Shown here piece after piece: positions 1 through 64,000 of a DNA stretch of 64,000 bases. The notes under the pieces are model-generated. The model had not been told where the DNA came from, ran no database searches, and was given only the letters and a program-made list of their open reading frames with translations. Location of the stretch: contig NZ_FNFM01000010.1 in assembly GCF_900101095.1 (NCBI RefSeq), positions 186,001 to 250,000 of the forward strand, read 5' to 3'. The position numbers and the translations under genes were made by a program. Within the stretch, counting starts at the first letter, position 1. Each line of letters begins with the position of its first letter. Origin of the DNA: Actinopolyspora mzabensis. Its GTDB lineage: Bacteria; Actinomycetota; Actinomycetes; Mycobacteriales; Pseudonocardiaceae.

Positions 1-71
1 CGTCGGACGGCGTCCTCGCGGACGGTCATCCACGCATTGGCGTAAACCTGCCTACTGTTCTCGGTTCGCAT
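1..71 (-). CDS. NUDIX hydrolase, N-terminal fragment (runs off the left edge)
   Basis: Only the first 24 codons are inside the window. On the minus strand an ATG at 71 follows a GAAGAGGA ribosome binding site and opens a frame beginning [20 protein letters not shown]. The Y-x-N-x-W-M-x-V-R-E-D pattern is characteristic of the start of actinobacterial NUDIX hydrolases, ahead of the NUDIX box itself, which would lie outside the window. The gene is divergent from nucS and shares the 94-base intergenic region with it. The substrate cannot be inferred. Family assignment rests on a short motif only. Confidence 0.5.
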
Positions 72-165
72 CTGCTCGGTCCTCTTCGGATGTGGATCCC
101 GTTCCGGATGTGGTTCCGGTAGGCGGTTGTCGGAAGTGGTGGGTCTTGCCTTTACGCTCTGTCGA

Positions 166-825
166 GTGCGTCTGGTAATCGCTTCCTGCAAGGTCGACTA
201 CATCGGCAGGCTCAACGCTCATCTGCCGTTGGCGACACGACTACTGTTGATCAAAGCCGATGGTTCGGTGTCCGTGCACTCCGACGACCGAGCCTACAAG
301 CCGTTGAACTGGATGAGTCCGCCCTGCTGGCTGATCGAGGATCCCGATGTGTGGACCGTGCAGAACAAGGCGGGCGAGAAGCTGGTCATCGACATCAAGG
401 AGATCCTGCAGGACTCCAACTACGAGTTGGGGGCGGAACCGGGGCTGGTCAAGGACGGTGTCGAGTCGCACCTGCAGCAGTTGCTCGCCGAGCACGTCAG
501 CACGCTCGGTGACGGTTGGAGCCTGGTTCGTCGGGAGTATCCGACCCCGATAGGCCCGGTCGACCTGATGTGCCGGGACTCCGAGGGCGGCAACGTCGCC
601 GTCGAGATCAAGCGGCGTGGCGAGATCGACGGAGTCGAACAGTTGACCCGCTATCTCGAGCTGCTCAACCGTGACCCCGTGCTGGCACCCGTCGGGGGTG
701 TTTTCGCGGCGCAGCAGATCAAACCCCAGGCACGGACGCTCGCGGAGGATCGCGGCATCCGCTGTGTGACGCTGGACTACGAACGACTGCGGGGAATCAC
801 GCCGGACGAGTACCGGCTCTTCTGA
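166..825 (+). CDS. nucS: Mismatch-specific endonuclease NucS/EndoMS
   Basis: The 219-residue protein matches NucS, the endonuclease that cleaves both strands at mismatches and gives actinobacteria non-canonical mismatch repair in place of MutS/MutL. The N-terminal DNA-binding half carries the family block [19 protein letters not shown]. The C-terminal RecB-like nuclease domain shows D133 (GPVDLMC), E147 and K149 (VEIKRRG) and a downstream QLTRYLELL helix. The protein ends in YRLF, like the C-terminal sliding-clamp-binding tail of the family. The GTG at 166 is preferred over the TTG at 127 because known NucS proteins begin at RLVIA-x-C-x-VDY; with this start the length fits the family (about 220 residues). 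Confidence 0.93.
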
Positions 826-1476
826 ACGCCAGGTGGGACGCGGTTCGCCGACGGGCTTCCGGGGGAGTCGCCATCGTGCCTACTCGAAGTGCGTGATCCC
901 GCAGCGAGGGGCTGTCGGAGGTTCCGCCGCGACACCAGCCGCGCGATACATGCGCGGAACACTCTCAGAGCCTGCGGAGTCCGTGCAGAATCCGCTCCAT
1001 CAGCTCCATGTCCGGCGAGTTCACCCGAGGTGTACTCCAACGGTGGGCGGGGAATTCGGAAGGGCGGTACGGCGCTGGGGCGGTGGCTCTCGGGGAGTGC
1101 TGCCGTGGCAGTTCGCCCCGGAACGCGGTTACGTAACGATGTGTCCGACACGGGCGTGGTGCCCGCGGCAGCGGTTCCACATCGAGAGGAGGAAGTGTTT
1201 CGGGAATGGCGGGAGCCGTCACTGTTCGGTTTCCTTGCCGCGTTTCGGGGTGCGAGTCGTCGGAGTGAGCACCGTGGTGGTGTGATCCCCCGGGGCGGCG
1301 TCCGGGTGTGCCACGGCGATCGCTTCCGTCACGGCTCCGGTCGACATCCGGCCTTCGCCGGGCAGCCACCGACGTCGTGTCCACGCCGTCGCCCACTGTT
1401 GGGTCCGTCCGCTCACGGAAGTGCCTCCTCGCTCGTTGGCTCGGGTTCGGCCTTCTTGTCCCGCGACCGGGCCGGT
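826..1476. other. Intergenic stretch with no convincing gene
   Basis: No frame here shows recognisable family motifs. The open frames are Arg/Pro/Ser-rich, as expected for accidental frames in high-GC DNA. The only candidate with a good initiation signal is the minus-strand GTG at 1416, listed separately with low confidence. I see no repeat or RNA structure that I can support. Confidence 0.5.
1219..1416 (-). CDS. Possible small protein, 65 aa, unknown
   Basis: A strong AGGAGG motif stands 8 bases before a GTG at 1416 on the minus strand, opening a 65-codon frame. The product is hydrophilic, has no membrane segment or recognisable domain, and contains an internal start-like MSTGAVTEAIAVA stretch. 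It lies about 60 bases downstream of the small membrane-protein gene at 1477-1587 on the same strand, so the two could be cotranscribed. It could equally be a remnant or an accidental frame; only the ribosome binding site argues for it. Confidence 0.22.
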   Translation of the reverse strand: MSGRTQQWATAWTRRRWLPGEGRMSTGAVTEAIAVAHPDAAPGDHTTTVLTPTTRTPKRGKETEQ

Positions 1477-1587
1477 TCACCCATGAGGTGTGCCGCGCCG
1501 TGGTGTGGCGGAGAGCCAACGCAGTAGCAACCAGGGGCCCACCACCAGTGTCACAGCCAGTAGTGCCAGTACGGCGGCGATGCTCAT
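1477..1587 (-). CDS. Tiny single-span membrane protein, 36 aa
   Basis: A textbook GGAGGTGAATCG leader precedes the ATG at 1587. The 36-residue product begins MSIAAVLALLAVTLVVGPW, one hydrophobic membrane segment (about residues 3-24), followed by a basic tail (RWLSATPRRG). The size and layout resemble small accessory subunits of transporters, but the sequence does not match one I know. A longer frame continues upstream to 1698, but that extension is not plausible coding sequence and the ribosome binding site fixes the start. Function unknown. Confidence 0.5.
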   Translation of the reverse strand: MSIAAVLALLAVTLVVGPWLLLRWLSATPRRGTPHG

Positions 1588-2145
1588 CGATTCACCTCCT
1601 GTGGTGGGTACGATGCTATTTGTGACTTCCTTTTCGCGGTAGATGTTCGGAATCCACTGCACTTTTCGAGTTAATATCTCTCCCTGGTAGTGGCCCATGT
1701 AGCGGTTGTGCGGTGCGGATTCTCGACGGTGTGTGTTCGGTCGGATGCCACGGTGGCGAGACCCTTCCGGATGTTCGAGTGTGATTCATTTTTATGATTA
1801 CTCTTCGTGTCTATTTGTTGATCTTTCTTGTCATGCTGTGCGATGTCCAACCTCGGTTGCGCTCGTGTTGGTTCCCGTTTTCGTTCCGGTTCGACGCTGC
1901 CGCGCTGCCGCGGAGTCGCGCGGTATGTCCGCGCCGGGCTGGATGTCGTAGTACGGACTACCCCTGATCGGCTAGGATGATCTTCCGTTCGGCCGCTTGG
2001 CTGAGCGTGCCTGATCGATTTAGCGTCCGTAGTCAACGAATTGATATCGGCCCCTCTGTGACCCGGCGCACTGTGGGGTATTGTTCACCTGCTTTGGTGA
2101 ATGGTGATTACCGTTTGAACTTGTTTAATTTGGAGGTGGGGTAGC
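1588..2145. promoter_or_regulatory. AT-richer divergent intergenic region with two inverted repeats
   Basis: The 558 bases between the tiny membrane protein (minus) and the symporter (plus) are visibly richer in A and T than the surroundings, especially 1610-1830. Two short inverted repeats stand out: GTAGT-ACGG-ACTAC at 1948-1961, and TTCACC-tgcttt-GGTGAA at 2084-2101, about 45 bases before the symporter start. The second is well placed for an operator or a 5' leader hairpin. No -10/-35 pair can be assigned with confidence. No gene is visible. Confidence 0.4.
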
Positions 2146-3825
2146 GTGCATGTGCTAGCCCAGGAGCAGCTCCGACTGGACGCCGGGCCGGTCGACTATG
2201 TGCTGCTCGCGCTCTACTTCGCGTTCGTGCTCGGGATCGGGCTCCTGGCGCGTCGTTCGGTGTCGAGCAGTCTCGACTTCTTCCTGTCCGGGCGATCACT
2301 GCCCGCGTGGGTGACCGGACTGGCCTTCATAGCGGCCAACCTCGGTGCCGTCGAGATCATCGGAATGTCCGCCAACGGCGCCCAGTACGGCATGCCGACG
2401 ATGCACTACTTCTGGGTCGGTGCCATCCCGGCGATGCTGTTCCTCGGTGTCGTGATGATGCCGTTCTACTACGGCTCGAAGGTGCGCAGCGTTCCGGAAT
2501 TCATGCTGCGCCGTTTCGGCAAGCCCGCGCATCTGGTCAACGCCATAAGCTTCGCGGTGGCGCAGCTGCTCATCGCCGGTGTGAACCTGTTCCTGCTCGC
2601 CAGCATCGTCAACGTCCTGCTCGGGTGGCCCCTGTGGGTCTCCGTGATCATCGCCGCGCTGATCGTGCTCAGCTACACCGGACTCGGCGGCCTCTCCGCG
2701 GCGATCTACAACGAGGTGCTGCAGTTCTTCGTCATCGTCGCCGCGCTGCTTCCGCTGACCATCGTCGGCATGATCAAGGTCGGCGGTTGGTCCGGTCTGG
2801 TGGACAAGGTGAGCACCCAGTACGGTGCCAACGAACTCTCGGCCTGGCCGGGTAACGAACTCACCGGGTTCGGCAGCAACTTCCTGTCGGTGCTGGGAAT
2901 CGTTTTCGGGCTCGGCTTCGTACTGGCGTTCGGCTACTGGACCACCAACTTCGTCGAGGTCCAGCGTGCGATGGCCTCCAAGAGCATGTCCGCCGCGCAG
3001 CGCACCCCGATCATCGGTGCCTTCCCGAAGATGCTCATCCCGTTCCTGGTGATCATCCCCGGTATGATCGCCGGTGCTTCCGTCCAGGAAATGATGGTGT
3101 TCAAGCAGACGGGCGAGGGCAACGTCGAGTACAACGACGCTCTCCTGCTGCTGATGCGTGACCTGCTGCCCAACGGCATCCTGGGTATCGCGCTCGCCGG
3201 ACTGCTGGCATCTTTCATGGCGGGTATGGCCGCGAACCTGAGTTCGTTCAACACCGTGTTCACCTACGACATCTGGCAGGCCTACATCGTCCGGGACCGC
3301 CCGGACAGCTACTACCTGAACATGGGCCGCTGGGTCACGGTGGGCTCCACGGTCATCGCGATCGGTACCGCGTTCATCGCTTCGGGCTACTCGAACCTGA
3401 TGGACTATCTGCAGCAGCTGTTCTCGCTGTTCAACGCACCGTTGTTCGCCACGTTCATCCTCGGTATGTTCTGGAAGCGAATGACCCCGGCGGCCGGTTG
3501 GTCCGGTCTCGTGTTCGGTACTTTTGCCTCGTTGAGCGTTTTCCTGATGGCGGAGAACGAGGTGCTGGACCTGCCGGGCCAGGGAGCGAGCTTCGTCGGA
3601 GCCGGCGCGGCCTTCGTGGTCGACATCCTCGTCAGCGTCGTGGTCAGCCTGGCCACCAGGCCCAAGCCCGCCGCCGAACTGGTCGGACTGGTTTACGGAC
3701 TGACCCCGAAGGAGGAGCGCACCGCCTCGAACACCGGAGAGGACGCGGGCTGGTACCGCAGGCCCGCGCTGCTGGCCGGGATCGTGTTGGTGATAGTCAT
3801 CATCCTCAACATCGTCTTCGGGTAA
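2146..3825 (+). CDS. Sodium:solute symporter (SSS family)
   Basis: This 559-residue polytopic protein is a sodium/solute symporter of the SSS (SGLT/PutP) family and would import a sugar or organic solute with Na+. The N-terminal segment has the family pattern DFFLSGRSLPAWVTGLAFIAANLGAVE (residues 45-71); later come YTGLGGLSAAIYNEVLQ and GLLASFMAGMAANLSSFNTVFTYD, typical SSS core segments. About 13-14 hydrophobic helices are visible, ending in a hydrophobic C-terminal helix. The GTG at 2146 follows GGAGGTG with 7-base spacing. The substrate cannot be read from the sequence; the pattern is closer to the sugar-type branch than to the proline branch. It is followed 27 bases later by a small membrane-protein gene. 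Confidence 0.88.
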   Translation: MHVLAQEQLRLDAGPVDYVLLALYFAFVLGIGLLARRSVSSSLDFFLSGRSLPAWVTGLAFIAANLGAVEIIGMSANGAQYGMPTMHYFWVGAIPAMLFLGVVMMPFYYGSKVRSVPEFMLRRFGKPAHLVNAISFAVAQLLIAGVNLFLLASIVNVLLGWPLWVSVIIAALIVLSYTGLGGLSAAIYNEVLQFFVIVAALLPLTIVGMIKVGGWSGLVDKVSTQYGANELSAWPGNELTGFGSNFLSVLGIVFGLGFVLAFGYWTTNFVEVQRAMASKSMSAAQRTPIIGAFPKMLIPFLVIIPGMIAGASVQEMMVFKQTGEGNVEYNDALLLLMRDLLPNGILGIALAGLLASFMAGMAANLSSFNTVFTYDIWQAYIVRDRPDSYYLNMGRWVTVGSTVIAIGTAFIASGYSNLMDYLQQLFSLFNAPLFATFILGMFWKRMTPAAGWSGLVFGTFASLSVFLMAENEVLDLPGQGASFVGAGAAFVVDILVSVVVSLATRPKPAAELVGLVYGLTPKEERTASNTGEDAGWYRRPALLAGIVLVIVIILNIVFG

Positions 3826-3852
3826 CCGCGTTCGCCATATCGGGAGGCAAGT

Positions 3853-4128
3853 ATGAGCGCATCCAACGAGAACGGCTCCCGCAGCGGGCAGCGTGCCGGA
3901 GTGTTCGACGTTCGCCAGGTGATCGCCGCGCTGTTCGTGCTCTACGGTCTGATCTGCACCCTGATGGGGTTGTTCGGGACCAGCTCGCAGGAGATCGATC
4001 AGGCGGCGGGAATCAACATCAACCTCTGGAGCGGTATCGGCATGCTGATCTTCGCCGGTTCCTTCATCCTCTGGGGTTGGTTGCGTCCGATCGTCGTTCC
4101 CACCGACTCGGAGAGTGAGTCCTCCTAA
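3853..4128 (+). CDS. Small two-span membrane protein downstream of the symporter
   Basis: The 91-residue product has a hydrophilic N-terminus rich in Ser, Asn and Gly, two hydrophobic segments (about residues 22-43 and 58-79, the second ending ILWGWLRPIV) and an acidic tail ending SESESS. It starts 27 bases after the symporter stop with GGGAGG ahead of the ATG, so it is almost certainly cotranscribed with the symporter. It could be an accessory subunit of that transporter, but this is only inferred from position. The family is not recognised. Confidence 0.7.
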   Translation: MSASNENGSRSGQRAGVFDVRQVIAALFVLYGLICTLMGLFGTSSQEIDQAAGININLWSGIGMLIFAGSFILWGWLRPIVVPTDSESESS

Positions 4129-4196
4129 GGGAGCTCGTCGACTCCCCGCTCCCCGGTTGCCTGCTCGGCGCAACCAGTGAGCCGATGATTCGTTGA

Positions 4197-4228
4197 ACCT
4201 CCGCGCGGGCACGTGCCCGCGCGGAGGT
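4197..4228. terminator. Perfect 32-bp palindrome, likely terminator hairpin
   Basis: ACCTCCGCGCGGGCAC is followed directly by its exact reverse complement, giving 16 pairs with no unpaired loop bases in the linear repeat. It lies 69 bases after the symporter-partner stop and 90 bases before the aldehyde dehydrogenase start. There is no T-tract, as is common for actinobacterial terminator hairpins. Confidence 0.6.
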
Positions 4229-4318
4229 CGCGTGCGTCGTCGTCCGGCCGAATTGCGTAGGCTGCGTCCCATCAGCGACGTCGCGACCGGCGAACACCGA
4301 CCGGTGGGGAGGCCGAGC

Positions 4319-5845
4319 ATGACCCAGACCGCCCGTGGCGGTGTCGAAGCACCTGTCGAGAAGACGGCCGACACCTCGCCCGGTTCCACCTTCGAATCGA
4401 TCGACCCGCGTACCGGTGAAGTGGTGGCCACCCACCCGGTGCACGACGGGAAGCACGTCGCCGATGCCGTCCGCACCGCTCGCGACGCCCAGCACTGGTG
4501 GGACGAACTGGGCTTCCACCAGCGGAAACTCAGGCTGGATGCCTGGCGCAGGCTGCTGGTCTCACGGTTGGACGAGGCCGCGGAGCTGATCTCCGCGGAG
4601 ACCGGGAAACCGATGGACGACGCCAGGCTCGAACTGGTGCTCGTCGTGGACCATCTGCACTGGGCGGCCGCCAACGCGTACAAGGTGCTCCGCAGGCGCG
4701 GGGTTTCCGCGGGCGCCCTCATGGCCAACCAGGCCGCCACCGTGGAGTACCGCGCGTTCGGCGTCGTGGGAGTCATCGGGCCGTGGAACTATCCCGCCTT
4801 CACCCCGATGGGCTCCATCGCCTACGCGCTCGCCGCTGGTAACTCGGTGGTGTTCAAACCCAGCGAGCTGACGCCCGGCGTGGGGGAGTGGCTGCGGCGC
4901 ACCTTCGCCGAGGTGGTTCCCGAACAGCCCGTACTGCAGGTGGTGACCGGATTCGGCGAGACCGGTGCCGCGCTGTGCCGAGCCGGGACGGACAAAATCG
5001 CTTTCACCGGTTCGACCGAAACCGGCAAGCGGGTGATGGCCACCTGCTCGGAGTCGCTGACTCCGGTGCTGGTGGAGTGTGGCGGCAAGGACGCCCTGAT
5101 CGTGGATTCGGACGCCGACCTGCGCGCTGCCGCCGAGGCCGCGGTGTGGGGCGCCGTTTCCAACGCGGGACAGACCTGCATCGGGGTGGAACGCGTCTAC
5201 GTGGTCGACTCCGTTGCCGAGCGGTTCGTCCAGCTGGTGCTCGACCGCGCGGAGAAGTTGCGCCCCGGCGGACAGCCCACCGCCGACCTCGGTCCCATCA
5301 CGATGGATTCGCAGGTGGAGGTGATCCGCGAGCACATCGCCGATGCCGTCCGCTCCGGCGGGAAGGCCGAGCTGGGTGGTGAGACTTCGGTTCGCCCGCC
5401 CTACGTCGATCCGGTGGTACTCACCGACGTGCCGGAGGACTCGGCCGCGGTCGCGGAGGAGACATTCGGACCCACAATCGTGATCAACCGGGTGAGTACC
5501 GCCGAGGAAGGCGTCGAGCGCGCCAACAACGGTAACTACGGTCTCGGTGGCACGGTGTTCTCACGTTCCAGGGGGATGGCGCTGGCGCGTCGCATGCGCA
5601 CCGGAATGGTCGCGGTGAACTCGGTGATCTCGTTCGCCGCCGTGCCTGCCCTGCCGTTCGGCGGGGTGGGGGACTCCGGCTTCGGCAGGATTCACGGTGC
5701 CGACGGGCTGCGGGAGTTCGCCAGGCCACAGGCCATTACCCGGACCAGGTTCCGCATGCCGATCGATCCGATGACCTTCGGCCGTTCCACCCGGACCGTG
5801 CGGTATCTGGTGCGGTTGATGAAGTTGATTCGCGGACGCCGGTGA
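4319..5845 (+). CDS. Aldehyde dehydrogenase family protein (semialdehyde dehydrogenase-like)
   Basis: The 508-residue protein is an NAD(P)-dependent aldehyde dehydrogenase. It has the cofactor block GPWNYP, the FTGSTETGKRV Rossmann motif, the general base E253 (LVECGGKDA) and the catalytic C287 (NAGQTCIGVE), 34 residues apart as in the family. The closest annotated type I can suggest is a succinate-semialdehyde dehydrogenase-like enzyme, but the substrate is not certain. The ATG at 4319 follows GGGGAGG; the frame stays open 42 codons upstream across the terminator palindrome, so the upstream part is not coding. The C-terminal 30 residues are basic (RLMKLIRGRR), an actinobacterial extension. 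Confidence 0.87.
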   Translation: MTQTARGGVEAPVEKTADTSPGSTFESIDPRTGEVVATHPVHDGKHVADAVRTARDAQHWWDELGFHQRKLRLDAWRRLLVSRLDEAAELISAETGKPMDDARLELVLVVDHLHWAAANAYKVLRRRGVSAGALMANQAATVEYRAFGVVGVIGPWNYPAFTPMGSIAYALAAGNSVVFKPSELTPGVGEWLRRTFAEVVPEQPVLQVVTGFGETGAALCRAGTDKIAFTGSTETGKRVMATCSESLTPVLVECGGKDALIVDSDADLRAAAEAAVWGAVSNAGQTCIGVERVYVVDSVAERFVQLVLDRAEKLRPGGQPTADLGPITMDSQVEVIREHIADAVRSGGKAELGGETSVRPPYVDPVVLTDVPEDSAAVAEETFGPTIVINRVSTAEEGVERANNGNYGLGGTVFSRSRGMALARRMRTGMVAVNSVISFAAVPALPFGGVGDSGFGRIHGADGLREFARPQAITRTRFRMPIDPMTFGRSTRTVRYLVRLMKLIRGRR

Positions 5846-6184
5846 GCGTTCCGCCTCGGCACCGCGCCCGCTCCGCCTCGCACCCGTTCGCGGGCGTGTC
5901 GTCGGGCCCCGGGTGGGACCGGCGACCGGTGAGCGGGCGGCACCACTGCCGCGGTGCCTACCCGGCGGAACAACTTTTCGACTGGCCGGTACTCGACTGT
6001 TGCCGGACTGTGGTCTCCCGAAGGACCCTGGGTACGCGGAACCGTTCACCACCAGGGCGGCCGGCTCCGGGCTTGCGGCGGATTCGTCCGGCGCCTGCCC
6101 GCCCCTGTCCCCGGTAGGTATCGGTTCCGGGAATCCAGTGGTGGAGCCGGGCCGAAAGCGCCACGGTCTGTCAGGAGGTCGCCA
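5846..6184. other. Intergenic region between aldehyde dehydrogenase and dhaK
   Basis: These 339 bases contain no convincing gene; a plus-strand frame open from 5954 into dhaK is low-complexity and has no start signal. A short inverted repeat, GGCACC ... GGTGCC, lies near 5940-5960. The region ends in an AGGAGG ribosome binding site four bases ahead of the dhaK GTG. It presumably holds the dha operon promoter, but no promoter motif can be assigned. Confidence 0.4.
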
Positions 6185-7180
6185 GTGAAGAAGATCATCA
6201 ACGCTCCCGCCGATGTCGTGACCGACGCGCTGCGCGGCATGGCCGCTGCCCACCCCGATCGGTTGCGAATCCACCTGGATCCGGACTTCGTGGTCCGTAC
6301 CGACGCCCCGGTGTCCGACAAGGTGGCCGTGGTTTCCGGGGGAGGTTCCGGGCACGAGCCGTTGCACGTCGGATTCGTCGGTTCCGGGATGCTGGACGCC
6401 GCCGTCCCGGGGGCGGTGTTCACTTCTCCCACCCCGGACGCCGTGCAGGCGGCCATTCGGGAGGTGGACGGCGGTGCGGGAACGTTGTTGGTGGTCAAGA
6501 ATTACACCGGCGACGTGCTCAACTTCGAGACCGCCGCCGAGCTGGCTGCGGGGGAGGGCATCGGGGTACGCACCGTCGTGGTCCAGGACGACGTGGCCGT
6601 GCAGGACTCCACCAACACCGCGGGGCGGCGTGGAGTGGGAGGGACCGTCCTGCTGGAGAAGATCGTCGGCGCCGCCGCCGAACGAGGGCACGACCTGGCG
6701 AGCTGCCACGAGATCGCCGAGCGCGTCAGCGCCGGGGTGCGTTCCATGGGGATGGCCTTGACCGCCCCCACCGTCCCCCACGTCGGTGAACCGAGCTTCG
6801 ACCTCGCCGACTACGAGATGGAGATCGGTGTGGGCATTCACGCCGAACCCGGCAGGGAACGGGTCGAGCTGGAGTCGGCCGACCGGATCGTGCAACGGCT
6901 GCTCGAGCCGATTCTGGCGGATCTGCCGTTCCGGGAGGGCGACGAGGTGCTGTTGTTCACCAACTCGATGGGGGCAACACCTCCGACCGAGCTGTATCTC
7001 GCCCACGGCGTCGCCGAGCGGTTCCTCGCGGAACGCGGTGTTCGCGTCACCCGGAGACTGGTGGGGCCGTACATCACCAGTCTGGAAATGCAGGGAATGA
7101 GCTTTACACTGCTCAAGCTGGATGACGAGCTGCGGCAGTTGTGGGACGCGCCGGTGAGTACTCCCGCACTGACCTGGTGA
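6185..7180 (+). CDS. dhaK: Dihydroxyacetone kinase subunit DhaK
   Basis: DhaK is the substrate-binding subunit of the PEP-dependent dihydroxyacetone kinase; it binds dihydroxyacetone covalently through a histidine while DhaL transfers phosphate. The 331-residue protein has the GGGSGHEP loop (about residues 54-61), NYTGDVLNF, and GIHAEPG, whose His219 corresponds to the substrate-binding histidine (His218 in E. coli). The length is normal for the family. The GTG at 6185 follows AGGAGG and begins KKIINAP, the usual DhaK N-terminus. It is first in the dhaK-dhaL-dhaM cluster; product dihydroxyacetone phosphate enters glycolysis. Confidence 0.95.
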   Translation: MKKIINAPADVVTDALRGMAAAHPDRLRIHLDPDFVVRTDAPVSDKVAVVSGGGSGHEPLHVGFVGSGMLDAAVPGAVFTSPTPDAVQAAIREVDGGAGTLLVVKNYTGDVLNFETAAELAAGEGIGVRTVVVQDDVAVQDSTNTAGRRGVGGTVLLEKIVGAAAERGHDLASCHEIAERVSAGVRSMGMALTAPTVPHVGEPSFDLADYEMEIGVGIHAEPGRERVELESADRIVQRLLEPILADLPFREGDEVLLFTNSMGATPPTELYLAHGVAERFLAERGVRVTRRLVGPYITSLEMQGMSFTLLKLDDELRQLWDAPVSTPALTW

Positions 7181-7329
7181 GACCCTCGGGATGGGTGCGA
7201 ATGATCCGTTCGGCGGGAACGCGGCGCCGTTCGGCGTCGCTCCCGTCCCGATGGTTCGTCCCCGCCGTATTCCCGCGCGAGTACTCCGGTTGTCGCGTGA
7301 GGACTCCCGAAGACAGGATAGAGGACCGC

Positions 7330-7965
7330 ATGTCTTGCACGGCACGAGAAGTCACCGCCGCCGTACGTCGGGGTGCCGAGGTGATCTCCGTCCATCGCGA
7401 CGAGCTGGTCGAACTGGACAGAGCGATCGGGGACGGCGACCACGGGGAGAACATGGACCGGGGGTTCCGCGCGGTGTTGGCACAGCTGGAGCTCGCCGAT
7501 CCGCCCACCCCGGGTGCCGTCCTCAAACTGGTGGCCACCACCCTGATCTCCTCCGTGGGTGGGGCCTCCGGCCCGTTGTTCGGTACCGCCTTCCTGCGCG
7601 CGGCCTCCACCGTCGGGGACGCCGAATCGCTCGACGCCACGGCGATCGCGGCCTCGTTGCGTGCGGGCGTGGACGGTGTCGTGGCCCGTGGCAAGGCGGA
7701 ACCCGAGGACAAGACGATGATCGATGCGCTGCTCCCCGCCGTGCGCGCCGCGGAGGAGAGCGCGGGCCGGGGTGGTGAGCCGGGCGGGACCCTGGCGACG
7801 GCGGCCGAGGCGGCCGAGGTGGGGGCGCGGTCCACCGTGCCGCTGGTAGCCAGGAAGGGGCGCGCTTCCTACCTCGGTGACCGCAGTGCCGGGCACCTCG
7901 ACCCGGGAGCCCGTTCCGTGGCCTTGTTGCTGGCCGCGTTCGCCGACGTCGAAGGAGCCGAGTGA
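7330..7965 (+). CDS. dhaL: Dihydroxyacetone kinase subunit DhaL
   Basis: DhaL is the ADP-binding subunit that accepts phosphate from DhaM and passes it to dihydroxyacetone bound on DhaK. The 211-residue protein contains the nucleotide/Mg-binding motif AIGDGDHGENM (about residues 31-41), SSVGGASGPLFGTAF, and the C-terminal GRASYLGDRSAGHLDPGA block. The ATG at 7330 gives the normal family length. It lies 149 bases after dhaK, and its TGA overlaps the ATG of dhaM, which implies translational coupling. Confidence 0.95.
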   Translation: MSCTAREVTAAVRRGAEVISVHRDELVELDRAIGDGDHGENMDRGFRAVLAQLELADPPTPGAVLKLVATTLISSVGGASGPLFGTAFLRAASTVGDAESLDATAIAASLRAGVDGVVARGKAEPEDKTMIDALLPAVRAAEESAGRGGEPGGTLATAAEAAEVGARSTVPLVARKGRASYLGDRSAGHLDPGARSVALLLAAFADVEGAE

Positions 7966-8684
7966 TGCCGGTCGGACTCGTGATCGTTTCGCACAGCGAC
8001 GCCCTAGCGCGCGGTGTCGTCGAGCTGTTGGGGCAGCTCGCGCCCGACGTCAGGGCCGAACCCGCGGGCGGCATGGCGCCCGGAGGCCTCGGAACCGACT
8101 TCGAGGCGACTTCCGCGGCCCTGGCCGAGGCCGACTCCGGTGCCGGGGTGGTGCTGTTGTACGACCTGGGCAGTGCTCGCATGACGGCGGAACTCGCCGT
8201 CGAGTCGTTGGCCGATCCGGACGCCGCCGCGGTGGCGGAGGCCCCGCTCGTCGAGGGCGCCGTCGCCGCAGCTGCCTCGGCGCAGGGGGGCGAGGCACTG
8301 AAAACGGTTGTCGACGCGGCGGAGCGCGCAGCCGGGGGAATCGTCGAATCCCCCGAACAAGCCACCACCGCGGCCGAAGACACGGATTCCGGCACCGAGT
8401 CGCCCACCACGACATCTCCGCGAGTGGAACAGGAACTGGTCCTGCGCAACGAAGTCGGACTGCACGCCAGGCCGGCCGCGCTGTTGGCGCGCGCGTTGAC
8501 CGGGTTCGACGCTGAGGTCACCATCACCGCGGGCGAAAACTCCGCGGATGCCCGCAGCGTGCTCGGGGTCATGGGACTCGGGGCACGCCAGGGCGACCGG
8601 ATCGGTCTCCAGGCCACCGGTCCGGACGCCGAGTCGGCACTGCGACGTGTGACCGAGCTGGCCGACAGCGATTTCGAAGGGTGA
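7965..8684 (+). CDS. dhaM: DhaM phosphotransferase, EIIA-HPr fusion
   Basis: DhaM carries phosphate from the PTS to DhaL. This 239-residue protein joins two domains: an N-terminal EIIA(Man)-like domain (residues 1-130) with the phospho-acceptor His10 in VSHS and the YDLGSARMT motif, and a C-terminal HPr domain (about 155-239) with the active histidine His167 in GLHARPAA. An Ala/Glu/Thr-rich linker separates them. No EI domain is present, so enzyme I must come from elsewhere. The ATG at 7965 overlaps the dhaL stop (TGATG) and follows GAAGGAG; the GTG at 7962 is an alternative one codon earlier. Confidence 0.92.
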   Translation: MPVGLVIVSHSDALARGVVELLGQLAPDVRAEPAGGMAPGGLGTDFEATSAALAEADSGAGVVLLYDLGSARMTAELAVESLADPDAAAVAEAPLVEGAVAAAASAQGGEALKTVVDAAERAAGGIVESPEQATTAAEDTDSGTESPTTTSPRVEQELVLRNEVGLHARPAALLARALTGFDAEVTITAGENSADARSVLGVMGLGARQGDRIGLQATGPDAESALRRVTELADSDFEG

Positions 8685-8749
8685 GCCGGCCGGTACGTCG
8701 AACGGCTTCGAGGTGCGGATCGTTCCGTATGTTCACCGGCGGAGGACGC

Positions 8750-9736
8750 GTGACCAGACGCTCGCGCTACCGGAGTATCCGATCGTTCGTGGTGCTCGGG
8801 CTGTTGTTCGGACTGCTCGCCGGCTGTGCGGTGTTTCCGACCGGGGATTCCACGCGTCGGGAAGAGCGGGGAGTCTCCAGCGCCGTGCTGGGTGACCTGT
8901 CCACGCTCGATCCGTGCGGGTTGCTGCGTACTCGGCGGCTCGAACGGTTCGGAAAAGTGACTCGAGCCGACACCGTCTCGCTGGACTACTGCCTGTTCCA
9001 CCTGCGTCCGGATTCCGGCGGACTGCTGCAACTGGCCGTTGGGCGGCTGCACGACGTGAACGCCGCCGAGCTGACCTCCGGCAACCCCGTGCGGCACGTC
9101 GGTGGCCTCCGGGTGGTCGACGAGCCTCCGGTTCCCGAGCACTGCGGCAGGCGGATCCTGTTCTCCGACGGGATCGCCATGAGCGTCGACGTCGACCTGC
9201 TGTCCGGCGAGCCGGAGGTGGGGCTGTGCACCGTGGCCGGTTCGGGAGCGGAGGCCGCCGCCGAGACCGTGCTGGCCGGTGGGGTCGAGCACCGGGATTA
9301 TCCACCGAACTCGCTGGCGAGGACTGATTCGTGCGGATTGCTGCCGACGGAGATCGTGCACCGGGTCGCTGGACTGCGGCGAGCGGAGCGGCAGACCAGT
9401 CCCGCCGGGCACCGGTGTCGTTGGGGCGGCGAGAGTATCCGGGTGCCCAGTGTGGAACTGACGCTCACCGCGGGAGAACCACCGCGCAGGCGGGACGCCA
9501 CGGCCGTCGTGGAGCGCACCGCGGGCAGACGTACCGTGGTCGACATCATCGGCGAGGACCCGAGAGTGGGGCTGTGTGCCGCCGAGACCGGTCACATCCC
9601 GTTCGGCGATCCCGCTGCCGGGGAGATCGAGGTCGCGATGCTGGTGGTCTTTCTGCCGGAGGCCGACGGGGTGCGGGCCTGCGAGTACGCCCGTGGGTTG
9701 GCCGAGCGGGTGTGGCCCGCACTCCCGAAACGGTGA
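8750..9736 (+). CDS. Lipoprotein with two DUF3558-like repeats, function unknown
   Basis: The protein has a basic N-terminus and a hydrophobic segment ending in the lipobox LLAGC (Cys26), so it should be a lipid-anchored exported protein. The remainder (about 300 residues) looks like an internal duplication: LDPCGLL near residue 53 and TDSCGLL near 192 begin similar units, each with a later Cys pair and a V-D-x(5)-G-E-x-P-x-V-G-L-C type ending. This layout recalls the DUF3558 lipoprotein family of actinobacteria, an inference from pattern only. The GTG at 8750 follows GGAGGA closely; an ATG at 8729 with GAGGTG is the alternative start. It follows dhaM but need not be functionally linked. Confidence 0.72.
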   Translation: MTRRSRYRSIRSFVVLGLLFGLLAGCAVFPTGDSTRREERGVSSAVLGDLSTLDPCGLLRTRRLERFGKVTRADTVSLDYCLFHLRPDSGGLLQLAVGRLHDVNAAELTSGNPVRHVGGLRVVDEPPVPEHCGRRILFSDGIAMSVDVDLLSGEPEVGLCTVAGSGAEAAAETVLAGGVEHRDYPPNSLARTDSCGLLPTEIVHRVAGLRRAERQTSPAGHRCRWGGESIRVPSVELTLTAGEPPRRRDATAVVERTAGRRTVVDIIGEDPRVGLCAAETGHIPFGDPAAGEIEVAMLVVFLPEADGVRACEYARGLAERVWPALPKR

Positions 9737-9772
9737 CCCGGCACGAAGTCGACACCGTGGTTGTCTCGGGCC

Positions 9773-9978
9773 CTCACTTGGCGGAACCTCTCGCACGGCT
9801 CTCGCTGCGGGTCCGGCGACATCGGGTAGGTACTACACAACGTTTCCGGCGTCCTCGCGAGAGTCGCACGGGAGAACCCGCGGTCGGTCCTGCTGCGAGG
9901 GTGGTGGGAGTTTCCACTGCGGTCGTGGTGCGACTCGGCACCGCACCGAGGGCCCGGCGATTTCGCGAGAAATTGACG
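9773..9978 (+). repeat. Dispersed intergenic repeat, copy 1 (orientation A)
   Basis: This non-coding element starts CTCACTTGGCGGAACCTCTC and ends in a near-palindromic CGATTTCGCGAGAAATTG (9958-9975). Shared internal blocks with the other copies are ACATCGGGTAG, TACACAACGT, CGTCCTCGCGAGAG, GGGAGAACCCGCGG and GGTGGGAG. It begins 37 bases after the lipoprotein stop codon. The other copies are at 18248-18352, 30510-30590 (degenerate), 41479-41689, 50496-50630 and 58699-58907. There is no transposase or tRNA in it. Confidence 0.8.
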
Positions 9979-10119
9979 CCGCACCGACGCAACGGCAAGG
10001 CGAGGCAGCTCGGCCCGGAGAGGCCCCAGATCGTGAACGGCGTTCGGGTCGGCCATGCCGTGGGCAACCCGGCCGGGGAGGTGCTTTCGGGGGCCGAAGC
10101 CGCCGGTTAACGTTGGGAT

Positions 10120-10428
10120 GTGCCTCGCCGCAACCGCCCCAAGAGTTCTCGTCGACCGGAGTCCACGGCGCGCCCGCTCGGGTCCGGTTTCGGTTTCGCG
10201 CGCACCGAGACGGGGCCGGACGGCGACTGGATCGTGCGAACCGTGCCGGCCGCCCAGGCGCAGAAGGACTACCGCTGTCCCGGCTGCGACCACGAGATAC
10301 GTCCCGGCGTGGGACATGTCGTCGCTTGGCCCGCCGACGAGTACGGCACCGTGCGGGATCGCCGCCACTGGCACACCGGATGCTGGAACTCTCGCAAACG
10401 CAGTGGACGCGGATTCGGCCTCCGGTAG
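10120..10428 (+). CDS. Small zinc-ribbon protein conserved in actinobacteria
   Basis: The 102-residue product has a very basic N-terminus and a putative zinc-binding core: CPGCD at about residues 53-57 and HWHTGCW near the end (H-x-H-x2-C). The central sequence EIRPGVGHVVAWP is typical of a conserved small actinobacterial family often labelled ATP/GTP-binding protein, though I see no Walker motif. The start is the GTG at 10120 (PRRNRPKSSRR follows), in keeping with the family N-terminus. The first copy of the dispersed repeat lies just upstream. Function unknown. Confidence 0.8.
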   Translation: MPRRNRPKSSRRPESTARPLGSGFGFARTETGPDGDWIVRTVPAAQAQKDYRCPGCDHEIRPGVGHVVAWPADEYGTVRDRRHWHTGCWNSRKRSGRGFGLR

Positions 10429-10596
10429 GCCCCAGGGCGCGGTGATTCCCCGCGGGCTCCCGTACCAGCCGGTGAGCAGTCCGGGCCCGCCCGAGCCCCG
10501 GAGCGGACGAACCGCCGCCCCGCCCCGGAGTGACCGGGGGAACTCCGGGGCTGACCCGCCGACGAGACCTCACCGTTTCGTGGCAGGATCGCGGCG

Positions 10597-11346
10597 ATGA
10601 GCACCGAAATCCGCGCCAACACCGTGCTCCCGGGCCGCCGTGAGCCGATCACGCTGCACACCGCGGACGGTCTGCGACTGGTGGGCGAGCTCGCCCTGCC
10701 ACAGCACCGTTCTCCCCGAGCCACCCTGGTGTGCCTGCACCCGCTGCCCACCCACGGTGGGATGATGGACTCGCACCTGCTGCGCAAGGCGGCCTGGCGG
10801 CTGCCCGCGCTGGCCGATCTCGCCGTGTTGCGTTTCAACACGCGCGGTACCGCGAGCGAGGCGGGGCGCAGCGAGGGCAACTTCGACAACGGTGAATCGG
10901 AACGCTTCGACGTCGCCGCGGCGCTGGAATACGCCGAGTTCCACGATCTGCCCGATGTCTGGTTGCTCGGTTGGTCCTTCGGCACCGATCTGACCCTGGT
11001 GCACGGTCTGGACCCGTCGGTCACGGGTGCCGTGCTCCTCTCCCCGCCGCTGCGCTGGAGTGAAGAGCGTCATCTGCGCGCCTGGGCCGAGTCCGGCAAA
11101 CCGGTGCACGCCCTGATCCCGGAATTCGACGACTACCTGCGTCCCGAGGAGGCACGTCGGAGGTTCGCCCCGCTGACCCAGGCCGAGGTCACCGGATTCC
11201 CCGACACCAAGCATCTGTGGGTCGGCAAGGCCGACCAGGCGCTCGACGCCGTCGTCAGTGCGGTCGCACCGGATGTTCCCACCCCGTTGCCCCGCCACTG
11301 GGACGGTGAGGTCGACACCCACCAGGTGACGATCGTGGACTCCTGA
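10597..11346 (+). CDS. Alpha/beta hydrolase
   Basis: The 249-residue protein has the alpha/beta hydrolase fold: an LHPLPTHGG oxyanion-side block (about residues 46-54), the nucleophile elbow GWSFG, and a late FPDTKHLWVG stretch with the likely catalytic histidine. FNTRGTASEAGRSEG follows the pattern of COG2945-type hydrolases. It is cytoplasmic, with no signal peptide. The ATG at 10597 is the obvious start. The substrate is unknown. Confidence 0.82.
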   Translation: MSTEIRANTVLPGRREPITLHTADGLRLVGELALPQHRSPRATLVCLHPLPTHGGMMDSHLLRKAAWRLPALADLAVLRFNTRGTASEAGRSEGNFDNGESERFDVAAALEYAEFHDLPDVWLLGWSFGTDLTLVHGLDPSVTGAVLLSPPLRWSEERHLRAWAESGKPVHALIPEFDDYLRPEEARRRFAPLTQAEVTGFPDTKHLWVGKADQALDAVVSAVAPDVPTPLPRHWDGEVDTHQVTIVDS

Positions 11347-11462
11347 GAGTCCGGGGCGGATTTCGCCCGGTGTCCCTCGGAACACCACCCTGTCTCGCCT
11401 GGCTCGGCAAGCACCTACGGAAAGATCACCACACCGCGCGCGTGGTGATCCGTTACGGCATC

Positions 11463-12281
11463 ATGGAGCTCGTGCACTACGTCGAGTCTGGAGTCGGGAC
11501 GCCGCTCGTGCTGCTGCACGCGTTCCCGGTGGACGCACGCATGTGGCAGGGGGTGCGTACGGAGCTCGAGGAGCACGTCCGAGTCCTCGCCCCCGATCAA
11601 CGGGGGATGGGGCAACCCTCGTCGTGGGAGGCCGCCACGACCGAACTCACCTCCGATGATCCGCAGCGGTCCGTTCCGGAGGAGCCCGACCTGGAAACGG
11701 TCGCCGAGGACGTGCTCGCGCTGCTCGACCGGCTGCGACTGCGGCGGGTGTACGTGGTGGGTTGTTCCATGGGCGGCTACGTGGCGATGGCGATGGCGCG
11801 CAAGGCGCCGGAGCGGCTCGAGGGGCTGATCCTCGCCGACACCAAGGCCGAGGCGGACTCCGCCGAACAGCGCGACAACCGGCTGCGGATCGCCGATCGG
11901 GCCGAGCGGGAGGGGACCATGGGCTGGTTGGCCGAGAACACCCTGCCGGGAATTCTGGGCGAGACCACCCGGCAGCGGCGCGGCAGCGTGGTCGAGCAGG
12001 CACGCGAGCTGGTCGAGCAACAACCTCCCGCAGCGGTCGCCTGGGCACAGCGTGCCATGGCTAACCGCCCGGACAGCTCCGAGACGCTGCGTGCCTACCA
12101 GGGGCCGGCCCTGGTGTTGACAGGCACCGAGGACACCCTCTCCCCACCGCGGTCCGCGCGTGACACGGCGGCGCTGCTGTCCCGCTCCGAGGTCGTCATC
12201 CTGCCCGAAGCCGGGCATCTCTCCCCGATGGAGACCCCCGAAGCGTTCGCCCACGCCGTGCGGGAGTGGTTGGGCGAATGA
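11463..12281 (+). CDS. Alpha/beta hydrolase, enol-lactonase-like
   Basis: A second alpha/beta hydrolase of 272 residues, unlike its neighbour in sequence. It has LLHAFPVDARMW near the N-terminus, APDQRGMG, the nucleophile elbow GCSMGGY, and a C-terminal histidine in AGHLSPMETPE. This arrangement matches the 3-oxoadipate enol-lactonase / haloperoxidase-like branch, but no aromatic-degradation genes are nearby, so the substrate is open. The ATG at 11463 is chosen because the upstream 31 codons lack family similarity; no strong ribosome binding site is seen, so the message may be leaderless. A bidirectional terminator follows. Confidence 0.82.
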   Translation: MELVHYVESGVGTPLVLLHAFPVDARMWQGVRTELEEHVRVLAPDQRGMGQPSSWEAATTELTSDDPQRSVPEEPDLETVAEDVLALLDRLRLRRVYVVGCSMGGYVAMAMARKAPERLEGLILADTKAEADSAEQRDNRLRIADRAEREGTMGWLAENTLPGILGETTRQRRGSVVEQARELVEQQPPAAVAWAQRAMANRPDSSETLRAYQGPALVLTGTEDTLSPPRSARDTAALLSRSEVVILPEAGHLSPMETPEAFAHAVREWLGE

Positions 12282-12321
12282 ACGGCGCGCCCCGCTCGCC
12301 GGAACGACCGGAGCGCACCGC

Positions 12322-12349
12322 ACCACCCCGGTGACGTAACCGGGGTGGT
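12322..12349. terminator. Bidirectional terminator hairpin
   Basis: ACCACCCCGGT, a six-base loop, then ACCGGGGTGGT: 11 perfect pairs. It lies exactly between two convergent genes, the alpha/beta hydrolase (stop at 12281) and the DivIVA-like gene (stop at 12353). Confidence 0.75.
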
Positions 12350-12352
12350 CGA

Positions 12353-14104
12353 TCAGTGCTGCTGGACGGGCTGATCCGAACCGTGCTCCGGCTCGGTCCC
12401 CGAATCGTCGTCCCCGGTGGGTGTCGAGCCGTGCTCGAGGTCGGGAAGTTGGATCCGCCTGGTCGGTGGGTCGTGGGCGTCCACGACCCCGTTCGCCTCC
12501 GGCTGCTGCGGGGGGAGCTTCGAACGATCGATCTTTTCGGTAACCGCCTCCAGCGATGCCTTCCCGTTCGGCGCCGTACCGGCGGAGCCCGCCTTCCCGT
12601 CGTTGGTGGAACCGGGGGTTTCCGCCCCGGCGTGCCCGTTGCCGGACGGATCGGCGAGCGTGGCGCCCGAACTCTCGATGTCGGCCAGCGCGAACCGTAT
12701 CGTCGCGGTGTTGCCGTTCTCCCCGCCCGAGGTCGCCGAGCCACTCTCGGTTTCGGCCGTTTCCGCGCCGTCCGCCTCGGAGGGGGTCTCCCCGCTGTCC
12801 CGTTCCGGCTCGTCCAGCGCGGCGATCGTTTCCAATCGGGCTTTCTCCCGGGCGGTGGCGGCGGATTCCCGCAGCCGCTGTTCCGCCTCGTCGTCCTTGG
12901 TGAGCCTGTCCAGCAGCGGAGTCGTCTGCCCGAGCAGTTCGGCCGCGTCCCGCAGTTTTCCGGCCACGCTGTCGCGCAACTCGGTCAGGGTGTCGACCTG
13001 TTCGTCAACCGTGCTCAACCGGCGTTCGCACTCCTGAGTGGTGGCCGTGATCCGCTCCTCGGCATCCGCACGTGCCCTGCCGCGCAGCCGCTCGCTCTCG
13101 AGGGTGGCCTCCTCCAGGAGGCGGGTGGCTTCCTCGGTGGCACGTTGCGTAGTCAGCCTTGCCTGCTCCTGTGCTTCGGTGACCAGGCGTTCGGCTTCGG
13201 CCTTGCTGTCGTGCTCACGCTTCTCGGCCGCCTCGACGCTCTCGCGTTCCCGTTTCTCGGCGGCTTCGACACTTTCACGTTCGCGTTGTTCGGCCGCTTG
13301 CTTGCTTTCCCGTTCGCGTTGCTCCGCGGCCTCGGTGCTCTCCCGAGTGAGCCGTTCGGCCTCCTCGGTGGCTTCCTGAACCCGGCGGTGAGCCTCCCCG
13401 CTCGCCTCCCGCAACCTGCGGTCGGCCTCCTCGGCGGCCTCACTGACACGGCGCTCGGCCTCGGCCTTGCTGTTGGCCTCCTGATCGGCGAGGGTTCGCA
13501 TCGACTCGCTGCGGCGAGCCGCCATAGCGATCTCGAAGTCCTCCTCGACCTGGGCGCGACGTGCTTCGGACTCCTCGTCGGCCCGCTTGCGGTTCTCCTC
13601 GGCCTCGGTCGTGATGCGCTCGGCCTCGGCCCTCGCGGTCTCCAGAACCGAGCGGTGCTCGGACTCCATTTCGGCGCGTCGTGAGTCGAGTTCGGAAATC
13701 AACTGCTCGTAGCGGTTGCGGAGATCGGTGGCCTCCCGCTCGGCGCGCTCCCGCCGCTCGGCAGCGTCACTCTCCGCTTTGGAACGGATCTCGCCCGCTT
13801 CCTCCTGGGCGAGCCGCAGCATTCGTTGTAGGCGCTCGCTGAGTCCTTCCATCGTGGTCGGCGGTTGCCCCAGCCGCTCGACCTGTCCACGTAGGCTCTC
13901 GATCTCGGAACGCGCCGATTCCAGTTGTTTGGACAGTTCCCCTGACTGCGATACCGCCGCGTCACGATCCGAGGTGAGCAGGCGCAGGTCCGCGTCGATA
14001 CGTTCCAGGTGCTCGTCGACCTGGGCTCTGTCGTAGCCACCCTTACGAACGATGTCGAAGCCCGATCCCAGCGGTAGCAGATCACGATCGTCGGCAAGAC
14101 CCAT
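12353..14104 (-). CDS. DivIVA-like long coiled-coil protein
   Basis: The 583-residue protein starts with a short DivIVA-type domain (SGFDIVRKGGYDRAQVDEHLERID, residues 14-37), then almost 400 residues of Glu/Ala/Arg-rich coiled coil, and an acidic disordered tail. Within the coiled coil, an 11-residue unit of the type ES-x2-AAE-[QK]-RER is repeated about five times (roughly residues 245-300). DivIVA proteins in actinobacteria mark cell poles and organise apical growth; this is a divergent, larger relative, not the essential Wag31/DivIVA itself. The ATG at 14104 is chosen because it opens directly on the conserved domain. Two more members of the same type lie at 60748-61908 and 62697-63773. 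The localisation role is inferred. Confidence 0.75.
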   Translation of the reverse strand: MGLADDRDLLPLGSGFDIVRKGGYDRAQVDEHLERIDADLRLLTSDRDAAVSQSGELSKQLESARSEIESLRGQVERLGQPPTTMEGLSERLQRMLRLAQEEAGEIRSKAESDAAERRERAEREATDLRNRYEQLISELDSRRAEMESEHRSVLETARAEAERITTEAEENRKRADEESEARRAQVEEDFEIAMAARRSESMRTLADQEANSKAEAERRVSEAAEEADRRLREASGEAHRRVQEATEEAERLTRESTEAAEQRERESKQAAEQRERESVEAAEKRERESVEAAEKREHDSKAEAERLVTEAQEQARLTTQRATEEATRLLEEATLESERLRGRARADAEERITATTQECERRLSTVDEQVDTLTELRDSVAGKLRDAAELLGQTTPLLDRLTKDDEAEQRLRESAATAREKARLETIAALDEPERDSGETPSEADGAETAETESGSATSGGENGNTATIRFALADIESSGATLADPSGNGHAGAETPGSTNDGKAGSAGTAPNGKASLEAVTEKIDRSKLPPQQPEANGVVDAHDPPTRRIQLPDLEHGSTPTGDDDSGTEPEHGSDQPVQQH

Positions 14105-14271
14105 GGCACTAACGCTACCTCCGAACCGTTGTCGATGTTGTCCGGTGCGCGCTCCGAGTCCGGAACAGGCCGGGAATCCGCCCTTCGATGCGAGCTGTAT
14201 CACAGTTTGACCGGCCGGCCAGCCAAGGAGGAGAATGTGTTTCCAGCGGTCACAAGGGAGAGGTGATCGAG

Positions 14272-14658
14272 ATGGCTCGTGGTTCGGCTGGTTCGCAGAC
14301 ACGGCCTTGGACCCGGTGGCAGGACTGGGGAGCCGTGATACTGGGTGTTTATCTGATTCTGGCTACGCTGTGGACCCTCACCGGTCCGGCGGCGCTGACG
14401 TCGATGATCGTGCTCGGCGTGCTGCTCGGTCTCTCCGGAGTGTGGTCACTCGCGATGCCGGGATCCATAACGAGCGAGTACGCGCACGTGCTGCTCGGAA
14501 TCCTGCTGGTGATCTCGCCCTGGGCACTCGGGTTCGCCGCTTTCGGCGGCGCGGCCTGGACATCCTGGGTAGTGGGAGTGCTGGCCGTGGTCGTGGGAGT
14601 CGCGGCGCTGCCGGAGGCCAACTCGGCCCACCGCTCGGGAATGGCGGGCCAGCACTGA
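14272..14658 (+). CDS. SPW repeat membrane protein
   Basis: The 128-residue protein has four hydrophobic segments arranged as two similar halves (helix pairs around residues 14-55 and 66-115), with tryptophans at helix starts (WTRWQDWGAVILGVYL; SWVVGVLAVVVGV). This is the SPW-repeat layout. The ATG at 14272 follows GGGAGAGG; upstream GTG codons are possible but lack better signals. Function unknown. A strong hairpin follows the stop codon. Confidence 0.75.
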   Translation: MARGSAGSQTRPWTRWQDWGAVILGVYLILATLWTLTGPAALTSMIVLGVLLGLSGVWSLAMPGSITSEYAHVLLGILLVISPWALGFAAFGGAAWTSWVVGVLAVVVGVAALPEANSAHRSGMAGQH

Positions 14659-14671
14659 ACGACCGCTCGCC

Positions 14672-14706
14672 GGTGGGCGCGGCCCTCGACCCCGGCCGCG
14701 CCCACC
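14672..14706 (+). terminator. Terminator hairpin after the SPW gene
   Basis: GGTGGGCGCGGCC, a nine-base loop, then GGCCGCGCCCACC: 13 perfect pairs, beginning 14 bases after the stop codon. There is no T-tract. Confidence 0.7.
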
Positions 14707-14760
14707 GCCCCACCGGACCCGGCGGGGCGCTCGGCAGCGACCAGTGGGAAGAGCACGGAG

Positions 14761-15381
14761 ATGACCGCCGGTAGTCGCCCTCCGGCGCGTGCGACGAACG
14801 CCGGTGCCGGTTCGACCGGAGCCCGGGAACGCATACTCGACGCCGCCGTCCGGCTTTTCGCGGAATCCGGCTTCGACGCGACACCGACATCCAGGATCGC
14901 CGAGCACGCCGGGGTGCCCAAGGGACTGATCCACTACTACTTCCGGCGTAAGGAGGACCTCCTGGTGGCCCTCGTCGAGCGGCTGCCGGAGCAGAGCGTC
15001 CCCTGCGAGGAGGTGGTGGTGCGGGACGACCTGGCCGCCAGCCTGCGCGGGCTGGTGGCCGAACTGGACCGACGACTGCAGCTCTCGCCGGTGCTCACCC
15101 ACCTGCTCTGGCGGGAGGCCGAGACGCACGAAGTGATACGCGGTGCGCTGCGCCGCCGCTTCCAGCTGGTCGTCGACCAGATCCGACGCGTGATCGAAGC
15201 GGTACTGCCGTACGACCGGTCCGGTGACATCGACACGGCGGCCCTGCTGTTGGCCAGGGTCGTCGACCACGGCCACTCCACCGCGCGGCCTCCCGAAGCG
15301 CGCTCGCCGCTGGACGGCGAGATCGGGCTGATAGCCCGTGCGCTCGATCCGAGACCCCGGCGGCACCCCAGGCCCGGGTGA
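14761..15381 (+). CDS. TetR family transcriptional regulator
   Basis: The 206-residue protein has an N-terminal TetR DNA-binding domain: ARERILDAAVRLFAESGFDATPTSRIAEHAGVP-type helix-turn-helix (residues 22-54), followed by KGLIHYYFRRKEDLL, the conserved recognition region. The C-terminal ligand-binding domain is divergent. The ATG at 14761 has a GGAG nearby. It stands alone after the SPW terminator and is convergent with the methylmalonyl-CoA epimerase gene; its target is not evident. Confidence 0.88.
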   Translation: MTAGSRPPARATNAGAGSTGARERILDAAVRLFAESGFDATPTSRIAEHAGVPKGLIHYYFRRKEDLLVALVERLPEQSVPCEEVVVRDDLAASLRGLVAELDRRLQLSPVLTHLLWREAETHEVIRGALRRRFQLVVDQIRRVIEAVLPYDRSGDIDTAALLLARVVDHGHSTARPPEARSPLDGEIGLIARALDPRPRRHPRPG

Positions 15382-15445
15382 GCCCGCGGAGCGCTGCCCG
15401 GTGCCGTCGATCGGGGGTGAGTCGAGCTCACTCCGGCCGGGGCGC

Positions 15446-15883
15446 TCAGGCGGGTTCGACCAGCTCCACCAGCACACCACCCGCGTCCTTGGGGTGAACG
15501 AAGTTCACCCGGCTGTTCGCGGTGCCTCGCCGTGCTGTCTCGAACAGCAGCCGTACGTCCCTGTTCCGCAACCTCGTGCACGCGGCGTCGACGTCGGTTA
15601 CGCGGAAGGCGAGCTGCTGCAGGCCGGGACCGTTCTTGTCCAGGAACTTCGCGATCGTGGAACTCTCGTCGGCCGGAGCCAGCAGCTGTAACCTCGTGTC
15701 CGACTCGGCGGAGTCGGGGGCGGCCAGCATCGCCTCGTGCACCCCTTGCTCCTGGTTGGTCTCGCGATGAGTGGCCACCAGACCGAAGGTGTTCCGGTAG
15801 AAGTCGATCGCCCTGTCGAGATCGGCCACCGCGACCCCCACGTGGTCGACCGCGGTCACCAGCTCACCGAGTTCCTCCCGCAT
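15446..15883 (-). CDS. mce: Methylmalonyl-CoA epimerase
   Basis: The 145-residue protein is a glyoxalase/VOC-fold epimerase that interconverts (R)- and (S)-methylmalonyl-CoA in propionate metabolism. The metal-site histidine is His14 in VDHVGVAV, the glutamate is in the C-terminal VLVELVEP, and the block RRGTANSRVNFVHPKDAGG is characteristic. The second metal-binding histidine of the Propionibacterium enzyme appears as GLQQLAF here, a Gln version I associate with actinobacterial members. The ATG at 15883 follows AAGGTG. It is divergent from the thiolase gene, as in mycobacteria (Rv1322A next to fadA4). Confidence 0.9.
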   Translation of the reverse strand: MREELGELVTAVDHVGVAVADLDRAIDFYRNTFGLVATHRETNQEQGVHEAMLAAPDSAESDTRLQLLAPADESSTIAKFLDKNGPGLQQLAFRVTDVDAACTRLRNRDVRLLFETARRGTANSRVNFVHPKDAGGVLVELVEPA

Positions 15884-16101
15884 GGCGGCACCTTAACCCC
15901 CCGACACGGCACGGTGGAAACGCGCCGGCGGTGTGCTTCGTCTCACAGCCGGTCGTGCGGTTCCGTGCAGGTATGGTTCCGCCGGTCGGCACGGTTCATC
16001 ATGGTGCCCGGACGGGGTAACCGTGGTCGACCGCCCGACCGGTGTCGACTCGTCGGACCGTTCGTTGCTCAAGACTTCCCAACACCGCATCGGAGGCAGC
16101 C

Positions 16102-17289
16102 GTGGAAAGTTCCGTGATCGTAGCCGGGGCCCGTACCCCCATGGGCAGGCTGTTGGGCTCGCTGAAGGACTTCTCCGGCGCCCAGCTCGGCGGGATCGCC
16201 ATAGCCGAGGCGCTGCGCCGTTCCGGAGTCGCTCCGGAGCAGGTCGAGTACACGATCATGGGGCAGGTGCTCACGGCCGGTGCCGGACAGATCCCTGCCA
16301 GGCAGGCGGCCGTGGCGGCGGGCATCGGCATGGACGTTCCCGCGTTGACCGTCAACAAGGTCTGCCTCTCCGGGCTGGACGCGATCGCGTTGGCCGACCA
16401 GCAGATCCGTGCCGGTGAGTTCGACGTCGTCGTGGCAGGTGGCCAGGAATCCATGACGCAGGCGCCGCATCTGCTGGGCGATTCGCGGGAGGGTTACAAG
16501 TACGGCGATGTGCGGATGCTCGACCACATGGCCCACGACGGGCTGTTCTGCTCGTTCGACCAGGTCGCGATGGGGGCCTCCACGGAGAAGCACAACGATC
16601 GTTACGGGTTGACCCGTGCCCGGCAGGACGAGTTCGCCGCACGGTCGCACCAACGGGCTGCCGCGGCCGCCGAACGCGGTGTATTCGCCGAGGAGATCGC
16701 GCCGGTGACAGTGCCGCGTCGCAAGGGCGACCCGGTGATCGTCGACAGTGACGAGGGCATCCGCGGTGACACCACGGCCGAAGGTCTCGGCAAACTGCGC
16801 CCGGCCTTCGATCCGGACGGCACCATCACGGCGGGGACGGCTTCGCAGATCTCGGACGGGGCCGCGGCCGTGGTGGTGATGCGCAAGTCCAAGGCCGAGG
16901 AGCTGGGACTCGACTGGCTCGTCGAGATCGGCAGGCACGGCGTGGTCTCGGGGCCGGACGCCAGCCTGCACGAGCAGCCCTCCAACGCGATCGCCCGAGC
17001 CTGCCGCCGTGCGGGAGCGGCACCGACCGACCTCGACCTGGTCGAGATCAACGAGGCGTTCGCCGCCGTGGGGATCGTTTCCACCGAGGCCCTGGGGATC
17101 GACGAGGAAAAGGTCAATGTCAACGGGGGAGCGATCGCGCTCGGGCATCCCATCGGCATGTCGGGCGCGCGGCTCGCGTTGCACCTGGCCCTCGAACTCG
17201 GTCGGCGCGGGGGAGGCGACGGTGTTGCCGCGCTGTGCGGCGGTGGCGGACAGGGTGACGCCCTGCTGCTGCACGCGCCGCGTAGCTGA
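16102..17289 (+). CDS. Acetyl-CoA C-acetyltransferase (thiolase), FadA4-like
   Basis: The 395-residue protein is a biosynthetic-type thiolase that condenses or cleaves acetoacetyl-CoA. The active site is complete: nucleophile Cys88 (NKVCLSG), His349 (GHPIGMSG) and Cys379 ([10 protein letters not shown]). N-terminal [17 protein letters not shown] is typical. The GTG at 16102 follows GGAGGCAGCC with good spacing. Its position beside methylmalonyl-CoA epimerase and nucS parallels fadA4 (Rv1323) of M. tuberculosis; orthology is inferred from that order. Confidence 0.93.
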
Positions 17290-17377
17290 CCGGACGTGTT
17301 CGGGTTCACGCCATCGTCGCCGCTTCCGGTGGCGGTCCGTGCCGCCCGAACACCGTGGGTGAAGATATTCTGGCGTC

Positions 17378-18220
17378 ATGAAGTGGCTACCCGGGGGATG
17401 GCAACGCGCCGATCGTGTGGATCCGCAGGGAAAGACGGCCCCGCGCCGTACGGTTCCACAGCAGGAAACGGTCGTGGAACGTCGCAACGTTCCCCCGGGG
17501 GAGCCCGCCCCACCGTCCGCTTCGGGCGGGGGGAGCACCAGGCAGGACGCCTACCCGGCCACCCGGGTGCAGCGGCGAGCGGGTGGTGCCCCGAACAGCG
17601 CGGGCCCGGAGCGTGCGGGCGGTCGGGCCGTGTTGCTCGGTGAGCACGCCCGTGACATCGACGTCAGCGCCGCGGCCTTCCGTAATCTCGCGGTCGGCGG
17701 CGGTATCAGCGGTTTCCTGACCGTGTTGTGCGCGGCGGCGCTGGTCGACTCCCCCGGTGGGGTGTGGTTGTGGATCTGGCAGCTCGTGTTCGGGGTTTGC
17801 TTCGTCTGGTTCATCACCTCCGCCAAGGGCTCGTTGAGTGGTCGCGGGTTCCTGGTGGACCAGCGCGGTATCTGCCCTCGCACCAGTGGTGAGGTGTTCG
17901 GGGTGCCCTGGGACGAGGTGGCGGCGGTCGGGATCGGTTCGCTGCGCCCGATCGAGAACCGCAGGCTGGTGCATCCCGAGCGCCGGCGTTGCCTGGAACT
18001 GTTCCCCGCCGATTCCGCCTTTCCCGGCAGGCACCCCGAGCTGGAGCGGTGGCGGGTCGAGGAGTCCCCGCCCATGCAGGGACTGCCCTCGGTGCGGTAC
18101 CGATTCCACCTGCCGGTGCTGAGCAGGCTTCCCAAACGGTTGGAACAGGCCGTGCAGGCCGCCGCGCCGCGCGTCTGGGTTGGGAACTATCGCAGGCGGC
18201 CCCCGACACCCGAGACCTGA
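17378..18220 (+). CDS. Two-span membrane protein with long basic N-terminus, unknown
   Basis: The 280-residue protein has a roughly 95-residue hydrophilic, Arg/Pro/Gly-rich N-terminal region, two hydrophobic segments (about residues 103-124 and 129-150), and a C-terminal cytoplasmic domain of about 130 residues. RGICPRTSGEVFGVPWDEVAAV in that domain reads like a PH-like (bacterial pleckstrin homology) strand pattern, which is an inference. The ATG at 17378 is the first start in frame and has no strong ribosome binding site. It is convergent with dinB, with a copy of the dispersed repeat after its stop. Confidence 0.65.
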   Translation: MKWLPGGWQRADRVDPQGKTAPRRTVPQQETVVERRNVPPGEPAPPSASGGGSTRQDAYPATRVQRRAGGAPNSAGPERAGGRAVLLGEHARDIDVSAAAFRNLAVGGGISGFLTVLCAAALVDSPGGVWLWIWQLVFGVCFVWFITSAKGSLSGRGFLVDQRGICPRTSGEVFGVPWDEVAAVGIGSLRPIENRRLVHPERRRCLELFPADSAFPGRHPELERWRVEESPPMQGLPSVRYRFHLPVLSRLPKRLEQAVQAAAPRVWVGNYRRRPPTPET

Positions 18221-18247
18221 TCGTGACCCTGCCCCACGCGGGTTGCG

Positions 18248-18352
18248 TGGCGGTGCGGGTGGCGGAGCCTCCCGCGGCGGTGCCGGCTGCGAGACCCGTA
18301 GGGGTTCGGTACCGGCAGCACCGAAGCCGCGTCGATTTCTCGTGAAATCTCC
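18248..18352 (+). repeat. Dispersed intergenic repeat, copy 2 (internally deleted, orientation A)
   Basis: This copy keeps both ends of the family, GGCGGTGCGGGTGGCGGAGC at the left and CGATTTCTCGTGAAATCT (18333-18350) at the right, but is only about 105 bp because most of the middle is missing. It begins 28 bases after the stop of the preceding plus-strand gene and lies between convergent genes. Confidence 0.65.
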
Positions 18353-18406
18353 GACTCCGGGATGATCCTCGAACCGCTGCGGTGAGCGGACCAGCGCACG
18401 GGACCG

Positions 18407-18446
18407 AGCGCTCCAGCCGGTGGCCGAGCGCTCCAGCCGGTGGCCG
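18407..18446. repeat. 20-bp tandem duplication downstream of dinB
   Basis: The unit GAGCGCTCCAGCCGGTGGCC occurs twice in direct tandem, followed by a third, degenerate partial copy (GAGCGGTCAGGCCGGTG). It ends just before the dinB stop codon at 18452 on the minus strand. No function is evident. Confidence 0.6.
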
Positions 18447-18451
18447 AGCGG

Positions 18452-19795
18452 TCAGGCCGGTGCGTCGGTTCCGCCGAGGCTGTCGAGCGGATCGGCCGCC
18501 ACCAGTTCGTGGTCCCCGGTGTCGAAGGTGCGCATCCTTCCGGGGCCGGTCGCGGACGTCTCGAACCGCACGCTCACGCGGCCGTGGCCGGAGCCCTGCA
18601 CCCAGCCGTGTCCCCAACCGGGGTGGCTCACGTCGTCGCCCTGTCGCCACTGGCTTCCCCCGGTAGCGACGGCAGGGGCGGGCGCGCGGGATGGTTCCGG
18701 CGAGGCTTGCGGGTCTTCGTTCTCCTCGGTCTCGGGAACCCGGAACAGGGTGGCCTGTTCGGCGACCGTCAGTCCCGAGTACGACACCCCGACCAGCCGT
18801 ACCGGCACGCCGGGGCTGACCGCGATTCCGGCCAGCCGGCGCGCGGCGGCCACCAGCTCCTCCCGCTCGGTGGTGGCCGAGGACAGTGTTTCGGAACGGC
18901 TGATGGTGCTGAAGTCGGCGTCGCGCACTTTCAGGGTGACGGTGCGCGCGGCACGTTCGGAAGCCACCAGCCGTCGGTGGGCGGCTTCGGCCATGCCGAC
19001 TATCTCCCCCGCCAGCCCGCTCGGGTCGGTGCGGTCGGTGTCGAAGGTCGTCTCGGCGCTGACCTGTTTGGCCTCGGCCCGTTCGGTCACGGCCCGCTCG
19101 TCGATGCCGTGCGCCAGTTCGTGCAGCTCGGCGCCGTGCGCCTGCCCCAGCAACGAGGTCACGTCGCCGAGTTTCAGCGCCGCGAGCTCGCCGATCGTCT
19201 GCACCCCGATACGGCGCAGTTTGGACTCCCCGATGGGGCCGATCCCCCACAGGCGGCGTACCGGTAGTTCGGCCAGCAGTTCCTTCTCCTCGTCGGGTGG
19301 AACAACCATCGAGCCGTCCGGTTTCGCCATTCCCGAGGCGATCTTGGCCAGTTGCTTGCCCGATCCGGCCCCGACCGAAGCGGGCACTCCGACCTCGGCC
19401 GCCACCCGGGCACGAAGGGATTCCGCGAATTCGGCCACGACTTCCGGTGCGGATCCGGTCAACTCGCTCGGCTCCAGGAACGCCTCGTCGATCGAAACCT
19501 GCTCGAATCGCTCGGAAAGCTGCCTGACTATCGTGAAGACCCGTTCGCTCACCTCCCGGTAGAGCCGGAAACGCGGCGGCAGCACCACCGCGGTGCGACA
19601 CAGGCGTCTGGCCTCCGACATGGGCATGGCGGAGCGAGCTCCGTACCTCCTCGCCGGATAGCTGGCCCCCGCCACGGTGCCGCGCGGTCCCGTTCCACCG
19701 ACGAGCACGGCCCGCTCGCGCAGCGTGGGGCGGGTGAGCTGTTCCACGGACGCGTAGAAAGCGTCCATGTCCAAGTGCAGCACCCAACGAGTCAT
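18452..19795 (-). CDS. dinB: DNA polymerase IV (Y-family translesion polymerase)
   Basis: The 447-residue protein is a Y-family polymerase that copies damaged DNA. The catalytic palm shows HLDMDAFYASVEQ (residues 6-18), SYPARRYGARSAMPM and VSIDEAFLE, which together supply the metal-binding acidic residues. The helix-hairpin-helix region includes LWGIGPIGESKLRRIGV, and the little-finger domain follows. The ATG at 19795 is chosen because it opens at the conserved N-terminus; the 33 codons upstream do not resemble the family. The C-terminal 80 residues are an Ala/Glu/Gly-rich extension ending in GGTDAPA, with no obvious clamp motif. Confidence 0.92.
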   Translation of the reverse strand: MTRWVLHLDMDAFYASVEQLTRPTLRERAVLVGGTGPRGTVAGASYPARRYGARSAMPMSEARRLCRTAVVLPPRFRLYREVSERVFTIVRQLSERFEQVSIDEAFLEPSELTGSAPEVVAEFAESLRARVAAEVGVPASVGAGSGKQLAKIASGMAKPDGSMVVPPDEEKELLAELPVRRLWGIGPIGESKLRRIGVQTIGELAALKLGDVTSLLGQAHGAELHELAHGIDERAVTERAEAKQVSAETTFDTDRTDPSGLAGEIVGMAEAAHRRLVASERAARTVTLKVRDADFSTISRSETLSSATTEREELVAAARRLAGIAVSPGVPVRLVGVSYSGLTVAEQATLFRVPETEENEDPQASPEPSRAPAPAVATGGSQWRQGDDVSHPGWGHGWVQGSGHGRVSVRFETSATGPGRMRTFDTGDHELVAADPLDSLGGTDAPA

Positions 19796-19908
19796 ACCGC
19801 CATTGAACGAAATTTCACCGACAACGACCAGTCCGGTGCGCACATGCCACGCCCGCGTCGGTGCATACCGGACCTCGGGCCGGGCAGCCCCCACGATACG
19901 GTGAGGCC

Positions 19909-20268
19909 GTGCTCAGGACTGGTGTCGGATGGTTCCGATTGATCGCGGTCGCCGAGGCTGTCTCGTGGGCCGGGTTGCTGCTCGCGATGGTGCTCAAGTA
20001 CGGGTTCGGTTTTCCCGAGGCCGTGACCGTCATGGGGTGGATTCACGGTCTGGTGTTCACCGCTTACGTACTCGTCAGCCTGGTGGTGTACGGGCCGCTG
20101 CGGTGGAGTTTCCGGGTGCTGGTGCTCGCCCTGATCGCTTCGGTCCCGCCGTTCGGCTCGGTGGTTTTCGAGCGCTGGGCGCTGCGACGCGGGCTGCTCA
20201 CCACGCCGGAACCGCTGGGTCCCACGTCGTTGTCGAGGCTGGTCGGCGCGTTGCGCGCGTTGAACTGA
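19909..20268 (+). CDS. DUF3817 family integral membrane protein
   Basis: The 119-residue protein has three hydrophobic segments and the family features FRLIAVAEAVSWAGLL (residues 8-23), KYGFGFPEAV, GWIHGLVF and the basic FERWALRR near the end, matching DUF3817. The GTG at 19909 fits the family N-terminus; no strong ribosome binding site is visible. It is divergent from dinB. Function unknown. Confidence 0.82.
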   Translation: MLRTGVGWFRLIAVAEAVSWAGLLLAMVLKYGFGFPEAVTVMGWIHGLVFTAYVLVSLVVYGPLRWSFRVLVLALIASVPPFGSVVFERWALRRGLLTTPEPLGPTSLSRLVGALRALN

Positions 20269-20274
20269 CCGTGG

Positions 20275-20301
20275 CGTTCCCGCCCCTTGTGGGGGCGAAC
20301 G
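20275..20301. terminator. Imperfect hairpin between convergent genes
   Basis: CGTTCCCGCCCC-ttgt-GGGGGCGAACG forms a stem with one irregularity, a few bases after the DUF3817 gene stop and before the convergent MarR gene end. Confidence 0.45.
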
Positions 20302-20428
20302 GCCGGGGCTGCGACACGGCTCCGGGGTTGCCGGGAGCGTGCCTGTTCGCTGACTCCGCGTCCGTGCGGGGGAGTCGTCGGTTGGTTCCGCTCGACGGGC
20401 TCCGGACGAGTGGGCCGGAGGAATTCGG

Positions 20429-20929
20429 TCAGAAGTCCCCGGAAGCCTGTCTGACCTTGCCGAGCAGGTCGGTGAGCTGCTGTGTCTGCCGCTCGGTGAT
20501 GCCCGAGAGTCCGAAGTCGATGTCGGTGACCGATTCCGTGGCCTTGTCCGTGACCGTGCGGCCGTGTTCGGTGATCTCCACCAGCGTTGTACGTCGATCG
20601 GTCGGATGGGGGACGCGTCGCACCAGTTCGTCGGCTTCCAGCCGGTCGACGATGTTGGTGACACTGGTCGGGTGCAGTTGCAGCCGGTCCCCCATGACAC
20701 GCATCGGAAGGCTTCCGTGCCGGGAGAATGAGAGCAGTACGAGCGCCTCGTAACGGGCGAAAGTCAGGTTGTGCGGCCGCAGCGCCGAGTCGACCGCGGA
20801 CTGCAGGATTTGTTGGACCCGCATGATGCTGGTCACCGCGGCCATCGTCGACGAAGGACCGATACGTTGCGACCAGGTCTCGGCCGCGCGAGCTATGGGA
20901 TCGAATGGCAGCGGTTGGCGGGGGCTCAT
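20429..20929 (-). CDS. MarR family transcriptional regulator
   Basis: The 166-residue protein has a winged-helix MarR domain: LTFARYEALVLLSFSRHGSLPM, then the recognition helix QLHPTSVTNIVDRLEADELV and the wing RVPHPTDRRTTLVEIT. The C-terminal helix contains ITERQTQQLTDLL. Such proteins are usually dimeric repressors that respond to small ligands. The ATG at 20929 gives a normal length; upstream codons are not family-like. The neighbouring MTH1187 gene is divergent and could be its target, which is inference only. Confidence 0.87.
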   Translation of the reverse strand: MSPRQPLPFDPIARAAETWSQRIGPSSTMAAVTSIMRVQQILQSAVDSALRPHNLTFARYEALVLLSFSRHGSLPMRVMGDRLQLHPTSVTNIVDRLEADELVRRVPHPTDRRTTLVEITEHGRTVTDKATESVTDIDFGLSGITERQTQQLTDLLGKVRQASGDF

Positions 20930-21100
20930 GGCATTCGACGCTAGCAGCGTGCTGTTGCACGAACGGGCGATGTGGGGTGTTCGTCGGAGCCGTGCTCGGC
21001 GCGTGTCCGACACGTGCGCCACGCGGCGCCGGTAGGTTCGTCGCGGTATCCCGCCGCGAAGCCCGATGGGAACGAGAGTTCGTAGTCAGGAGAAACACAC

Positions 21101-21406
21101 ATGTTGGTCGCATTCAGCGTGGCCCCCTCCGGGGCGGGGGACTCCGACAGCGTGAGTGCCGCTGTCGCTGAGGCGGTGCGGATCGTGCGCGACTCCGGGT
21201 TACCGCACGAGACGAACGCCATGTTCACCACCGTCGAAGGCGAGTGGGAGGAGGTGATGGACGTGGTCCGGCGTGCTACCGAGGCCGTGTCGGCCAGGGC
21301 GCCCCGCACCAGTCTGGTGATCAAGGCCGACATCCGGCCGGGCCACACCAACCAACTCCGGGAGAAGGTCGAGCGGGTCGAGCAGCAGCTCGAGGGTGAC
21401 AACTGA
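21101..21406 (+). CDS. MTH1187 family thiamine-binding protein
   Basis: The 101-residue protein matches the MTH1187/YqgV (DUF77) family, small ferredoxin-fold proteins that bind thiamine or its derivatives. Key features are [11 protein letters not shown] at the start, [18 protein letters not shown] in the middle and [16 protein letters not shown] near the end. The ATG at 21101 follows AGGAG. It is not next to the thi genes, which lie at 57-58.6 kb. Confidence 0.88.
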
Positions 21407-21739
21407 GATCCCCCCGACTGTTCGGCCGAGCGGGGGCGCCGACCGGGCACCGGGGCGCCGGAGGGCGGATAGCCGAAGGCAGGACAGCCAAAGGCGGTAC
21501 GAGCAGAACCGGCCATCGGCACGCGCGCGCCGTGACGCGCGTGCCGTGGAACTGCCCGCCGCGGCGGGTTGCGAATCCCCTCGTCCGTGACGTCCCGGGT
21601 CCGAGAGGACGCCACCCGCGTCCCGCGATTCACCGGATGCGAGGCGGACTCACCAGCCGCGGCGGACGTTTCACGGGGCGGCCCCGGAACGCTTCCGAGT
21701 CGGAACGTTCTCCATGCCGCCCGGTAAAGCTCCGTCAGC
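21407..21739. terminator. Intergenic region with terminator hairpin (21518-21545)
   Basis: No gene is visible in these 333 bases between convergent genes. An inverted repeat GGCACGCGCG (21518-21527) and CGCGCGTGCC (21536-21545) with an eight-base loop is a likely terminator for the MTH1187 gene. A weaker CCCCCG ... CGGGGG pair lies right after the stop codon. Short GGCGGATAGCCGAAGGCAGGACAGCCAAAGGCGG-like reiterations occur near 21460-21500 but are too short to interpret. Confidence 0.5.
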
Positions 21740-21997
21740 TCACTTGGACAGCGGGTGGTCGACCACCGGAGCGTTGACGCACTTCGAGTTCTGGCTCGAG
21801 AGCAGGTTGACGACGACGCCGACGGCGGCACCGACATTGTTGCCGCATGCCTGGATCGGCACCGCGCTGATGTTGTTGTCGTCCGCCACGTTGATGCCGT
21901 CGTTGTCCTTGGTGTCGGCGAACGCGACCGTACCCATGGTCATCATGCCCAGGGTGGCGACACCTGCTGCACCGGCAACACGGGTTGCAATACGCAC
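21740..21997 (-). CDS. Chaplin-like small secreted protein
   Basis: The 85-residue product starts with a typical signal peptide (basic VRIATR, hydrophobic core, cleavage predicted after AFA at residue 27). The mature part of about 58 residues has two cysteines separated by about 23 residues, and a hydrophobic stretch VGAAVGVVVNLLSS between them (ISAVPIQACGNN ... NSKCVN). This resembles chaplins, amyloid-like surface proteins that help aerial hyphae leave aqueous surfaces; Gly/Asn-rich motifs around the first Cys support this, but the match is partial. The GTG at 21997 follows AGAGGT with 8-base spacing. It is divergent from the thioredoxin gene. Confidence 0.65.
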   Translation of the reverse strand: MRIATRVAGAAGVATLGMMTMGTVAFADTKDNDGINVADDNNISAVPIQACGNNVGAAVGVVVNLLSSQNSKCVNAPVVDHPLSK

Positions 21998-22298
21998 TGT
22001 CTGATACCTCTCGTCGAACTTGTGGGTAGGGAAAAATCCCGATCGAGTCCCTACGGAGTTGCGGGGCACCGCATGGTGCGGCGCCGCTCGCGGACTCGTG
22101 AGGGGGTTTCGACGCTGTCCCGCTCGAAGATTAGAGATTTTCGCTAGATACCCCTGATCGAGTGAGCAAAGCTGGCTCGGTCGAGCTATAAAATGCCTGC
22201 TCGAACGCGTTCGGTGATCGACTTCGGGTTCTTCGCGGTCCGGAGCGGGGTGTCGGGGTGTGCACCGGCTGCCACTGGCGGCGTGGCACGATGGGGGT

Positions 22299-23273
22299 GT
22301 GACACGGCCTGATCCACGCCAGAATTCCGATGCAGCGCAGAGCTCGGCGGCCGCCGCCTCCATGGCAGGGGCGGTCGACCTGTCGGGGTTGAAGAACCGG
22401 GCCGATGCCCAGGCGAAGTCCGCGGGCTCCGGTGGTAATTCCGGTGGTGACTCCGGTGGGGCGGGCGCTTCGGTCGTCGAGGTCACCGAGGCCAACTTCC
22501 AGGCCGAGGTGGTCGACCGGTCGATGCAGGTGCCGGTCGTGGTCGACCTGTGGGCGACCTGGTGCCAGCCGTGCAAGCAACTTTCCCCGATTCTGGAAAA
22601 GCTCGCGGGCGAGGGCGGCGGTTCCTGGGTGCTGGCCACCATCGACGTGGACAACAACCAGCGCATCGCGCAGCTGTTCGGTGTCCAGTCGATCCCCACG
22701 GTGATCGCCATCGCGGGTGGGCAGCCGGTCGAGGCGTTCCAGGGCATGCAGCCGGAGGAGCAGATCCGGCAGTGGATCACTTCCATCCTGGACTCGCAGC
22801 GCGATCAGCTTCCCGGCATCCGCGCCGCCGAGCAGGGCGCCGGCGCGGCCGAGGAGGAGCAGGAGGACTCCCGGTTCACCGCGGCCGAGCAGGCGCTGGA
22901 ACGCGGGGAGTACGCGGCCGCCGAACAGGCTTACCAGTCGATCCTCGACGCGGAGCCGGACAACGAGCAGGCCAAGGCCGCACTCGCCCAGGTCCGGTTC
23001 ACCGCCCGTGCCGAGAGCGCCGATCCGGGCGCGATCGAGCGTGCCGAAGGAGCCCCCGACGACGTCGAGGCACAGCTCGCCGCCGCCGACGCCGAGTTGG
23101 CGCAGCAGCGCGTGGAGGATGCCTTCAACCGGCTGATCGGTACGGTCCGGCGTACTTCCGGTGCGGATCGCGACCGGGTCCGCGAGGAGCTGCTGGAGAT
23201 GTTCGGCCTGTTCCCGGAGGGCGATCAACGAGTCGCCAACGCGCGGCGCTCGCTGGCCAGCGCGCTTTTCTGA
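22299..23273 (+). CDS. Thioredoxin-TPR protein (CnoX-like co-chaperone)
   Basis: The 324-residue protein has a low-complexity Ser/Gly/Ala-rich N-terminus, a thioredoxin fold with active site WCQPC (residues 88-92) and the cis-proline SIPT, then a helical TPR-like C-terminal half ([21 protein letters not shown] from about 190). This is the layout of Rv1324-like and CnoX-type proteins, cytoplasmic holdase/thiol proteins. The GTG at 22299 gives the start after a GGGGGT context. Position near the thiolase and glgP parallels mycobacteria. Confidence 0.87.
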
Positions 23274-23287
23274 ACCACATGCGACTC

Positions 23288-23314
23288 GGCACCCGGCGAG
23301 AACCGCCGGGTGCC
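23288..23314. terminator. Terminator hairpin
   Basis: GGCACCCGGC, a seven-base loop and GCCGGGTGCC give 10 perfect pairs, 15 bases after the thioredoxin gene stop and before the convergent metallopeptidase. Confidence 0.7.
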
Positions 23315-23412
23315 TCTACCGAGGTGCCGGTTCTTCCGCCCCCGGAACAAGCTTCGGTGGCAGGTGCCACCGGACTCGCTCCAGCGCGAGGTACCGGGGG
23401 GGGGATCTCCGA

Positions 23413-24873
23413 TCAGGCGCCGTACTCGGAAGCGCAGGGGCTCATCCCCTGCTGGAACCCGATGCGGAACGCCTCGACCCGAGGGAAGCCGGCGGGTACC
23501 TGACTGCCGGTCAGGTCCGCGGCGATCAGACTGTCGTCCCCCAGCAGCGCCGCCACGCCCTCGTCGACGTCGCCGGGGGCGATTCGCAGCTTGCCGACCG
23601 GATTGCGCTGCCCGAGCGGGTCCTCCACGAGCAGGCCGCTCCACGCGCCCACCAGACACGCGGTACGTAGCCCCGCAGCGTCACCACGCAGCGACAACCC
23701 GGCGGACTCCTGCACGGCCAACGTGTAGCGTGAGGCCAGCTGGGCGTAGGCGGCGAAGTCTCCGTAGCCCGAGCTGCGCTCGCCGTTCGCGGGCGGTCGG
23801 GCGAGCTCGCGCAGCCCGGGCAATCGGACCGAGACGGTGTTGGTCTCCACGCAGTACGAAACCGGCTCAGTGCTCTCGGCCCCGGCGCAGGAGCGGGAAT
23901 CGAGGATCACCCGCGGGGGAGCGAACCCGGTGTCGCCGAAGACTTTGCGCAGGCTCCGCGCCACGGCTCGGATGTTGTCCGGTTCCACCGGAAGATCCGA
24001 CTCCTGCTTGTCCTTCCAGAAGCGGAACTGGGTGGTTCGTTCCGCGACCGACTTCTCGGTTATCTCGGCACACCGGCTCGGGCCATCGCTGAAGCCGTAC
24101 TGAAACGCCGAAACCCGGTCGAACGCGGTGCCGTGCGCCTGGGGATCCGCGAAGCCGGTGCGCCCCGGCGCGTCCCGGATGTAGCTGAGTACTCCCATAA
24201 CGGTGTTGAGCCCGTTACCGGTCGACACGCGGATGTGTGGTGCCGAGCCCTCCGCCGCGTGCCGGAAGAACGCTCCGGCGAAGCAGTCCGCCTGCTGTTC
24301 ACTGACCAGCGTCGGTGTGTCCTCGTCCACGAGACCCGCCCGGTGCTGCACCGCGTGCCCGATCTCGTGCGCCAGCACGGTTACGGGGGCGATCTGTCCG
24401 AACGTGTTGCGCAGCTTCGGCAGCATCACCCCGCGATCCCAGGCGATCGTGTCGCTTCGCGGGCAGTAGAAGGCGTTCGCCGAGCCGGCCAGCCGCTGTC
24501 CGCAGACGCGCCTGTCGGTGTTCCGGGAATCGTACGAGACCAGCCGTGCGATCGGACGGAACGCGGTGCCGTCGAAAGTGTCCGGATAGGCCGTTTTCCA
24601 GTACTCCCGCACGTCGGCGACCGTGTCGACCGCGAGGGTGTCGATCTCACCACCGGTACTCCCGACCACCGGCAGCTTCGCGTCCGTGGCACCCGGCTTG
24701 CGGCCACTCGGGCCGTCACTGGCGGGCAGCCCGGCCACCGTGTCGACCTTCGGTTCGTCGTTGGCGGTCGGAATTCCGTCGACGGGACGGGAACACCCCG
24801 TCGCCAACAAGCACAGTGCGACGGCGGCAGCCGAGCCTGCCAGCAGGCGCCGCGTCGTCGAGCTTCGTCCCAC
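23413..24873 (-). CDS. Lipoprotein neutral zinc metallopeptidase (first of two paralogues)
   Basis: The 486-residue protein begins with a signal peptide and lipobox (LLATGC, Cys27), so it should be lipid-anchored outside the membrane. The zinc site is HEIGHAVQ (His169, Glu170, His173), with downstream EQQADCFAGAFFRH supplying a likely third ligand, as in YpfJ-type neutral zinc metallopeptidases. FYCPRSDTIAWDRG just before the zinc motif is a family signature. A C-terminal region of about 230 residues is extra. The GTG at 24873 opens directly on the signal peptide. A second copy lies immediately upstream on the same strand (25173-26591), with about 300 bases between and no gene visible there. 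Confidence 0.85.
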   Translation of the reverse strand: MGRSSTTRRLLAGSAAAVALCLLATGCSRPVDGIPTANDEPKVDTVAGLPASDGPSGRKPGATDAKLPVVGSTGGEIDTLAVDTVADVREYWKTAYPDTFDGTAFRPIARLVSYDSRNTDRRVCGQRLAGSANAFYCPRSDTIAWDRGVMLPKLRNTFGQIAPVTVLAHEIGHAVQHRAGLVDEDTPTLVSEQQADCFAGAFFRHAAEGSAPHIRVSTGNGLNTVMGVLSYIRDAPGRTGFADPQAHGTAFDRVSAFQYGFSDGPSRCAEITEKSVAERTTQFRFWKDKQESDLPVEPDNIRAVARSLRKVFGDTGFAPPRVILDSRSCAGAESTEPVSYCVETNTVSVRLPGLRELARPPANGERSSGYGDFAAYAQLASRYTLAVQESAGLSLRGDAAGLRTACLVGAWSGLLVEDPLGQRNPVGKLRIAPGDVDEGVAALLGDDSLIAADLTGSQVPAGFPRVEAFRIGFQQGMSPCASEYGA

Positions 24874-25172
24874 TGACGTGTCCCATCCTCGAAATCGCTC
24901 GGGTTCTGTCCCTCCACCTGGGCTCGGCAGAGCGTCACGCGCAGCGTAACGAACCAGGGCGGGCACGAATCAGCCGCACTTTTCCCGAGGCGCACCCGCC
25001 CGAGAATCCCGTGAATCCCGGAGGTCGGCACAGCTTCAGCGTGTTGTTCCGAGCGGATCCACACCCGGCGCCTGCTACGTTCCGGCGCCGAAACGCCCAC
25101 ACACGCGGCACGGCCTGCTGCGGGAGGTTTCTCGAACCGGGCACAGCGGACGACCGAGCCGACGAAGTCGTA

Positions 25173-26591
25173 CTATGAACAGGACTCCGCGGTACCGCTC
25201 ACCCCGCCCCGGAACGCCCGCAACTCGTCGAAGCCGCTGGCCGTGCTCGTCCCGAAAACCTCCCGGTGCGCCGCATCACCGGCGAGTACGGCACGGATCG
25301 CCTCGTTCAGGTCCGAGCCGCCGGCGCGATCGGTGTCGCGTACCAGGTGACCTGTGTAGGCGCCCGTGAGACACGCGGCACGGATTCCCAGCCGTTCCGG
25401 GGTTCCGGAAGTCGTTCCCCGCGCCGCGGCGGTGGCGAACGCGCCGATCAGGGTTGTTTCGGCCGCTTGGTCACCGAGCTCGTAGATCGAACGTCGTAGT
25501 CGTTCGCGGTTGACCGCGAGCACGTTCCCGCCGCAGTCGGTGAGGATGGCCGGCCCCTCGCAGCCGGCCACCTCCGAATCCAGCAGTTTCGGTGGATTCC
25601 ACCGGCCACCCCGCTGTTTCACCAGCTCGCCGAAGAACTCCCGGGCCCGGGGAACCCGCTCCCGCAACAGCTCCGTCACGTCGCGATTGCCCCGCGAGTC
25701 GCCTTCGGGCGTCCGTTCCCCGCTGAATTCGCGTTCCGTGGTGCACGCTCTCGGCCCGTTCGTGTAACCGTCCTGGAACGCGCCCGTGCGTTCGTAGGCG
25801 GTGCCGTGCGCGTCGGCGACGCGCCGGGCCACCGGATCCGCGAAGTTGATCAGTGCTCGCAGCGCGGCGTCCAGTTCGGCCGAGTCCATTCGCAGCCGTC
25901 GTGAGTCACCGTCGACCACCCACCGCACGTAGCTGCCCGCGTAGCAGTCCGCCGTGGTCTCGATCCGCAACGGGCTCCGTTCGCCGGACGCGAGTTCGCC
26001 GCCGAGCCGATGCGCCACCGCGTGTCCGATCTCGTGCGCCAGCACCAGCACCACGGCCGATTGTCCGTAGTGGTCCCGCAGCACCGGCAGCATAGCCGCG
26101 CGATCCCACGCGATCGCGTCCACGGAAGCACAGTAGTAGGCGTTGCCCGTCAGCTCCGCCGCACTGGCCGAACACGGTGGCGGGGCGGCGTCCTCGTCGG
26201 TGGTGTCCACCGAGAAGAAGCCGCCGTCCAGATCGTGCCACTCCCGTCCGAACGTTCCACGGAACTCGCCCTCCCAGTAGTCCTGCGCGTCGGTGACCAC
26301 CGTCGCCGCCAGTTCGTCCACGGCGGAGGAATCGGTCCCGAACACGAACGAGGGGGACACGGAGTGACGAACGACACCCGGATCAGGGGTGGGCGCGCTT
26401 CGGAGTGCGGTGCAACCGCTCAGCAGCGTGAGCAGCACCATCGGCAACAGCGACAGGGCCTGGCGCCGTGTTCTCCGAACGGGGCTCCCCGCGGAGGTGG
26501 GCGTCCGCGCCGTCTTCGGCGGTAGCGAGTCCGCTGCGGCACGATTCGCTCGGAGAACGCGGTTGTGGCGGGGTCCCGTTGGCACGTACAC
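25173..26591 (-). CDS. Lipoprotein neutral zinc metallopeptidase (second paralogue)
   Basis: The 472-residue protein has the same architecture as the gene at 23413: lipobox LLSGC (Cys60), NAYYCASVDAIAWDRAAM, zinc motif HEIGHAVAH (residues 186-194), TADCYAGSYVRW, and a similar C-terminal half with conserved Cys positions. The two probably arose by duplication but have diverged substantially. No start codon lies closer to the signal sequence than the GTG at 26591 (or the in-frame GTG at 26585), so the basic region before the hydrophobic core is unusually long. It is divergent from glgP, 71 bases away. Confidence 0.83.
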   Translation of the reverse strand: MYVPTGPRHNRVLRANRAAADSLPPKTARTPTSAGSPVRRTRRQALSLLPMVLLTLLSGCTALRSAPTPDPGVVRHSVSPSFVFGTDSSAVDELAATVVTDAQDYWEGEFRGTFGREWHDLDGGFFSVDTTDEDAAPPPCSASAAELTGNAYYCASVDAIAWDRAAMLPVLRDHYGQSAVVLVLAHEIGHAVAHRLGGELASGERSPLRIETTADCYAGSYVRWVVDGDSRRLRMDSAELDAALRALINFADPVARRVADAHGTAYERTGAFQDGYTNGPRACTTEREFSGERTPEGDSRGNRDVTELLRERVPRAREFFGELVKQRGGRWNPPKLLDSEVAGCEGPAILTDCGGNVLAVNRERLRRSIYELGDQAAETTLIGAFATAAARGTTSGTPERLGIRAACLTGAYTGHLVRDTDRAGGSDLNEAIRAVLAGDAAHREVFGTSTASGFDELRAFRGGVSGTAESCS

Positions 26592-26662
26592 CAGGTTCGC
26601 ACGCCGGGTTTCGCGCGTGGGTGGTTCGGGAGTCGTGTCCCGGCGAGATACCCTGCGCGTCC

Positions 26663-29224
26663 GTGAGAGCCGTACGTCGCTTCACCGTCAGTGCGCACCT
26701 GCCGGATTCACTACAGGCCCTGGGCCGACTGGCCATAAACCTGCGCTGGAGTTGGCATCCGCCCACCCAGGACCTTTTCGCCTCCGTCGAACCGGACGTG
26801 TGGACGGAGGTCGGTGGCGATCCGCTCCGGCTGCTCGCCGAGGTCCCCGCGGAGCGGTTGGACAGGTTGGCCGCCGACGAGGACTTCCTCGCTCGTTGCC
26901 GGGCCGTCGACGACGACCTGCGTCGTTATCTCACGGTGCCGCGGTGGTACCAGCAACGCCGCGACGAGGGCACCCCGCTGCCCTCTTCGATCGCGTACTT
27001 CTCGATGGAGTTCGGTCTGACCGAGGCCCTCCCCAACTACTCCGGCGGGCTCGGAGTGCTGGCCGGGGACCACCTCAAATCCGCCTCCGACCTGGGGCTT
27101 CCGCTGGTCGGAGTGGGGCTGCTCTACCGCTCCGGTTACTTCCGGCAGTCACTTTCCCCCGAGGGATGGCAGGTGGAGCAGTACCCGGTGCTGGATCCCC
27201 GCGGGCTGCCGCTGGAGCTGTTGACCCGCCCCTCGGGGGAACCCGTGATGGTGCACGTCGCGGTGCCCGAGGGCAGATTGCTGCGGGCTCGGATCTGGAA
27301 GGCCCAGGTGGGGCGCGTCCCGTTGTTGCTGCTGGACAGCGACGTCGACGACAACGAGGACGATCTGCGGGGCGTCACCGACCGGCTCTACGGTGGGGAC
27401 GCCAGTCACCGGATCAGGCAGGAGATCCTCGCTGGTATCGGTGGGGTGCGCGCGGTGCGCGCCTACTGCGAGCTGACCGGCACACCCGCCCCCGAGGTGT
27501 TCCACACCAACGAGGGCCACGCCGGTTTCCTCGGGCTGGAGCGCATCCGCGAACTGCTCGCCGACCCCGGCCTCGGTTTCCACGAGGCGGTGGCCGCGGT
27601 CCGCGCCGGTACCGTGTTCACCACCCACACCCCGGTACCCGCCGGGATCGACCGGTTTCCGGTGCACCTGGTCCGGCACTACTTCGGGGACGGCTCCGCG
27701 CAGTCGTTGCTTCCCGGAGTTCCGACCGACAAGGTCGTCGAACTCGGTGCCGAGGACAAACCCGGTACTTTCAACATGGCCAACATGGGGTTGCGGTTGG
27801 CGCAGCGCGCCAACGGCGTCTCCGAGCTGCACGGCGGTGTCAGCCGGCGGATGTTCAGCGGCCTGTGGCCCGGTTTCGACACCGAGGAGATCCCGATCTC
27901 CTCGGTCACCAACGGGGTGCACGGCCCCACCTGGTCGGCGCGGGAACTCGGCAAGCTGATCGGCGAGTCGGAGATGGACCAGGGGGCTGGGCTGCGTGGT
28001 ATCGAGCCGGTCAGCGACTCGCTGCTGTGGGAGCTGCGCAGCTCGTTGCGTGGCAGGCTCGTCGAAGAGGTGCGACGCAGGCTGCGGCATGCCTGGTTGC
28101 AGCGCGGTGCCTCCGAACTGGAGCTGGGCTGGTGTGACTCGGTCTTCGATCCCGATGTGCTGACCATCGGGTTCGCCAGGAGAGTGCCCACCTACAAGCG
28201 GCTCACCCTGATGTTGCGGGATCCCGAACGGCTGCGCGCCCTGCTGCTGGATCCGGACCGCCCCGTGCAGGTGGTGGTCGCGGGCAAGTCGCATCCCGCC
28301 GACGAGGGCGGCAAGGCCATGATCCAGCGCATCGTCCGGTTCGCCGACGACCCCGAGGTGCGCCACCGCATCGTCTTCCTGCCCGACTACGACATGTCGT
28401 TGGCCAGGTACCTCTACGCGGGCTGCGACGTGTGGCTGAACAACCCGGTGCGTCCGCTGGAGGCCTGCGGCACCTCCGGCATGAAGTCGGCGCTCAACGG
28501 GGGGCTGAACCTCTCGGTGCGCGACGGCTGGTGGGACGAGATGTACGACGGCCACAACGGCTGGGCCATCCCCAACGCGAACGGGGTCAGCGATCCCGAA
28601 CGCAGGGACGATCTGGAGGCCAACGCGCTCTACGAACTGATCACCGAACACGTCGCCCCGATGTTCTACGAGCGCAACAGCGACGGCCTGCCCGGTCGCT
28701 GGATGTCGATGGTGCGGCACACGCTGGCCACCCTGGGGCCCAAGGTGCACTCCTCCCGCATGGTGCGCGAGTACGTGGACAACCACTACTCGCCCGCGGT
28801 TCGCTCGGTGCAGGCCGCCACCGCCAACGGCTACCGGGGAGCGAAGGAGATCGCGAGCTACCGGGAACGGCTCGACGAGGCGTGGAGCGCGGTGCGGGTC
28901 ACCGACACCTACATGTCCGTCGAGGACGGTTCCACCCCGCTGCTCGGCGGCAAGATCACCGTGCGCGCGCTGGTGGAGCTCGCGGGCCTGCACGACTCCG
29001 ACGTGACCGTGCAGGTCGTGGTGGGCAGGGTGGACGACTCCGACGAGCTGCGCGACTTCGTCACCACCTCGATGCGCTGTGTCGCCGACGGCGGTTACCA
29101 GGCCACCGTGACGCTGCCGCACACCGGACCCGCCGGCTACACCGTCCGGGTGCTGCCCAAGCATCGGTTGCTCTCCAGCCCCGCTGAGCTCGGCAAGGTG
29201 GTGCCCGCAGACGAGAAGTCGTGA
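26663..29224 (+). CDS. glgP: Alpha-glucan phosphorylase
   Basis: The 853-residue protein is a glycosyltransferase family 35 phosphorylase that releases glucose-1-phosphate from glycogen-like alpha-glucans. It has the N-terminal DUF3417 domain (residues 1-120, SLQALGRLAINLRWSWHPPTQDLF), FSMEFGLTEALPNYSGGLGVLAGDHLKSASD, FHTNEGHAGFL, and the PLP-binding lysine in CGTSGMKSALNGGLN (Lys608). The GTG at 26663 gives the typical N-terminus of the mycobacterial protein Rv1328; the longer frame upstream overlaps the divergent gene. No glgE or glgB is adjacent. Confidence 0.94.
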   Translation: MRAVRRFTVSAHLPDSLQALGRLAINLRWSWHPPTQDLFASVEPDVWTEVGGDPLRLLAEVPAERLDRLAADEDFLARCRAVDDDLRRYLTVPRWYQQRRDEGTPLPSSIAYFSMEFGLTEALPNYSGGLGVLAGDHLKSASDLGLPLVGVGLLYRSGYFRQSLSPEGWQVEQYPVLDPRGLPLELLTRPSGEPVMVHVAVPEGRLLRARIWKAQVGRVPLLLLDSDVDDNEDDLRGVTDRLYGGDASHRIRQEILAGIGGVRAVRAYCELTGTPAPEVFHTNEGHAGFLGLERIRELLADPGLGFHEAVAAVRAGTVFTTHTPVPAGIDRFPVHLVRHYFGDGSAQSLLPGVPTDKVVELGAEDKPGTFNMANMGLRLAQRANGVSELHGGVSRRMFSGLWPGFDTEEIPISSVTNGVHGPTWSARELGKLIGESEMDQGAGLRGIEPVSDSLLWELRSSLRGRLVEEVRRRLRHAWLQRGASELELGWCDSVFDPDVLTIGFARRVPTYKRLTLMLRDPERLRALLLDPDRPVQVVVAGKSHPADEGGKAMIQRIVRFADDPEVRHRIVFLPDYDMSLARYLYAGCDVWLNNPVRPLEACGTSGMKSALNGGLNLSVRDGWWDEMYDGHNGWAIPNANGVSDPERRDDLEANALYELITEHVAPMFYERNSDGLPGRWMSMVRHTLATLGPKVHSSRMVREYVDNHYSPAVRSVQAATANGYRGAKEIASYRERLDEAWSAVRVTDTYMSVEDGSTPLLGGKITVRALVELAGLHDSDVTVQVVVGRVDDSDELRDFVTTSMRCVADGGYQATVTLPHTGPAGYTVRVLPKHRLLSSPAELGKVVPADEKS

Positions 29225-29317
29225 CTCGCCTGTCGGGCCTTTCCCTTCTCGAGCGGCATCGCCCCGGTGCTCCCGTGCCGTGCTCCGCACACCCGGGGCC
29301 GCCCGCGGAAACACCGG

Positions 29318-30478
29318 TCAACCCACGTCCAGACGTTGCCGCACCGAGCGGACCCGGGGCCACCAGTCCGCGAGGCGTTCCGCGTCGGCCAGCGTCTCGC
29401 GGGCCCGCCCGTTCTCGCCCTCGGCCATGTACGCCCTCGCCAGCGTCGCCAGGTTGTCCGCCCGGCTGGTGGTCGAGGTCGAGTACTCCGCCCCGGTCCC
29501 GCACAGCCGGACCGCCTCCGCCGTTTCGCCCTGTGACAGCGCGAGCAGCCCGAACGTTCCGCTGAGCTCGAAGGCGGGGAAGCCCAGCCGGACGGAGTCG
29601 TGCAGCGCCTGCTCGGCCGTGGGCACGATGTCGGCGGCGGGAAGTTGTCCCGCCTCCGCCGCGGCCAGCCCCAGTCCGGCCAGTCCCGCGAGCATGTAGC
29701 ACATCTCCCGTGGCGGCGGTTGCTGCTCGGACAGCTGTCCCAGCAGCAGCATGGTGGCCGTGTCGAACTCACCGCGCGCCTCGTGCATGGTCACCCGGCA
29801 GGACAGCGCGGTGTGCGAGTCCGGTGCGATCCCGTCGAGCTCGTCCACCACGGCCTGCGCCCGGTCGAGTTCGCCGCGTTGCAGCAGCGCGTGTGCCTCG
29901 GCGGCGTAAGCCCCCGCGCGGAACTCCCGTGCCCGCCCCGCGTCCTGTCGGGGTAGCCCGAACAGCAGCCATCCCGTCGAGGTGCGCAGCGGCGTCCTGC
30001 CGGGGATCAGCTGGTACAGCAGCACCGCGGTCGCGGCAGGCGCGAAGCCGTCCCAGAACGGTGTCCCGATCCCGAACCAACCCGCGGTAGCCACGGCCAC
30101 CCCGAACAGTGCCGATACGAGTCCGGCCGTCCAGCAGCGCGCGATGACCGGTTCCCGCCGCGGGCCGATGTCCGCGCTGAGCACCACGGGCAATGTGCGA
30201 AAGGTCACTTCCGCTTGTCCGGCGCGCACGGTGCCGAGTCGACGGCCCGCGCCGAACACGATGTGTCGAACCCGCAGTCCCAGGAGGAATGAGCCCAGCA
30301 GTAGGCCCGTCCGGGTGCACATGGGGAGCACGATCGTGCCGAGCAGTGCACCGGTCACGGCCGCGAGCACGCCGAGAGGGCCGTTGCCCAGGGATGTTTC
30401 CACGGTCGTCAGCACGACCAGGGCCAGCGTCGCCACCAGGAACCAGGGTTTGCGGAGTAGTCTCAACCAGGGGTGCAC
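29318..30478 (-). CDS. Membrane protein with TPR-like C-terminus (possible degenerate M50 peptidase)
   Basis: The 386-residue protein has about five hydrophobic segments in residues 8-160 and then a helical C-terminal half with TPR-like units (AEAHALLQRGELDRAQAVVDEL; AEQALHDSVRLGFPAFELSG; NLATLARAYMAEGENGRARETL). LRVRHIVFGAGRRLG followed later by LLYQLIPGRTPLRTSTGWLL recalls the region between the two active-site motifs of site-2 protease (M50) relatives, but there is no HExxH, so an active protease is unlikely. The GTG at 30478 is the first start. Convergent with glgP and divergent from the ABC ATPase gene. Confidence 0.6.
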   Translation of the reverse strand: MHPWLRLLRKPWFLVATLALVVLTTVETSLGNGPLGVLAAVTGALLGTIVLPMCTRTGLLLGSFLLGLRVRHIVFGAGRRLGTVRAGQAEVTFRTLPVVLSADIGPRREPVIARCWTAGLVSALFGVAVATAGWFGIGTPFWDGFAPAATAVLLYQLIPGRTPLRTSTGWLLFGLPRQDAGRAREFRAGAYAAEAHALLQRGELDRAQAVVDELDGIAPDSHTALSCRVTMHEARGEFDTATMLLLGQLSEQQPPPREMCYMLAGLAGLGLAAAEAGQLPAADIVPTAEQALHDSVRLGFPAFELSGTFGLLALSQGETAEAVRLCGTGAEYSTSTTSRADNLATLARAYMAEGENGRARETLADAERLADWWPRVRSVRQRLDVG

Positions 30479-30509
30479 GGGCGAGGGATGTTACTCGTCC
30501 TCGTTGGAA

Positions 30510-30590
30510 TCGACCGTCGATTTCGCGGGAAAAGCTGGCATATCGTGGCCTGCGGGGTTCTCTCCCGGTGGTGGAGCCCCACCGGACGAG
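30510..30590 (-). repeat. Degenerate copy of the dispersed repeat (tentative)
   Basis: Between two divergent genes, CGATTTCGCGGGAAAAG at about 30519 resembles the palindromic end, and on the minus strand GGGAGAGAACCCCGCAGG resembles the internal block GGGAGAACCCGCGG of the family. The other blocks are missing. It is the least certain member and the only one not downstream of a plus-strand stop codon. Confidence 0.35.
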
Positions 30591-30649
30591 CGGGACAATG
30601 ACAAGCGCGGACGCGGAAACCCCGCCGGTCCGCGGCGGAGGCGAAGCGC

Positions 30650-31486
30650 GTGTCGACCAACACGCGCACAACGGCCGGTCACGGCTGGGAGGTAGACGTG
30701 GACGACCTGGTCATCCGGATGGATGGCGTCAGTGTCCGGCGGGCGGCGAACACACTCGTGACCGATATGGACTGGTCGGTCGAGCTGGACGAACGCTGGG
30801 TGGTACTCGGGCCCAACGGTGCGGGGAAGACGACCGTGCTCAAGCTCGCCGGTGCCGAGATGTATCCCACCACGGGCGCTGTCGATGTGCTCGGTGAGCG
30901 GCTCGGCAGCACCAACGTTTTCGAGCTGCGCCCCCGCATCGGGCTGTGCTCGGCCGCGTTGGCGTCGAGGATGCCCACCGAGGAGCTCGTGCGCGACGTC
31001 GTGGTCAGCGCGGGTTACGCGGTGGTCGGCAGGTGGAACGAGGATTACGACCACATCGACACCGAGCGCGCCGAGGAACTGCTGCGCGGCATGGGCATCG
31101 CCGAACTGGCCGATCGGCCCTTCGGCACCCTCTCCGAGGGGGAGCGCAAACGCGCACTGATCGCGCGGGCACTGATGACCGATCCCGAGATGCTGTTGCT
31201 GGACGAACCCGCTGCCGGGCTGGATCTCGGTGGGCGCGAGGACCTGGTGGCCAGGCTCTCGGCGCTGGCCCTCGACCCGGACGCGCCCGCGATGACGCTG
31301 GTGACGCACCACGTGGAGGAGATCCCGCCGGGATTCACCCACGCGTTGCTGCTTCGCGAGGGCGGTGTGGTCGCGCAGGGGCTGCTCGACGACGTGCTCA
31401 CCGAGCGGAACCTCTCCGAGACCTTCGGGCAGGACCTGCGGTTGCAGCGCACCGGGGATCGCTACTTCGCGACGCGGCGCGACTGA
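30650..31486 (+). CDS. ABC transporter ATP-binding protein, solitary
   Basis: The 278-residue protein is an ABC ATPase: Walker A GPNGAGKTT (about residues 59-67), signature LSEGERKR, Walker B MLLLDEPAAGLD and the switch histidine in VTHHVEE. The layout resembles ferric-complex or ModF-type cytoplasmic ATPases. No permease gene is adjacent, so the partner, if any, is elsewhere. The GTG at 30650 is used; internal starts near residue 18-25 are possible. An inverted repeat follows its stop. Confidence 0.85.
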   Translation: MSTNTRTTAGHGWEVDVDDLVIRMDGVSVRRAANTLVTDMDWSVELDERWVVLGPNGAGKTTVLKLAGAEMYPTTGAVDVLGERLGSTNVFELRPRIGLCSAALASRMPTEELVRDVVVSAGYAVVGRWNEDYDHIDTERAEELLRGMGIAELADRPFGTLSEGERKRALIARALMTDPEMLLLDEPAAGLDLGGREDLVARLSALALDPDAPAMTLVTHHVEEIPPGFTHALLLREGGVVAQGLLDDVLTERNLSETFGQDLRLQRTGDRYFATRRD

Positions 31487-31493
31487 TCGTGGT

Positions 31494-31557
31494 TTCGGGT
31501 CGTCGGGACTCCCGCTCGGCGGGGCCTACCGCCTGCGCCCGCTCCGGACGACCCGAA
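31494..31557. terminator. Long-loop inverted repeat at the left border of the toxin operon
   Basis: TTCGGGTCGTC (31494-31504) and GACGACCCGAA (31547-31557) are exact reverse complements, 11 bp each, with a 42-base spacer. It sits between the convergent ABC ATPase (stop 31486) and immunity gene (stop 31589). A bidirectional terminator or an old insertion boundary are both possible. Confidence 0.5.
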
Positions 31558-31588
31558 TTCGGGTAGTGATCCACAGCAAGGGTCGGGC

Positions 31589-32050
31589 TCAATACCATTG
31601 TCCGGGTTGCCACCGCACGGATTCGGGTCGTGTGCCGGTGCGGCAGTACTCGGTGATGGCTTCGCGGGCTTGGTCGAGGGGTAGTGAGGCCGAGGCGGGG
31701 AACCACAGGTCTCCCTCGGGATCGAACAGCAGTGGTGGTGTCTCCTCGGTGGTGTGGGGGTTGTATGAGTCTGCCGCCGCACCGTTGACCGCCTCGGGGC
31801 GTGCGTCCATGTGGCTGAGTGCGCCCCAACCGTTGTCGGGGTCGGCGGTGATGCGCAGTCTCGCGTGCGGGAAAGCTGGACCGTGTTCGTCGCGGAAGCT
31901 CAAGCAGGGTCGATCCCACACGTAGATTTGGGAATACCGGGTGCGGAGGACGGCCTCGACGAGGTCGGCGGTTTCCTCGGGGGTGCGTGCGTAGTGGAGG
32001 TCGTGACCGAGAATGCCGGTTACGACGGTCCCCGTGTCGATGGTGGTCAT
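31589..32050 (-). CDS. Imm1-family immunity protein
   Basis: The 153-residue protein matches the Imm1 immunity family of polymorphic toxin systems. The C-terminal half has the family's pattern: NGWGALSHMD near residue 81, then DLWFPASASLPLDQAREAI (aligned with the conserved proline-rich FP ... VPL-x3-RxA segment) and TGTRPESVRW near the end. It is acidic and without a signal, so it acts in the cytoplasm, presumably by binding the deaminase. Its ATG at 32050 overlaps the toxin's TGA in an ATGA (4-base) junction, so toxin and antidote are translationally coupled. AGAGGC stands just upstream. Confidence 0.82.
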   Translation of the reverse strand: MTTIDTGTVVTGILGHDLHYARTPEETADLVEAVLRTRYSQIYVWDRPCLSFRDEHGPAFPHARLRITADPDNGWGALSHMDARPEAVNGAAADSYNPHTTEETPPLLFDPEGDLWFPASASLPLDQAREAITEYCRTGTRPESVRWQPGQWY

Positions 32051-32793
32051 GGTGTTGCCTCTCCATGTATCTCGATGGGACGTGTTTCCCCTGGTTCCCA
32101 TACGGCCAGTGTTGATCCACGAGGCAGGATGGCTCGTACCGCAGCATGGCAGCCCCACGGGTCAGGACACATGCGATTGTTCAGTACGACGACTCCGTAG
32201 GTCTGCCCTGCTTCTTTCATTCGTTGGGCGTACTTTGCTTCGACGTGCGTGTCGACCACTGGGGACGCGTCTCCTCGATGCGGGGGATACACGCTCGATG
32301 TGTCGAGAGTGAGGCGTATGCGGTCGGAGAGTTTCTGGTCTCGGCCACTGGCCAGTATCTGTTCGTTTCCGTCTTGGTCGTAGATGAGTCCGGTGGTTTG
32401 TCTGCCGGTGTGCTCGGGCAGCCGTTCGCGAACCTGGTTGATCCATGATCGGTCGCGGGACGCGTCGGTGGGAACACGCGGGAACGTCGATGGGTGGGGA
32501 ATACTGGGCGGAGGCTGGTCGCCGCTCATGCCGAGCCCGGCGAGGTAATCCACCAGATGCTTGCGGGAGCTCCCGCACAGGGCGAGGACGTCGTCGATGA
32601 GCTCACGAGCCTGGTGGAACAGGTCGATGGCCTCGTACAGTTGTGGGTTCCGGCTGCCGTCGGAGATCTCACCGAGGGTGGGCAGGGCGTACTCGTCGAG
32701 CCAGACCCGTGCCTGTTGTAGTTGTTCGGTGGGTAGTTGTGCGAGAGCACCGCTGACCTCGTTTGCCAGGTGTCGCACGTCGGAATCGGACAC
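32047..32793 (-). CDS. SCP1.201-like (DddA-type) cytidine deaminase toxin
   Basis: The 248-residue protein has three parts. Residues 1-90 are helical and resemble secretion-linked N-termini of actinobacterial toxins. Residues 91-115 are a Pro/Ser-rich linker. Residues 116-248 are a SCP1.201-like deaminase domain: TTGLIYDQDG, ILASG, then the catalytic zinc-site motif HVEAKYAQRM (His183, Glu185), VVVLNN, the zinc cysteines Cys209 and Cys215 (CPDPWGC) and ILPRGSTLAVW. The family includes DddA, which deaminates cytosine in double-stranded DNA; other members use single-stranded DNA, so the substrate here is not settled. The GTG at 32793 follows AAGGAG. The adjacent Imm1 gene strongly supports a toxin role. 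Confidence 0.85.
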   Translation of the reverse strand: MSDSDVRHLANEVSGALAQLPTEQLQQARVWLDEYALPTLGEISDGSRNPQLYEAIDLFHQARELIDDVLALCGSSRKHLVDYLAGLGMSGDQPPPSIPHPSTFPRVPTDASRDRSWINQVRERLPEHTGRQTTGLIYDQDGNEQILASGRDQKLSDRIRLTLDTSSVYPPHRGDASPVVDTHVEAKYAQRMKEAGQTYGVVVLNNRMCPDPWGCHAAVRAILPRGSTLAVWEPGETRPIEIHGEATP

Positions 32794-32802
32794 CTTGGCT
32801 CC

Positions 32803-33051
32803 TTACAGGGCAGTGGTGTAGTCGCGCGTATGGTCGGAAGCCAGCGTCATGGCCTGCAGGGCTTCGCCGGTCTTCTCATGGGCCAGGCTGAGCCGTCCCA
32901 GCGCCTGCCGCACGTGCACCTGGTCGGAGCCACTGGCCACCTGCCACAGCTGACAGCGGAGTTCGTCGAGCTTGGTTTCGGCCTCGGACAGTTCCGGGAC
33001 GGGCACGGTGTCGGTGATCTGTCGCAGCCGGTCGCGAATGTCGTCGAGCAT
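32803..33051 (-). CDS. Small all-helical protein, toxin operon partner
   Basis: The 82-residue product is predicted entirely helical and charged, with no signal or membrane segment (LDDIRDRLRQITDTV at the start; RQALGRLSLAHEKTGEALQAM towards the end). Size and helix content resemble the WXG100-like or Lap-type partners encoded just upstream of type VII secreted toxins, though no WxG motif is present. It starts at the ATG at 33051 (GTG at 33054 is also possible) behind AGGAG and ends nine bases before the toxin start, so it is cotranscribed. A role in presenting the toxin for export is inferred from position. Confidence 0.65.
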   Translation of the reverse strand: MLDDIRDRLRQITDTVPVPELSEAETKLDELRCQLWQVASGSDQVHVRQALGRLSLAHEKTGEALQAMTLASDHTRDYTTAL

Positions 33052-33149
33052 CACGGGATCTCCTACCAGTAGGGGACGACACCGAGGGCGTATGAGCGGG
33101 AGCGGCGCAGCCGTCCTGGTGATTCGTGTGTCTCCTGCGGGGATTGGAA

Positions 33150-33238
33150 ACCGCCCGGCCGGACGGGGAAGGGGAGAGACCGGCCGGGCGGTGGACGGCC
33201 CGGCACCGGAGGTCGGGGTCTCGACGGTGTCGGGCCGT
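33150..33238 (-). terminator. Tandem double terminator hairpin
   Basis: Two strong hairpins stand side by side: ACCGCCCGGCCGG / CCGGCCGGGCGGT (33150-33162 and 33180-33192, 13 perfect pairs) and ACGGCCCGGCACCG / CGGTGTCGGGCCGT (33195-33208 and 33225-33238, 14 pairs with one G-T). They begin just after the 33242 stop codon on the minus strand and separate the small-gene operon from the toxin operon. Confidence 0.72.
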
Positions 33239-33241
33239 GGC

Positions 33242-33469
33242 TTACATGGCGCGCAGACCTGCGAGGACGCGGGCGAGCAGGTCCGGGTCCGCGCCGTCGA
33301 GCGCGAGCGGGCTGTCCGCCGTGGGCCGACCGGGTAGGTCGCTGCTTCCGGGACGGCGTTTCGTCACGGCCGACAGCGGCAACGTGCCACGCCAGTGCGA
33401 GAACCGGGCCAGCCCGAGGGCGGGCATGATCTCGGTCAGCGCCGCGTCGGCCCGGACCTCGTCAGGCAT
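33242..33469 (-). CDS. Small hypothetical protein, 75 aa
   Basis: The 75-residue product has a helical start (PDEVRADAALTEIMPALGLARFSHW), a basic middle (VTKRRPGSSDLPGRP) and a helical end (DPDLLARVLAGLRAM). No family is recognised. The start codon at 33469 overlaps the end of the gene at 33462-33665 by eight bases, so it is the third gene in a tight small-gene operon divergent from the XRE regulator. Confidence 0.55.
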   Translation of the reverse strand: MPDEVRADAALTEIMPALGLARFSHWRGTLPLSAVTKRRPGSSDLPGRPTADSPLALDGADPDLLARVLAGLRAM

Positions 33470-33665
33470 CGGTGTCGCCGTCGACGACGTTGGTCCCGTC
33501 CAGCTCGTCGGCGTAGCGCCGAAGGTGCTCGGTCATCCGCTCGAACACCTCGGCGGCCTCGCGGCACTGCCGTCCGGTGGCCAGCCGCCCGGCGATGTCG
33601 TGCGAGAGCTGTTCCATGCGCCACTGCTCGTGCGCGACCCACATCGCGAACTCGCCGGGACTCAT
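33462..33665 (-). CDS. Small helical hypothetical protein, 67 aa
   Basis: The 67-residue product is helical and acidic (GEFAMWVAHEQWRMEQLSHDI ... EVFERMTEHLRRYADEL). Its ATG at 33665 overlaps the TGA of the upstream gene in an ATGA junction, which fixes this start rather than the longer frame. No family is recognised. The tryptophan-rich helix EQWRMEQL could be a protein-binding surface; that is a guess. Confidence 0.6.
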   Translation of the reverse strand: MSPGEFAMWVAHEQWRMEQLSHDIAGRLATGRQCREAAEVFERMTEHLRRYADELDGTNVVDGDTDA

Positions 33666-33880
33666 GCCCGTTCTCCCGCCCGGATCGCCGCGTCCAGCAC
33701 CGCGCGCAGGTGTCGGGCCTGCGCGAGCGTCCACCGTGTCCGGTTGTAGACCGTCGGCGTGTCTATCTGGACCACGGTCGGCGTGTGCGGCGATATCCAC
33801 ACCCGCACCGACCCCGGACCACCCTCATGAACACACCTCGCCCGCTCGCCGGGGTCGGAAAAGTCATATCTCTGCGGCAT
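33662..33880 (-). CDS. Small hypothetical protein, 72 aa
   Basis: The 72-residue product appears to be a short beta-rich N-terminal part (GSVRVWISPHTPTVVQIDTPTVY) followed by a helix (WTLAQARHLRAVLDAAIRAG). It starts at the ATG at 33880, seven bases after GGAAGGGA, and is first of three overlapping genes. I have a sense that similar small proteins accompany XRE/DUF397 pairs in actinomycetes, but I cannot confirm a family. It is divergent from the XRE gene across 133 AT-richer bases. Confidence 0.6.
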   Translation of the reverse strand: MPQRYDFSDPGERARCVHEGGPGSVRVWISPHTPTVVQIDTPTVYNRTRWTLAQARHLRAVLDAAIRAGERA

Positions 33881-34013
33881 GTTCGTGTCCCTTCCTGCAA
33901 TAGAATCAGTAACCAGATTTGGTACGTGTACCAGAGTGATTTACTCATCCAACTTAGGCAATTCCCTAAACAGGTGATGGTGCACAACCACCCGTTGTGG
34001 ATACGGTTGTTAC
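33881..34013. promoter_or_regulatory. Divergent control region with operator-like repeats
   Basis: This intergenic stretch is markedly AT-richer than the genome. It contains a near-perfect palindrome TGGTACGTGTACCA (33920-33933) and an inverted repeat ACAACC ... GGTTGT close to the XRE start (about 33983-34012). Either could bind the adjacent XRE regulator. The XRE gene has no Shine-Dalgarno, so its message may be leaderless. Confidence 0.5.
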
Positions 34014-34880
34014 ATGGCACGTAACAGCGGCGGGACACCGAAAGCGCGAGCACTGGGTGCTGAGCTGCGGGAAATCCGGGAGAACGCGGGGTTCACTCTG
34101 CGAGCCGTGGCACGCGAGCTCGAAACCAACCACGTCAAAGTCCAGCGATACGAAACCGGTGCCACGGTTCCGAGTCCGGAGCTCGTCGCCGCGTACCTCG
34201 GAGCGCTCGGCGTATCAGCGGCCGAACGCGAACGCCTGGTCGAGATGGCTCGCGACGCCGATCAGCCCGATTGGTTGTCGACCGGGTCGTCCGGGCCGCG
34301 CAAGGAACTCACCACGCTCATCGAGTTCGAGCGCAGCGCCAGTCGCATCACCGATGTCGCCACCGGTGTGATCCCTGGACTTCTGCAGACCTCGGATTAC
34401 GCACGCGCCATTATGCGTATGCTGCCCGTCGACGAGCGTGAGCAGCGCGTCCTCATGCGTATCGGACGGCGTGAAATCCTCACCACGCGAAACGCTCCGC
34501 ACTTCGTGGCGATCATCACGGAATCCGTGCTCGATGATCCGATCGGAGGCCGTGAGGTGATGGTCGAACAGCTGCGCCACCTGGCAAAAACGGCTGACGC
34601 GGACAATATCGAGATTCGTATCCTGCGTAGCGGCGCGACCATGTGGCATCCGGCGCACATGGGCTCGTTCATCCTGTTCGAGTTTCCGAAGGCAACGCCG
34701 ATCGTGCACATGGAGCAGTACCACTCATCGGTGTCGTTGCACACCCCGGGCAACGCTCACGCCTACCAGGAAGCGGTTACTAATCTGCACGAGGTGGCGA
34801 TGAGCCCCGATGCCTCCGTGGAGTTCATCGCCAGCCGTGCAGACGAAATGGAGGATGACAGCAATGACGGCACATCCTGA
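34014..34880 (+). CDS. XRE-family regulator with DUF5753 (Scr1-type)
   Basis: The 288-residue protein has an N-terminal Cro/C1 helix-turn-helix (about residues 12-70: LGAELREIRENAGFTLRAVARELETNHVKVQRYETG) and a C-terminal DUF5753 domain (about 95-280: VIPGLLQTSDYARAIM, GRREIL, GSFILFEFP, YHSSVSL). This combination, followed by DUF397, is very common in filamentous actinomycetes (WhiJ/BldB-type pairs) and is often linked to development or antibiotic control. It starts at the ATG at 34014. The C-terminus overlaps the next gene by 17 bases. Confidence 0.92.
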   Translation: MARNSGGTPKARALGAELREIRENAGFTLRAVARELETNHVKVQRYETGATVPSPELVAAYLGALGVSAAERERLVEMARDADQPDWLSTGSSGPRKELTTLIEFERSASRITDVATGVIPGLLQTSDYARAIMRMLPVDEREQRVLMRIGRREILTTRNAPHFVAIITESVLDDPIGGREVMVEQLRHLAKTADADNIEIRILRSGATMWHPAHMGSFILFEFPKATPIVHMEQYHSSVSLHTPGNAHAYQEAVTNLHEVAMSPDASVEFIASRADEMEDDSNDGTS

Positions 34881-35055
34881 AGGCTGGCGCAAGTCCAGCC
34901 GTTCGCATCAGCGGACGAGCTGCGTCGAGATCGGCCGCATCGGCAATGGCGCGGCGGTGCGTGACACCAAGGACCGCTCCGCCGGGTACTTCACCACCAC
35001 CGGCATGCAGTGGGCCGCGTTCATCGACGCCGTCAAGAACGAGCGGTTCGAGTGA
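34864..35055 (+). CDS. DUF397 protein, partner of the XRE regulator
   Basis: The 63-residue protein has the DUF397 signature: GWRKSSRS at the start, SCVEIG, AVRDTKD and a WAAFIDAVK end. It is the usual small partner of the XRE/DUF5753 protein; in the WhiJ model it antagonises the regulator. The ATG at 34864 follows GGAGG and overlaps the XRE gene's end, so the pair is translationally coupled. A strong terminator follows. Confidence 0.9.
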   Translation: MTAHPEGWRKSSRSHQRTSCVEIGRIGNGAAVRDTKDRSAGYFTTTGMQWAAFIDAVKNERFE

Positions 35056-35071
35056 TCCGGTAGTCCGGTGA

Positions 35072-35117
35072 CCGAGTGGCCCCGGTACGCGCTGAATCAC
35101 GCTGCGGGGCCACTCGG
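35072..35117 (+). terminator. Terminator hairpin after DUF397
   Basis: CCGAGTGGCCCC (35072-35083) and GGGGCCACTCGG (35106-35117) form 12 perfect pairs around a 22-base loop, 17 bases after the DUF397 stop codon. Confidence 0.75.
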
Positions 35118-35320
35118 TTCCTGCTGTGCTTCGAGCGGAGTGCCCGGTGGCACTACGTCCCGGGCTCGAACCGCCGCGCGGTCAGCGCTGCCCGGAGCGA
35201 GTCCGGGTGCGGTGGTTGTGACCGAGGCCACGGGCGCGGCGGGTGTTCCAGCGCGGTAGCCTGCGGCACCGTTCGTGGTTGGATCAGCGCGTTTTCACAG
35301 GCTTTCAGGAGGTTTGCGAC

Positions 35321-36103
35321 GTGGGTGAGTTCGTCGGGCTCGAAGTGGACGGCGGCATCGGCACGATCCGGCTGGATCGGCCCAAGATGAACGCGCTCAA
35401 CAGCCAGGTCGAGCGCGAGATCCGGGAGGTGGCCAACGAGGCCGCCGAGCGGGACGACGTGCGTGCGGTGATCGTCTACGGCGGCGAGAAGGTGTTCGCG
35501 GCAGGTGCCGACATCAAGGAGATGTCGGAGAAGTCGGCCACCGAGATGGCGAGCAAGGAGCGCAGCGGGCTCTCCGCCGCGTTGACCGCGGTGGCCGAGA
35601 TTCCCAAGCCCACCGTGGCCGCCATGACCGGATACGCGCTCGGGGGCGGTTTCGAGCTGGCGCTCACCTGCGACCGCCGCATCGCAGCAGAGGGACTCAA
35701 AGTGGGGCAGCCCGAGATCCTGCTCGGGGTGATCCCCGGCGCCGGCGGCACGCAGCGACTGGCTCGGCTGGTCGGGCCGAGCAAGGCCAAGGACATCGTC
35801 TTCAGCGGCAGGTTCGTCGAGGCGCAGGAGGCGCTGTCGATCGGTATGGTGGACGAGATCGTGGCCGCCGAGGACGTCTACGCCGCCGCGCGCCGCTGGG
35901 CCGAGCAGTTCGTCAACGGCCCCGTGCACGCGCTCGCCGCGGCGAAGCGGGCCATCGACGAGGGGCTGGAGGTCGATCTGCACACCGGACTACGGATCGA
36001 GACCCACCTGTTCACCTCGCTGTTCGCCACCGAGGACCAGAAGATCGGGATGCGCTCGTTCATCGAGAACGGTCCCGGCAAGGCCGAGTTCACCGGCAAC
36101 TGA
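35321..36103 (+). CDS. Enoyl-CoA hydratase
   Basis: The 260-residue protein is a crotonase-fold enoyl-CoA hydratase/isomerase, likely in fatty-acid or propionate-related beta-oxidation. It has the oxyanion-hole blocks FAAGADIKEM and GYALGGGFELALTCDRRIA, and the GVIPGAGGTQRLARLVG segment after the second acidic residue (QPEI). The GTG at 35321 follows AGGAGG with 8-base spacing and gives a family-sized protein; the longer upstream frame is not coding. Confidence 0.92.
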   Translation: MGEFVGLEVDGGIGTIRLDRPKMNALNSQVEREIREVANEAAERDDVRAVIVYGGEKVFAAGADIKEMSEKSATEMASKERSGLSAALTAVAEIPKPTVAAMTGYALGGGFELALTCDRRIAAEGLKVGQPEILLGVIPGAGGTQRLARLVGPSKAKDIVFSGRFVEAQEALSIGMVDEIVAAEDVYAAARRWAEQFVNGPVHALAAAKRAIDEGLEVDLHTGLRIETHLFTSLFATEDQKIGMRSFIENGPGKAEFTGN

Positions 36104-36115
36104 TCCGGCGGCATC

Positions 36116-37300
36116 GTGGCATACCGGTTCGACCCCTCCGACGTCGCGTTTCTGCGTTCCGCACCGGGACGGCAGGCGCTGGAACGCGTCGCGCGGCTCC
36201 CGCTGACCGACTCCTCCCGGCTGTCGGACACGGCAGCAGCCCGGGAGGTGGCGGGTGAGCGGTACGCCGCGGCGGTGCTGGAGACCGTGGCGCTGCGTCG
36301 CAGGGCCGCCGCCAAGCTGCGCGACGCCGCGGACTGGTTGTTCACCGACACCGCGTTGCAGCAGGCCACGACCGGTTCGGTCGCCGCGCACCGCGCCGCC
36401 CGGCTGGTGGGCAGGGACGTGCACGACGTCACCTGTTCCATCGGGGCGGATCTCGCGGAGATCGCGCCGCTCGCCCGGAGCCTCGTCGGTTCCGATCGCG
36501 ACGAGGTGCGGCTCCGCATGGCCCGCGGCAACCTGGCGGCGCGCGGGGTCGAACCGGTGCTGGCGCGGGCGGACGCACTGCGACCGGTGACCACGGCGAC
36601 AACGGTGGTCGCCGACCCGGGCCGCCGCGACGGCGCGGGACGCAGGAAGTGGAGCCCGGAGGATCTGGAACCGCCGTTGCGGGAGCTGGTCGAGACCTAC
36701 CGGGACCGCGACCTGGTCGTGAAGTGCGCGCCCGGACTGGATTTCGAGGCGGTGCCGGAACGGGCAGAGATCGAGCTGGTCTCGCTGGCCGGGCAGGTGC
36801 GTGAGGCGTCGCTGTGGTTCGGCGGACTCGCCGAACCGGGGGTTCGTCGCGGGGCAACCCTGCTCGACGAGTCGGGCGGGACGAAGCTCCGCCTCACCGA
36901 CGCCGAACCGGACGACTGCCCGGAGCGGTCGATCGGGGAGTGGTTGGTGGATCCGGACGGCGCCGTCGTGCGTGCCGGGCTGGTCCGGCAGTACGCCGCC
37001 CGGTACGGCCTGGGGCAGCTCGACCACCGCATCGCCTACCTGACCGGCGAGACACCACCACCGGGCGTGCGGGCGTTCCGAGTGCTCGAGCACGGCAAGT
37101 ACAACGAGAAGAGCCTGCGCGCGCTGCTGCGCGGCCACGGGGTCGGGCGGCTGGAGATTCTGGTCCGCGGCCTGGACGTGGATCCGGACGCCCTGCGCCG
37201 GAGGCTCAAGCTCTCCGGCGACGCGGCGGCCACCGTGGTGCTCACCCGCGTGGGCAGGACCCCCACGGCGGTACTGTGCCGTGCCGAGACCGGCTGGTAA
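36116..37300 (+). CDS. Class I SAM-dependent methyltransferase with THUMP-like C-terminus
   Basis: The 394-residue protein is related to a THUMP-like-domain methyltransferase family found in actinobacteria and other phyla. The SAM-binding part shows DVTCSIGADLAEIAPLA (about residues 102-118) and VVADPGRRDGAGRR (about 162-175). The C-terminal third (EHGKYNEKSLRALLRGHGVGRLEILVRG, then LTRVGRTPTAVLC) is the THUMP-like domain. An RNA substrate is suggested by analogy but not shown. The GTG at 36116 starts 12 bases after the enoyl-CoA hydratase stop, so they may be cotranscribed. Confidence 0.83.
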   Translation: MAYRFDPSDVAFLRSAPGRQALERVARLPLTDSSRLSDTAAAREVAGERYAAAVLETVALRRRAAAKLRDAADWLFTDTALQQATTGSVAAHRAARLVGRDVHDVTCSIGADLAEIAPLARSLVGSDRDEVRLRMARGNLAARGVEPVLARADALRPVTTATTVVADPGRRDGAGRRKWSPEDLEPPLRELVETYRDRDLVVKCAPGLDFEAVPERAEIELVSLAGQVREASLWFGGLAEPGVRRGATLLDESGGTKLRLTDAEPDDCPERSIGEWLVDPDGAVVRAGLVRQYAARYGLGQLDHRIAYLTGETPPPGVRAFRVLEHGKYNEKSLRALLRGHGVGRLEILVRGLDVDPDALRRRLKLSGDAAATVVLTRVGRTPTAVLCRAETGW

Positions 37301-37429
37301 CGCCCGTTTCCGCCCGGCCTCTGCCGATCGGCCCGGCTGGCACGGCGCGGCCGTCGCCGGGCCCGTGACGTGTGATTCGTGAAGCACGGCGGCGTGCCGC
37401 CCGCCGGGATCTCTATCCTGGAGAGAGTT

Positions 37430-40400
37430 ATGGCCACTGCACCCGTTCCGCCCTCGCTGTCCGAGCTCCGCGACCGCCTCACCGAACTCATGCCGCAGGA
37501 CCACCGGCGGCTGCGGCGGCGCATCGAAGGCGCGCACAAGATCCGCGACCAGGAGGCGTTGCACGGCGTCGCGTCCGAGATCTCGGATGACATTACTGCC
37601 GCGCACGAGCGTGTCACCCGCCGCAGGGAGCAGGTTCCCGAGATCACCTATCCCGCGGAGCTTCCCGTCACCGGGCGGCGGGAGGACCTGATGAGCGCGA
37701 TCCGGGACAACCAGGTGGTCATCGTCGCCGGGGAGACCGGTTCGGGCAAGACGACGCAGCTGCCGAAGATGTGCCTGGAGCTGGGCCGCGGGATCCTCGG
37801 TTCGATCGGTCACACCCAGCCGCGCAGGCTCGCCGCGCGTACCGTCGCCGAGCGGATCGCCACCGAACTCGACGTCGAGGTGGGCGGCGCGGTCGGATAC
37901 CAGGTTCGGTTCACCGAACGTGCCGACGAGGACACACTGGTCAAGCAGATGACCGACGGCATCCTGCTCGCGGAGATCCAACGGGACAGGCTGCTGCGAC
38001 GTTACGACACGCTGATCATCGACGAGGCCCACGAACGCAGCCTCAACATCGATTTCATCCTCGGCTACGTAAAGCAGATCCTGCCCAAGCGCCCCGATCT
38101 CAAGGTGATCATCACCTCGGCCACCATCGATCCGGAGCGGTTCTCCAGGCACTTCGACGACGCGCCGATCGTGGAGGTCTCCGGCCGGACCTATCCGGTC
38201 GAGGTGCGGTACCGACCGCTGGTCGACGACTCCGACGAGCTCGAGGACGTCGAGCGCGACCAGATCACGGCCATCGGCGACGCGGTGGACGAGCTGTGCG
38301 CCGAGGGGCCCGGCGACATCCTGGTCTTCCTCAGCGGTGAGCGGGAGATCCGCGACGCCGCGGAGGCGCTGGAACAGCGCAAACCGCCTCGAACCGAAGT
38401 GCTCCCGCTGTACGCGCGGCTGTCCTCGGCCGAACAGCAGCGCGTTTTCCAGCGGCACTCCACGCGGCGCATCGTGCTCGCCACCAACGTCGCCGAGACC
38501 TCGCTGACCGTGCCGGGCATCAAATACGTCATCGATCCCGGCACCGCGCGGATATCCCGCTACAGCTTCCGGACCAGGGTGCAGCGGCTGCCCATCGAGG
38601 CCGTCTCGCAGGCTTCGGCCAACCAGCGCAAGGGGCGCTGCGGCCGCGAGTCCGAGGGGATCTGCATCCGGCTGTACTCCGAGGCGGACTTCCTGGCCCG
38701 GCAGGAGTTCACCGATCCGGAGATCCTGCGCACGAATCTCGCCTCGGTGATCCTGCGGATGACCTCGCTGGGGTTGGGCGAGGTGGCCTCGTTCCCGTTC
38801 GTGGAACCCCCCGACCGGCGGCAGATCACCGACGGGGTGAACCTGCTGCACGAGTTGGGTGCGTTGGAGCAGTCCACCAAGCGGGGCAAGCAGGACAACC
38901 AGCGACTGACCAAGGTCGGGTCGAAGCTGGCGCAGCTGCCGATCGACCCGAGGCTGGCCAGGATGATCGTCGAGGCCGAGGTCAACGGGTGCGTGCACGA
39001 GACGATGGTCGTGGCGGCCGGACTGTCGATTCAGGACCCCAGGGAACGTCCCACGGAGCACCAGCAGGCCGCCGATCAGCAGCACGCCAGGTTCAACAAC
39101 AAGCAGTCCGACTTCCTCGCCTACCTCAATCTCTGGCAGTACCTGCGTGACCAGCGCAGGGAGCTGTCCGGGAACCAGTTTCGGCGCATGTGCCGCAACG
39201 AGTACCTGAACTACATCCGGGTGCGGGAGTGGCAGGACCTCTACAGCCAGCTGCGGCAGATGGTCAATTCGCTCGGAATCTCGATCAACGACGAGCCGGC
39301 CGACGAGGACCGGGTGCACCAGTCGTTGCTGGCCGGCCTGCTATCGCACATCGGGTTGAAGGACACCGAGCGCAAGTCCGGCTCCAACCGCCGTTCCGGC
39401 ACCGAGTACCTCGGCGCACGGGGTGCGAAGTTCGCGATCTTCCCCGGCTCGGCGCTGTTCAAGAAGCAGCCGCAGTGGGTCATGGCGGCCGAACTGGTGG
39501 AGACCTCCAAGCTCTGGGCGCGCACCGTCGCGAAGGTGGAGCCCGCCTGGATCGAGCGCCTGGCGGGGCACCTGGTCAAGCGGCACTACAGCGAACCGCA
39601 CTGGGAGAAGGACAAGGGTGCGGTGATGGCCTATGAACGGGTGACGCTCTACGGAGTTCCGCTCGTGGCAGGTCGCAAGGTCAACTACGGGCGGGTGGAG
39701 CCCGAACTCTGCCGTGAGCTGTTCATCCGGCACGCACTGGTGGAAGGCGACTGGGAAACCCGGCACGAGTTCTTCCACACCAACCGCGCGCTGCTCGCGG
39801 AGGTCGAGGAGCTGGAACAACGCGCCCGGCGCCGCGACATCGTCGTGGACGACGACGCGCTTTACGACTTCTACGACCAGCGGGTCGGTGCCGAGGTGGT
39901 TTCCGCACGTCACTTCGACACCTGGTGGAAGAAGGTCCGGCGGCAGCAGCCAGACCTGCTCACCTTCCCGAGGTCGTTGCTGTTCAACGAGACCTCCGCG
40001 AACGTGACCGACACCGACTACCCGGACTTCTGGCAGCAGGGCAGGCACCGGCTGCGGCTGAGCTACCAGTTCGAACCAGGCAGTGACGCCGACGGGGTGA
40101 CCGTGCACGTGCCGGTGGCCGTGCTCAACCAGCTCAGCCCCGCCGGTTTCGACTGGCAGATTCCCGGGCTCCGGGAAGAGCTGATCACGGCGTTGCTCAA
40201 GGCGTTGCCCAAGCAGTGGCGGCGGGAGTTCGTACCGGTTCCCGACCACGTCAGAGCACTGCTGGCGCGGCTGCGACCTTACGAGGGGCCGCTGCTCGAA
40301 GCGCTGTCCACCGAGCTTCGTCGCATGACCGGGGTCAACGTTCCGCTCGATGCCTGGGATCCGCAGCGGATTCCCGACCATCTGCGGATGACCTTCCGAG

Positions 40401-41389
40401 TGGTGGAGGGCGACGAGAACAGCGGCGAGGAACGCACCCTCGCGGAGGGCAAGGACCTCGAGGAACTCTCCGAACGGCTGCGTCCGCGGCTGCGGGCCGA
40501 GATATCGGCGGCCGCGGAAAGCATCGAACGGCACGGGCTGCGGGAGTGGGACTTCGGCAAGATTCCCGGTACTTTCGAGCGGCAACGGAACGGTCAGGTG
40601 GTCAAGGCCTACCCGGCGCTGGTCGACGAGGGCGACAGCGTCGGCATCCGTGCTTTCGACACGGTCGCCGAACAACGTGACCAGCAACGTCGTGGTGCCC
40701 GTCGACTGGTGCTGTTGAACCTGCCCTCACCGGTGAAGTTCCTGCGGCGCCGACTGACGAACTCGGCGAAACTGGTGTTCGGTCGTAGTCCGCACGGGGA
40801 TCCCGAGACTCTTTTCGAGGACTGCATCGCCTGTGCCGCGGACGCGCTCATCGACCGAGCCGGGGGAGTGCCCGAGGACCAGGATGCCTTCACCGCTGTG
40901 GTGCAGCAGGTACGTGAGGGGCTGAACGAGACCTCCGCACGAGTCCTGTCCACGGTGGAGCAGATACTTGCCACCCAGCAGCGGGTGGAGGCCGAACTGG
41001 ACGGCACACGCTCGCTTTCCGCCGAGGCAGCGGAGGACATCCGTACCCAACTGTCCAACCTGATCTACCCCGGGTTCGTCACCGACACGGGGTGGTGGCG
41101 GTTGGCCGATCTGCGACGCTACCTCGAAGCCGTCTCCTACCGGTTGCGGAAGATCGCGCAGCATCCCGGCCGGGATCGCGATCTGATGGAGCGGGTACGC
41201 GGCGTGGAGCAGCGTTACCAGGAGATGCTCGATTCCGTGGGTGACGGCAAACCGGTGGGTGAGCGGCTCTGGTCGATCGGTTGGATGATCGAAGAACTGC
41301 GGGTGAGCTACTTCGCGCAGGAACTGGGAACACCGCACTCGGTCTCGGAGAAGCGGATACACCGGGCCATGGACAAGCTCCAACCCTGA
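37430..41389 (+). CDS. hrpA: ATP-dependent RNA helicase HrpA
   Basis: The 1319-residue protein is a DEAH-box helicase of the HrpA family, which in E. coli acts on mRNA and stalled ribosomes. Motifs run in order: Walker A GETGSGKTTQ (about residue 102), QPRRLAARTVA, DEAH (about 199), SAT (about 230), and the family's motif VI SANQRKGRCGRESEG. The C-terminal half contains the DUF3418 region typical of HrpA (about residues 770-1310). The length is close to that of the E. coli protein. The ATG at 37430 follows GGAGAGAG. Confidence 0.95.
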   Translation: MATAPVPPSLSELRDRLTELMPQDHRRLRRRIEGAHKIRDQEALHGVASEISDDITAAHERVTRRREQVPEITYPAELPVTGRREDLMSAIRDNQVVIVAGETGSGKTTQLPKMCLELGRGILGSIGHTQPRRLAARTVAERIATELDVEVGGAVGYQVRFTERADEDTLVKQMTDGILLAEIQRDRLLRRYDTLIIDEAHERSLNIDFILGYVKQILPKRPDLKVIITSATIDPERFSRHFDDAPIVEVSGRTYPVEVRYRPLVDDSDELEDVERDQITAIGDAVDELCAEGPGDILVFLSGEREIRDAAEALEQRKPPRTEVLPLYARLSSAEQQRVFQRHSTRRIVLATNVAETSLTVPGIKYVIDPGTARISRYSFRTRVQRLPIEAVSQASANQRKGRCGRESEGICIRLYSEADFLARQEFTDPEILRTNLASVILRMTSLGLGEVASFPFVEPPDRRQITDGVNLLHELGALEQSTKRGKQDNQRLTKVGSKLAQLPIDPRLARMIVEAEVNGCVHETMVVAAGLSIQDPRERPTEHQQAADQQHARFNNKQSDFLAYLNLWQYLRDQRRELSGNQFRRMCRNEYLNYIRVREWQDLYSQLRQMVNSLGISINDEPADEDRVHQSLLAGLLSHIGLKDTERKSGSNRRSGTEYLGARGAKFAIFPGSALFKKQPQWVMAAELVETSKLWARTVAKVEPAWIERLAGHLVKRHYSEPHWEKDKGAVMAYERVTLYGVPLVAGRKVNYGRVEPELCRELFIRHALVEGDWETRHEFFHTNRALLAEVEELEQRARRRDIVVDDDALYDFYDQRVGAEVVSARHFDTWWKKVRRQQPDLLTFPRSLLFNETSANVTDTDYPDFWQQGRHRLRLSYQFEPGSDADGVTVHVPVAVLNQLSPAGFDWQIPGLREELITALLKALPKQWRREFVPVPDHVRALLARLRPYEGPLLEALSTELRRMTGVNVPLDAWDPQRIPDHLRMTFRVVEGDENSGEERTLAEGKDLEELSERLRPRLRAEISAAAESIERHGLREWDFGKIPGTFERQRNGQVVKAYPALVDEGDSVGIRAFDTVAEQRDQQRRGARRLVLLNLPSPVKFLRRRLTNSAKLVFGRSPHGDPETLFEDCIACAADALIDRAGGVPEDQDAFTAVVQQVREGLNETSARVLSTVEQILATQQRVEAELDGTRSLSAEAAEDIRTQLSNLIYPGFVTDTGWWRLADLRRYLEAVSYRLRKIAQHPGRDRDLMERVRGVEQRYQEMLDSVGDGKPVGERLWSIGWMIEELRVSYFAQELGTPHSVSEKRIHRAMDKLQP

Positions 41390-41478
41390 TGCGTTTTGAC
41401 CGCCCGGCGCCCTGCGTTGATGTTCGGGGTTCGCCCTGCACTGGTGATTGGGGCTCGGCTTTCGAAGCACCAAGGGCG

Positions 41479-41689
41479 CGGCGATTTCTCGAGAAATCGA
41501 CGGGCCACCAGCGACGACGAGTAGCCGCACTCCCACCACTTCCGCGGGCCGAGCCCCGCCCGCCCTCGCAGCAGGACCGACCGCGGGTTCTCCGTGGAGT
41601 GCCTCGCGAGGACGGCCGGGGACGTTGTGTAGGTCGCTACCCGATGTCTCCGGTACCCGCAGCGAGGCGCCCACGGAGGTTCCGCCACG
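41479..41689 (-). repeat. Dispersed intergenic repeat, copy 3 (orientation B)
   Basis: This full-length copy runs from a perfect 18-bp palindrome CGATTTCTCGAGAAATCG (41482-41499) to GAGGTTCCGCCAC, in the reverse sense to copy 1. Shared blocks include CCGCGGGTTCTCC, GTGTAGG ... CTACCCGATGT and CTCGCGAGGACG. It lies 90 bases after the hrpA stop, between convergent hrpA and degV genes. Immediately after it a 14-bp unit, CACCTACGCGGGGT, is repeated exactly twice in tandem (41694-41721). Confidence 0.8.
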
Positions 41690-41740
41690 CAACCACCTAC
41701 GCGGGGTCACCTACGCGGGGTGAGAGACCAGACTTCGGCC

Positions 41741-42580
41741 TCACGCGGGGGTGATCGTGATTCCCACTGCACCGGGGCCGGCGTGCGCGCCGATGATCGC
41801 GCTGGTCTCCTCCAACAGCGGTTCCCGCTGCGGTGTCAACCTGCGGTTGAGCTTTTCCAGCACCCACTTGGCGCGTTCGGGTGCCTGAAAGTGCTCCGTG
41901 GCGAAGTCGACCCTTCCGGATCCCGTCCGTGTCGCCTGCTCCACTGCCTTGCGCAGCACCCGTTCCGGTCCGATTCCCTTGGTCATCTCACGCAGTTCGC
42001 CGTCGCGCATCACCAGCAGTGGTTTGATCGACAGTGCCCGTGCGAGGGTGGCCTGCCCGCCGCTGACCCGTCCGCTGCGCCGCAGGTGCTCCAGGGTGTC
42101 GACGTAGACCATCTCCGTGGTGCCGTTCAGCCGCAGGTGCAGCAGCTCCAGCACCGCGTGCACGTCGGCCCCTCGGGTGGCTGCCTCGGCCGCCGCGATC
42201 ACCGGTAGGCCGAATCCCAGTCCGCACATGCCGGAGTCGACCACGTGCACCGGCACGCCGACCTCGGCCGCCGCGGCGCGTGCGGCTTCGCAGGTGTCCG
42301 AGAGCCTGCCGGAAAGGTGCACCGAGACGATCGCCTCGACACCCTCGTTGACCGCGTCCGCGTAGTTCCAGAAGAACGCGGGAGCTGGCGGGGCGGCGGT
42401 GGCCACCGGTCGTCCCGATCGCATCGCCTCGGCGAGTCTGGCGTGCGGCACGCGTCGCTCGTCGTCGCTTTCCCCGTCGATGGTCAGGTCCAGCTGCACT
42501 ACCGTGATGCCCAGTTCCTCGGCGAGGCCGGGTGGGATCGATGCGGTGGAGTCCGTAACGATTGCGACGCGTCGATTCAT
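41741..42580 (-). CDS. DegV family fatty-acid-binding protein
   Basis: The 279-residue protein begins VAIVTDSTASIPPGLAEELGI, the DegV start with the TDST lipid-contacting loop, and contains VVDSGMCGLGFG (VDS motif) and HLRRSGRVSGGQATLARALSIKPLL (GR(I/V)-type helix), all family hallmarks. DegV (FakB-type) proteins bind fatty acids for phosphorylation by a FakA kinase; no kinase gene is adjacent. The ATG at 42580 is the start. Confidence 0.9.
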   Translation of the reverse strand: MNRRVAIVTDSTASIPPGLAEELGITVVQLDLTIDGESDDERRVPHARLAEAMRSGRPVATAAPPAPAFFWNYADAVNEGVEAIVSVHLSGRLSDTCEAARAAAAEVGVPVHVVDSGMCGLGFGLPVIAAAEAATRGADVHAVLELLHLRLNGTTEMVYVDTLEHLRRSGRVSGGQATLARALSIKPLLVMRDGELREMTKGIGPERVLRKAVEQATRTGSGRVDFATEHFQAPERAKWVLEKLNRRLTPQREPLLEETSAIIGAHAGPGAVGITITPA

Positions 42581-42630
42581 GCTTTCAGGCTAGCGTTGAT
42601 CACCTGTTCGTATGAGTACCCGTGCAGTGC

Positions 42631-42737
42631 GGGTTACGCTCGAGCGATTCGCTGTGCGGCGCCCCGCGGGGGAACGGGCTCGCGGAGTGAGTACCGTCAC
42701 CCCCGTATCCGGGTTACGCTGGGGCTACCGGCCGGTA
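42631..42737. promoter_or_regulatory. Direct repeats and palindrome upstream of etfB
   Basis: GGGTTACGCT occurs at 42631-42640 and again at 42711-42720; each is preceded at some distance by GAGTACC. The second copy is followed by the perfect 12-bp palindrome TACCGGCCGGTA (42726-42737). The block lies 130-240 bases before the etfB start and could be promoter or operator sequence; which one cannot be told. Confidence 0.35.
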
Positions 42738-42870
42738 ACATCCATGGTGGTTGGCGTCACTGTGCTTTTCACGGGGCTACGTGGCAAGGTCAACCTTCCC
42801 GGGGACATGCCGCGCCGGGACTACTCAGCCAGGAAGCCGTCAACAGTCCGCAGGAGGTCGGAGAGGGCCC

Positions 42871-43653
42871 ATGAATATTGTCGTCCTGGTGAAGCAGGTG
42901 CCGGACACGTGGTCCGAGCGCAAGTTGTCCGACTCGGATCACACGTTGGATCGGGCATCCGCCGATGTGGTGTTGGATGAGATCAACGAGCGGGCCGTTG
43001 AGGAGGCATTGCTGGCCAAGGAGGCCCACGGCGGTGAAGTGACCGTGCTGTGCATGGGCCCCGAGGGCGCGTCCGACGCGATTCGCAAGGCACTGTCGAT
43101 GGGTGCCGACAAGGCCGTGCACCTCACGGACGAGGCGTTGCACGGTACCGACGCGGTCGGCACGGCCAAGGCGCTGGCCAAGGTGATCGGTACGCTGGAT
43201 TCGGTGGACATGATCATCGCAGGTAACGAGTCCACGGACGGACGCAGCGGTGCCGTCCCGGCGATGTTGGCCGAACTGCTGGGCTGGCCGCAGCTCACCT
43301 ACGCGCGCTCGCTGTCGGTCGACGGATCGACGGTCTCGATCGAACGCGAGACCGACGCCGGGGTGGCCAGCGTGCGCGCCGAGCTCCCCACCGTGGTCAG
43401 CGTCACCGAGAAGATCAACGAACCGCGGTACCCCTCGTTCAAGGGCATCATGGCCGCGAAGAAGAAGCCGGTTTCCACCCTGGCGCTGGCCGACGCCGGT
43501 ATCGAGGCCGACGAGGTCGGACTGTCCGGCGCGCTGACGCAGATGGTCTCGTCCGCGCCCGCGCCGCCGAAGGAAGCAGGCCAGCAGGTCACCGACGAGG
43601 GCGACGGCGGCACCCGCATCGTCGAGTTCCTGTCGGGCAAGAACCTCGTCTGA
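42871..43653 (+). CDS. etfB: Electron transfer flavoprotein beta subunit
   Basis: The 260-residue protein is the ETF beta subunit, which with EtfA transfers electrons from acyl-CoA dehydrogenases to the respiratory chain. It starts NIVVLVKQVPDTW, then has INERAVEEAL (NE-type motif), GMGADKAVHL-like SMGADKAVHL and GNESTDGRSGAVPAMLAELLGWP. The C-terminal part is typical. The ATG at 42871 follows GGAGAGGG. It is followed by etfA after 169 bases. Confidence 0.95.
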   Translation: MNIVVLVKQVPDTWSERKLSDSDHTLDRASADVVLDEINERAVEEALLAKEAHGGEVTVLCMGPEGASDAIRKALSMGADKAVHLTDEALHGTDAVGTAKALAKVIGTLDSVDMIIAGNESTDGRSGAVPAMLAELLGWPQLTYARSLSVDGSTVSIERETDAGVASVRAELPTVVSVTEKINEPRYPSFKGIMAAKKKPVSTLALADAGIEADEVGLSGALTQMVSSAPAPPKEAGQQVTDEGDGGTRIVEFLSGKNLV

Positions 43654-43822
43654 GAGTTCCTCACCGCAGGGGGTTCGGTTCCGCTGCCGTTCCGGCAGGG
43701 TGCCGCGTTCCGGCGCCCACACGACGATTCTCGGCGGTTCGCGCGGGTGGTCGTGACAAGTCCGGATCGTTTCGAGTCGTGGTGTGTTTCGGCTTCGGTC
43801 GCGTTTGAGAAGGGCGTTATCC

Positions 43823-44782
43823 ATGTCTGAGGTTTTGGTCCTCGTCGACCACGCGGGTGGCGAGGTCAAGAAGGTTACGTACGAGATGCTCACGGCGGCC
43901 CGCCGGCTCGGCGAGCCCGCCGCGGTGGTCACCGGCGGTCCCGGGGCCACCGACAAGATCGCCGATGCGTTGGCTTCGGCCGGCGCCGCCAAGGTTTACA
44001 CGGCGGAATCGGCCGACATCGACGACTACCTGGTCACGCCGCAGGTAGACGTGCTCTCGACTCTCGTCGAGCGCGTTTCCCCCGCGGCGGTGCTGCTGTC
44101 GGCCAGTGTCGACGGCAAGGAGGTCGCGGGCAGGCTGGCGGTGCGCACCGGCAGCGGACTGCTGTCCGAGGTCGCCGACATCGATTCCGACGGAGTGGCC
44201 GACTACTCGCTGTTCGGCGGCTCGTACCAGGCGAGGGCGAAGGCCGCTTCCGGTGCTCCGATCGTGTCGATGCTGCCGGGCAGCGTCGAGCCGGAGACGC
44301 TGGACGGCGGCGGTGTGCGCGAATCCGTCGAGGTTCCGGGCACCGACTCGGGCAAGTCCGGTGCCGTCACCGGCAGGCAGCCCGCGGAATCGGGAGACCG
44401 TCCCGAGCTGACCGAGGCCAACGTGGTGGTTTCGGGCGGCCGTGGTGTCGGCAGCGCGGAGAGCTTCGAGGTGATCGAGAAACTCGCGGACTCCCTCGGC
44501 GCCGCCGTGGGTGCCTCGCGTGCCGCGGTCGACTCGGGCTACTACCCCGCCCAGTTCCAGGTCGGGCAGACCGGCAAGACGGTCTCCCCGCAGCTCTACC
44601 TCGCGTTGGGGATCTCCGGTGCCATCCAGCACCGCGCCGGGATGCAGACCTCCAAGACCATCGTGGCCGTCAACAAGGACGCCGAGGCGCCGATCTTCGA
44701 GATCGCCGACTTCGGCGTCGTCGGCGACCTGTTCAAGGTGGCCCCGCAGCTGACCGAGGAGGTCGGCAACCGCAAGGGCTGA
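43823..44782 (+). CDS. etfA: Electron transfer flavoprotein alpha subunit
   Basis: The 319-residue protein is the ETF alpha subunit. The FAD-binding C-terminal domain shows [64 protein letters not shown] and [21 protein letters not shown]. The ATG at 43823 gives the normal N-terminus SEVLVLVDH. It partners the upstream EtfB. A 36-bp perfect palindrome follows the stop codon. Confidence 0.95.
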
Positions 44783-44806
44783 CGACCGCTCGTTCCGCGG
44801 CGTCCT

Positions 44807-44842
44807 CGGGGGCGGGGAGACCGGCCGGTCTCCCCGCCCCCG
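44807..44842. terminator. Perfect 36-bp palindrome, terminator of the etf operon
   Basis: CGGGGGCGGGGAGACCGG is followed directly by its exact reverse complement (18 pairs), starting 25 bases after the etfA stop. There is no T-tract. Confidence 0.75.
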
Positions 44843-44982
44843 AATACTGTCGGCCCCGCTTGCTGTTGGCCCTGCTCCCGACCTCCGGTGGGCCTCGGGT
44901 ACCCGTCATTCACCCGAAGTTCTCGTCGCGTCCGTCCGGTGCCACTGTCGGTGGTCGCACGGACCCGGCTACATCTGCGGAC

Positions 44983-45768
44983 ATGGCCGATACAGCGCGA
45001 TCCGACGCCACGTTGCTGGCCGTCACCGCCGGGCGGGACCGGAGCGGAGCCGATCACTACTCATTACTTCTGACCAGGGAACCAGCCGAGATTCGAGCCG
45101 CCCAGCGGCTACGCCACCGGGTGTTCGCCACCGAGATGGGCGCCCTGGTGCACCAGGACGGGACCGGAGTCGAGACCGATTCCTTCGACGAGTTCTGCGA
45201 CCACCTCGTGGTGCGATCGCAGCGATCGGGCGAAATCGTCGGCACCTACCGGATGCTGCCGCCCCGGCACGCCCGCGCAGCCGGGAGGCTCTACTCCGAC
45301 GAGGAGTTCGACCTCACCGCCCTGGCGCCGCTGCGCTCGGATCTGGTGGAAACGGGGCGTTCCTGCGTGCATCCGGACCACCGAACCGGGGCGGTGATCG
45401 GTCTGATCTGGGCCGGTATCGCTCGTTACCTGCTGTTGCACGGTCATCGTTGGCTCGCCGGCTGCGCCTCGGTGTCGCTGCGGGACGGCGGCACGTCGGC
45501 CGCCGGGGTGTGGCAGGCGGTTCGCCGCCGTCACTACGCGGCCCGCTCCCACCGGGTTCGGCCCTACCGCCCCTGGCCCACTCGGACCGTGCCCGCTCCG
45601 GAGCGTGTCCGGCTGCCACCTCTGCTGCGCGGGTATCTGCGGTTGGGAGCCCGAGTGTGCGGCCCACCCGCACACGACCCGGAATTCGGCGTCGCGGACT
45701 TCTTCGTGCTGCTGGACTCGCACGACATCGACCGGCGATACCTCGAGCGCTTCCTGGGGGACTCGTGA
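44983..45768 (+). CDS. GNAT-type N-acyltransferase, OlsB-like
   Basis: The 261-residue protein matches the acyltransferase family of OlsB, which acylates ornithine to lyso-ornithine lipid. Features are [15 protein letters not shown] (about residues 37-51), [18 protein letters not shown], and the block [29 protein letters not shown]. It is followed at a GTGA overlap by a PlsC-like acyltransferase, exactly as in olsB-olsA pairs, which supports ornithine-lipid synthesis as an inference. The ATG at 44983 is preferred over the longer frame, whose extra 41 residues are not family-like. Confidence 0.82.
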
Positions 45769-46841
45769 GCGGGGGCGACACCTGGACACCGAACTCGCCG
45801 TGCGACACGTCCTGCCTCCCCGACCGCGGGTCGCTGCCCCGCGCCACGTTCACCTGCCGACTGCGCCGGGTGCTGGGGTTGGCCGTGCTGCTGGTGTACG
45901 GGGCGATGCTCGCGTCGGCCATGCCGGTGTTGCCCGCGAGCCTGCGGCGTATCGCCGCCCGAACGTGGTTCACCGGCGTCCTCGCCGCCCTCGGCGTGCG
46001 GCTGCGAGTGCGCGGTGCTCCGCCACCCCGCACGGGCACAGCCGCGGGGGCACTGGTGGTGGCCAACCACGTTTCCTGGTTGGACGTGCTCGCGCTACAG
46101 GCGGTGTGCCCGATGCGCCTGTTGGCCAAGGTCGAGGTGCGCCACTGGCCGTTGCTCGGGAGGCTGGCGGTGCGGGCGGGCACGCTGTTCATCGAGCGGG
46201 AGCGTCCCACCCGGTTGCCGGCCGCGATCGGTTCCGTCACCGAGGCACTGCGCCACGGACACGTGGTCGGTGCGTTCCCGGAAGGCACGACTCGATGCGG
46301 TCGTGCGTCCGGGCAGTACCGCTCCGCCGTCTTTCAGGCGGCCCTGGAAGCGGGGGCGCCGGTGCGGCCCGTCGCGCTGCGATACGAACTGATGAGTGGG
46401 GAGCCCACCACCGTTGCCGCGTTCGTCGGCGAGGACACCCTGCTGGCTTCGCTGCGCGAGGTCCTGGCGGTGCGCGGTCTCGTCGTGGAGCTGATCCAGC
46501 TGCCGTCCCCCGGTGCCCCGGCCACCGCTGCGCCGGGGATGTTCGACCGCGAGCCCGGTGCGGTCGTGCTCCACGCTCCCGTGCGTACCGCTTCCCAGCG
46601 GGAAACCATCGGCTACGCCGCCGCACGGCGGGACGCTTCCGCCGCACGACGGGCACTGGCCTCCTACTGCGCCCGGGTCGTCACCGAAGCGTGTGAGCCA
46701 CGTCCTCCGGGAAACCACTGGACTTGCACCGCGGTGGAAGTCGCAACATCGTGCGGTGACCGATCGGAACGATCCTTGCGAGACGACCGCCACGACGGAA
46801 CCGGAGCCCGAAAGTCCACTGTGGTCAAAGCGGTACCGTAA
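45765..46841 (+). CDS. 1-acyl-sn-glycerol-3-phosphate acyltransferase family protein, OlsA-like
   Basis: The 358-residue membrane-bound acyltransferase has an N-terminal hydrophobic segment (about residues 37-57), the catalytic HX4D motif NHVSWLD (His102, Asp107), and FPEGTTR (about 172-178). Its GTG overlaps the OlsB-like stop (GTGA), so the two are coupled; together they would make ornithine lipid from ornithine and two acyl-ACP molecules. The last roughly 40 residues are low-complexity and overlap the next gene by 86 bases, so the true end of functional sequence may be earlier. Confidence 0.82.
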   Translation: MSGGDTWTPNSPCDTSCLPDRGSLPRATFTCRLRRVLGLAVLLVYGAMLASAMPVLPASLRRIAARTWFTGVLAALGVRLRVRGAPPPRTGTAAGALVVANHVSWLDVLALQAVCPMRLLAKVEVRHWPLLGRLAVRAGTLFIERERPTRLPAAIGSVTEALRHGHVVGAFPEGTTRCGRASGQYRSAVFQAALEAGAPVRPVALRYELMSGEPTTVAAFVGEDTLLASLREVLAVRGLVVELIQLPSPGAPATAAPGMFDREPGAVVLHAPVRTASQRETIGYAAARRDASAARRALASYCARVVTEACEPRPPGNHWTCTAVEVATSCGDRSERSLRDDRHDGTGARKSTVVKAVP

Positions 46842-48159
46842 CTTCACCATCGGCCTACTGCTGGTGGTCACGTTGGTCGCCTTCGAGGCGATGGGTGTGG
46901 CGACGGCACTGCCCACCATCGCCGCCGAACTGGACGGACAGCGGTGGTACTCCTGGGCGTTCACGCTGTTCATGGCCGCCAGCGCCGTCGGAACCGTCTT
47001 CGCGGGGCGGCTCGCCGACCGGCACGGACCCGCGCTGCCGCTGCTGCTCGCGCTGCCACTGTTCGCGGCGGGACTCCTGCTCGCCGGAGCCGCGCCGAAC
47101 ATGTCCGTGTTGCTGCTCGCCCGGGCTCTGCAGGGGCTGGGCGGGGGCAGCATCGCCGTGCCGCTGTACGTGATGATCGCCAGGGTCTATCCCCAGCGAC
47201 ACCACCCCAGGGCGTTCGGCGCGATGTCCGCGGCCTGGGTCCTTCCCTCGCTGCTCGGGCCCGCCCTGTCTGGTCTGATTACCGAACAGCTGCACTGGCG
47301 GTGGGTCTTTCTCGGGCTGGCGCCGTTCGTGCTGCTCGGGGCGGTGCTGCTCGCCCCCACCATTCGGCGCGCGGGGAGCAAGCCCGAGACGCGGCCCACG
47401 GCCAGACCCGGACTGCTGCCCGCTGCGCTCGGCGCCGGGTTCGGCACAGTGGTGCTGAACTGGAGCGCCGACCATCCCTCGTTGCTCTCGGCGGTGCTCG
47501 GCGTGGCTGCGACCGTCTCGCTGTGGGTGTGTATTCGGGTGCTGCTGCCCACCGGGACGCTCTCGGCCCGGCCGGGCATCCCGGTCATGGTGCTGGCGCG
47601 TGGGCTGCTGGCCGGTGTCTTCTTCACCGCCGAGGCCTTCATCCCGCTGGTGCTGACCGTCGTGCACGGCTATTCGGCGATGTTGGCCGGAATTCCGCTG
47701 ACCGTGGCCTCGCTGGGGTGGTCGTTGGGGTCCTTCTGGCAGGGCAGGCAGGGGCGCTTCAGCAGGGAGCACCTGGTGGCGTCCGGGTTCGTGCTGGTGG
47801 TCGTGGGCGTGCTCGGTGTGGCGCTGCTGGCACCGGAATGGGGAGCGGACCGGGCGATCTTCCTGTTCTGGTCGATCGCGGGTGCCGGTATGGGGGTGTC
47901 CGTCTCCAGCACGGCCGTGCGGGTGCTGGGGCTCTCGGACCAGGCCGAACGAGGGTTCAACTCGGCCGCGTTGCAGATCTCCGACATGCTCGGACAGGCC
48001 CTGCTGATCGGCTTGGGAGGGGCGCTGGTGAACCTGCTGGCCAGTACTCGGGAACCGACCCTGGGCGTGGCCGTGCTCGCGGGGCTGCTGATGGTGACGG
48101 GCTCGCTGGGTGCGCGCCTGGTGGCGCGCTCCCGAGGGATTATCCTGGACGGGCGATGA
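46756..48159 (+). CDS. MFS transporter (drug/proton antiporter-like)
   Basis: The 467-residue protein is a major facilitator superfamily transporter with 12-14 hydrophobic helices. It has the motif-A-like [10 protein letters not shown] between helices 2 and 3 and an [31 protein letters not shown] stretch typical of DHA2-type multidrug efflux proteins. The GTG at 46756 is the only nearby start; this means an 86-base overlap with the upstream acyltransferase gene and a hydrophilic N-terminal tail of about 30 residues. The stop overlaps the cysteine desulfurase ATG (ATGA). Substrate unknown. Confidence 0.82.
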
Positions 48160-49379
48160 CGTACCTGGACCATGCGGCAACCACCCCGATGCGTGCGGGC
48201 GCGATCGAGGTCATGACCGAAGCGCTCGCCACACTGGGCAATGCCTCGTCCCTGCACACCTCCGGCAGGCGAGCTCGTCGTGCCGTGGAGGAGTCCCGCG
48301 AGGACATCGCGGCCGCACTCGGCGCTCGCCCTTCCGAGGTGCTGTTCACCGGTGGGGGCACCGAGAGTGACAATCTCGCGGTGAAGGGCATCTTCTGGGG
48401 TCGCAGGGACGCCGATCCGCGGCGTCGTCGGGTGCTCGCCTCCGCCGTGGAGCACCACGCGGTGCTCGACACCGTGGAGTGGCTGGCGGAGCACGAGGGA
48501 GCCGAGATCACCTGGCTGGAGGTCGACTCGCACGGCAGGGTGGCCCCCGAAGTGCTGGAGGAGGCGGTCCGTCAGGCCCCGGAAGAGGTGGCGCTCGTCA
48601 CCGTGATGTGGGCCAACAACGAGGTCGGCACGGTCAACCCGATTCCGGAACTGGCGGAGGTGGCCGTCCGGTACGGCATACCGCTGCACACCGACGCCGT
48701 CCAGGCCGTTGAGACGCTGCCCGTGGACTTCGAGTCCTCCGGGGTCTCGGCGCTGACGATGACCGGGCACAAGATCGGTGGTCCCTACGGCGTGGGGGTG
48801 CTGGTGTTGGGCAGGGACGTCAGCTGCACGCCGCTGCTGCACGGGGGTGGCCAGGAGCGCGAGGTCCGTTCCGGCACGCTGGACACACCCGCCGTGCTGG
48901 CCCTCGCCAGTGCGCTGCGCGAGGCGGTCGACCGGCGCGAGCACCACGCGGCGGAGCTCGCCGCCCTGCGGGACGAACTGATCGAGGGGGTGCGTTCGGC
49001 CGTGCCGGACGCGGTGCTCAACGGCGATCCGGGTACCGTCGGGGGCGGTCGGTTGCCGGGGAACGCGCACTTCACCTTCCCCGGCTGCGAAGGGGACAGC
49101 CTGCTGATGCTGCTCGACGCCAACGGCATCGAGTGCTCCACCGGATCCGCGTGCACCGCCGGTGTCGCCGAACCCAGCCACGTATTGTTGGCGATGGGCG
49201 CCGACGTGCGGGTCGCCCGGGGGTCGCTGCGGCTCACGCTCGGACACGATTCGACCCGCGAGGACGTCCGTGCGTTCCTGGACGCACTGGAACCGGCCGT
49301 GAGGCGGGCCCGCGGCGCCGGGCTCTCCGGTTTGAGCAAGACTTCGGTGGGATCGGCCACCGCGCCTACGGAGGTGTGA
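48156..49379 (+). CDS. Cysteine desulfurase (IscS/NifS family)
   Basis: The 407-residue PLP enzyme removes sulfur from cysteine as a persulfide. PLP is held by Lys206 ([11 protein letters not shown]), with the N-terminal YLDHAATTP and GTESDNLA signatures, and the catalytic cysteine is Cys327 in [11 protein letters not shown]. The ATG at 48156 overlaps the MFS stop in an ATGA junction. mnmA follows two bases after its stop, so this enzyme very likely supplies sulfur for tRNA 2-thiouridine; it may also serve iron-sulfur assembly. Confidence 0.94.
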
Positions 49380-49381
49380 GG

Positions 49382-50470
49382 GTGCGAGTACTCGCGGCGA
49401 TGAGCGGCGGTGTGGATTCGGCGGTTGCTGCCGCCCGAGCTGTGGACGCGGGGCACGACGTCACCGGCGTGCACCTGGCGCTGTCCGCCAAACCGGGGAC
49501 GTTGCGGACGGGAGCCCGCGGTTGTTGCACCGTGGAGGACTCCCGCGACGCGCGGCGTGCCGCCGACATCCTGGGGATTCCGTTCTACGTCTGGGACTTC
49601 GCCGAGCGGTTCAGCGAGGAGGTCATCGAGACCTTCGTGGGCGAGTACGCCGCGGGACGTACTCCCAATCCGTGCATGACCTGCAACGAGAAGATCAAGT
49701 TCGAGGCGTTGCTGGAGAAGGCCGTCGCGCTCGGCTTCGACGCGGTCTCGACGGGCCACTACGCCAGGCTCTCGCAGGAGTCGGGAGTGCCGGAGCTGCG
49801 CCGCAGCAGGGACGAGGACAAGGACCAGTCCTACGTGCTCGCCTCGCTTACACCGCAACAACTGCGGCACGCGATGTTCCCGCTGGGCCACTCGCTGAAG
49901 TCGGAGGTGCGCGAGGAGGCGGAACGGCGCGATCTCGCGGTGGCGCAGAAACCGGACAGCCACGACATCTGCTTCATCCCGGACGGCGACACCAAGAAGT
50001 TCCTGGACTCCAAGTTGGGTGAACGGCCGGGCGAGATGGTCGACGCCGACTCGGGTGAGGTACTCGCCGAGCACTCCGGGGTGCACGGTTTCACCGTGGG
50101 GCAGCGCAAGGGACTCGGCATCGACAAGCCCGCCGCCGACGGGCGGCCGCGTTACGTGCTCTCGCTGGAGCCGGTTTCCGGCACTGTCGAGGTCGGTTCG
50201 GCGGAACGGCTCGCGGTTACCGAGATCGAGGCGGACCGGCCGATCTGGCCCTCCGAGAGCCCCATCGACGGTCCGACCGAGTGCGTGGCCCAGATCCGCG
50301 CCCACGGCGAGACCGGGAGAGCCGTGGCCGAGACGACCGACGAGGGAGTCCGGGTGCGGCTTCACGAGCCGATGCGCGGTGTGGCTCCCGGGCAGTCGGT
50401 GGTGCTCTACCGGCCCGAGGAGGCGGGTGATCTCGTGCTCGGCAGCGCCAAGATCTCTGGCACCCGGTGA
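49382..50470 (+). CDS. mnmA: tRNA-specific 2-thiouridylase MnmA
   Basis: The 362-residue enzyme makes 2-thiouridine at wobble position 34 of Glu, Gln and Lys tRNAs. It has the ATP-pyrophosphatase P-loop [13 protein letters not shown] (residues 5-17), the catalytic cysteine in [12 protein letters not shown], the second cysteine in [11 protein letters not shown], and [19 protein letters not shown]. The GTG at 49382 follows GGAGGTGTGAGG, directly behind the cysteine desulfurase stop. The sulfur donor is presumably that neighbour. Confidence 0.95.
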
Positions 50471-50495
50471 AATTGTGACGTCGCCTCGGTCAGCG

Positions 50496-50630
50496 GGGCG
50501 GTGCGGGTGGCGGAACCTCTCGCACGGCTCTCGCTGCGGGGCCGGCGACATCGGGTAGCGACCTACACAACGTCTCCGGCGTCCTCGCGAGAGCCGCACG
50601 GGAGAACCCGCGGCGGTGCCGACCGCGTGG
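50496..50630 (+). repeat. Dispersed intergenic repeat, copy 4 (3'-truncated, orientation A)
   Basis: GGCGGTGCGGGTGGCGGAAC opens the element 26 bases after the mnmA stop; shared blocks CACGGCTCTCGCTGCGG, ACATCGGGTAGCGACCTACA, CGTCCTCGCGAGAG and GGGAGAACCCGCGG follow. The palindromic CGATTTC end and the segment before it are missing; the homology stops in the GGTGCCGACCGCGTGGGTGG area. Confidence 0.75.
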
Positions 50631-50792
50631 GTGGTTGTTCGGCGTTCGTCACGCCGAAGTGACCACGACAAAACGTGGACACCACCCGCGAGTGCGGTGA
50701 AGCTTGATGACTCCCGGTGTGGATCTGCTCCCATGAGAAACGCCTGATTCCCGTTTGGCGGATGGCGCGAACTCGGTTGCGAGAATGGTCCC

Positions 50793-51830
50793 GTGACGCA
50801 GCCACAGCCCTGGAAACCCGGTACCGCGACCGCCATAGGCTCCATGCCCGGTACCGACCCGCTGGAAACCACCCGGATCGTGGCGGGGGAACTGCCCGAA
50901 CTGACCCCGATGCCGGAACTGCCCGCTCGCGGTGTGGGTGGTGACATGCTGGGGCGCACCGCCGGGATGCTGCCCGACCTGGCTGTCGAGGTCGTACCTT
51001 CCGGTTACCGGGTCGCACGCACGGCGGGCCGCGACCAGCGACGGGCGGTGGACCTGCTCCGCTGGGACCTCGATGCCCTGGAGGAAGTCACCGCCGCCGA
51101 CACCGAACCCCGGCTGATCAAGCTGCAGGTTGCAGGTCCCTGGACGCTGGCCTCGGGTATCGAACTGGAGCGCGGACACCGCGTGCTCACCGACCACGGC
51201 GCGTTGCGCGACTTCACCGAGGCACTGGTGGAAGGGGTTCGCGAGCACGCCGCGCTGGTCGCCGAACGTACCGGTGGACGGCCCCTGCTACAGCTGGACG
51301 AACCGACGTTGCCCGCGGTGCTCTCCGGTGAGCTGCCCACTCCATCCGGTTACGGAACCGTTCCGGCGTTCCCGGAGCCCGAGGTGCAGCGGCTGCTCGA
51401 GTACACCATCGATCGGTTGGGTGAAGCCGTGGCACGACCGGTGATCGTGCACTGCTGCGCGGCACGGCCGCCCGTTCGGTTGTTGCGCCGTGCCGGCGCC
51501 GGGGCGCTGAGCCTGGACGCCGGGACGCTGGAGGCCTGCTCCGAGGAGTTCGCCGAAGAGGTCGGCGAGGTGATCGACGCCGGGATCTCCGTGCTGCTGG
51601 GCATGGTTCCCACCAGCGAGCCCCGGCGCGAGGCGTCGCTCCGCGAACTCGTGGAGCCGGTACGCGCCTTCGTGACCAAGCTGGGCTTCTCCGAGCGGGT
51701 CCTCGCCGAACAGGTGGTTCCCACGCCCACGTGCGGTCTGGCGGCGGCTTCACCGGGCTGGGCGCGCCGCGCGCTGGAACTCACCGGCGGGCTGGGCAGG
51801 ATGCTGCCCGAGCGCTTCCCCGAGAACTGA
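50793..51830 (+). CDS. Methionine synthase-like protein (cobalamin-independent, MetE C-terminal type)
   Basis: The 345-residue protein corresponds to the C-terminal catalytic barrel of cobalamin-independent methionine synthase, without the N-terminal half of full-length MetE. Zinc-ligand motifs are VIVHCCAARPP (H-x-C) and TPTCGLA (Cys). GTATAIGSMPGTDPLET near the N-terminus and QLDEPTLP are family features. It may use a methyl donor other than methyl-tetrahydrofolate-triglutamate, as proposed for short MetE relatives. The GTG at 50793 is the first start. No cobalamin or SAM riboswitch is visible upstream, where repeat copy 4 lies. Confidence 0.82.
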   Translation: MTQPQPWKPGTATAIGSMPGTDPLETTRIVAGELPELTPMPELPARGVGGDMLGRTAGMLPDLAVEVVPSGYRVARTAGRDQRRAVDLLRWDLDALEEVTAADTEPRLIKLQVAGPWTLASGIELERGHRVLTDHGALRDFTEALVEGVREHAALVAERTGGRPLLQLDEPTLPAVLSGELPTPSGYGTVPAFPEPEVQRLLEYTIDRLGEAVARPVIVHCCAARPPVRLLRRAGAGALSLDAGTLEACSEEFAEEVGEVIDAGISVLLGMVPTSEPRREASLRELVEPVRAFVTKLGFSERVLAEQVVPTPTCGLAAASPGWARRALELTGGLGRMLPERFPEN

Positions 51831-51977
51831 CGGCTCCGACGGACCGGAAGCCGACGCCCGAGGACCGCGGGCGGCCACTGGGGCGGTCCCGAGCTGCCGG
51901 GTGAACCGGACCGGGGCCCGCTCCGGTCCGGCGTGCCTCGTGGGAACGATCCCGTGAACGCCCTCCGGTACGAAAAC

Positions 51978-52014
51978 GGCGGTCCCGACACCGGAAACCG
52001 ACGTCGGGACCGCC
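51978..52014. terminator. Bidirectional terminator hairpin next to tRNA-His
   Basis: GGCGGTCCCGAC (51978-51989) and GTCGGGACCGCC (52003-52014) give 12 perfect pairs around a 13-base loop. It lies eight bases beyond the tRNA 3' end and after the convergent MetE-like gene, so it should terminate transcription of the tRNA. Confidence 0.75.
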
Positions 52015-52022
52015 TCCTGCGG

Positions 52023-52095
52023 GGTGAGTGACGGGATTCGAACCCGCGACTCCTGGGACCACAACCCAGTGCTCTACCGCCTGAGCTACACCCAC
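52023..52095 (-). tRNA. tRNA-His (anticodon GTG)
   Basis: On the minus strand a full cloverleaf reads GTGGGTGTAGCTCAGGCGG..., with anticodon stem CTGGG/CCCAG and loop TTGTGGT giving anticodon GTG, T-loop GGTTCGAATCC, and acceptor arm GTGGGTG / CACTCAC with one G-T pair. A G precedes position 1 (at 52096), as required for histidine tRNA, and the discriminator is C. CCA is not encoded. The gene lies next to orn, as in other actinobacteria. Confidence 0.97.
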
Positions 52096-52223
52096 CGTGC
52101 TCACCCGGACTCATCACCGGGCAACGGATCCCATCCTAGCGTGGCCGGTTTCCGGGCTCGCAACGGGATCCCCTTTTGCCGATCGTGTTCTCGATTTCGC
52201 TGCGCAGCCGGACGTGGCGAAGG

Positions 52224-52871
52224 TTATTCCTCCTCGAGGCGCCGCTTCGCCCGTTCCGTGCCGCCGACCTGCTCCTCGGCGAGCAGCTCCGCCGCGATCT
52301 CCTGGGCCTGTTCGCTGGAAGGTCCCGGCTGCGGGACGAACGCGGTCCGCCGGTAATAAGCCAGTTCCCGGATCGATTCCCGCACGTCCGCGAGTGCGCG
52401 GTGCGCCAGCCCCTTCTCCGGCTGGGCGTAGTAGATACGCGGATACCACCGGCGACACAGCTCCTTGACGGAGGAGACGTCCACCATGCGGTAGTGCAGG
52501 TACTGGTCGAGTTCCGGCATGTCCCTGGCGATGAAACCGCGGTCGGTGGCGATCGAGTTCCCCGCCAGCGGTGCGGACCGCCCGTTCGGCACGTGCTCCC
52601 GCAGGTACTCCAGTACCCGCTGCTCGGCCTGGGCGAGGGTCACCGTGGACCGGCGCACCTCCTCGGTCAACCCGGAGTTGTCGTGCATCTCCCGCACGAC
52701 CTCCGGCATGGTTCGCAACGTCTCCTCATCGGCGTGGATCACGACGTCCACACCTTCGCCGAGGATGTTCAGGTCGGCATCGGTGACCAGGGCGGCGATC
52801 TCGATCAACGCGTCCTTGCCGAGCTCCAGCCCGGTCATTTCACAGTCGATCCACACTAGACGATCGTTCAC
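52224..52871 (-). CDS. orn: Oligoribonuclease
   Basis: The 215-residue DEDDh exonuclease degrades 2-5-nucleotide RNAs in the last step of mRNA turnover. Its motifs are [21 protein letters not shown] (Asp9, Glu11), [16 protein letters not shown], and [11 protein letters not shown] (catalytic His and Asp). The GTG at 52871 opens directly on [15 protein letters not shown]; upstream sequence does not resemble the family. The C-terminus has an acidic Glu-rich tail. It is oriented with the adjacent tRNA-His. Confidence 0.95.
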
Positions 52872-53069
52872 CGGGATCAGCCTAACGCGCCACGGTGGGT
52901 GCACGCGAAACCGCCGGTGCGTCGTCACCACGTGAATCACGCCACAGAACCCGTGACATGGGGGGTGCGAGGTAATGTGGTGGACCGCTCGGCGTCGCTC
53001 CGCTCCGGAGCGAGGGCAGCACGAGCGGTCCCACCGATCGACTCCCCGGCAGCACGGGGAGCACGAGCC

Positions 53070-54782
53070 CTACCGGGAATCCTCCCGGAAGGGCAACCGG
53101 TTCGGAACCACCTTGCCGGTGGCGTTGCGGGGGAGTTCGTCCAGGAACACCACGTCACGGGGACGGGCGAACGTGGACAGCTTCTCCTTCACCCGATCCC
53201 GAACGGTGTCCTCGTCCAACTCGTGGCCTTCGTTCGGCACCACGAAGGCAGCCAACCGCTGCCCGTGCTTGGGGTCCTCGACCCCGGTCACCGCGACTTC
53301 GCGGACTTCCTCGAACGAGGCGATGACGTCCTCGGTCTCCTTGGGGTAAACGTTCTCCCCGCCCGAGACGATCATGTCGTCGGCTCGTCCGACGATGAAC
53401 AGTCGGCCCTCACGATCGAGGTAGCCGAGATCACCGGTGGGCATCAACCCGTCCGTGCGCCGGACTTCCTTGCCGTTGGTGTATCCCTCGAAAAGCATGT
53501 CGTTGCCCACGTGGACGACCCCGGTCTCGCCGGTCTCCACCGGAGACCCGGATTCGTCCAGGATTCGCAGCGTCGTGCCGCGGGGTGGTTTGCCCGCCGT
53601 GCCGGGCGCGGTGCGCAGGTCCCGCGGATTCGCGATGCTCACCCAGGAAGCCTCGGTGGAGCCGTAGAAGTTGTACAGCACCGGCCCGAAGGACCGCTGG
53701 AACTCGGTGGCGAGCGTGCCGGAGAGCGCCGAACCACTGCAGGCGACGATTCGCAGTTCGCGATGATCGTAGTTGCGCCGCTGGCGTTCGGGCAGTTCCA
53801 GGATTCGTTGCAGCATCACCGGAACCGCGAACATCGCACCGCAGCGATGTCGCTGCAGCGCGGCGAGAGTCTGCTGTGGATCGAATCCCCTGCGCAGCAC
53901 CAGGGTGGCTCCGAGTACGGTTCCCAGCTGGAACGCGGCCAGCCCCCAGGTGTGGAACATCGGAGCGCAGACCAGCATTCGTTCGCCGCTGCGCAGCGGA
54001 ACCCTGGACATGATCGTCGTCGCCGGGCTCAGGTTCGGCGGGTCGGGGCGCCGTGCACCCTTGGGTGTGCCGGTGGTTCCGGAGGTCAGCACGATCATCC
54101 GGCCGTGCCGGGGGCGCTTGGGCAGCGGAGTCGCGGGGGAACGTCCGATCAGCTGCTCCAGCGTGGTGTCGCTCGTCGTGCTCTCCGTCCAGCTCACGAG
54201 CAGTTCCGTGCCGTCCGGCAGCCGCAGTCCTTCGGTGAACTCGGAGTCGGAGATCACCACCGCCACACGCTGCTCGGCCAGTACGGCCGACATCTGCTCG
54301 GCGCTCATGCCGGTGTTGAGCAGCACGGAATCGGCACCCAGTTTGCTCGCCGCCAGCAGTCCCTCGACGAAACCGTGATGGTTCCGGCACAGGATCGCCA
54401 CTCTGGAGCCGGATTTCACCCCGTACTCGCGGAGCCCGTTCGCCAGCCGGGTGGTGCGCTGCTCCACTTCGGCGAAACTCAGCGCACCTCGCTCGTCGAT
54501 CACGGCAGGACGGTCGGGGTGGCGTATCGCGCCCACCGCGTATCCCAGCGGAATCGCGATCCCCCAACGTCGGTAGGCCATCGCGATCCGCAGCAGCCTG
54601 TCCGGACGCATCGGGCGGACGACACCCTGTCTGATCAGGGTAAGGGCGTCGAGCAGTACCGGTGCCCGTCGTGCGAACCATCGGGCTACAGCGCCCTGTT
54701 CGGCTCGCTCGGCTCGGCGTTCACCGGCTGCCATTGGCAACGGGTTCCGAGACCGGCTCTCAGGGGTCCGTTCACTCGTCAC
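53070..54782 (-). CDS. Acyl-CoA synthetase (long-chain fatty-acid-CoA ligase-like)
   Basis: The 570-residue AMP-forming enzyme has the P-loop-like LTSGTTGTPKG, then NFYGSTEA, TGDLGYLDREGRLFIVGRADDMIVSGGENVYPKE and the catalytic lysine near the C-terminus (LPRNATGKVVPNRL). The layout fits medium/long-chain fatty-acid-CoA ligases of the FadD family. It starts at GTG 54782 behind GAGGTG; an ATG at 54734 is possible. A perfect palindrome at 54800-54819 lies 18 bases upstream, well placed for a repressor. Confidence 0.88.
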   Translation of the reverse strand: MTSERTPESRSRNPLPMAAGERRAERAEQGAVARWFARRAPVLLDALTLIRQGVVRPMRPDRLLRIAMAYRRWGIAIPLGYAVGAIRHPDRPAVIDERGALSFAEVEQRTTRLANGLREYGVKSGSRVAILCRNHHGFVEGLLAASKLGADSVLLNTGMSAEQMSAVLAEQRVAVVISDSEFTEGLRLPDGTELLVSWTESTTSDTTLEQLIGRSPATPLPKRPRHGRMIVLTSGTTGTPKGARRPDPPNLSPATTIMSRVPLRSGERMLVCAPMFHTWGLAAFQLGTVLGATLVLRRGFDPQQTLAALQRHRCGAMFAVPVMLQRILELPERQRRNYDHRELRIVACSGSALSGTLATEFQRSFGPVLYNFYGSTEASWVSIANPRDLRTAPGTAGKPPRGTTLRILDESGSPVETGETGVVHVGNDMLFEGYTNGKEVRRTDGLMPTGDLGYLDREGRLFIVGRADDMIVSGGENVYPKETEDVIASFEEVREVAVTGVEDPKHGQRLAAFVVPNEGHELDEDTVRDRVKEKLSTFARPRDVVFLDELPRNATGKVVPNRLPFREDSR

Positions 54783-54799
54783 GCGACACCTCACAACTC

Positions 54800-54819
54800 T
54801 ATCTACTCGTGAGTAGATA
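54800..54819. promoter_or_regulatory. Operator-like palindrome upstream of the acyl-CoA synthetase
   Basis: TATCTACTC-GT-GAGTAGATA has nine perfectly paired bases on each side of a two-base centre. The shape and AT-rich outer ends resemble TetR-type operators found in front of fatty-acid genes in actinobacteria. It lies between the divergent acyl-CoA synthetase and a small membrane-protein gene and may control both. Confidence 0.65.
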
Positions 54820-54900
54820 ATGCCTTGTGTGTCGCTCGCAAGGAAGGGGAGCGGCGTCAGGAATGTCCAGATCTTCGGATCGGCTGGCACACTCAGCGGG

Positions 54901-55305
54901 GTGAGCGGTTATGACGCGCGGCTGTGGCGAGTGCTCGACCGGGCCCTGCTGATCCTGGCTGTCGGAACGCTGGCCCTGCTGATCGGGCTCGGCGATTCAC
55001 CCGGGCGAGCCGACTCGGCCCTCGGGCTGCTGATCCTGGCGGCGGCTGTGCTGCCGATCGCGGTGACCGTGAGCCGACTTCCCTCCCACGCTCGCGCGAG
55101 ACTTCGTGAACTCCCGCGTCGCCGTCGGTTGTTGACGGTCACCGCGTTCCTGGCGGCATGTGCGGCGATGTGCATCGCGCTCTGGAGTCTCCACAACGCC
55201 CTCACGCCCGGGACGCTCGCACCCCTGGCGCTGGCGGTGCCGGCGCTCGCTCTCGCCGGGGTCGCCACCCTCGGCGTTCGGATCACCGGCGGACGGGGGC
55301 GTTGA
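54901..55305 (+). CDS. Small four-span membrane protein, unknown
   Basis: The 134-residue protein has four hydrophobic segments (about residues 15-34, 42-62, 79-99, 105-126), with a basic RARLRELPRRRR loop in the middle. The GTG at 54901 opens at SGYDARLWRVLDRALLIL; upstream codons are less plausible. It is divergent from the acyl-CoA synthetase gene. No family is recognised. Confidence 0.65.
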   Translation: MSGYDARLWRVLDRALLILAVGTLALLIGLGDSPGRADSALGLLILAAAVLPIAVTVSRLPSHARARLRELPRRRRLLTVTAFLAACAAMCIALWSLHNALTPGTLAPLALAVPALALAGVATLGVRITGGRGR

Positions 55306-55413
55306 GAGCCTCGGACAACTCGCCACGACCGGAAGGGGCGGATCGTGGCACGAGGCCCGGTTCCTCGGCGCGCTCCGGTCGCTCCCGGAGATGCCGGGAA
55401 GAACGGGCGATGG

Positions 55414-56154
55414 TCAGACCGACCGAACGACCAGACCTTCCCGCTCGCAGACGAAATCCAGCGAGCCCTCGAACTCCGCGATCGGCATCTCGTCGCGGAT
55501 CAAGCGGTGCGGACCACCGTGCGTCTCCAGGCTCAACCGGTCCGCGGTGAAGTGCTGCTCGGAGTAGTCCGGCCCCTCGATGCGGACGTCGAGTTGCCCC
55601 TCGTGCAGCGTGATCGCGACCTGCCCGCCGGGAATGGACAGTGGTTCACCGCCACGGTTGAGCGTGATGCTGCTTTCCGTCGCGTTCTCCGGAAGCACTA
55701 CGACCCTGCTCAGCGCGGCGTCCCTGCGGGAGTCCTGCCGGTTCATCGCGATCACGTCGCGCCGCAGGCTCTCGCCCGGCTCGCCTTCCTCCGGGCACGG
55801 CGCCAGCAGTGCCGCACGTTCCTTCGCGGCCAGCCGGTAGGGCTGCCAGGAGCCCGTTCCCACCAGGTTGATCACCGAGTCCACACTGCTGTCTGCGAGC
55901 AGTTCCTCGCTGTCCGGTGCCGGGGTGATCTCGGTGGCTCGCACCCCACGCTCGTCGAGCAGCTGCCGCAGCGCTCGGGCACGCTCCCGCGCCTTACGGT
56001 CGAAACCACGGTTGATCGCGACCGTGTTGGAACCACTCGCGGTTTCCGCTGCCGCTTCGGCGAGCCCCGCCAGCGGTTCCCAGACCGTGGCCGGGTCCTG
56101 CTCCGGGTTCTGCCTGGCGCGCGTGCTGCTGAGTACTTCGGTAGTGCTGTTCAT
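55414..56154 (-). CDS. Hypothetical protein, 246 aa
   Basis: The soluble product is acidic and has no signal or membrane segment. Residues 40-100 (NTVAINRGFDRKARERARALRQLLDERGVRATEI ... VDSVINLVGTGSWQ) look like an alpha/beta unit and superficially recall lipid-kinase-like folds. The C-terminal part (SSITLNRGGEPLSIPGGQVAITLHEGQLDVRIEG) seems to be a beta-rich domain. I do not recognise a family. The ATG at 56154 is the clear start. Confidence 0.6.
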   Translation of the reverse strand: MNSTTEVLSSTRARQNPEQDPATVWEPLAGLAEAAAETASGSNTVAINRGFDRKARERARALRQLLDERGVRATEITPAPDSEELLADSSVDSVINLVGTGSWQPYRLAAKERAALLAPCPEEGEPGESLRRDVIAMNRQDSRRDAALSRVVVLPENATESSITLNRGGEPLSIPGGQVAITLHEGQLDVRIEGPDYSEQHFTADRLSLETHGGPHRLIRDEMPIAEFEGSLDFVCEREGLVVRSV

Positions 56155-56473
56155 TGCCCCAACTCTAGTCCGCCGTCGTCCGTGGCCTCACGATCCCGGA
56201 GCGGCTGTGCGGCAGCCGCGGCCCTCGGTGTGACATAACTCGCCGGCGGCCGTTCCACGATGTGGTGCCCGGCCGGTTCTCCGGTGGTGGTCCGGATCCG
56301 AGCAGCGCGGCGGTCGCTCCCACCACCGCCCGCGTTCCGCGACACATATCCGCACGGTGTTGCGTCCGGGACTGTGTGTTTTGGAGGCTGCACCTCTCGA
56401 AGGTACCCGCGGTCCGGTCGGGCGGCGACCGGTCGGCGAACACACCTCATGTTGGCCGAGTCGGAGGCAGTGG
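56155..56473. other. Intergenic region upstream of the small lipoyl-like gene
   Basis: No supported gene lies in these 319 bases between divergent genes. A GGAGG motif near 56382 precedes no start codon. The plus-strand frames are low-complexity. It must hold promoters for the genes on either side; no specific motif can be assigned. Confidence 0.4.
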
Positions 56474-56716
56474 ATGACGGAGTTGCTGTACTGCGCCGAA
56501 CAGCCGGACGCTCGTATGCCGGAAACCGCCGGTGGCGTGCTCGTCCGGTGGTTGGCGGCGGACGGCAGTCGGGTGAGGGCCGGGCAGCCGTTGGCGGAAG
56601 TACGTGCCGAGGGCAGGAAGGATCGGGTGCACTCCCTTGCCACCGGAACGCTGCACCAGCAGGTGCGGCAGGGCGAAGCGTTGTGGCCCGGCTTTCCGGT
56701 CGGCCTGATCGAGTAG
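56474..56716 (+). CDS. Small biotin/lipoyl-like domain protein, 80 aa
   Basis: The 80-residue product resembles a free-standing biotinyl/lipoyl hairpin domain: MPETAGGVLVRWLAADGSRVRAGQPLAEVRAEGRKDRVHS looks like the first half with the turn, and TGTLHQQVRQGEALWPGFPVGLI like the second half. The lysine (Lys49 in EGRKDRV) is not in a standard EMK or DKA context, so modification is doubtful. The ATG at 56474 follows GGAGG. It ends about 100 bases before the TPP riboswitch but is not known to be a thiamine gene. Confidence 0.6.
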   Translation: MTELLYCAEQPDARMPETAGGVLVRWLAADGSRVRAGQPLAEVRAEGRKDRVHSLATGTLHQQVRQGEALWPGFPVGLIE

Positions 56717-56813
56717 CGGCTTCGGTCGGCCGCGGCGTTGTGCCGCTCGGCGTTGACCGCCGCTGCTATCTTGAGGTTCGCCGGAGTGGTGCGGAACGCA
56801 CCTTCTCCGGCCA

Positions 56814-56897
56814 GTGACGCGGGGTGCCCGGCCGTTCGGTCGGGCTGAGAGAGACCCGTCGAACCTGAACTAGTTCGTACTAGCGGAGGGACGTCGC
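56814..56897 (+). ncRNA. TPP riboswitch (THI-box)
   Basis: The thiamine pyrophosphate aptamer is clear: GGGGTGCC, CTGAGA (56845-56850), ACCCGTCGAACCTGAACTAG and GCGGAGGGA. P1 can form between GTGACG (56814-56819) and CGTCGC (56892-56897). It precedes thiD by about 140 bases, so thiamine pyrophosphate should lower expression of thiD and, by cotranscription, tenA. An expression platform is not obvious; a GC-rich region at 56930-56990 is a candidate. Confidence 0.95.
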
Positions 56898-57040
56898 GGT
56901 GTTGCCGGCTCGTACGTGTGCCGTCACGCCCGGTTGCCGGGTGGTTCCAGCTGTTCCCGGGGCGGTGTGCGGCCGCTCCGGACGAACCACGTACGCCGTC
57001 GTCATGCCCCCGTGCTCGTCCAGCCGTGAGAGGGGCAGCA

Positions 57041-57862
57041 GTGATTCCGAACGTGCTCACGATCGCCGGTACCGATCCCAGCGGGGGAGCGGGCATTCAG
57101 GCCGATCTGAAGGCTTTCTCCGCCAACGGCACCTACGGCATGGCGGTTACCACGGCGTTGGTGGCCCAGACCACTACGGGAGTCTCCTCCGTAAGGGAGA
57201 TCCCCGCGGACTTCGTGGCCGATCAGCTACGGACCCTGTTCGACGACGTGCGGGTGGATGCGATCAAGATCGGGATGCTCTCGGACGCGGAGATCATCCG
57301 AACCGTGGCGGGGGTATTGTCCGAGTACTCGGCACGCGAGATCGTGCTGGATCCGGTGATGGTCGCCAAGAGCGGCGACCGGTTGCTCGCCGCCGACGCT
57401 GTCCGTGCGTTGCGGGACGAGTTGGTGCCCCGGGTGGACCTGATCACGCCCAACCTGCCCGAAGCCGCGGACCTGCTCGGTGTGTCGGAGCCGACCGATA
57501 CCGAGGGAATGGCGGCCCAGGCCGAACGGCTGGCCGAGCTGGGGGTGGAGCGGGTGCTGCTGAAGGGCGGTCACCTGGGGGGTGAATCCAGCGTGGACGT
57601 GCTGCGCACCACGAGCGGTGTCGAACTGTTGGCGCACGAGCGCGTGGTGACCAAGAACGACCACGGCACGGGATGCACCCTGTCGGCCGCCACCGCGGCA
57701 CTGCGTGCCCGGGGGCGGGACTGGCCCACCGCCGTGCGCGAGGCCAAGGACTACCTCACCGGTGCGCTGCGCGCCGCCGACCTGCTCGACGTCGGCCAGG
57801 GACACGGCCCGGTGCACCACTTCTACCGCTGGTGGCCCGGCGAGACCACGCCACACGGCTGA
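57041..57862 (+). CDS. thiD: Hydroxymethylpyrimidine/phosphomethylpyrimidine kinase
   Basis: The 273-residue kinase phosphorylates HMP and HMP-P in thiamine synthesis. It begins NVLTIAGTDPSGGAGIQADLKAF, contains YGMAVTTALVAQTT, VLDPVMVAKSGDRLL, TPNLPEAADLLG and the ATP-site NDHGTGCTLSAA with its catalytic Asp/Cys region, all typical of ThiD (ribokinase fold). The GTG at 57041 fits the family start and has GAGAGGGG upstream. It follows the TPP riboswitch and precedes tenA by 46 bases. Confidence 0.94.
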   Translation: MIPNVLTIAGTDPSGGAGIQADLKAFSANGTYGMAVTTALVAQTTTGVSSVREIPADFVADQLRTLFDDVRVDAIKIGMLSDAEIIRTVAGVLSEYSAREIVLDPVMVAKSGDRLLAADAVRALRDELVPRVDLITPNLPEAADLLGVSEPTDTEGMAAQAERLAELGVERVLLKGGHLGGESSVDVLRTTSGVELLAHERVVTKNDHGTGCTLSAATAALRARGRDWPTAVREAKDYLTGALRAADLLDVGQGHGPVHHFYRWWPGETTPHG

Positions 57863-57908
57863 ACAACTCCCTCCGCGCCACGTCGAGCCGCCGAAGCTGA
57901 GGAAAGAC

Positions 57909-58634
57909 ATGAGCTACCGCCTTCCCGATCCCGTCCCCGGCGGTTTCTGCGCCGAAGCCTGGTCCTACACCGCCGAACTGCAACGTGCGATCGTGCACCA
58001 CCCGTTCAACACGGCACTGGCCGACGGCAGCCTGCCCCGTGACCGGTTCGCGTTCTACATCGTGCAGGACTCGCGCTACCTGTTCGGCTTCGCGCAGGCA
58101 CTGGCCGCCGCCGCTAGCAGGGCCGACGAGCCCGCCGACGCGGCCTTCCTGGCGGGCAGCGCGCACGGAGCGCTGGCCGAGGAGCGCAAACTCCACGCGG
58201 GGTACATGGCACAGCTCGGTCTCACCGAGGACGAGATGGCGGGTATCCAGACCTCGCCGACCTGCCTGGCCTACACCTCCTACCTGCGTGCCACCGCGCT
58301 GAGCGAGCCCTATCCGGTGTTGGTCGCCGCGCTGTTGCCCTGTTTCTGGGTGTACCAGCACGTGGGCAGCACGATTCTGGAGAGCACCGGAACGACGGCC
58401 GGGCACCCCTACGGCCGGTGGATCGCCACCTATGCCGACGAAGAGTTCGCCAACGCGGTACTCGGTGCCAGGGAACTCACCGACAGGCTCGCCGCGGGAA
58501 CCGACGAGAACACGCGACGCCGTATGCTCACCGCCTTCGTGCGGTGCAGCGAGTACGAATGGCTGTTCTGGAACAGCGCGTGGGAGACCGAGAGCTGGCC
58601 CACCGCGGGCTGGCTGCCCGAACCGCACGAGTGA
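57909..58634 (+). CDS. tenA: Thiaminase II (TenA family)
   Basis: The 241-residue TenA protein salvages the pyrimidine moiety of thiamine by hydrolysing aminopyrimidine to HMP. The nucleophile is Cys145 in LLPCFWVYQHVG, with YIVQDSRYLFGFAQAL near the N-terminus and the EYEWLFWNSAW region supplying the active-site Glu. The ATG at 57909 follows GAGGAAAG. It is downstream of thiD and so under the TPP riboswitch. The dispersed repeat lies just after its stop. Confidence 0.92.
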   Translation: MSYRLPDPVPGGFCAEAWSYTAELQRAIVHHPFNTALADGSLPRDRFAFYIVQDSRYLFGFAQALAAAASRADEPADAAFLAGSAHGALAEERKLHAGYMAQLGLTEDEMAGIQTSPTCLAYTSYLRATALSEPYPVLVAALLPCFWVYQHVGSTILESTGTTAGHPYGRWIATYADEEFANAVLGARELTDRLAAGTDENTRRRMLTAFVRCSEYEWLFWNSAWETESWPTAGWLPEPHE

Positions 58635-58698
58635 CGCGCTCGCCGGAGTTCATGCCCGGTCGACTCGTCGCTCGGTGTGTTACTTCGACGCGGGGAGC

Positions 58699-58907
58699 GT
58701 CGATTTCTCGCGAAATCGCCGGGCGATGTACGGCACAGTGCCGAACTCCCACCACGTTCGCAGGCCGGACTCCCACCACTCTCGCAGCAGGCACCGCCGC
58801 GGTTTCTCCGGTGCGGCTCCCGCTGGGAGGGCCCGACGTTGTGTAGTGACTACCCGATGTCGAGCCTCCCCGGCGCGAGAGCCGTGCCAGAGGTTCCGCC
58901 AAGTGAG
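58699..58907 (-). repeat. Dispersed intergenic repeat, copy 5 (orientation B)
   Basis: This full-length copy runs from GTCGATTTCTCGCGAAATCG (58699-58718) to AGGTTCCGCCAAGTGAG. In the reverse sense it contains CTCACTTGGCGGAACCTCT, CACGGCTCTCG, ACATCGGGTAG, TACACAACGT and GCTGCGAGAGTGGTGGGAG, as in copy 1. It begins 65 bases after the tenA stop and lies between convergent tenA and the pyruvyl-transferase gene. Confidence 0.8.
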
Positions 58908-58933
58908 TAGCTACGGACCGAGCCGGCAGGGCT

Positions 58934-60073
58934 CTACCGGAAGTAGATTTTGGCGGCGAGCTCGGCCTTGGCGGTTCGAAGTGAGTCCAGCGTGCCGAGG
59001 TCGAACCCACCAGCGGGTTCCTTGGCCACCGAGAGGCTCAGATCCGTGTTCAGCGACCAACCGGAGCCGCTCGCGATCAGTGAACCGTGTTTGCTGGTGT
59101 AGTAGTCGGCGTCGATCGCCAGTGCGGTTCCGGCCGCTCCGGTAGCCGCGGCGACCAGGTGGAGGTGGAAACGGGTGGACAACCACCACTGCTCGGCGTT
59201 GGCGGGCAGTCCCGAATCCATGATCTCGGAGAACGGGTAGAAGCGGGCGCCGGGTAACTCGTGTTTCAGCAGGGTGTAGATCTCGCGGTCCACCAGCGGC
59301 ATCCCCTCCACGAATCCGATGCGTTCGGAGGGGATTTTCCAGTGCCGCAGGGTTTCGAGCACGAAACCGGCCAGCGCGGCCCGGCTCATGCTCAGCAGGT
59401 CGGACTGCACGCAGACCATGACCTCGGGGCAGTCGTCCTGCCGGTACATGTGGGGCGTGATCCCGAAGAACAGGTCGTCGCCGGTGGCGGTGACTTCCGG
59501 CACGTTGGCCAGCGCGTCCAGTGAGGGGGTGTCCCGCACGTCCACCACGTCGAACCGCCTCGACAGCGCACCCAACAACGGCCTCGCCTCGCCGGGTAGC
59601 GGCGTCAGGCCCTGCCCGGTCATCGCCAGGCGCGCACCGGAGCGTTCCCCGATCGCCACGGCCGCCGCGAGCAACCCGATGTGGTGCGGCCAGATTCCGT
59701 TGATGTAGCCACCACCGATGACGTGCACCACGTCCGCCCGAATGGCCGCGATCACGCCCGCGACCCAGCGGGGTGCTCTCCCGGGGTCGTGGATCGCCTG
59801 GCGCACGAACGAGGCCACCTCCCACGGTTCCCGCGAGTCGGCGTGCCAGCAGAGTCGCCAAAGGGTGTCGGTGAACCGCACGTTCGGATGCAGCTTTCCC
59901 AGCAGCACCTCGCTCGGCCCGGGATTGGGGCAGTCCAGCCAGACCTCCGAGTCGGGTGCCTGGTGCGCCAGATGGCGTAGCCAGCAGGCGGCGATGTGCT
60001 CGTCGCCGTAGTTGGGGTGGCCGGTGGTGCCGACCAGGTACACGGTTTCCCGTTCCGGTGAAGGGGCGGTCAA
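58934..60073 (-). CDS. Polysaccharide pyruvyl transferase family protein
   Basis: The 379-residue protein matches the polysaccharide pyruvyl transferase family, which adds ketal pyruvate to cell-surface sugars. It has VYLVGTTGHPNYGDEHIAACWL near the N-terminus, VHVIGGGYINGIWPHHIGLL and VVDVRDTPSLDAL. The start is probably the TTG at 60073, which has a well-placed GGAG; a GTG at 60043 is an alternative. It is last in a minus-strand run of five envelope-type genes. The target polymer is unknown. Confidence 0.83.
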   Translation of the reverse strand: MTAPSPERETVYLVGTTGHPNYGDEHIAACWLRHLAHQAPDSEVWLDCPNPGPSEVLLGKLHPNVRFTDTLWRLCWHADSREPWEVASFVRQAIHDPGRAPRWVAGVIAAIRADVVHVIGGGYINGIWPHHIGLLAAAVAIGERSGARLAMTGQGLTPLPGEARPLLGALSRRFDVVDVRDTPSLDALANVPEVTATGDDLFFGITPHMYRQDDCPEVMVCVQSDLLSMSRAALAGFVLETLRHWKIPSERIGFVEGMPLVDREIYTLLKHELPGARFYPFSEIMDSGLPANAEQWWLSTRFHLHLVAAATGAAGTALAIDADYYTSKHGSLIASGSGWSLNTDLSLSVAKEPAGGFDLGTLDSLRTAKAELAAKIYFR

Positions 60074-60146
60074 ACGTACTCCTCGGCCGGTCGGCGTTGG
60101 AGTAAGGATAGCGAACGGCTTCGGAGTCGTTCCGCGGCGCCCTTGG

Positions 60147-60647
60147 TCAGTGGAGTTCGAGTTCGTTGCTGATCGTCAGCAGTCGAGCTTTCGCCTGCCC
60201 GAACCGTACCCGGTGTTTGGCGGCGCACAGTTCGATCCGTTCGTTCCTACGGGCGGTGGACGAACGTGCGGTGCCGAGATCGGCCTCGTCGGGGTCCCCG
60301 GGGTTCGCCGCGTCCTCGCGCTCCGGGAGGGTCGACTCCGGATCGGTCTCCTCGGCCACGTTCCGAGGCTGATTCTCCGGTGTGGTCTTCGCGGTGACCG
60401 ACGACGGGGACGTCGGTGCGCTCCCTGTCGTCGGGCTCGCTGTCGTGGTGCTCGCTGTCGTGGTGCTCGACTGAAGTGCGTCGCTCACCACTCGAGCCTG
60501 TCGCCGGGACCTGGACGCGGCTCGGTTGCCGCGACGGTGTTCGCGCCGCAACAGCGGCACGAACACCGAGGTGGCCACACCGAAACCGGCCAGGAAGGTG
60601 AGTACGAGCAGATCGATCGCCGGGAAGGTGAGCTGTGCCAGCGCCAT
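60147..60647 (-). CDS. Single-span membrane protein with Ser/Thr-rich tail
   Basis: The 166-residue product has one N-terminal membrane helix (about residues 6-28, FPAIDLLVLTFLAGFGVATSVFV), a basic RREHRRGNRAASRSRRQ stretch, a low-complexity TTTASTTTASPTTGSAPT region, and a C-terminal charged part (ARRNERIELCAAKHRVRFGQAKARL). The ATG at 60647 is chosen because it opens on the membrane helix. No family is recognised. It lies in the envelope cluster beside the DivIVA-like genes. Confidence 0.6.
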   Translation of the reverse strand: MALAQLTFPAIDLLVLTFLAGFGVATSVFVPLLRREHRRGNRAASRSRRQARVVSDALQSSTTTASTTTASPTTGSAPTSPSSVTAKTTPENQPRNVAEETDPESTLPEREDAANPGDPDEADLGTARSSTARRNERIELCAAKHRVRFGQAKARLLTISNELELH

Positions 60648-60747
60648 CGTCGCGTGTGCTCCTCTCTGCTGTTTCGGGGCGGCCCGCACCCGAGCGCGGT
60701 CAACGGGGTGGGGCAGTCCTTCGGATCGCTTCCCCGGTCGCGCGGGT

Positions 60748-61908
60748 TCAGTTCCGACCGGCGGGATCCTGCTCTTCCAGCGATCCGGAAGCCGTGCCGG
60801 TGACAGTGGTGATTCCCTCCTCCGGGGGCACGACCGCATCCGGCTGTTCTCGCGGGCGCTCCTGCTCACCCCCGCGGGGCGCAGGAGCGCCCGCCATCAC
60901 CGAGGTTTTCGGCGCGGAGCCGTCGGTACCCGAGGTCGGTTCCGGCGTCCCGTCCTCCGTTTCGGGGAGGATCGGAGTCACCTGTACCGGGATCGAAGTG
61001 GGGGAGGTGACGAAACGGGTCACGTTTGGTTCCTCGTCGGTTTCGGCCGCTTCCCGCTCCTCCCGACCGGAAGCGCTCTCGTGCCGCGCCGTGCCCTGCT
61101 GGCCGGTCTCTTCCGGTGTCGGTGCTTCGTCCTTCTCCGGCGCTCTGCGCAGCGAGACCGCGGAGGCGCCGATTGTGTTGCTGGCCGTGTCGAGCGTGTT
61201 CAGCACGTGATCGCGCAGTGACTCCAGCTCCGTGCGGTGCCGGGTGATTTCCTCCAGGGTCTCCCGCCTGTGCCGTTCCGCCTCGGCTTCCTGCTTACCG
61301 CATTCGCGGCGGGTTCGCTCCACGAGCTCGGCCGCGTCCCGCCGCGCCGCGTTCATCAGCGACTTGTAGGCGTCCCGGACGGAGCGCCGCATCCGCTGTT
61401 CCCGTTCCCGCAGCTCGTTGAGCTGTCGTGCCCGGTCGCGGTGCAACCTTTCGTGGCGTCGTTCTATCTCGGCGAGCAGTCGTTCGCACTGTCCGTGCAG
61501 CTCCCCCGAGGTCTCCTCTGCCTGCTCGATCAGCCGATTCGCCTCGCTCTCCGCGGAACCACGGATCACCTCTGCCTCGTGCCCGGCCTGTTCGCGGATG
61601 GTCCGCAGCTCCTCCTCGGCCAGCGCCAGCATCTCCTGCACCCGCTGGGAGGCGGCGGGCAGACCCGTTTCCGAGGACTCCACGTGGTGCAGGCGTTGCT
61701 GGGTCTCGGTCAGCTCCTGGCGGGTCCGGTCGTAGAGCTCGCGCAGATCCGAGTTCAGTCGAGCCGACTCATTGCGATCTATGGTCACCAGTTCGAGCTG
61801 GTTCTCCAGTACCTCGAGATGCTCCAGTACCTGCTCACGTTGAAACCCGCGGAACTGGACGTCGAACCCGGGCCGGAGCGGAACCACGGCGTCGGCGGCG
61901 TCTTCCAT
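60748..61908 (-). CDS. DivIVA-like coiled-coil protein
   Basis: The 386-residue protein begins with PLRPGFDVQFRGFQREQVLEHLEVLENQLELVTIDRNE (residues 10-47), a DivIVA-type N-terminal domain, then about 200 residues of coiled coil and a disordered acidic/Thr-rich tail. It shares this N-terminal signature with the protein at 62697 (LRPGFDNEFRGFNRKQVLEH) and more distantly with the one at 12353. AGGAGG precedes the ATG at 61908. A polar or growth-zone scaffold role is inferred. Confidence 0.78.
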   Translation of the reverse strand: MEDAADAVVPLRPGFDVQFRGFQREQVLEHLEVLENQLELVTIDRNESARLNSDLRELYDRTRQELTETQQRLHHVESSETGLPAASQRVQEMLALAEEELRTIREQAGHEAEVIRGSAESEANRLIEQAEETSGELHGQCERLLAEIERRHERLHRDRARQLNELREREQRMRRSVRDAYKSLMNAARRDAAELVERTRRECGKQEAEAERHRRETLEEITRHRTELESLRDHVLNTLDTASNTIGASAVSLRRAPEKDEAPTPEETGQQGTARHESASGREEREAAETDEEPNVTRFVTSPTSIPVQVTPILPETEDGTPEPTSGTDGSAPKTSVMAGAPAPRGGEQERPREQPDAVVPPEEGITTVTGTASGSLEEQDPAGRN

Positions 61909-62077
61909 GTCGAATCCTCCTGTCCGCGACTGCCCTACGAGGTCGGCTCGATGATGGTCGAGAGTGGGGTTGCCGTATCGGATCGAGACGTGGGCTCGCT
62001 GCTCCCACCACGAGGGTGCTGCTCAGCGGTGCGCCGCGTCCGGTGGGATTTCCGGGCGCCCTCGGGGGCCTCCGGCG

Positions 62078-62692
62078 CTATCGCTGTTGCTGGCCGTTGC
62101 CCGAATGTCCGTTCTCCTCCATCCGCAGTTCGCCGGTCAGGCGCATGCGCAGTTCCTCCAACCGCTGTTTGCTGTCGTCCATCGGTTGGATGTACTCCCG
62201 GCGGAACCGCTCCGCGCTTTCCTCGCTGCCGAAGTGCGAATCGACACCGAGGTTTCCGGTGCTCGTGGGGTCTTCGGTTCGGGCGGGCTGTTCCGCCACC
62301 TCGGTTCCGGCCGTCACGTCGGGTTCGGTGGGCGCGTCCACGCCGGAAGGAGTGGCCGGCCGGTTCCGGAACTGCTCGTCCCGTGCCGGTTCAGCCCGGT
62401 CTCCCGGTTCCGCCGTGCCCGCCTCGGAGGGCCCGGCGCGCTCCGCCTCGCCCTCCTGCGGAGCTCCCGTCCCCACCCGCCTCGGTTGCCCGTTGCGTCC
62501 CGAACCGCTCAGCAGGGCCGTGGATGTGGTCAGCCTGGCCAGTTGCCTGCGCAATCGTTGTTGCCGTCGCCGTGCTCGGACGAGCAGGATCGCGGCCGGA
62601 AGTGCCGTGAGCAGGACTCCGGAAAGTACCGCGAGCCCCAGCCGGAGCAGGTGCCATCCGGCCGGAGCCCACGGGATCAGCTCAGCAGTCAT
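62078..62692 (-). CDS. Single-span membrane protein, 204 aa, unknown
   Basis: The product has one membrane helix (about residues 14-36, LRLGLAVLSGVLLTALPAAILL) followed by RARRRQQRLRRQLARL, a long acidic disordered region, and a C-terminal helical tail (SAERFRREYIQPMDDSKQRLEELRMRLTGEL). It starts four bases after the preceding DivIVA-like gene stop (ATG at 62692) and so is cotranscribed with it. Layout matches the 60147 protein, suggesting the two DivIVA-like/membrane-protein pairs may be duplicated units. Confidence 0.62.
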   Translation of the reverse strand: MTAELIPWAPAGWHLLRLGLAVLSGVLLTALPAAILLVRARRRQQRLRRQLARLTTSTALLSGSGRNGQPRRVGTGAPQEGEAERAGPSEAGTAEPGDRAEPARDEQFRNRPATPSGVDAPTEPDVTAGTEVAEQPARTEDPTSTGNLGVDSHFGSEESAERFRREYIQPMDDSKQRLEELRMRLTGELRMEENGHSGNGQQQR

Positions 62693-62696
62693 CGAA

Positions 62697-63773
62697 TCAG
62701 TGTCCGTAGTCGACCGAGTGGGGGTGGTTCTCACCGTCCGTGCCCAGGGGATTGGCCCTGTTCAGCACGGGAACCTCGTCGTGTACCGGGTCGTCCTCGG
62801 TGACGGGGTTCACGGGGATCGGCCGGTTGCCGGTCTCCGCGGTCTGCTGGTCCGGCTGGAACGGGATGCGTTCCTCCACCGACTCCTGCGGCATCTCGGA
62901 TTCGGCGGGGGAGAGCGCTTCGCGTGTCTCGCCGGTTGCTACGCCCCCGCGAGTCGCGTAGGAGAGGTCCGGTTCCCGCTGGGGCTGTTCGACGATCAAC
63001 AACGGTCGGGGTTGTTCGCTGAGCACGTCGCGTTGCTGCCCGACGAAGGTGGCCACCGCATCCATGTTCTGCACCAACCTGCTGCGCAGCTCCTCCAGTT
63101 GTTCGGCGCGGGAACGCAGCTCACTCATGAGCTCGCTGTGCCTGCGCCGAGCGTCCTCCTCCAGGTCGCCGCAGCGCTGCCGAGTGTTCTGTAGCAGCTC
63201 GTCGGCGTCCCTGCGTGCGGCTGTCAGGGCCTCTTCGTAGGTACTGCGGTAGGACTGCTTGAGCTGCTCGGCCCTCGCCTCGACCTGGGCGGAACGCGAG
63301 GCGTGTTCCTCGTCGAGCCGCTTCCTGCGTTCCTCGAGGTCGTCGACGAGTTCCGAACACTCCTGACGCAGTTCGGCCGCGCGGTTCTCCGCCTCGTTCC
63401 GGATGCGTTCGGCATCGGTCTCCGCGACCCCGCGGATCGTCTCGGCCTCACGGTTGGCGTGCTCACGAATGGCGGTGGCTTCTTCCTCCGCCATGTTCAG
63501 CATGTGCTGCATCCGCGCGGTGATGTAGGGCTGCCCGGTATCGGCGTTCTGCACCCGTTTCAACTCACCGGCGGTTTCCTCCATCTGCCTGCGCGTCTCG
63601 TCGGTGATGCGCCGTTGGTCCTCGTTGAGCCGGATCGCCTCGTCCCTGTCGGTGACCAGGATCCGGATCTGGTCCTCCAGCAGTTCGATGTGTTCCAGAA
63701 CCTGTTTTCGGTTGAATCCGCGGAACTCGTTGTCGAACCCCGGCCTAAGGGGAACGATGGCCTCGTCTTCCAT
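62697..63773 (-). CDS. DivIVA-like coiled-coil protein
   Basis: The 358-residue protein begins MEDEAIVPLRPGFDNEFRGF, a DivIVA-type N-terminal domain (about residues 8-40), then a long coiled coil, and a C-terminal tail rich in Glu, Pro and Asn. It is the closest relative in the window of the protein at 60748. The ATG at 63773 is chosen over an upstream frame because it matches that paralogue's start. The next gene follows within four bases. A polar scaffold role is inferred. Confidence 0.78.
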   Translation of the reverse strand: MEDEAIVPLRPGFDNEFRGFNRKQVLEHIELLEDQIRILVTDRDEAIRLNEDQRRITDETRRQMEETAGELKRVQNADTGQPYITARMQHMLNMAEEEATAIREHANREAETIRGVAETDAERIRNEAENRAAELRQECSELVDDLEERRKRLDEEHASRSAQVEARAEQLKQSYRSTYEEALTAARRDADELLQNTRQRCGDLEEDARRRHSELMSELRSRAEQLEELRSRLVQNMDAVATFVGQQRDVLSEQPRPLLIVEQPQREPDLSYATRGGVATGETREALSPAESEMPQESVEERIPFQPDQQTAETGNRPIPVNPVTEDDPVHDEVPVLNRANPLGTDGENHPHSVDYGH

Positions 63774-64000
63774 GGTCCACCGCACTTCCGCTCGACACTG
63801 TGCTGCTGGTGATCCTAAGCGGAGTGACGGACTTTCCGGCGCATGCTTGATGCGCACGTCCGCGTTCTCACTCGAACGAGCGAGGAGACTCATTGAATGA
63901 AATAAATTCATTTTTTGGTGGGTGCGATACGCGGACATTACGAGTGGAATCGGGTTGGGCAAGAAATGGATCGGAAGATTTTTCGCGAAAGGTGTGGAAT
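63774..64000. promoter_or_regulatory. Upstream region of the envelope cluster, right edge
   Basis: No gene is supported. The part from about 63880 is strikingly AT-rich for this genome, with a TGAAT-gaaataa-ATTCA inverted repeat at about 63895-63911 and a T-tract. It probably contains the promoter of the minus-strand cluster that starts at 63773. Confidence 0.4.

Follow-up and report, generated by a model that had tools for sequence, protein, structure and literature searches.

A DddA-like deaminase toxin and Imm1 operon of Actinopolyspora mzabensis whose leader domain is shared by several toxin classes

The pairing of SCP1.201 toxins with Imm1 immunity proteins has been in print since a survey of 2012, which gives as the hallmarks of Imm1 a tryptophan near the C-terminus and a location beside an SCP1.201 toxin (PMC3482391). 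Mitochondrial and compact base editors derive from DddA-like deaminases, and the determinant of action on double-stranded (dsDNA) versus single-stranded DNA (ssDNA) is unsettled. HVE and CxxC are reported together in 64 of 531 DddA homologues, with dsDNA activity in 7 of the 28 CxxC proteins tested, all seven within DddA’s own clade (PMC10587121). Another report describes a signal in an ssDNA-type editor reporter for 45 of 76 SCP1.201 proteins, many being said to act on ssDNA and not on dsDNA, together with dsDNA editing by 8 of 10 proteins of DddA-like core structure (PMC10847098). Little or no dsDNA activity is recorded for the four of four published homologues without an SPKK-like tail, a rule based on eight proteins (PMC9935910), while C.G-to-T.A mutations are reported to result from the toxin domain of UmbC1 (PMC11062931).

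Here, we examine an operon in a 64,000-nucleotide stretch of A. mzabensis DNA (the window). Its toxin-immunity pair is of an already known kind; the newer part is the arrangement of the toxin’s leader domain, which seems to be undescribed, no description having been found in searches of open-access papers.

Organisation of the operon and family assignment

The features of the operon are collected in Table 1. An earlier note on this DNA had proposed a DddA-like toxin coupled to an Imm1 gene over a span that proved correct, with both genes on the minus strand, a point it had left unstated. The two family names it gave were borne out by Pfam profiles above their curated cut-offs: PF14428 (DddA-like) covers toxin residues ~116-245 with 93.6 bits against a cut-off of 25, and PF14430 (Imm1) matches the downstream protein with 56.7 bits against a cut-off of 22.4, its gene overlapping that of the toxin by the ATGA that the note had described. 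His183, Glu185, Cys209 and Cys215, which had been read from the sequence as the HVE motif and the x5-spaced zinc pair, are present and invariant in 11/11 aligned sequences (the window and 10 genus relatives), while an 18-row alignment with distant members keeps Glu185 and both cysteines invariant and varies at the His (Asp in some). Seven DddA-like proteins of the window’s family (L008, L009, L012, L013, L030, L031 and L032) carry DVE for HVE, with Asp at the zinc-ligand His and both cysteines kept. In Imm1, Trp147 near the C-terminus is invariant in 10/10 aligned sequences, L043 and L044 being excluded from the alignment. The toxin is thus a DddA-like (SCP1.201) protein by its profile match, HxE motif and two zinc cysteines, and its neighbour an Imm1 protein by profile match, C-terminal tryptophan and SCP1.201 toxin neighbour. 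NCBIfam gave no match at E 1, and no solved structure in the PDB matched Imm1 at E 10.

Table 1. Features of the operon in window coordinates
Feature	Position	Strand	Basis
Toxin gene, 248 aa, GTG start	32047-32793	(-)	ORF list
Imm1 immunity gene, 153 aa	31589-32050	(-)	PF14430, E 5.4e-15
ATGA: toxin stop TGA and Imm1 start ATG	32047-32050	(-)	Sequence
DddA-like (SCP1.201) deaminase domain	32050-32478	(-)	PF14428, E 1.3e-26
His183-Val184-Glu185, HxE: zinc ligand and catalytic Glu	32239-32247	(-)	Roles taken from family
Cys209-PDPWG-Cys215, zinc-cysteine loop	32149-32169	(-)	Both Cys invariant, 18/18
Toxin leader domain, residues 1-105	32479-32793	(-)	PHPST conserved; other tips on same leader
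Deaminase tip and Imm1, block exchanged as a unit in A. alba (L042)	31495-32478	(-)	Nucleotide identity breaks
Small gene, 82 aa, stand-alone leader homologue	32803-33051	(-)	hhalign against leader
AAGGAG, ribosome-binding-like site	32799-32804	(-)	Sequence reading; 5 nt before toxin GTG

The operon parts are under purifying selection. With 4 pairs compared for each, dN/dS is 0.13-0.21 in the deaminase C-domain and 0.14-0.20 in Imm1, and it is 0.13-0.53 across all parts and pairs; values this low in the toxin C-domain and Imm1 mark both as selected reading frames rather than chance ORFs.

Among public sequences, the closest relatives come from Actinopolyspora, the best being that of A. righensis with 92% identity over the toxin. 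The A. mzabensis genome itself holds three DddA-like genes, 3/3 with a neighbouring Imm1, and eight Imm1 genes in total, 5/8 of them without a DddA-like neighbour; in this genome an Imm1 domain is also seen fused behind another N-terminal domain (L085:1078-1773). DddA-like genes occur in 27/200 sampled genomes of the order and in 5/5 of the genus genomes listed (own genome in both), and in 2/296 sampled genomes of the phylum, namely the own genome and one other (L136). The window’s GTDB family is Pseudonocardiaceae; NCBI places Actinopolyspora in Actinopolysporaceae. A mobile origin was considered and set aside, with 50,697 phage records yielding no match and with plasmid matches limited to the tip (seven Streptomyces plasmid records, 33-35% identity); the leader matched no plasmid record at E 0.01. 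Beside the operon lie a helix-turn-helix DUF5753 gene and then a DUF397 gene (window 34014-35055, plus strand), and A. righensis and A. alba have counterparts in that place which, as judged from sequence, are similar but diverged. Upstream of the operon lies a 67-aa protein (33465-33665, minus strand) with no Pfam match, whose counterparts at this site in two other species show 94-96% identity. Downstream of an Imm1 gene in L060, a transposase-like ORF (23-469) of the short IS200 kind was noted from its sequence.

Tip exchange, the shared leader and the small upstream gene

The deaminase tip and Imm1 move jointly between loci, and the leader stays. The operon occupies the same chromosomal site in A. 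alba (L042) and A. righensis (L033), with an ABC ATPase gene on one side and an enoyl-CoA hydratase-like gene, so named from its sequence, on the other. Nucleotide identity between the window and L042 is 98.2% at 32971-32478 and 96.5% at 31495-30401, and between these segments only two short pieces align (73 and 67%); specifically, the upstream segment stops two residues past PHPST, and identity resumes just beyond Imm1. Part by part, identity between the window and L042 is 98% for the leader, 39% for the tip and 43% for Imm1, and between the window and L034 it is 57, 88 and 80%, respectively.

This observation is further strengthened by Spearman correlation across 13 loci, in which Imm1 similarity follows tip similarity (r = 0.63, permutation p = 0.004, an optimistic value because the loci contain near-duplicates) and does not follow that of the leader (r = -0.09, p = 0.70), and leader and tip are weakly related (r = 0.18, p = 0.11). 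The 13-locus set excludes L016 (stop in the toxin), L039, L043, L044, L063 and L064 (truncated or Imm1 lost) and repeats under other identifiers, and the Imm1 range of L002 in it runs one codon past its stop. The locus thereby shows the organisation of a polymorphic toxin: a constant N-terminal module, an exchangeable tip and an immunity gene directly downstream. In the paralogous loci L039 (5676-5702) and L063 (1228-1254), the toxin frame ends in a match to the last nine Imm1 residues and no second good match to Imm1 was found, the picture that a deletion from the WQPG motif closing the toxin gene to the similar one closing the immunity gene would leave. In L036 (6414-6611) and L041 (6441-6611), the first Imm1 match has a further, incomplete one behind it with 80-84% identity to the window Imm1, perhaps an immunity trace left from an earlier tip.

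The N-terminal 105 residues, which are not part of the deaminase and which the earlier note had missed along with the small upstream gene, form a carrier module common to several toxin classes. By eye, this leader appears helical; its PHPST motif (residues 99-103) is invariant in 12/12 aligned leader sequences, and nothing in Pfam scored above cut-off in 10/10. A profile of 12 genus leaders matched in 9/200 genomes of the order, and a broader 10-sequence profile, built from nine deaminase proteins and one other, matched at E 1e-3 in 96/150 genomes and 35/46 genera of the window’s GTDB family, where the weaker matches, some with internal stops, may be chance. Thirty leader loci carry 18 deaminase tips (called with an in-house C-domain profile), five CdiA-CT-like tips, one EndoU tip (Pfam E 1e-15) and six short unassigned frames, proportions that are biased because the leader profile was built mostly from deaminase proteins. 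Two of the CdiA-CT-like tips were compared with PDB 7m5f_C (E 2.2e-22 and 3e-17), and the other three are 56-75% identical to the first of them. Elsewhere, L053 (1054-1752) encodes an Imm1 fused behind a leader-like domain, which might be an immunity or decoy protein using the toxin’s own leader.

Two candidate identities of the leader were rejected. A WXG100 or LXG identity was rejected at the level of profiles, with hhalign values of 8.0 and 8.7% against the six WXG100 matches of this genome and no WXG100 or LXG Pfam match at E 1 in the leader or the operon proteins. DUF6244 gave only a weak hint (best E 0.02, in 1/10 leader sequences), and its profile matched 0/100 family genomes, with no control genome matching either.

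Along its length, the 82-aa protein encoded upstream is homologous to the leader. When the leader alignment (31 sequences) was compared with the small-protein alignment (8), hhalign returned probabilities of 96.4 and 97.0 (E 1e-9 and 1e-10), against 0.5% for a reversed control and 8.0% for the WXG100 control; with shallower alignments, the leader and small protein gave 47%. The stop codon of the small gene overlaps AAGGAG, so that small gene, toxin and Imm1 stand as three genes in a tight row. A match to the small gene is present in 5/5 of the genus genomes listed, own included, and the gene is full-length in 5/12 named loci (L033, L034, L036, L038, L040). Of the other seven, L042 has an in-frame shortened copy and L041 a broken frame, L035 and L039 retain a fused remnant, and no small gene was found in L037, L043 or L044. 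The small protein may pair with the leader, a suggestion that we grade as the weaker one because several loci lack an intact small gene. Outside the genus, 21 loci were inspected by eye, and a small protein upstream at L163 weakly matches the leader profile (17.7 bits). In A. alba (L042), the small gene just upstream of 4998 encodes 56 residues against 82, an internal stretch near the start being missing; this might mean either that the toxin does not need the small protein or that the A. alba locus has reduced activity.

The cysteine loop and the likely substrate

The spacing of the zinc cysteines was surveyed at 120 loci with a match, of which 108 were parsed and 12 were not, giving 68 cores distinct by loop and tail. 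These come mostly from the window’s own GTDB family, and 72 of the 90 order-level matches were taken in as loci, own three included; the Cys-loop and loose SPKK patterns used are in-house. The number of residues between the two cysteines is 2 in three cores, 4 in one, 5 in 34, 6 in eight, 7 in two, 8 in three, 9 in ten, 11 in one and 12 in six. The earlier note had set C-x5-C apart from the C-x2-C of DddA; with half of the distinct cores sharing it, this spacing is the commonest and was dropped as a mark of novelty. The accompanying caution that the substrate may differ from DddA’s was sound, and the evidence leans away from DddA-type dsDNA activity. The three C-x2-C cores (CRGC) belong to genus paralogues on the same leader (L047, L048, L057), and the genus as a whole carries x2, x5 and x6 loops (L047, the window and L040, respectively). 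Among 13 genus members, loop 210-214, flanked by its invariant cysteines, is the most variable five-residue stretch of residues 176-248, with a mean entropy of 1.77 bits against 0.80.

A DddA-type dsDNA deaminase, with the same tip biology and with Trp213 in the cysteine loop doing the work of Phe1375 of DddA, is the alternative that survives best, and we regard it as rather doubtful. In its favour are the DddA-like Pfam name and match, and the return of DddA (6u08) by the PDB profile search. Phe1375, which is reported to intercalate into DNA (PMC10442228), was placed in the same loop by the profile-search alignment with 6u08, and an aromatic residue stands at -2 from the second cysteine in 22/65 loops long enough to have one. 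On the other side, Gly214, Ala217 and Ala218, counted from the second cysteine, occupy the places of Phe1375, Asn1378 and Met1379, so that the loop reads C-PDPWG-C and not the C-x2-C with Phe, Asn and Met described for dsDNA-acting Ddd proteins (PMC10442228). Across the survey, Phe was found at the DddA-1375 position in 0/68 cores, the residue before the second cysteine being Gly, Ser, Asn, Thr, Arg, Ala or Val in 68/68. The window toxin, ending in PIEIHGEATP, has no SPKK-like tail, and the loose pattern occurs in 1/68 cores, another one; both the published activity of homologues without that tail (PMC9935910) and the confinement of dsDNA-active CxxC proteins to DddA’s clade (PMC10587121) likewise count against this alternative. 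DddA-type dsDNA activity is less likely because there is no Phe1375 equivalent and no SPKK-like tail, and because many SCP1.201 proteins give an ssDNA signal, while the dsDNA editing reported for 8 of 10 proteins of DddA-like core structure (PMC10847098) points the other way; judged from its residues, the window toxin would act on ssDNA at least as probably as on dsDNA.

Proposed function and comparison with known systems

The reading that we favour, and hold to be probable, is that of a polymorphic toxin operon directed against rival bacteria, with an exported cytosine deaminase tip acting on DNA, protection by Imm1 and the leader as carrier. It draws on the two Pfam matches, the Imm1 neighbours of all three DddA-like genes of the genome, the exchange of tip together with Imm1, the co-variation of the two, the presence of the leader on other tips, the leader-homologous small protein and the mutagenic tip of UmbC1. 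By analogy with the family, the C-terminal tip would enter a competitor and deaminate DNA cytosine through the His/Cys/Cys zinc site and Glu185, the deamination would lead to C-to-T mutations and death, and Imm1 would block its own tip and so protect the producer; the leader probably serves export, and the product of the small gene may pair with it. Counting against export are the lack of a signal peptide evident by eye, the lack of a recognised secretion gene among the ORFs adjoining the operon and the unlikeness of the leader to WXG100; two EccC matches above cut-off lie in the same genome, both on other contigs. A more far-reaching version, which we put forward tentatively as somewhat less than an even prospect, is an undescribed carrier module in the window’s family in which the leader works with its stand-alone copy and exports interchangeable tips, with substrate choice and recognition by the immunity protein co-evolving at the cysteine loop.

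The same lack of an evident export signal and of a recognised neighbouring secretion gene, together with the compactness of the operon, would suit a cell-internal toxin-antitoxin or anti-phage suicide module, with Imm1 as antitoxin, the leader or the small protein as sensor and no export. We consider this unlikely, given that the leader also bears EndoU and CdiA-CT-like tips, as in polymorphic toxins, and that most Imm1 genes of the genome have no DddA-like gene beside them, a pattern to be expected if they guard against toxins of other cells; the search of phage records also counts against it, though solely as regards spread by the phages covered. A remnant that has decayed or lost its activity, to which the broken paralogues might point (a stop in L016, truncation in L043 and L044, Imm1 lost in L039 and L063), is very improbable for the window copy, which has an open frame, retains every catalytic residue and has a tip dN/dS in the low range given above.

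The genus paralogues combine one leader and similar cores with a most divergent cysteine loop, so that effects of the loop can be tested on natural proteins. If the hypervariable loop sets the target, the x2, x5 and x6 loops on one leader would constitute a natural ssDNA/dsDNA series; if the leader proves to be an export module, it would represent a further route by which actinomycetes deliver antibacterial toxins.

A single-sequence PDB search gave 8w20 as its only match (E 3.7e-8, with C-x10-C as counted on the alignment), which we take to be UmbC1 of Streptomyces coelicolor, while the PDB profile search brought up entries for DddA and for DddA-like constructs (9ld1, E 9.5e-8; 6u08, E 6.7e-4) and not 8w20 at E 10. 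Like UmbC1 and UmbD1 (Imm1), as described in PMC11062931, the locus combines a non-CxxC loop with an Imm1 encoded immediately downstream; unlike UmbC1, a 1368-aa ALF-repeat umbrella particle with C-x10-C, the window toxin is a 248-aa two-domain protein. With DddA of Burkholderia cenocepacia, it shares PF14428, and the two align at HVE and in the stretch that follows the second cysteine (6u08), whereas DddA is reported to have C-x2-C with Phe1375, an SPKK tail, T6SS delivery and a dsDNA substrate (PMC10442228, PMC9935910). The Sdd deaminases, ssDNA-acting members of SCP1.201, belong to the same Pfam family and were compared at family level only (PMC10847098). Finally, the short N-terminal domain, variable tip and small gene alongside resemble by analogy those described for LXG toxins (PMC9600955); unlike the LXG/WXG100 proteins of the T7SS, the leader has no profile similarity to WXG100, and the small protein of the window is a homologue of the leader itself.
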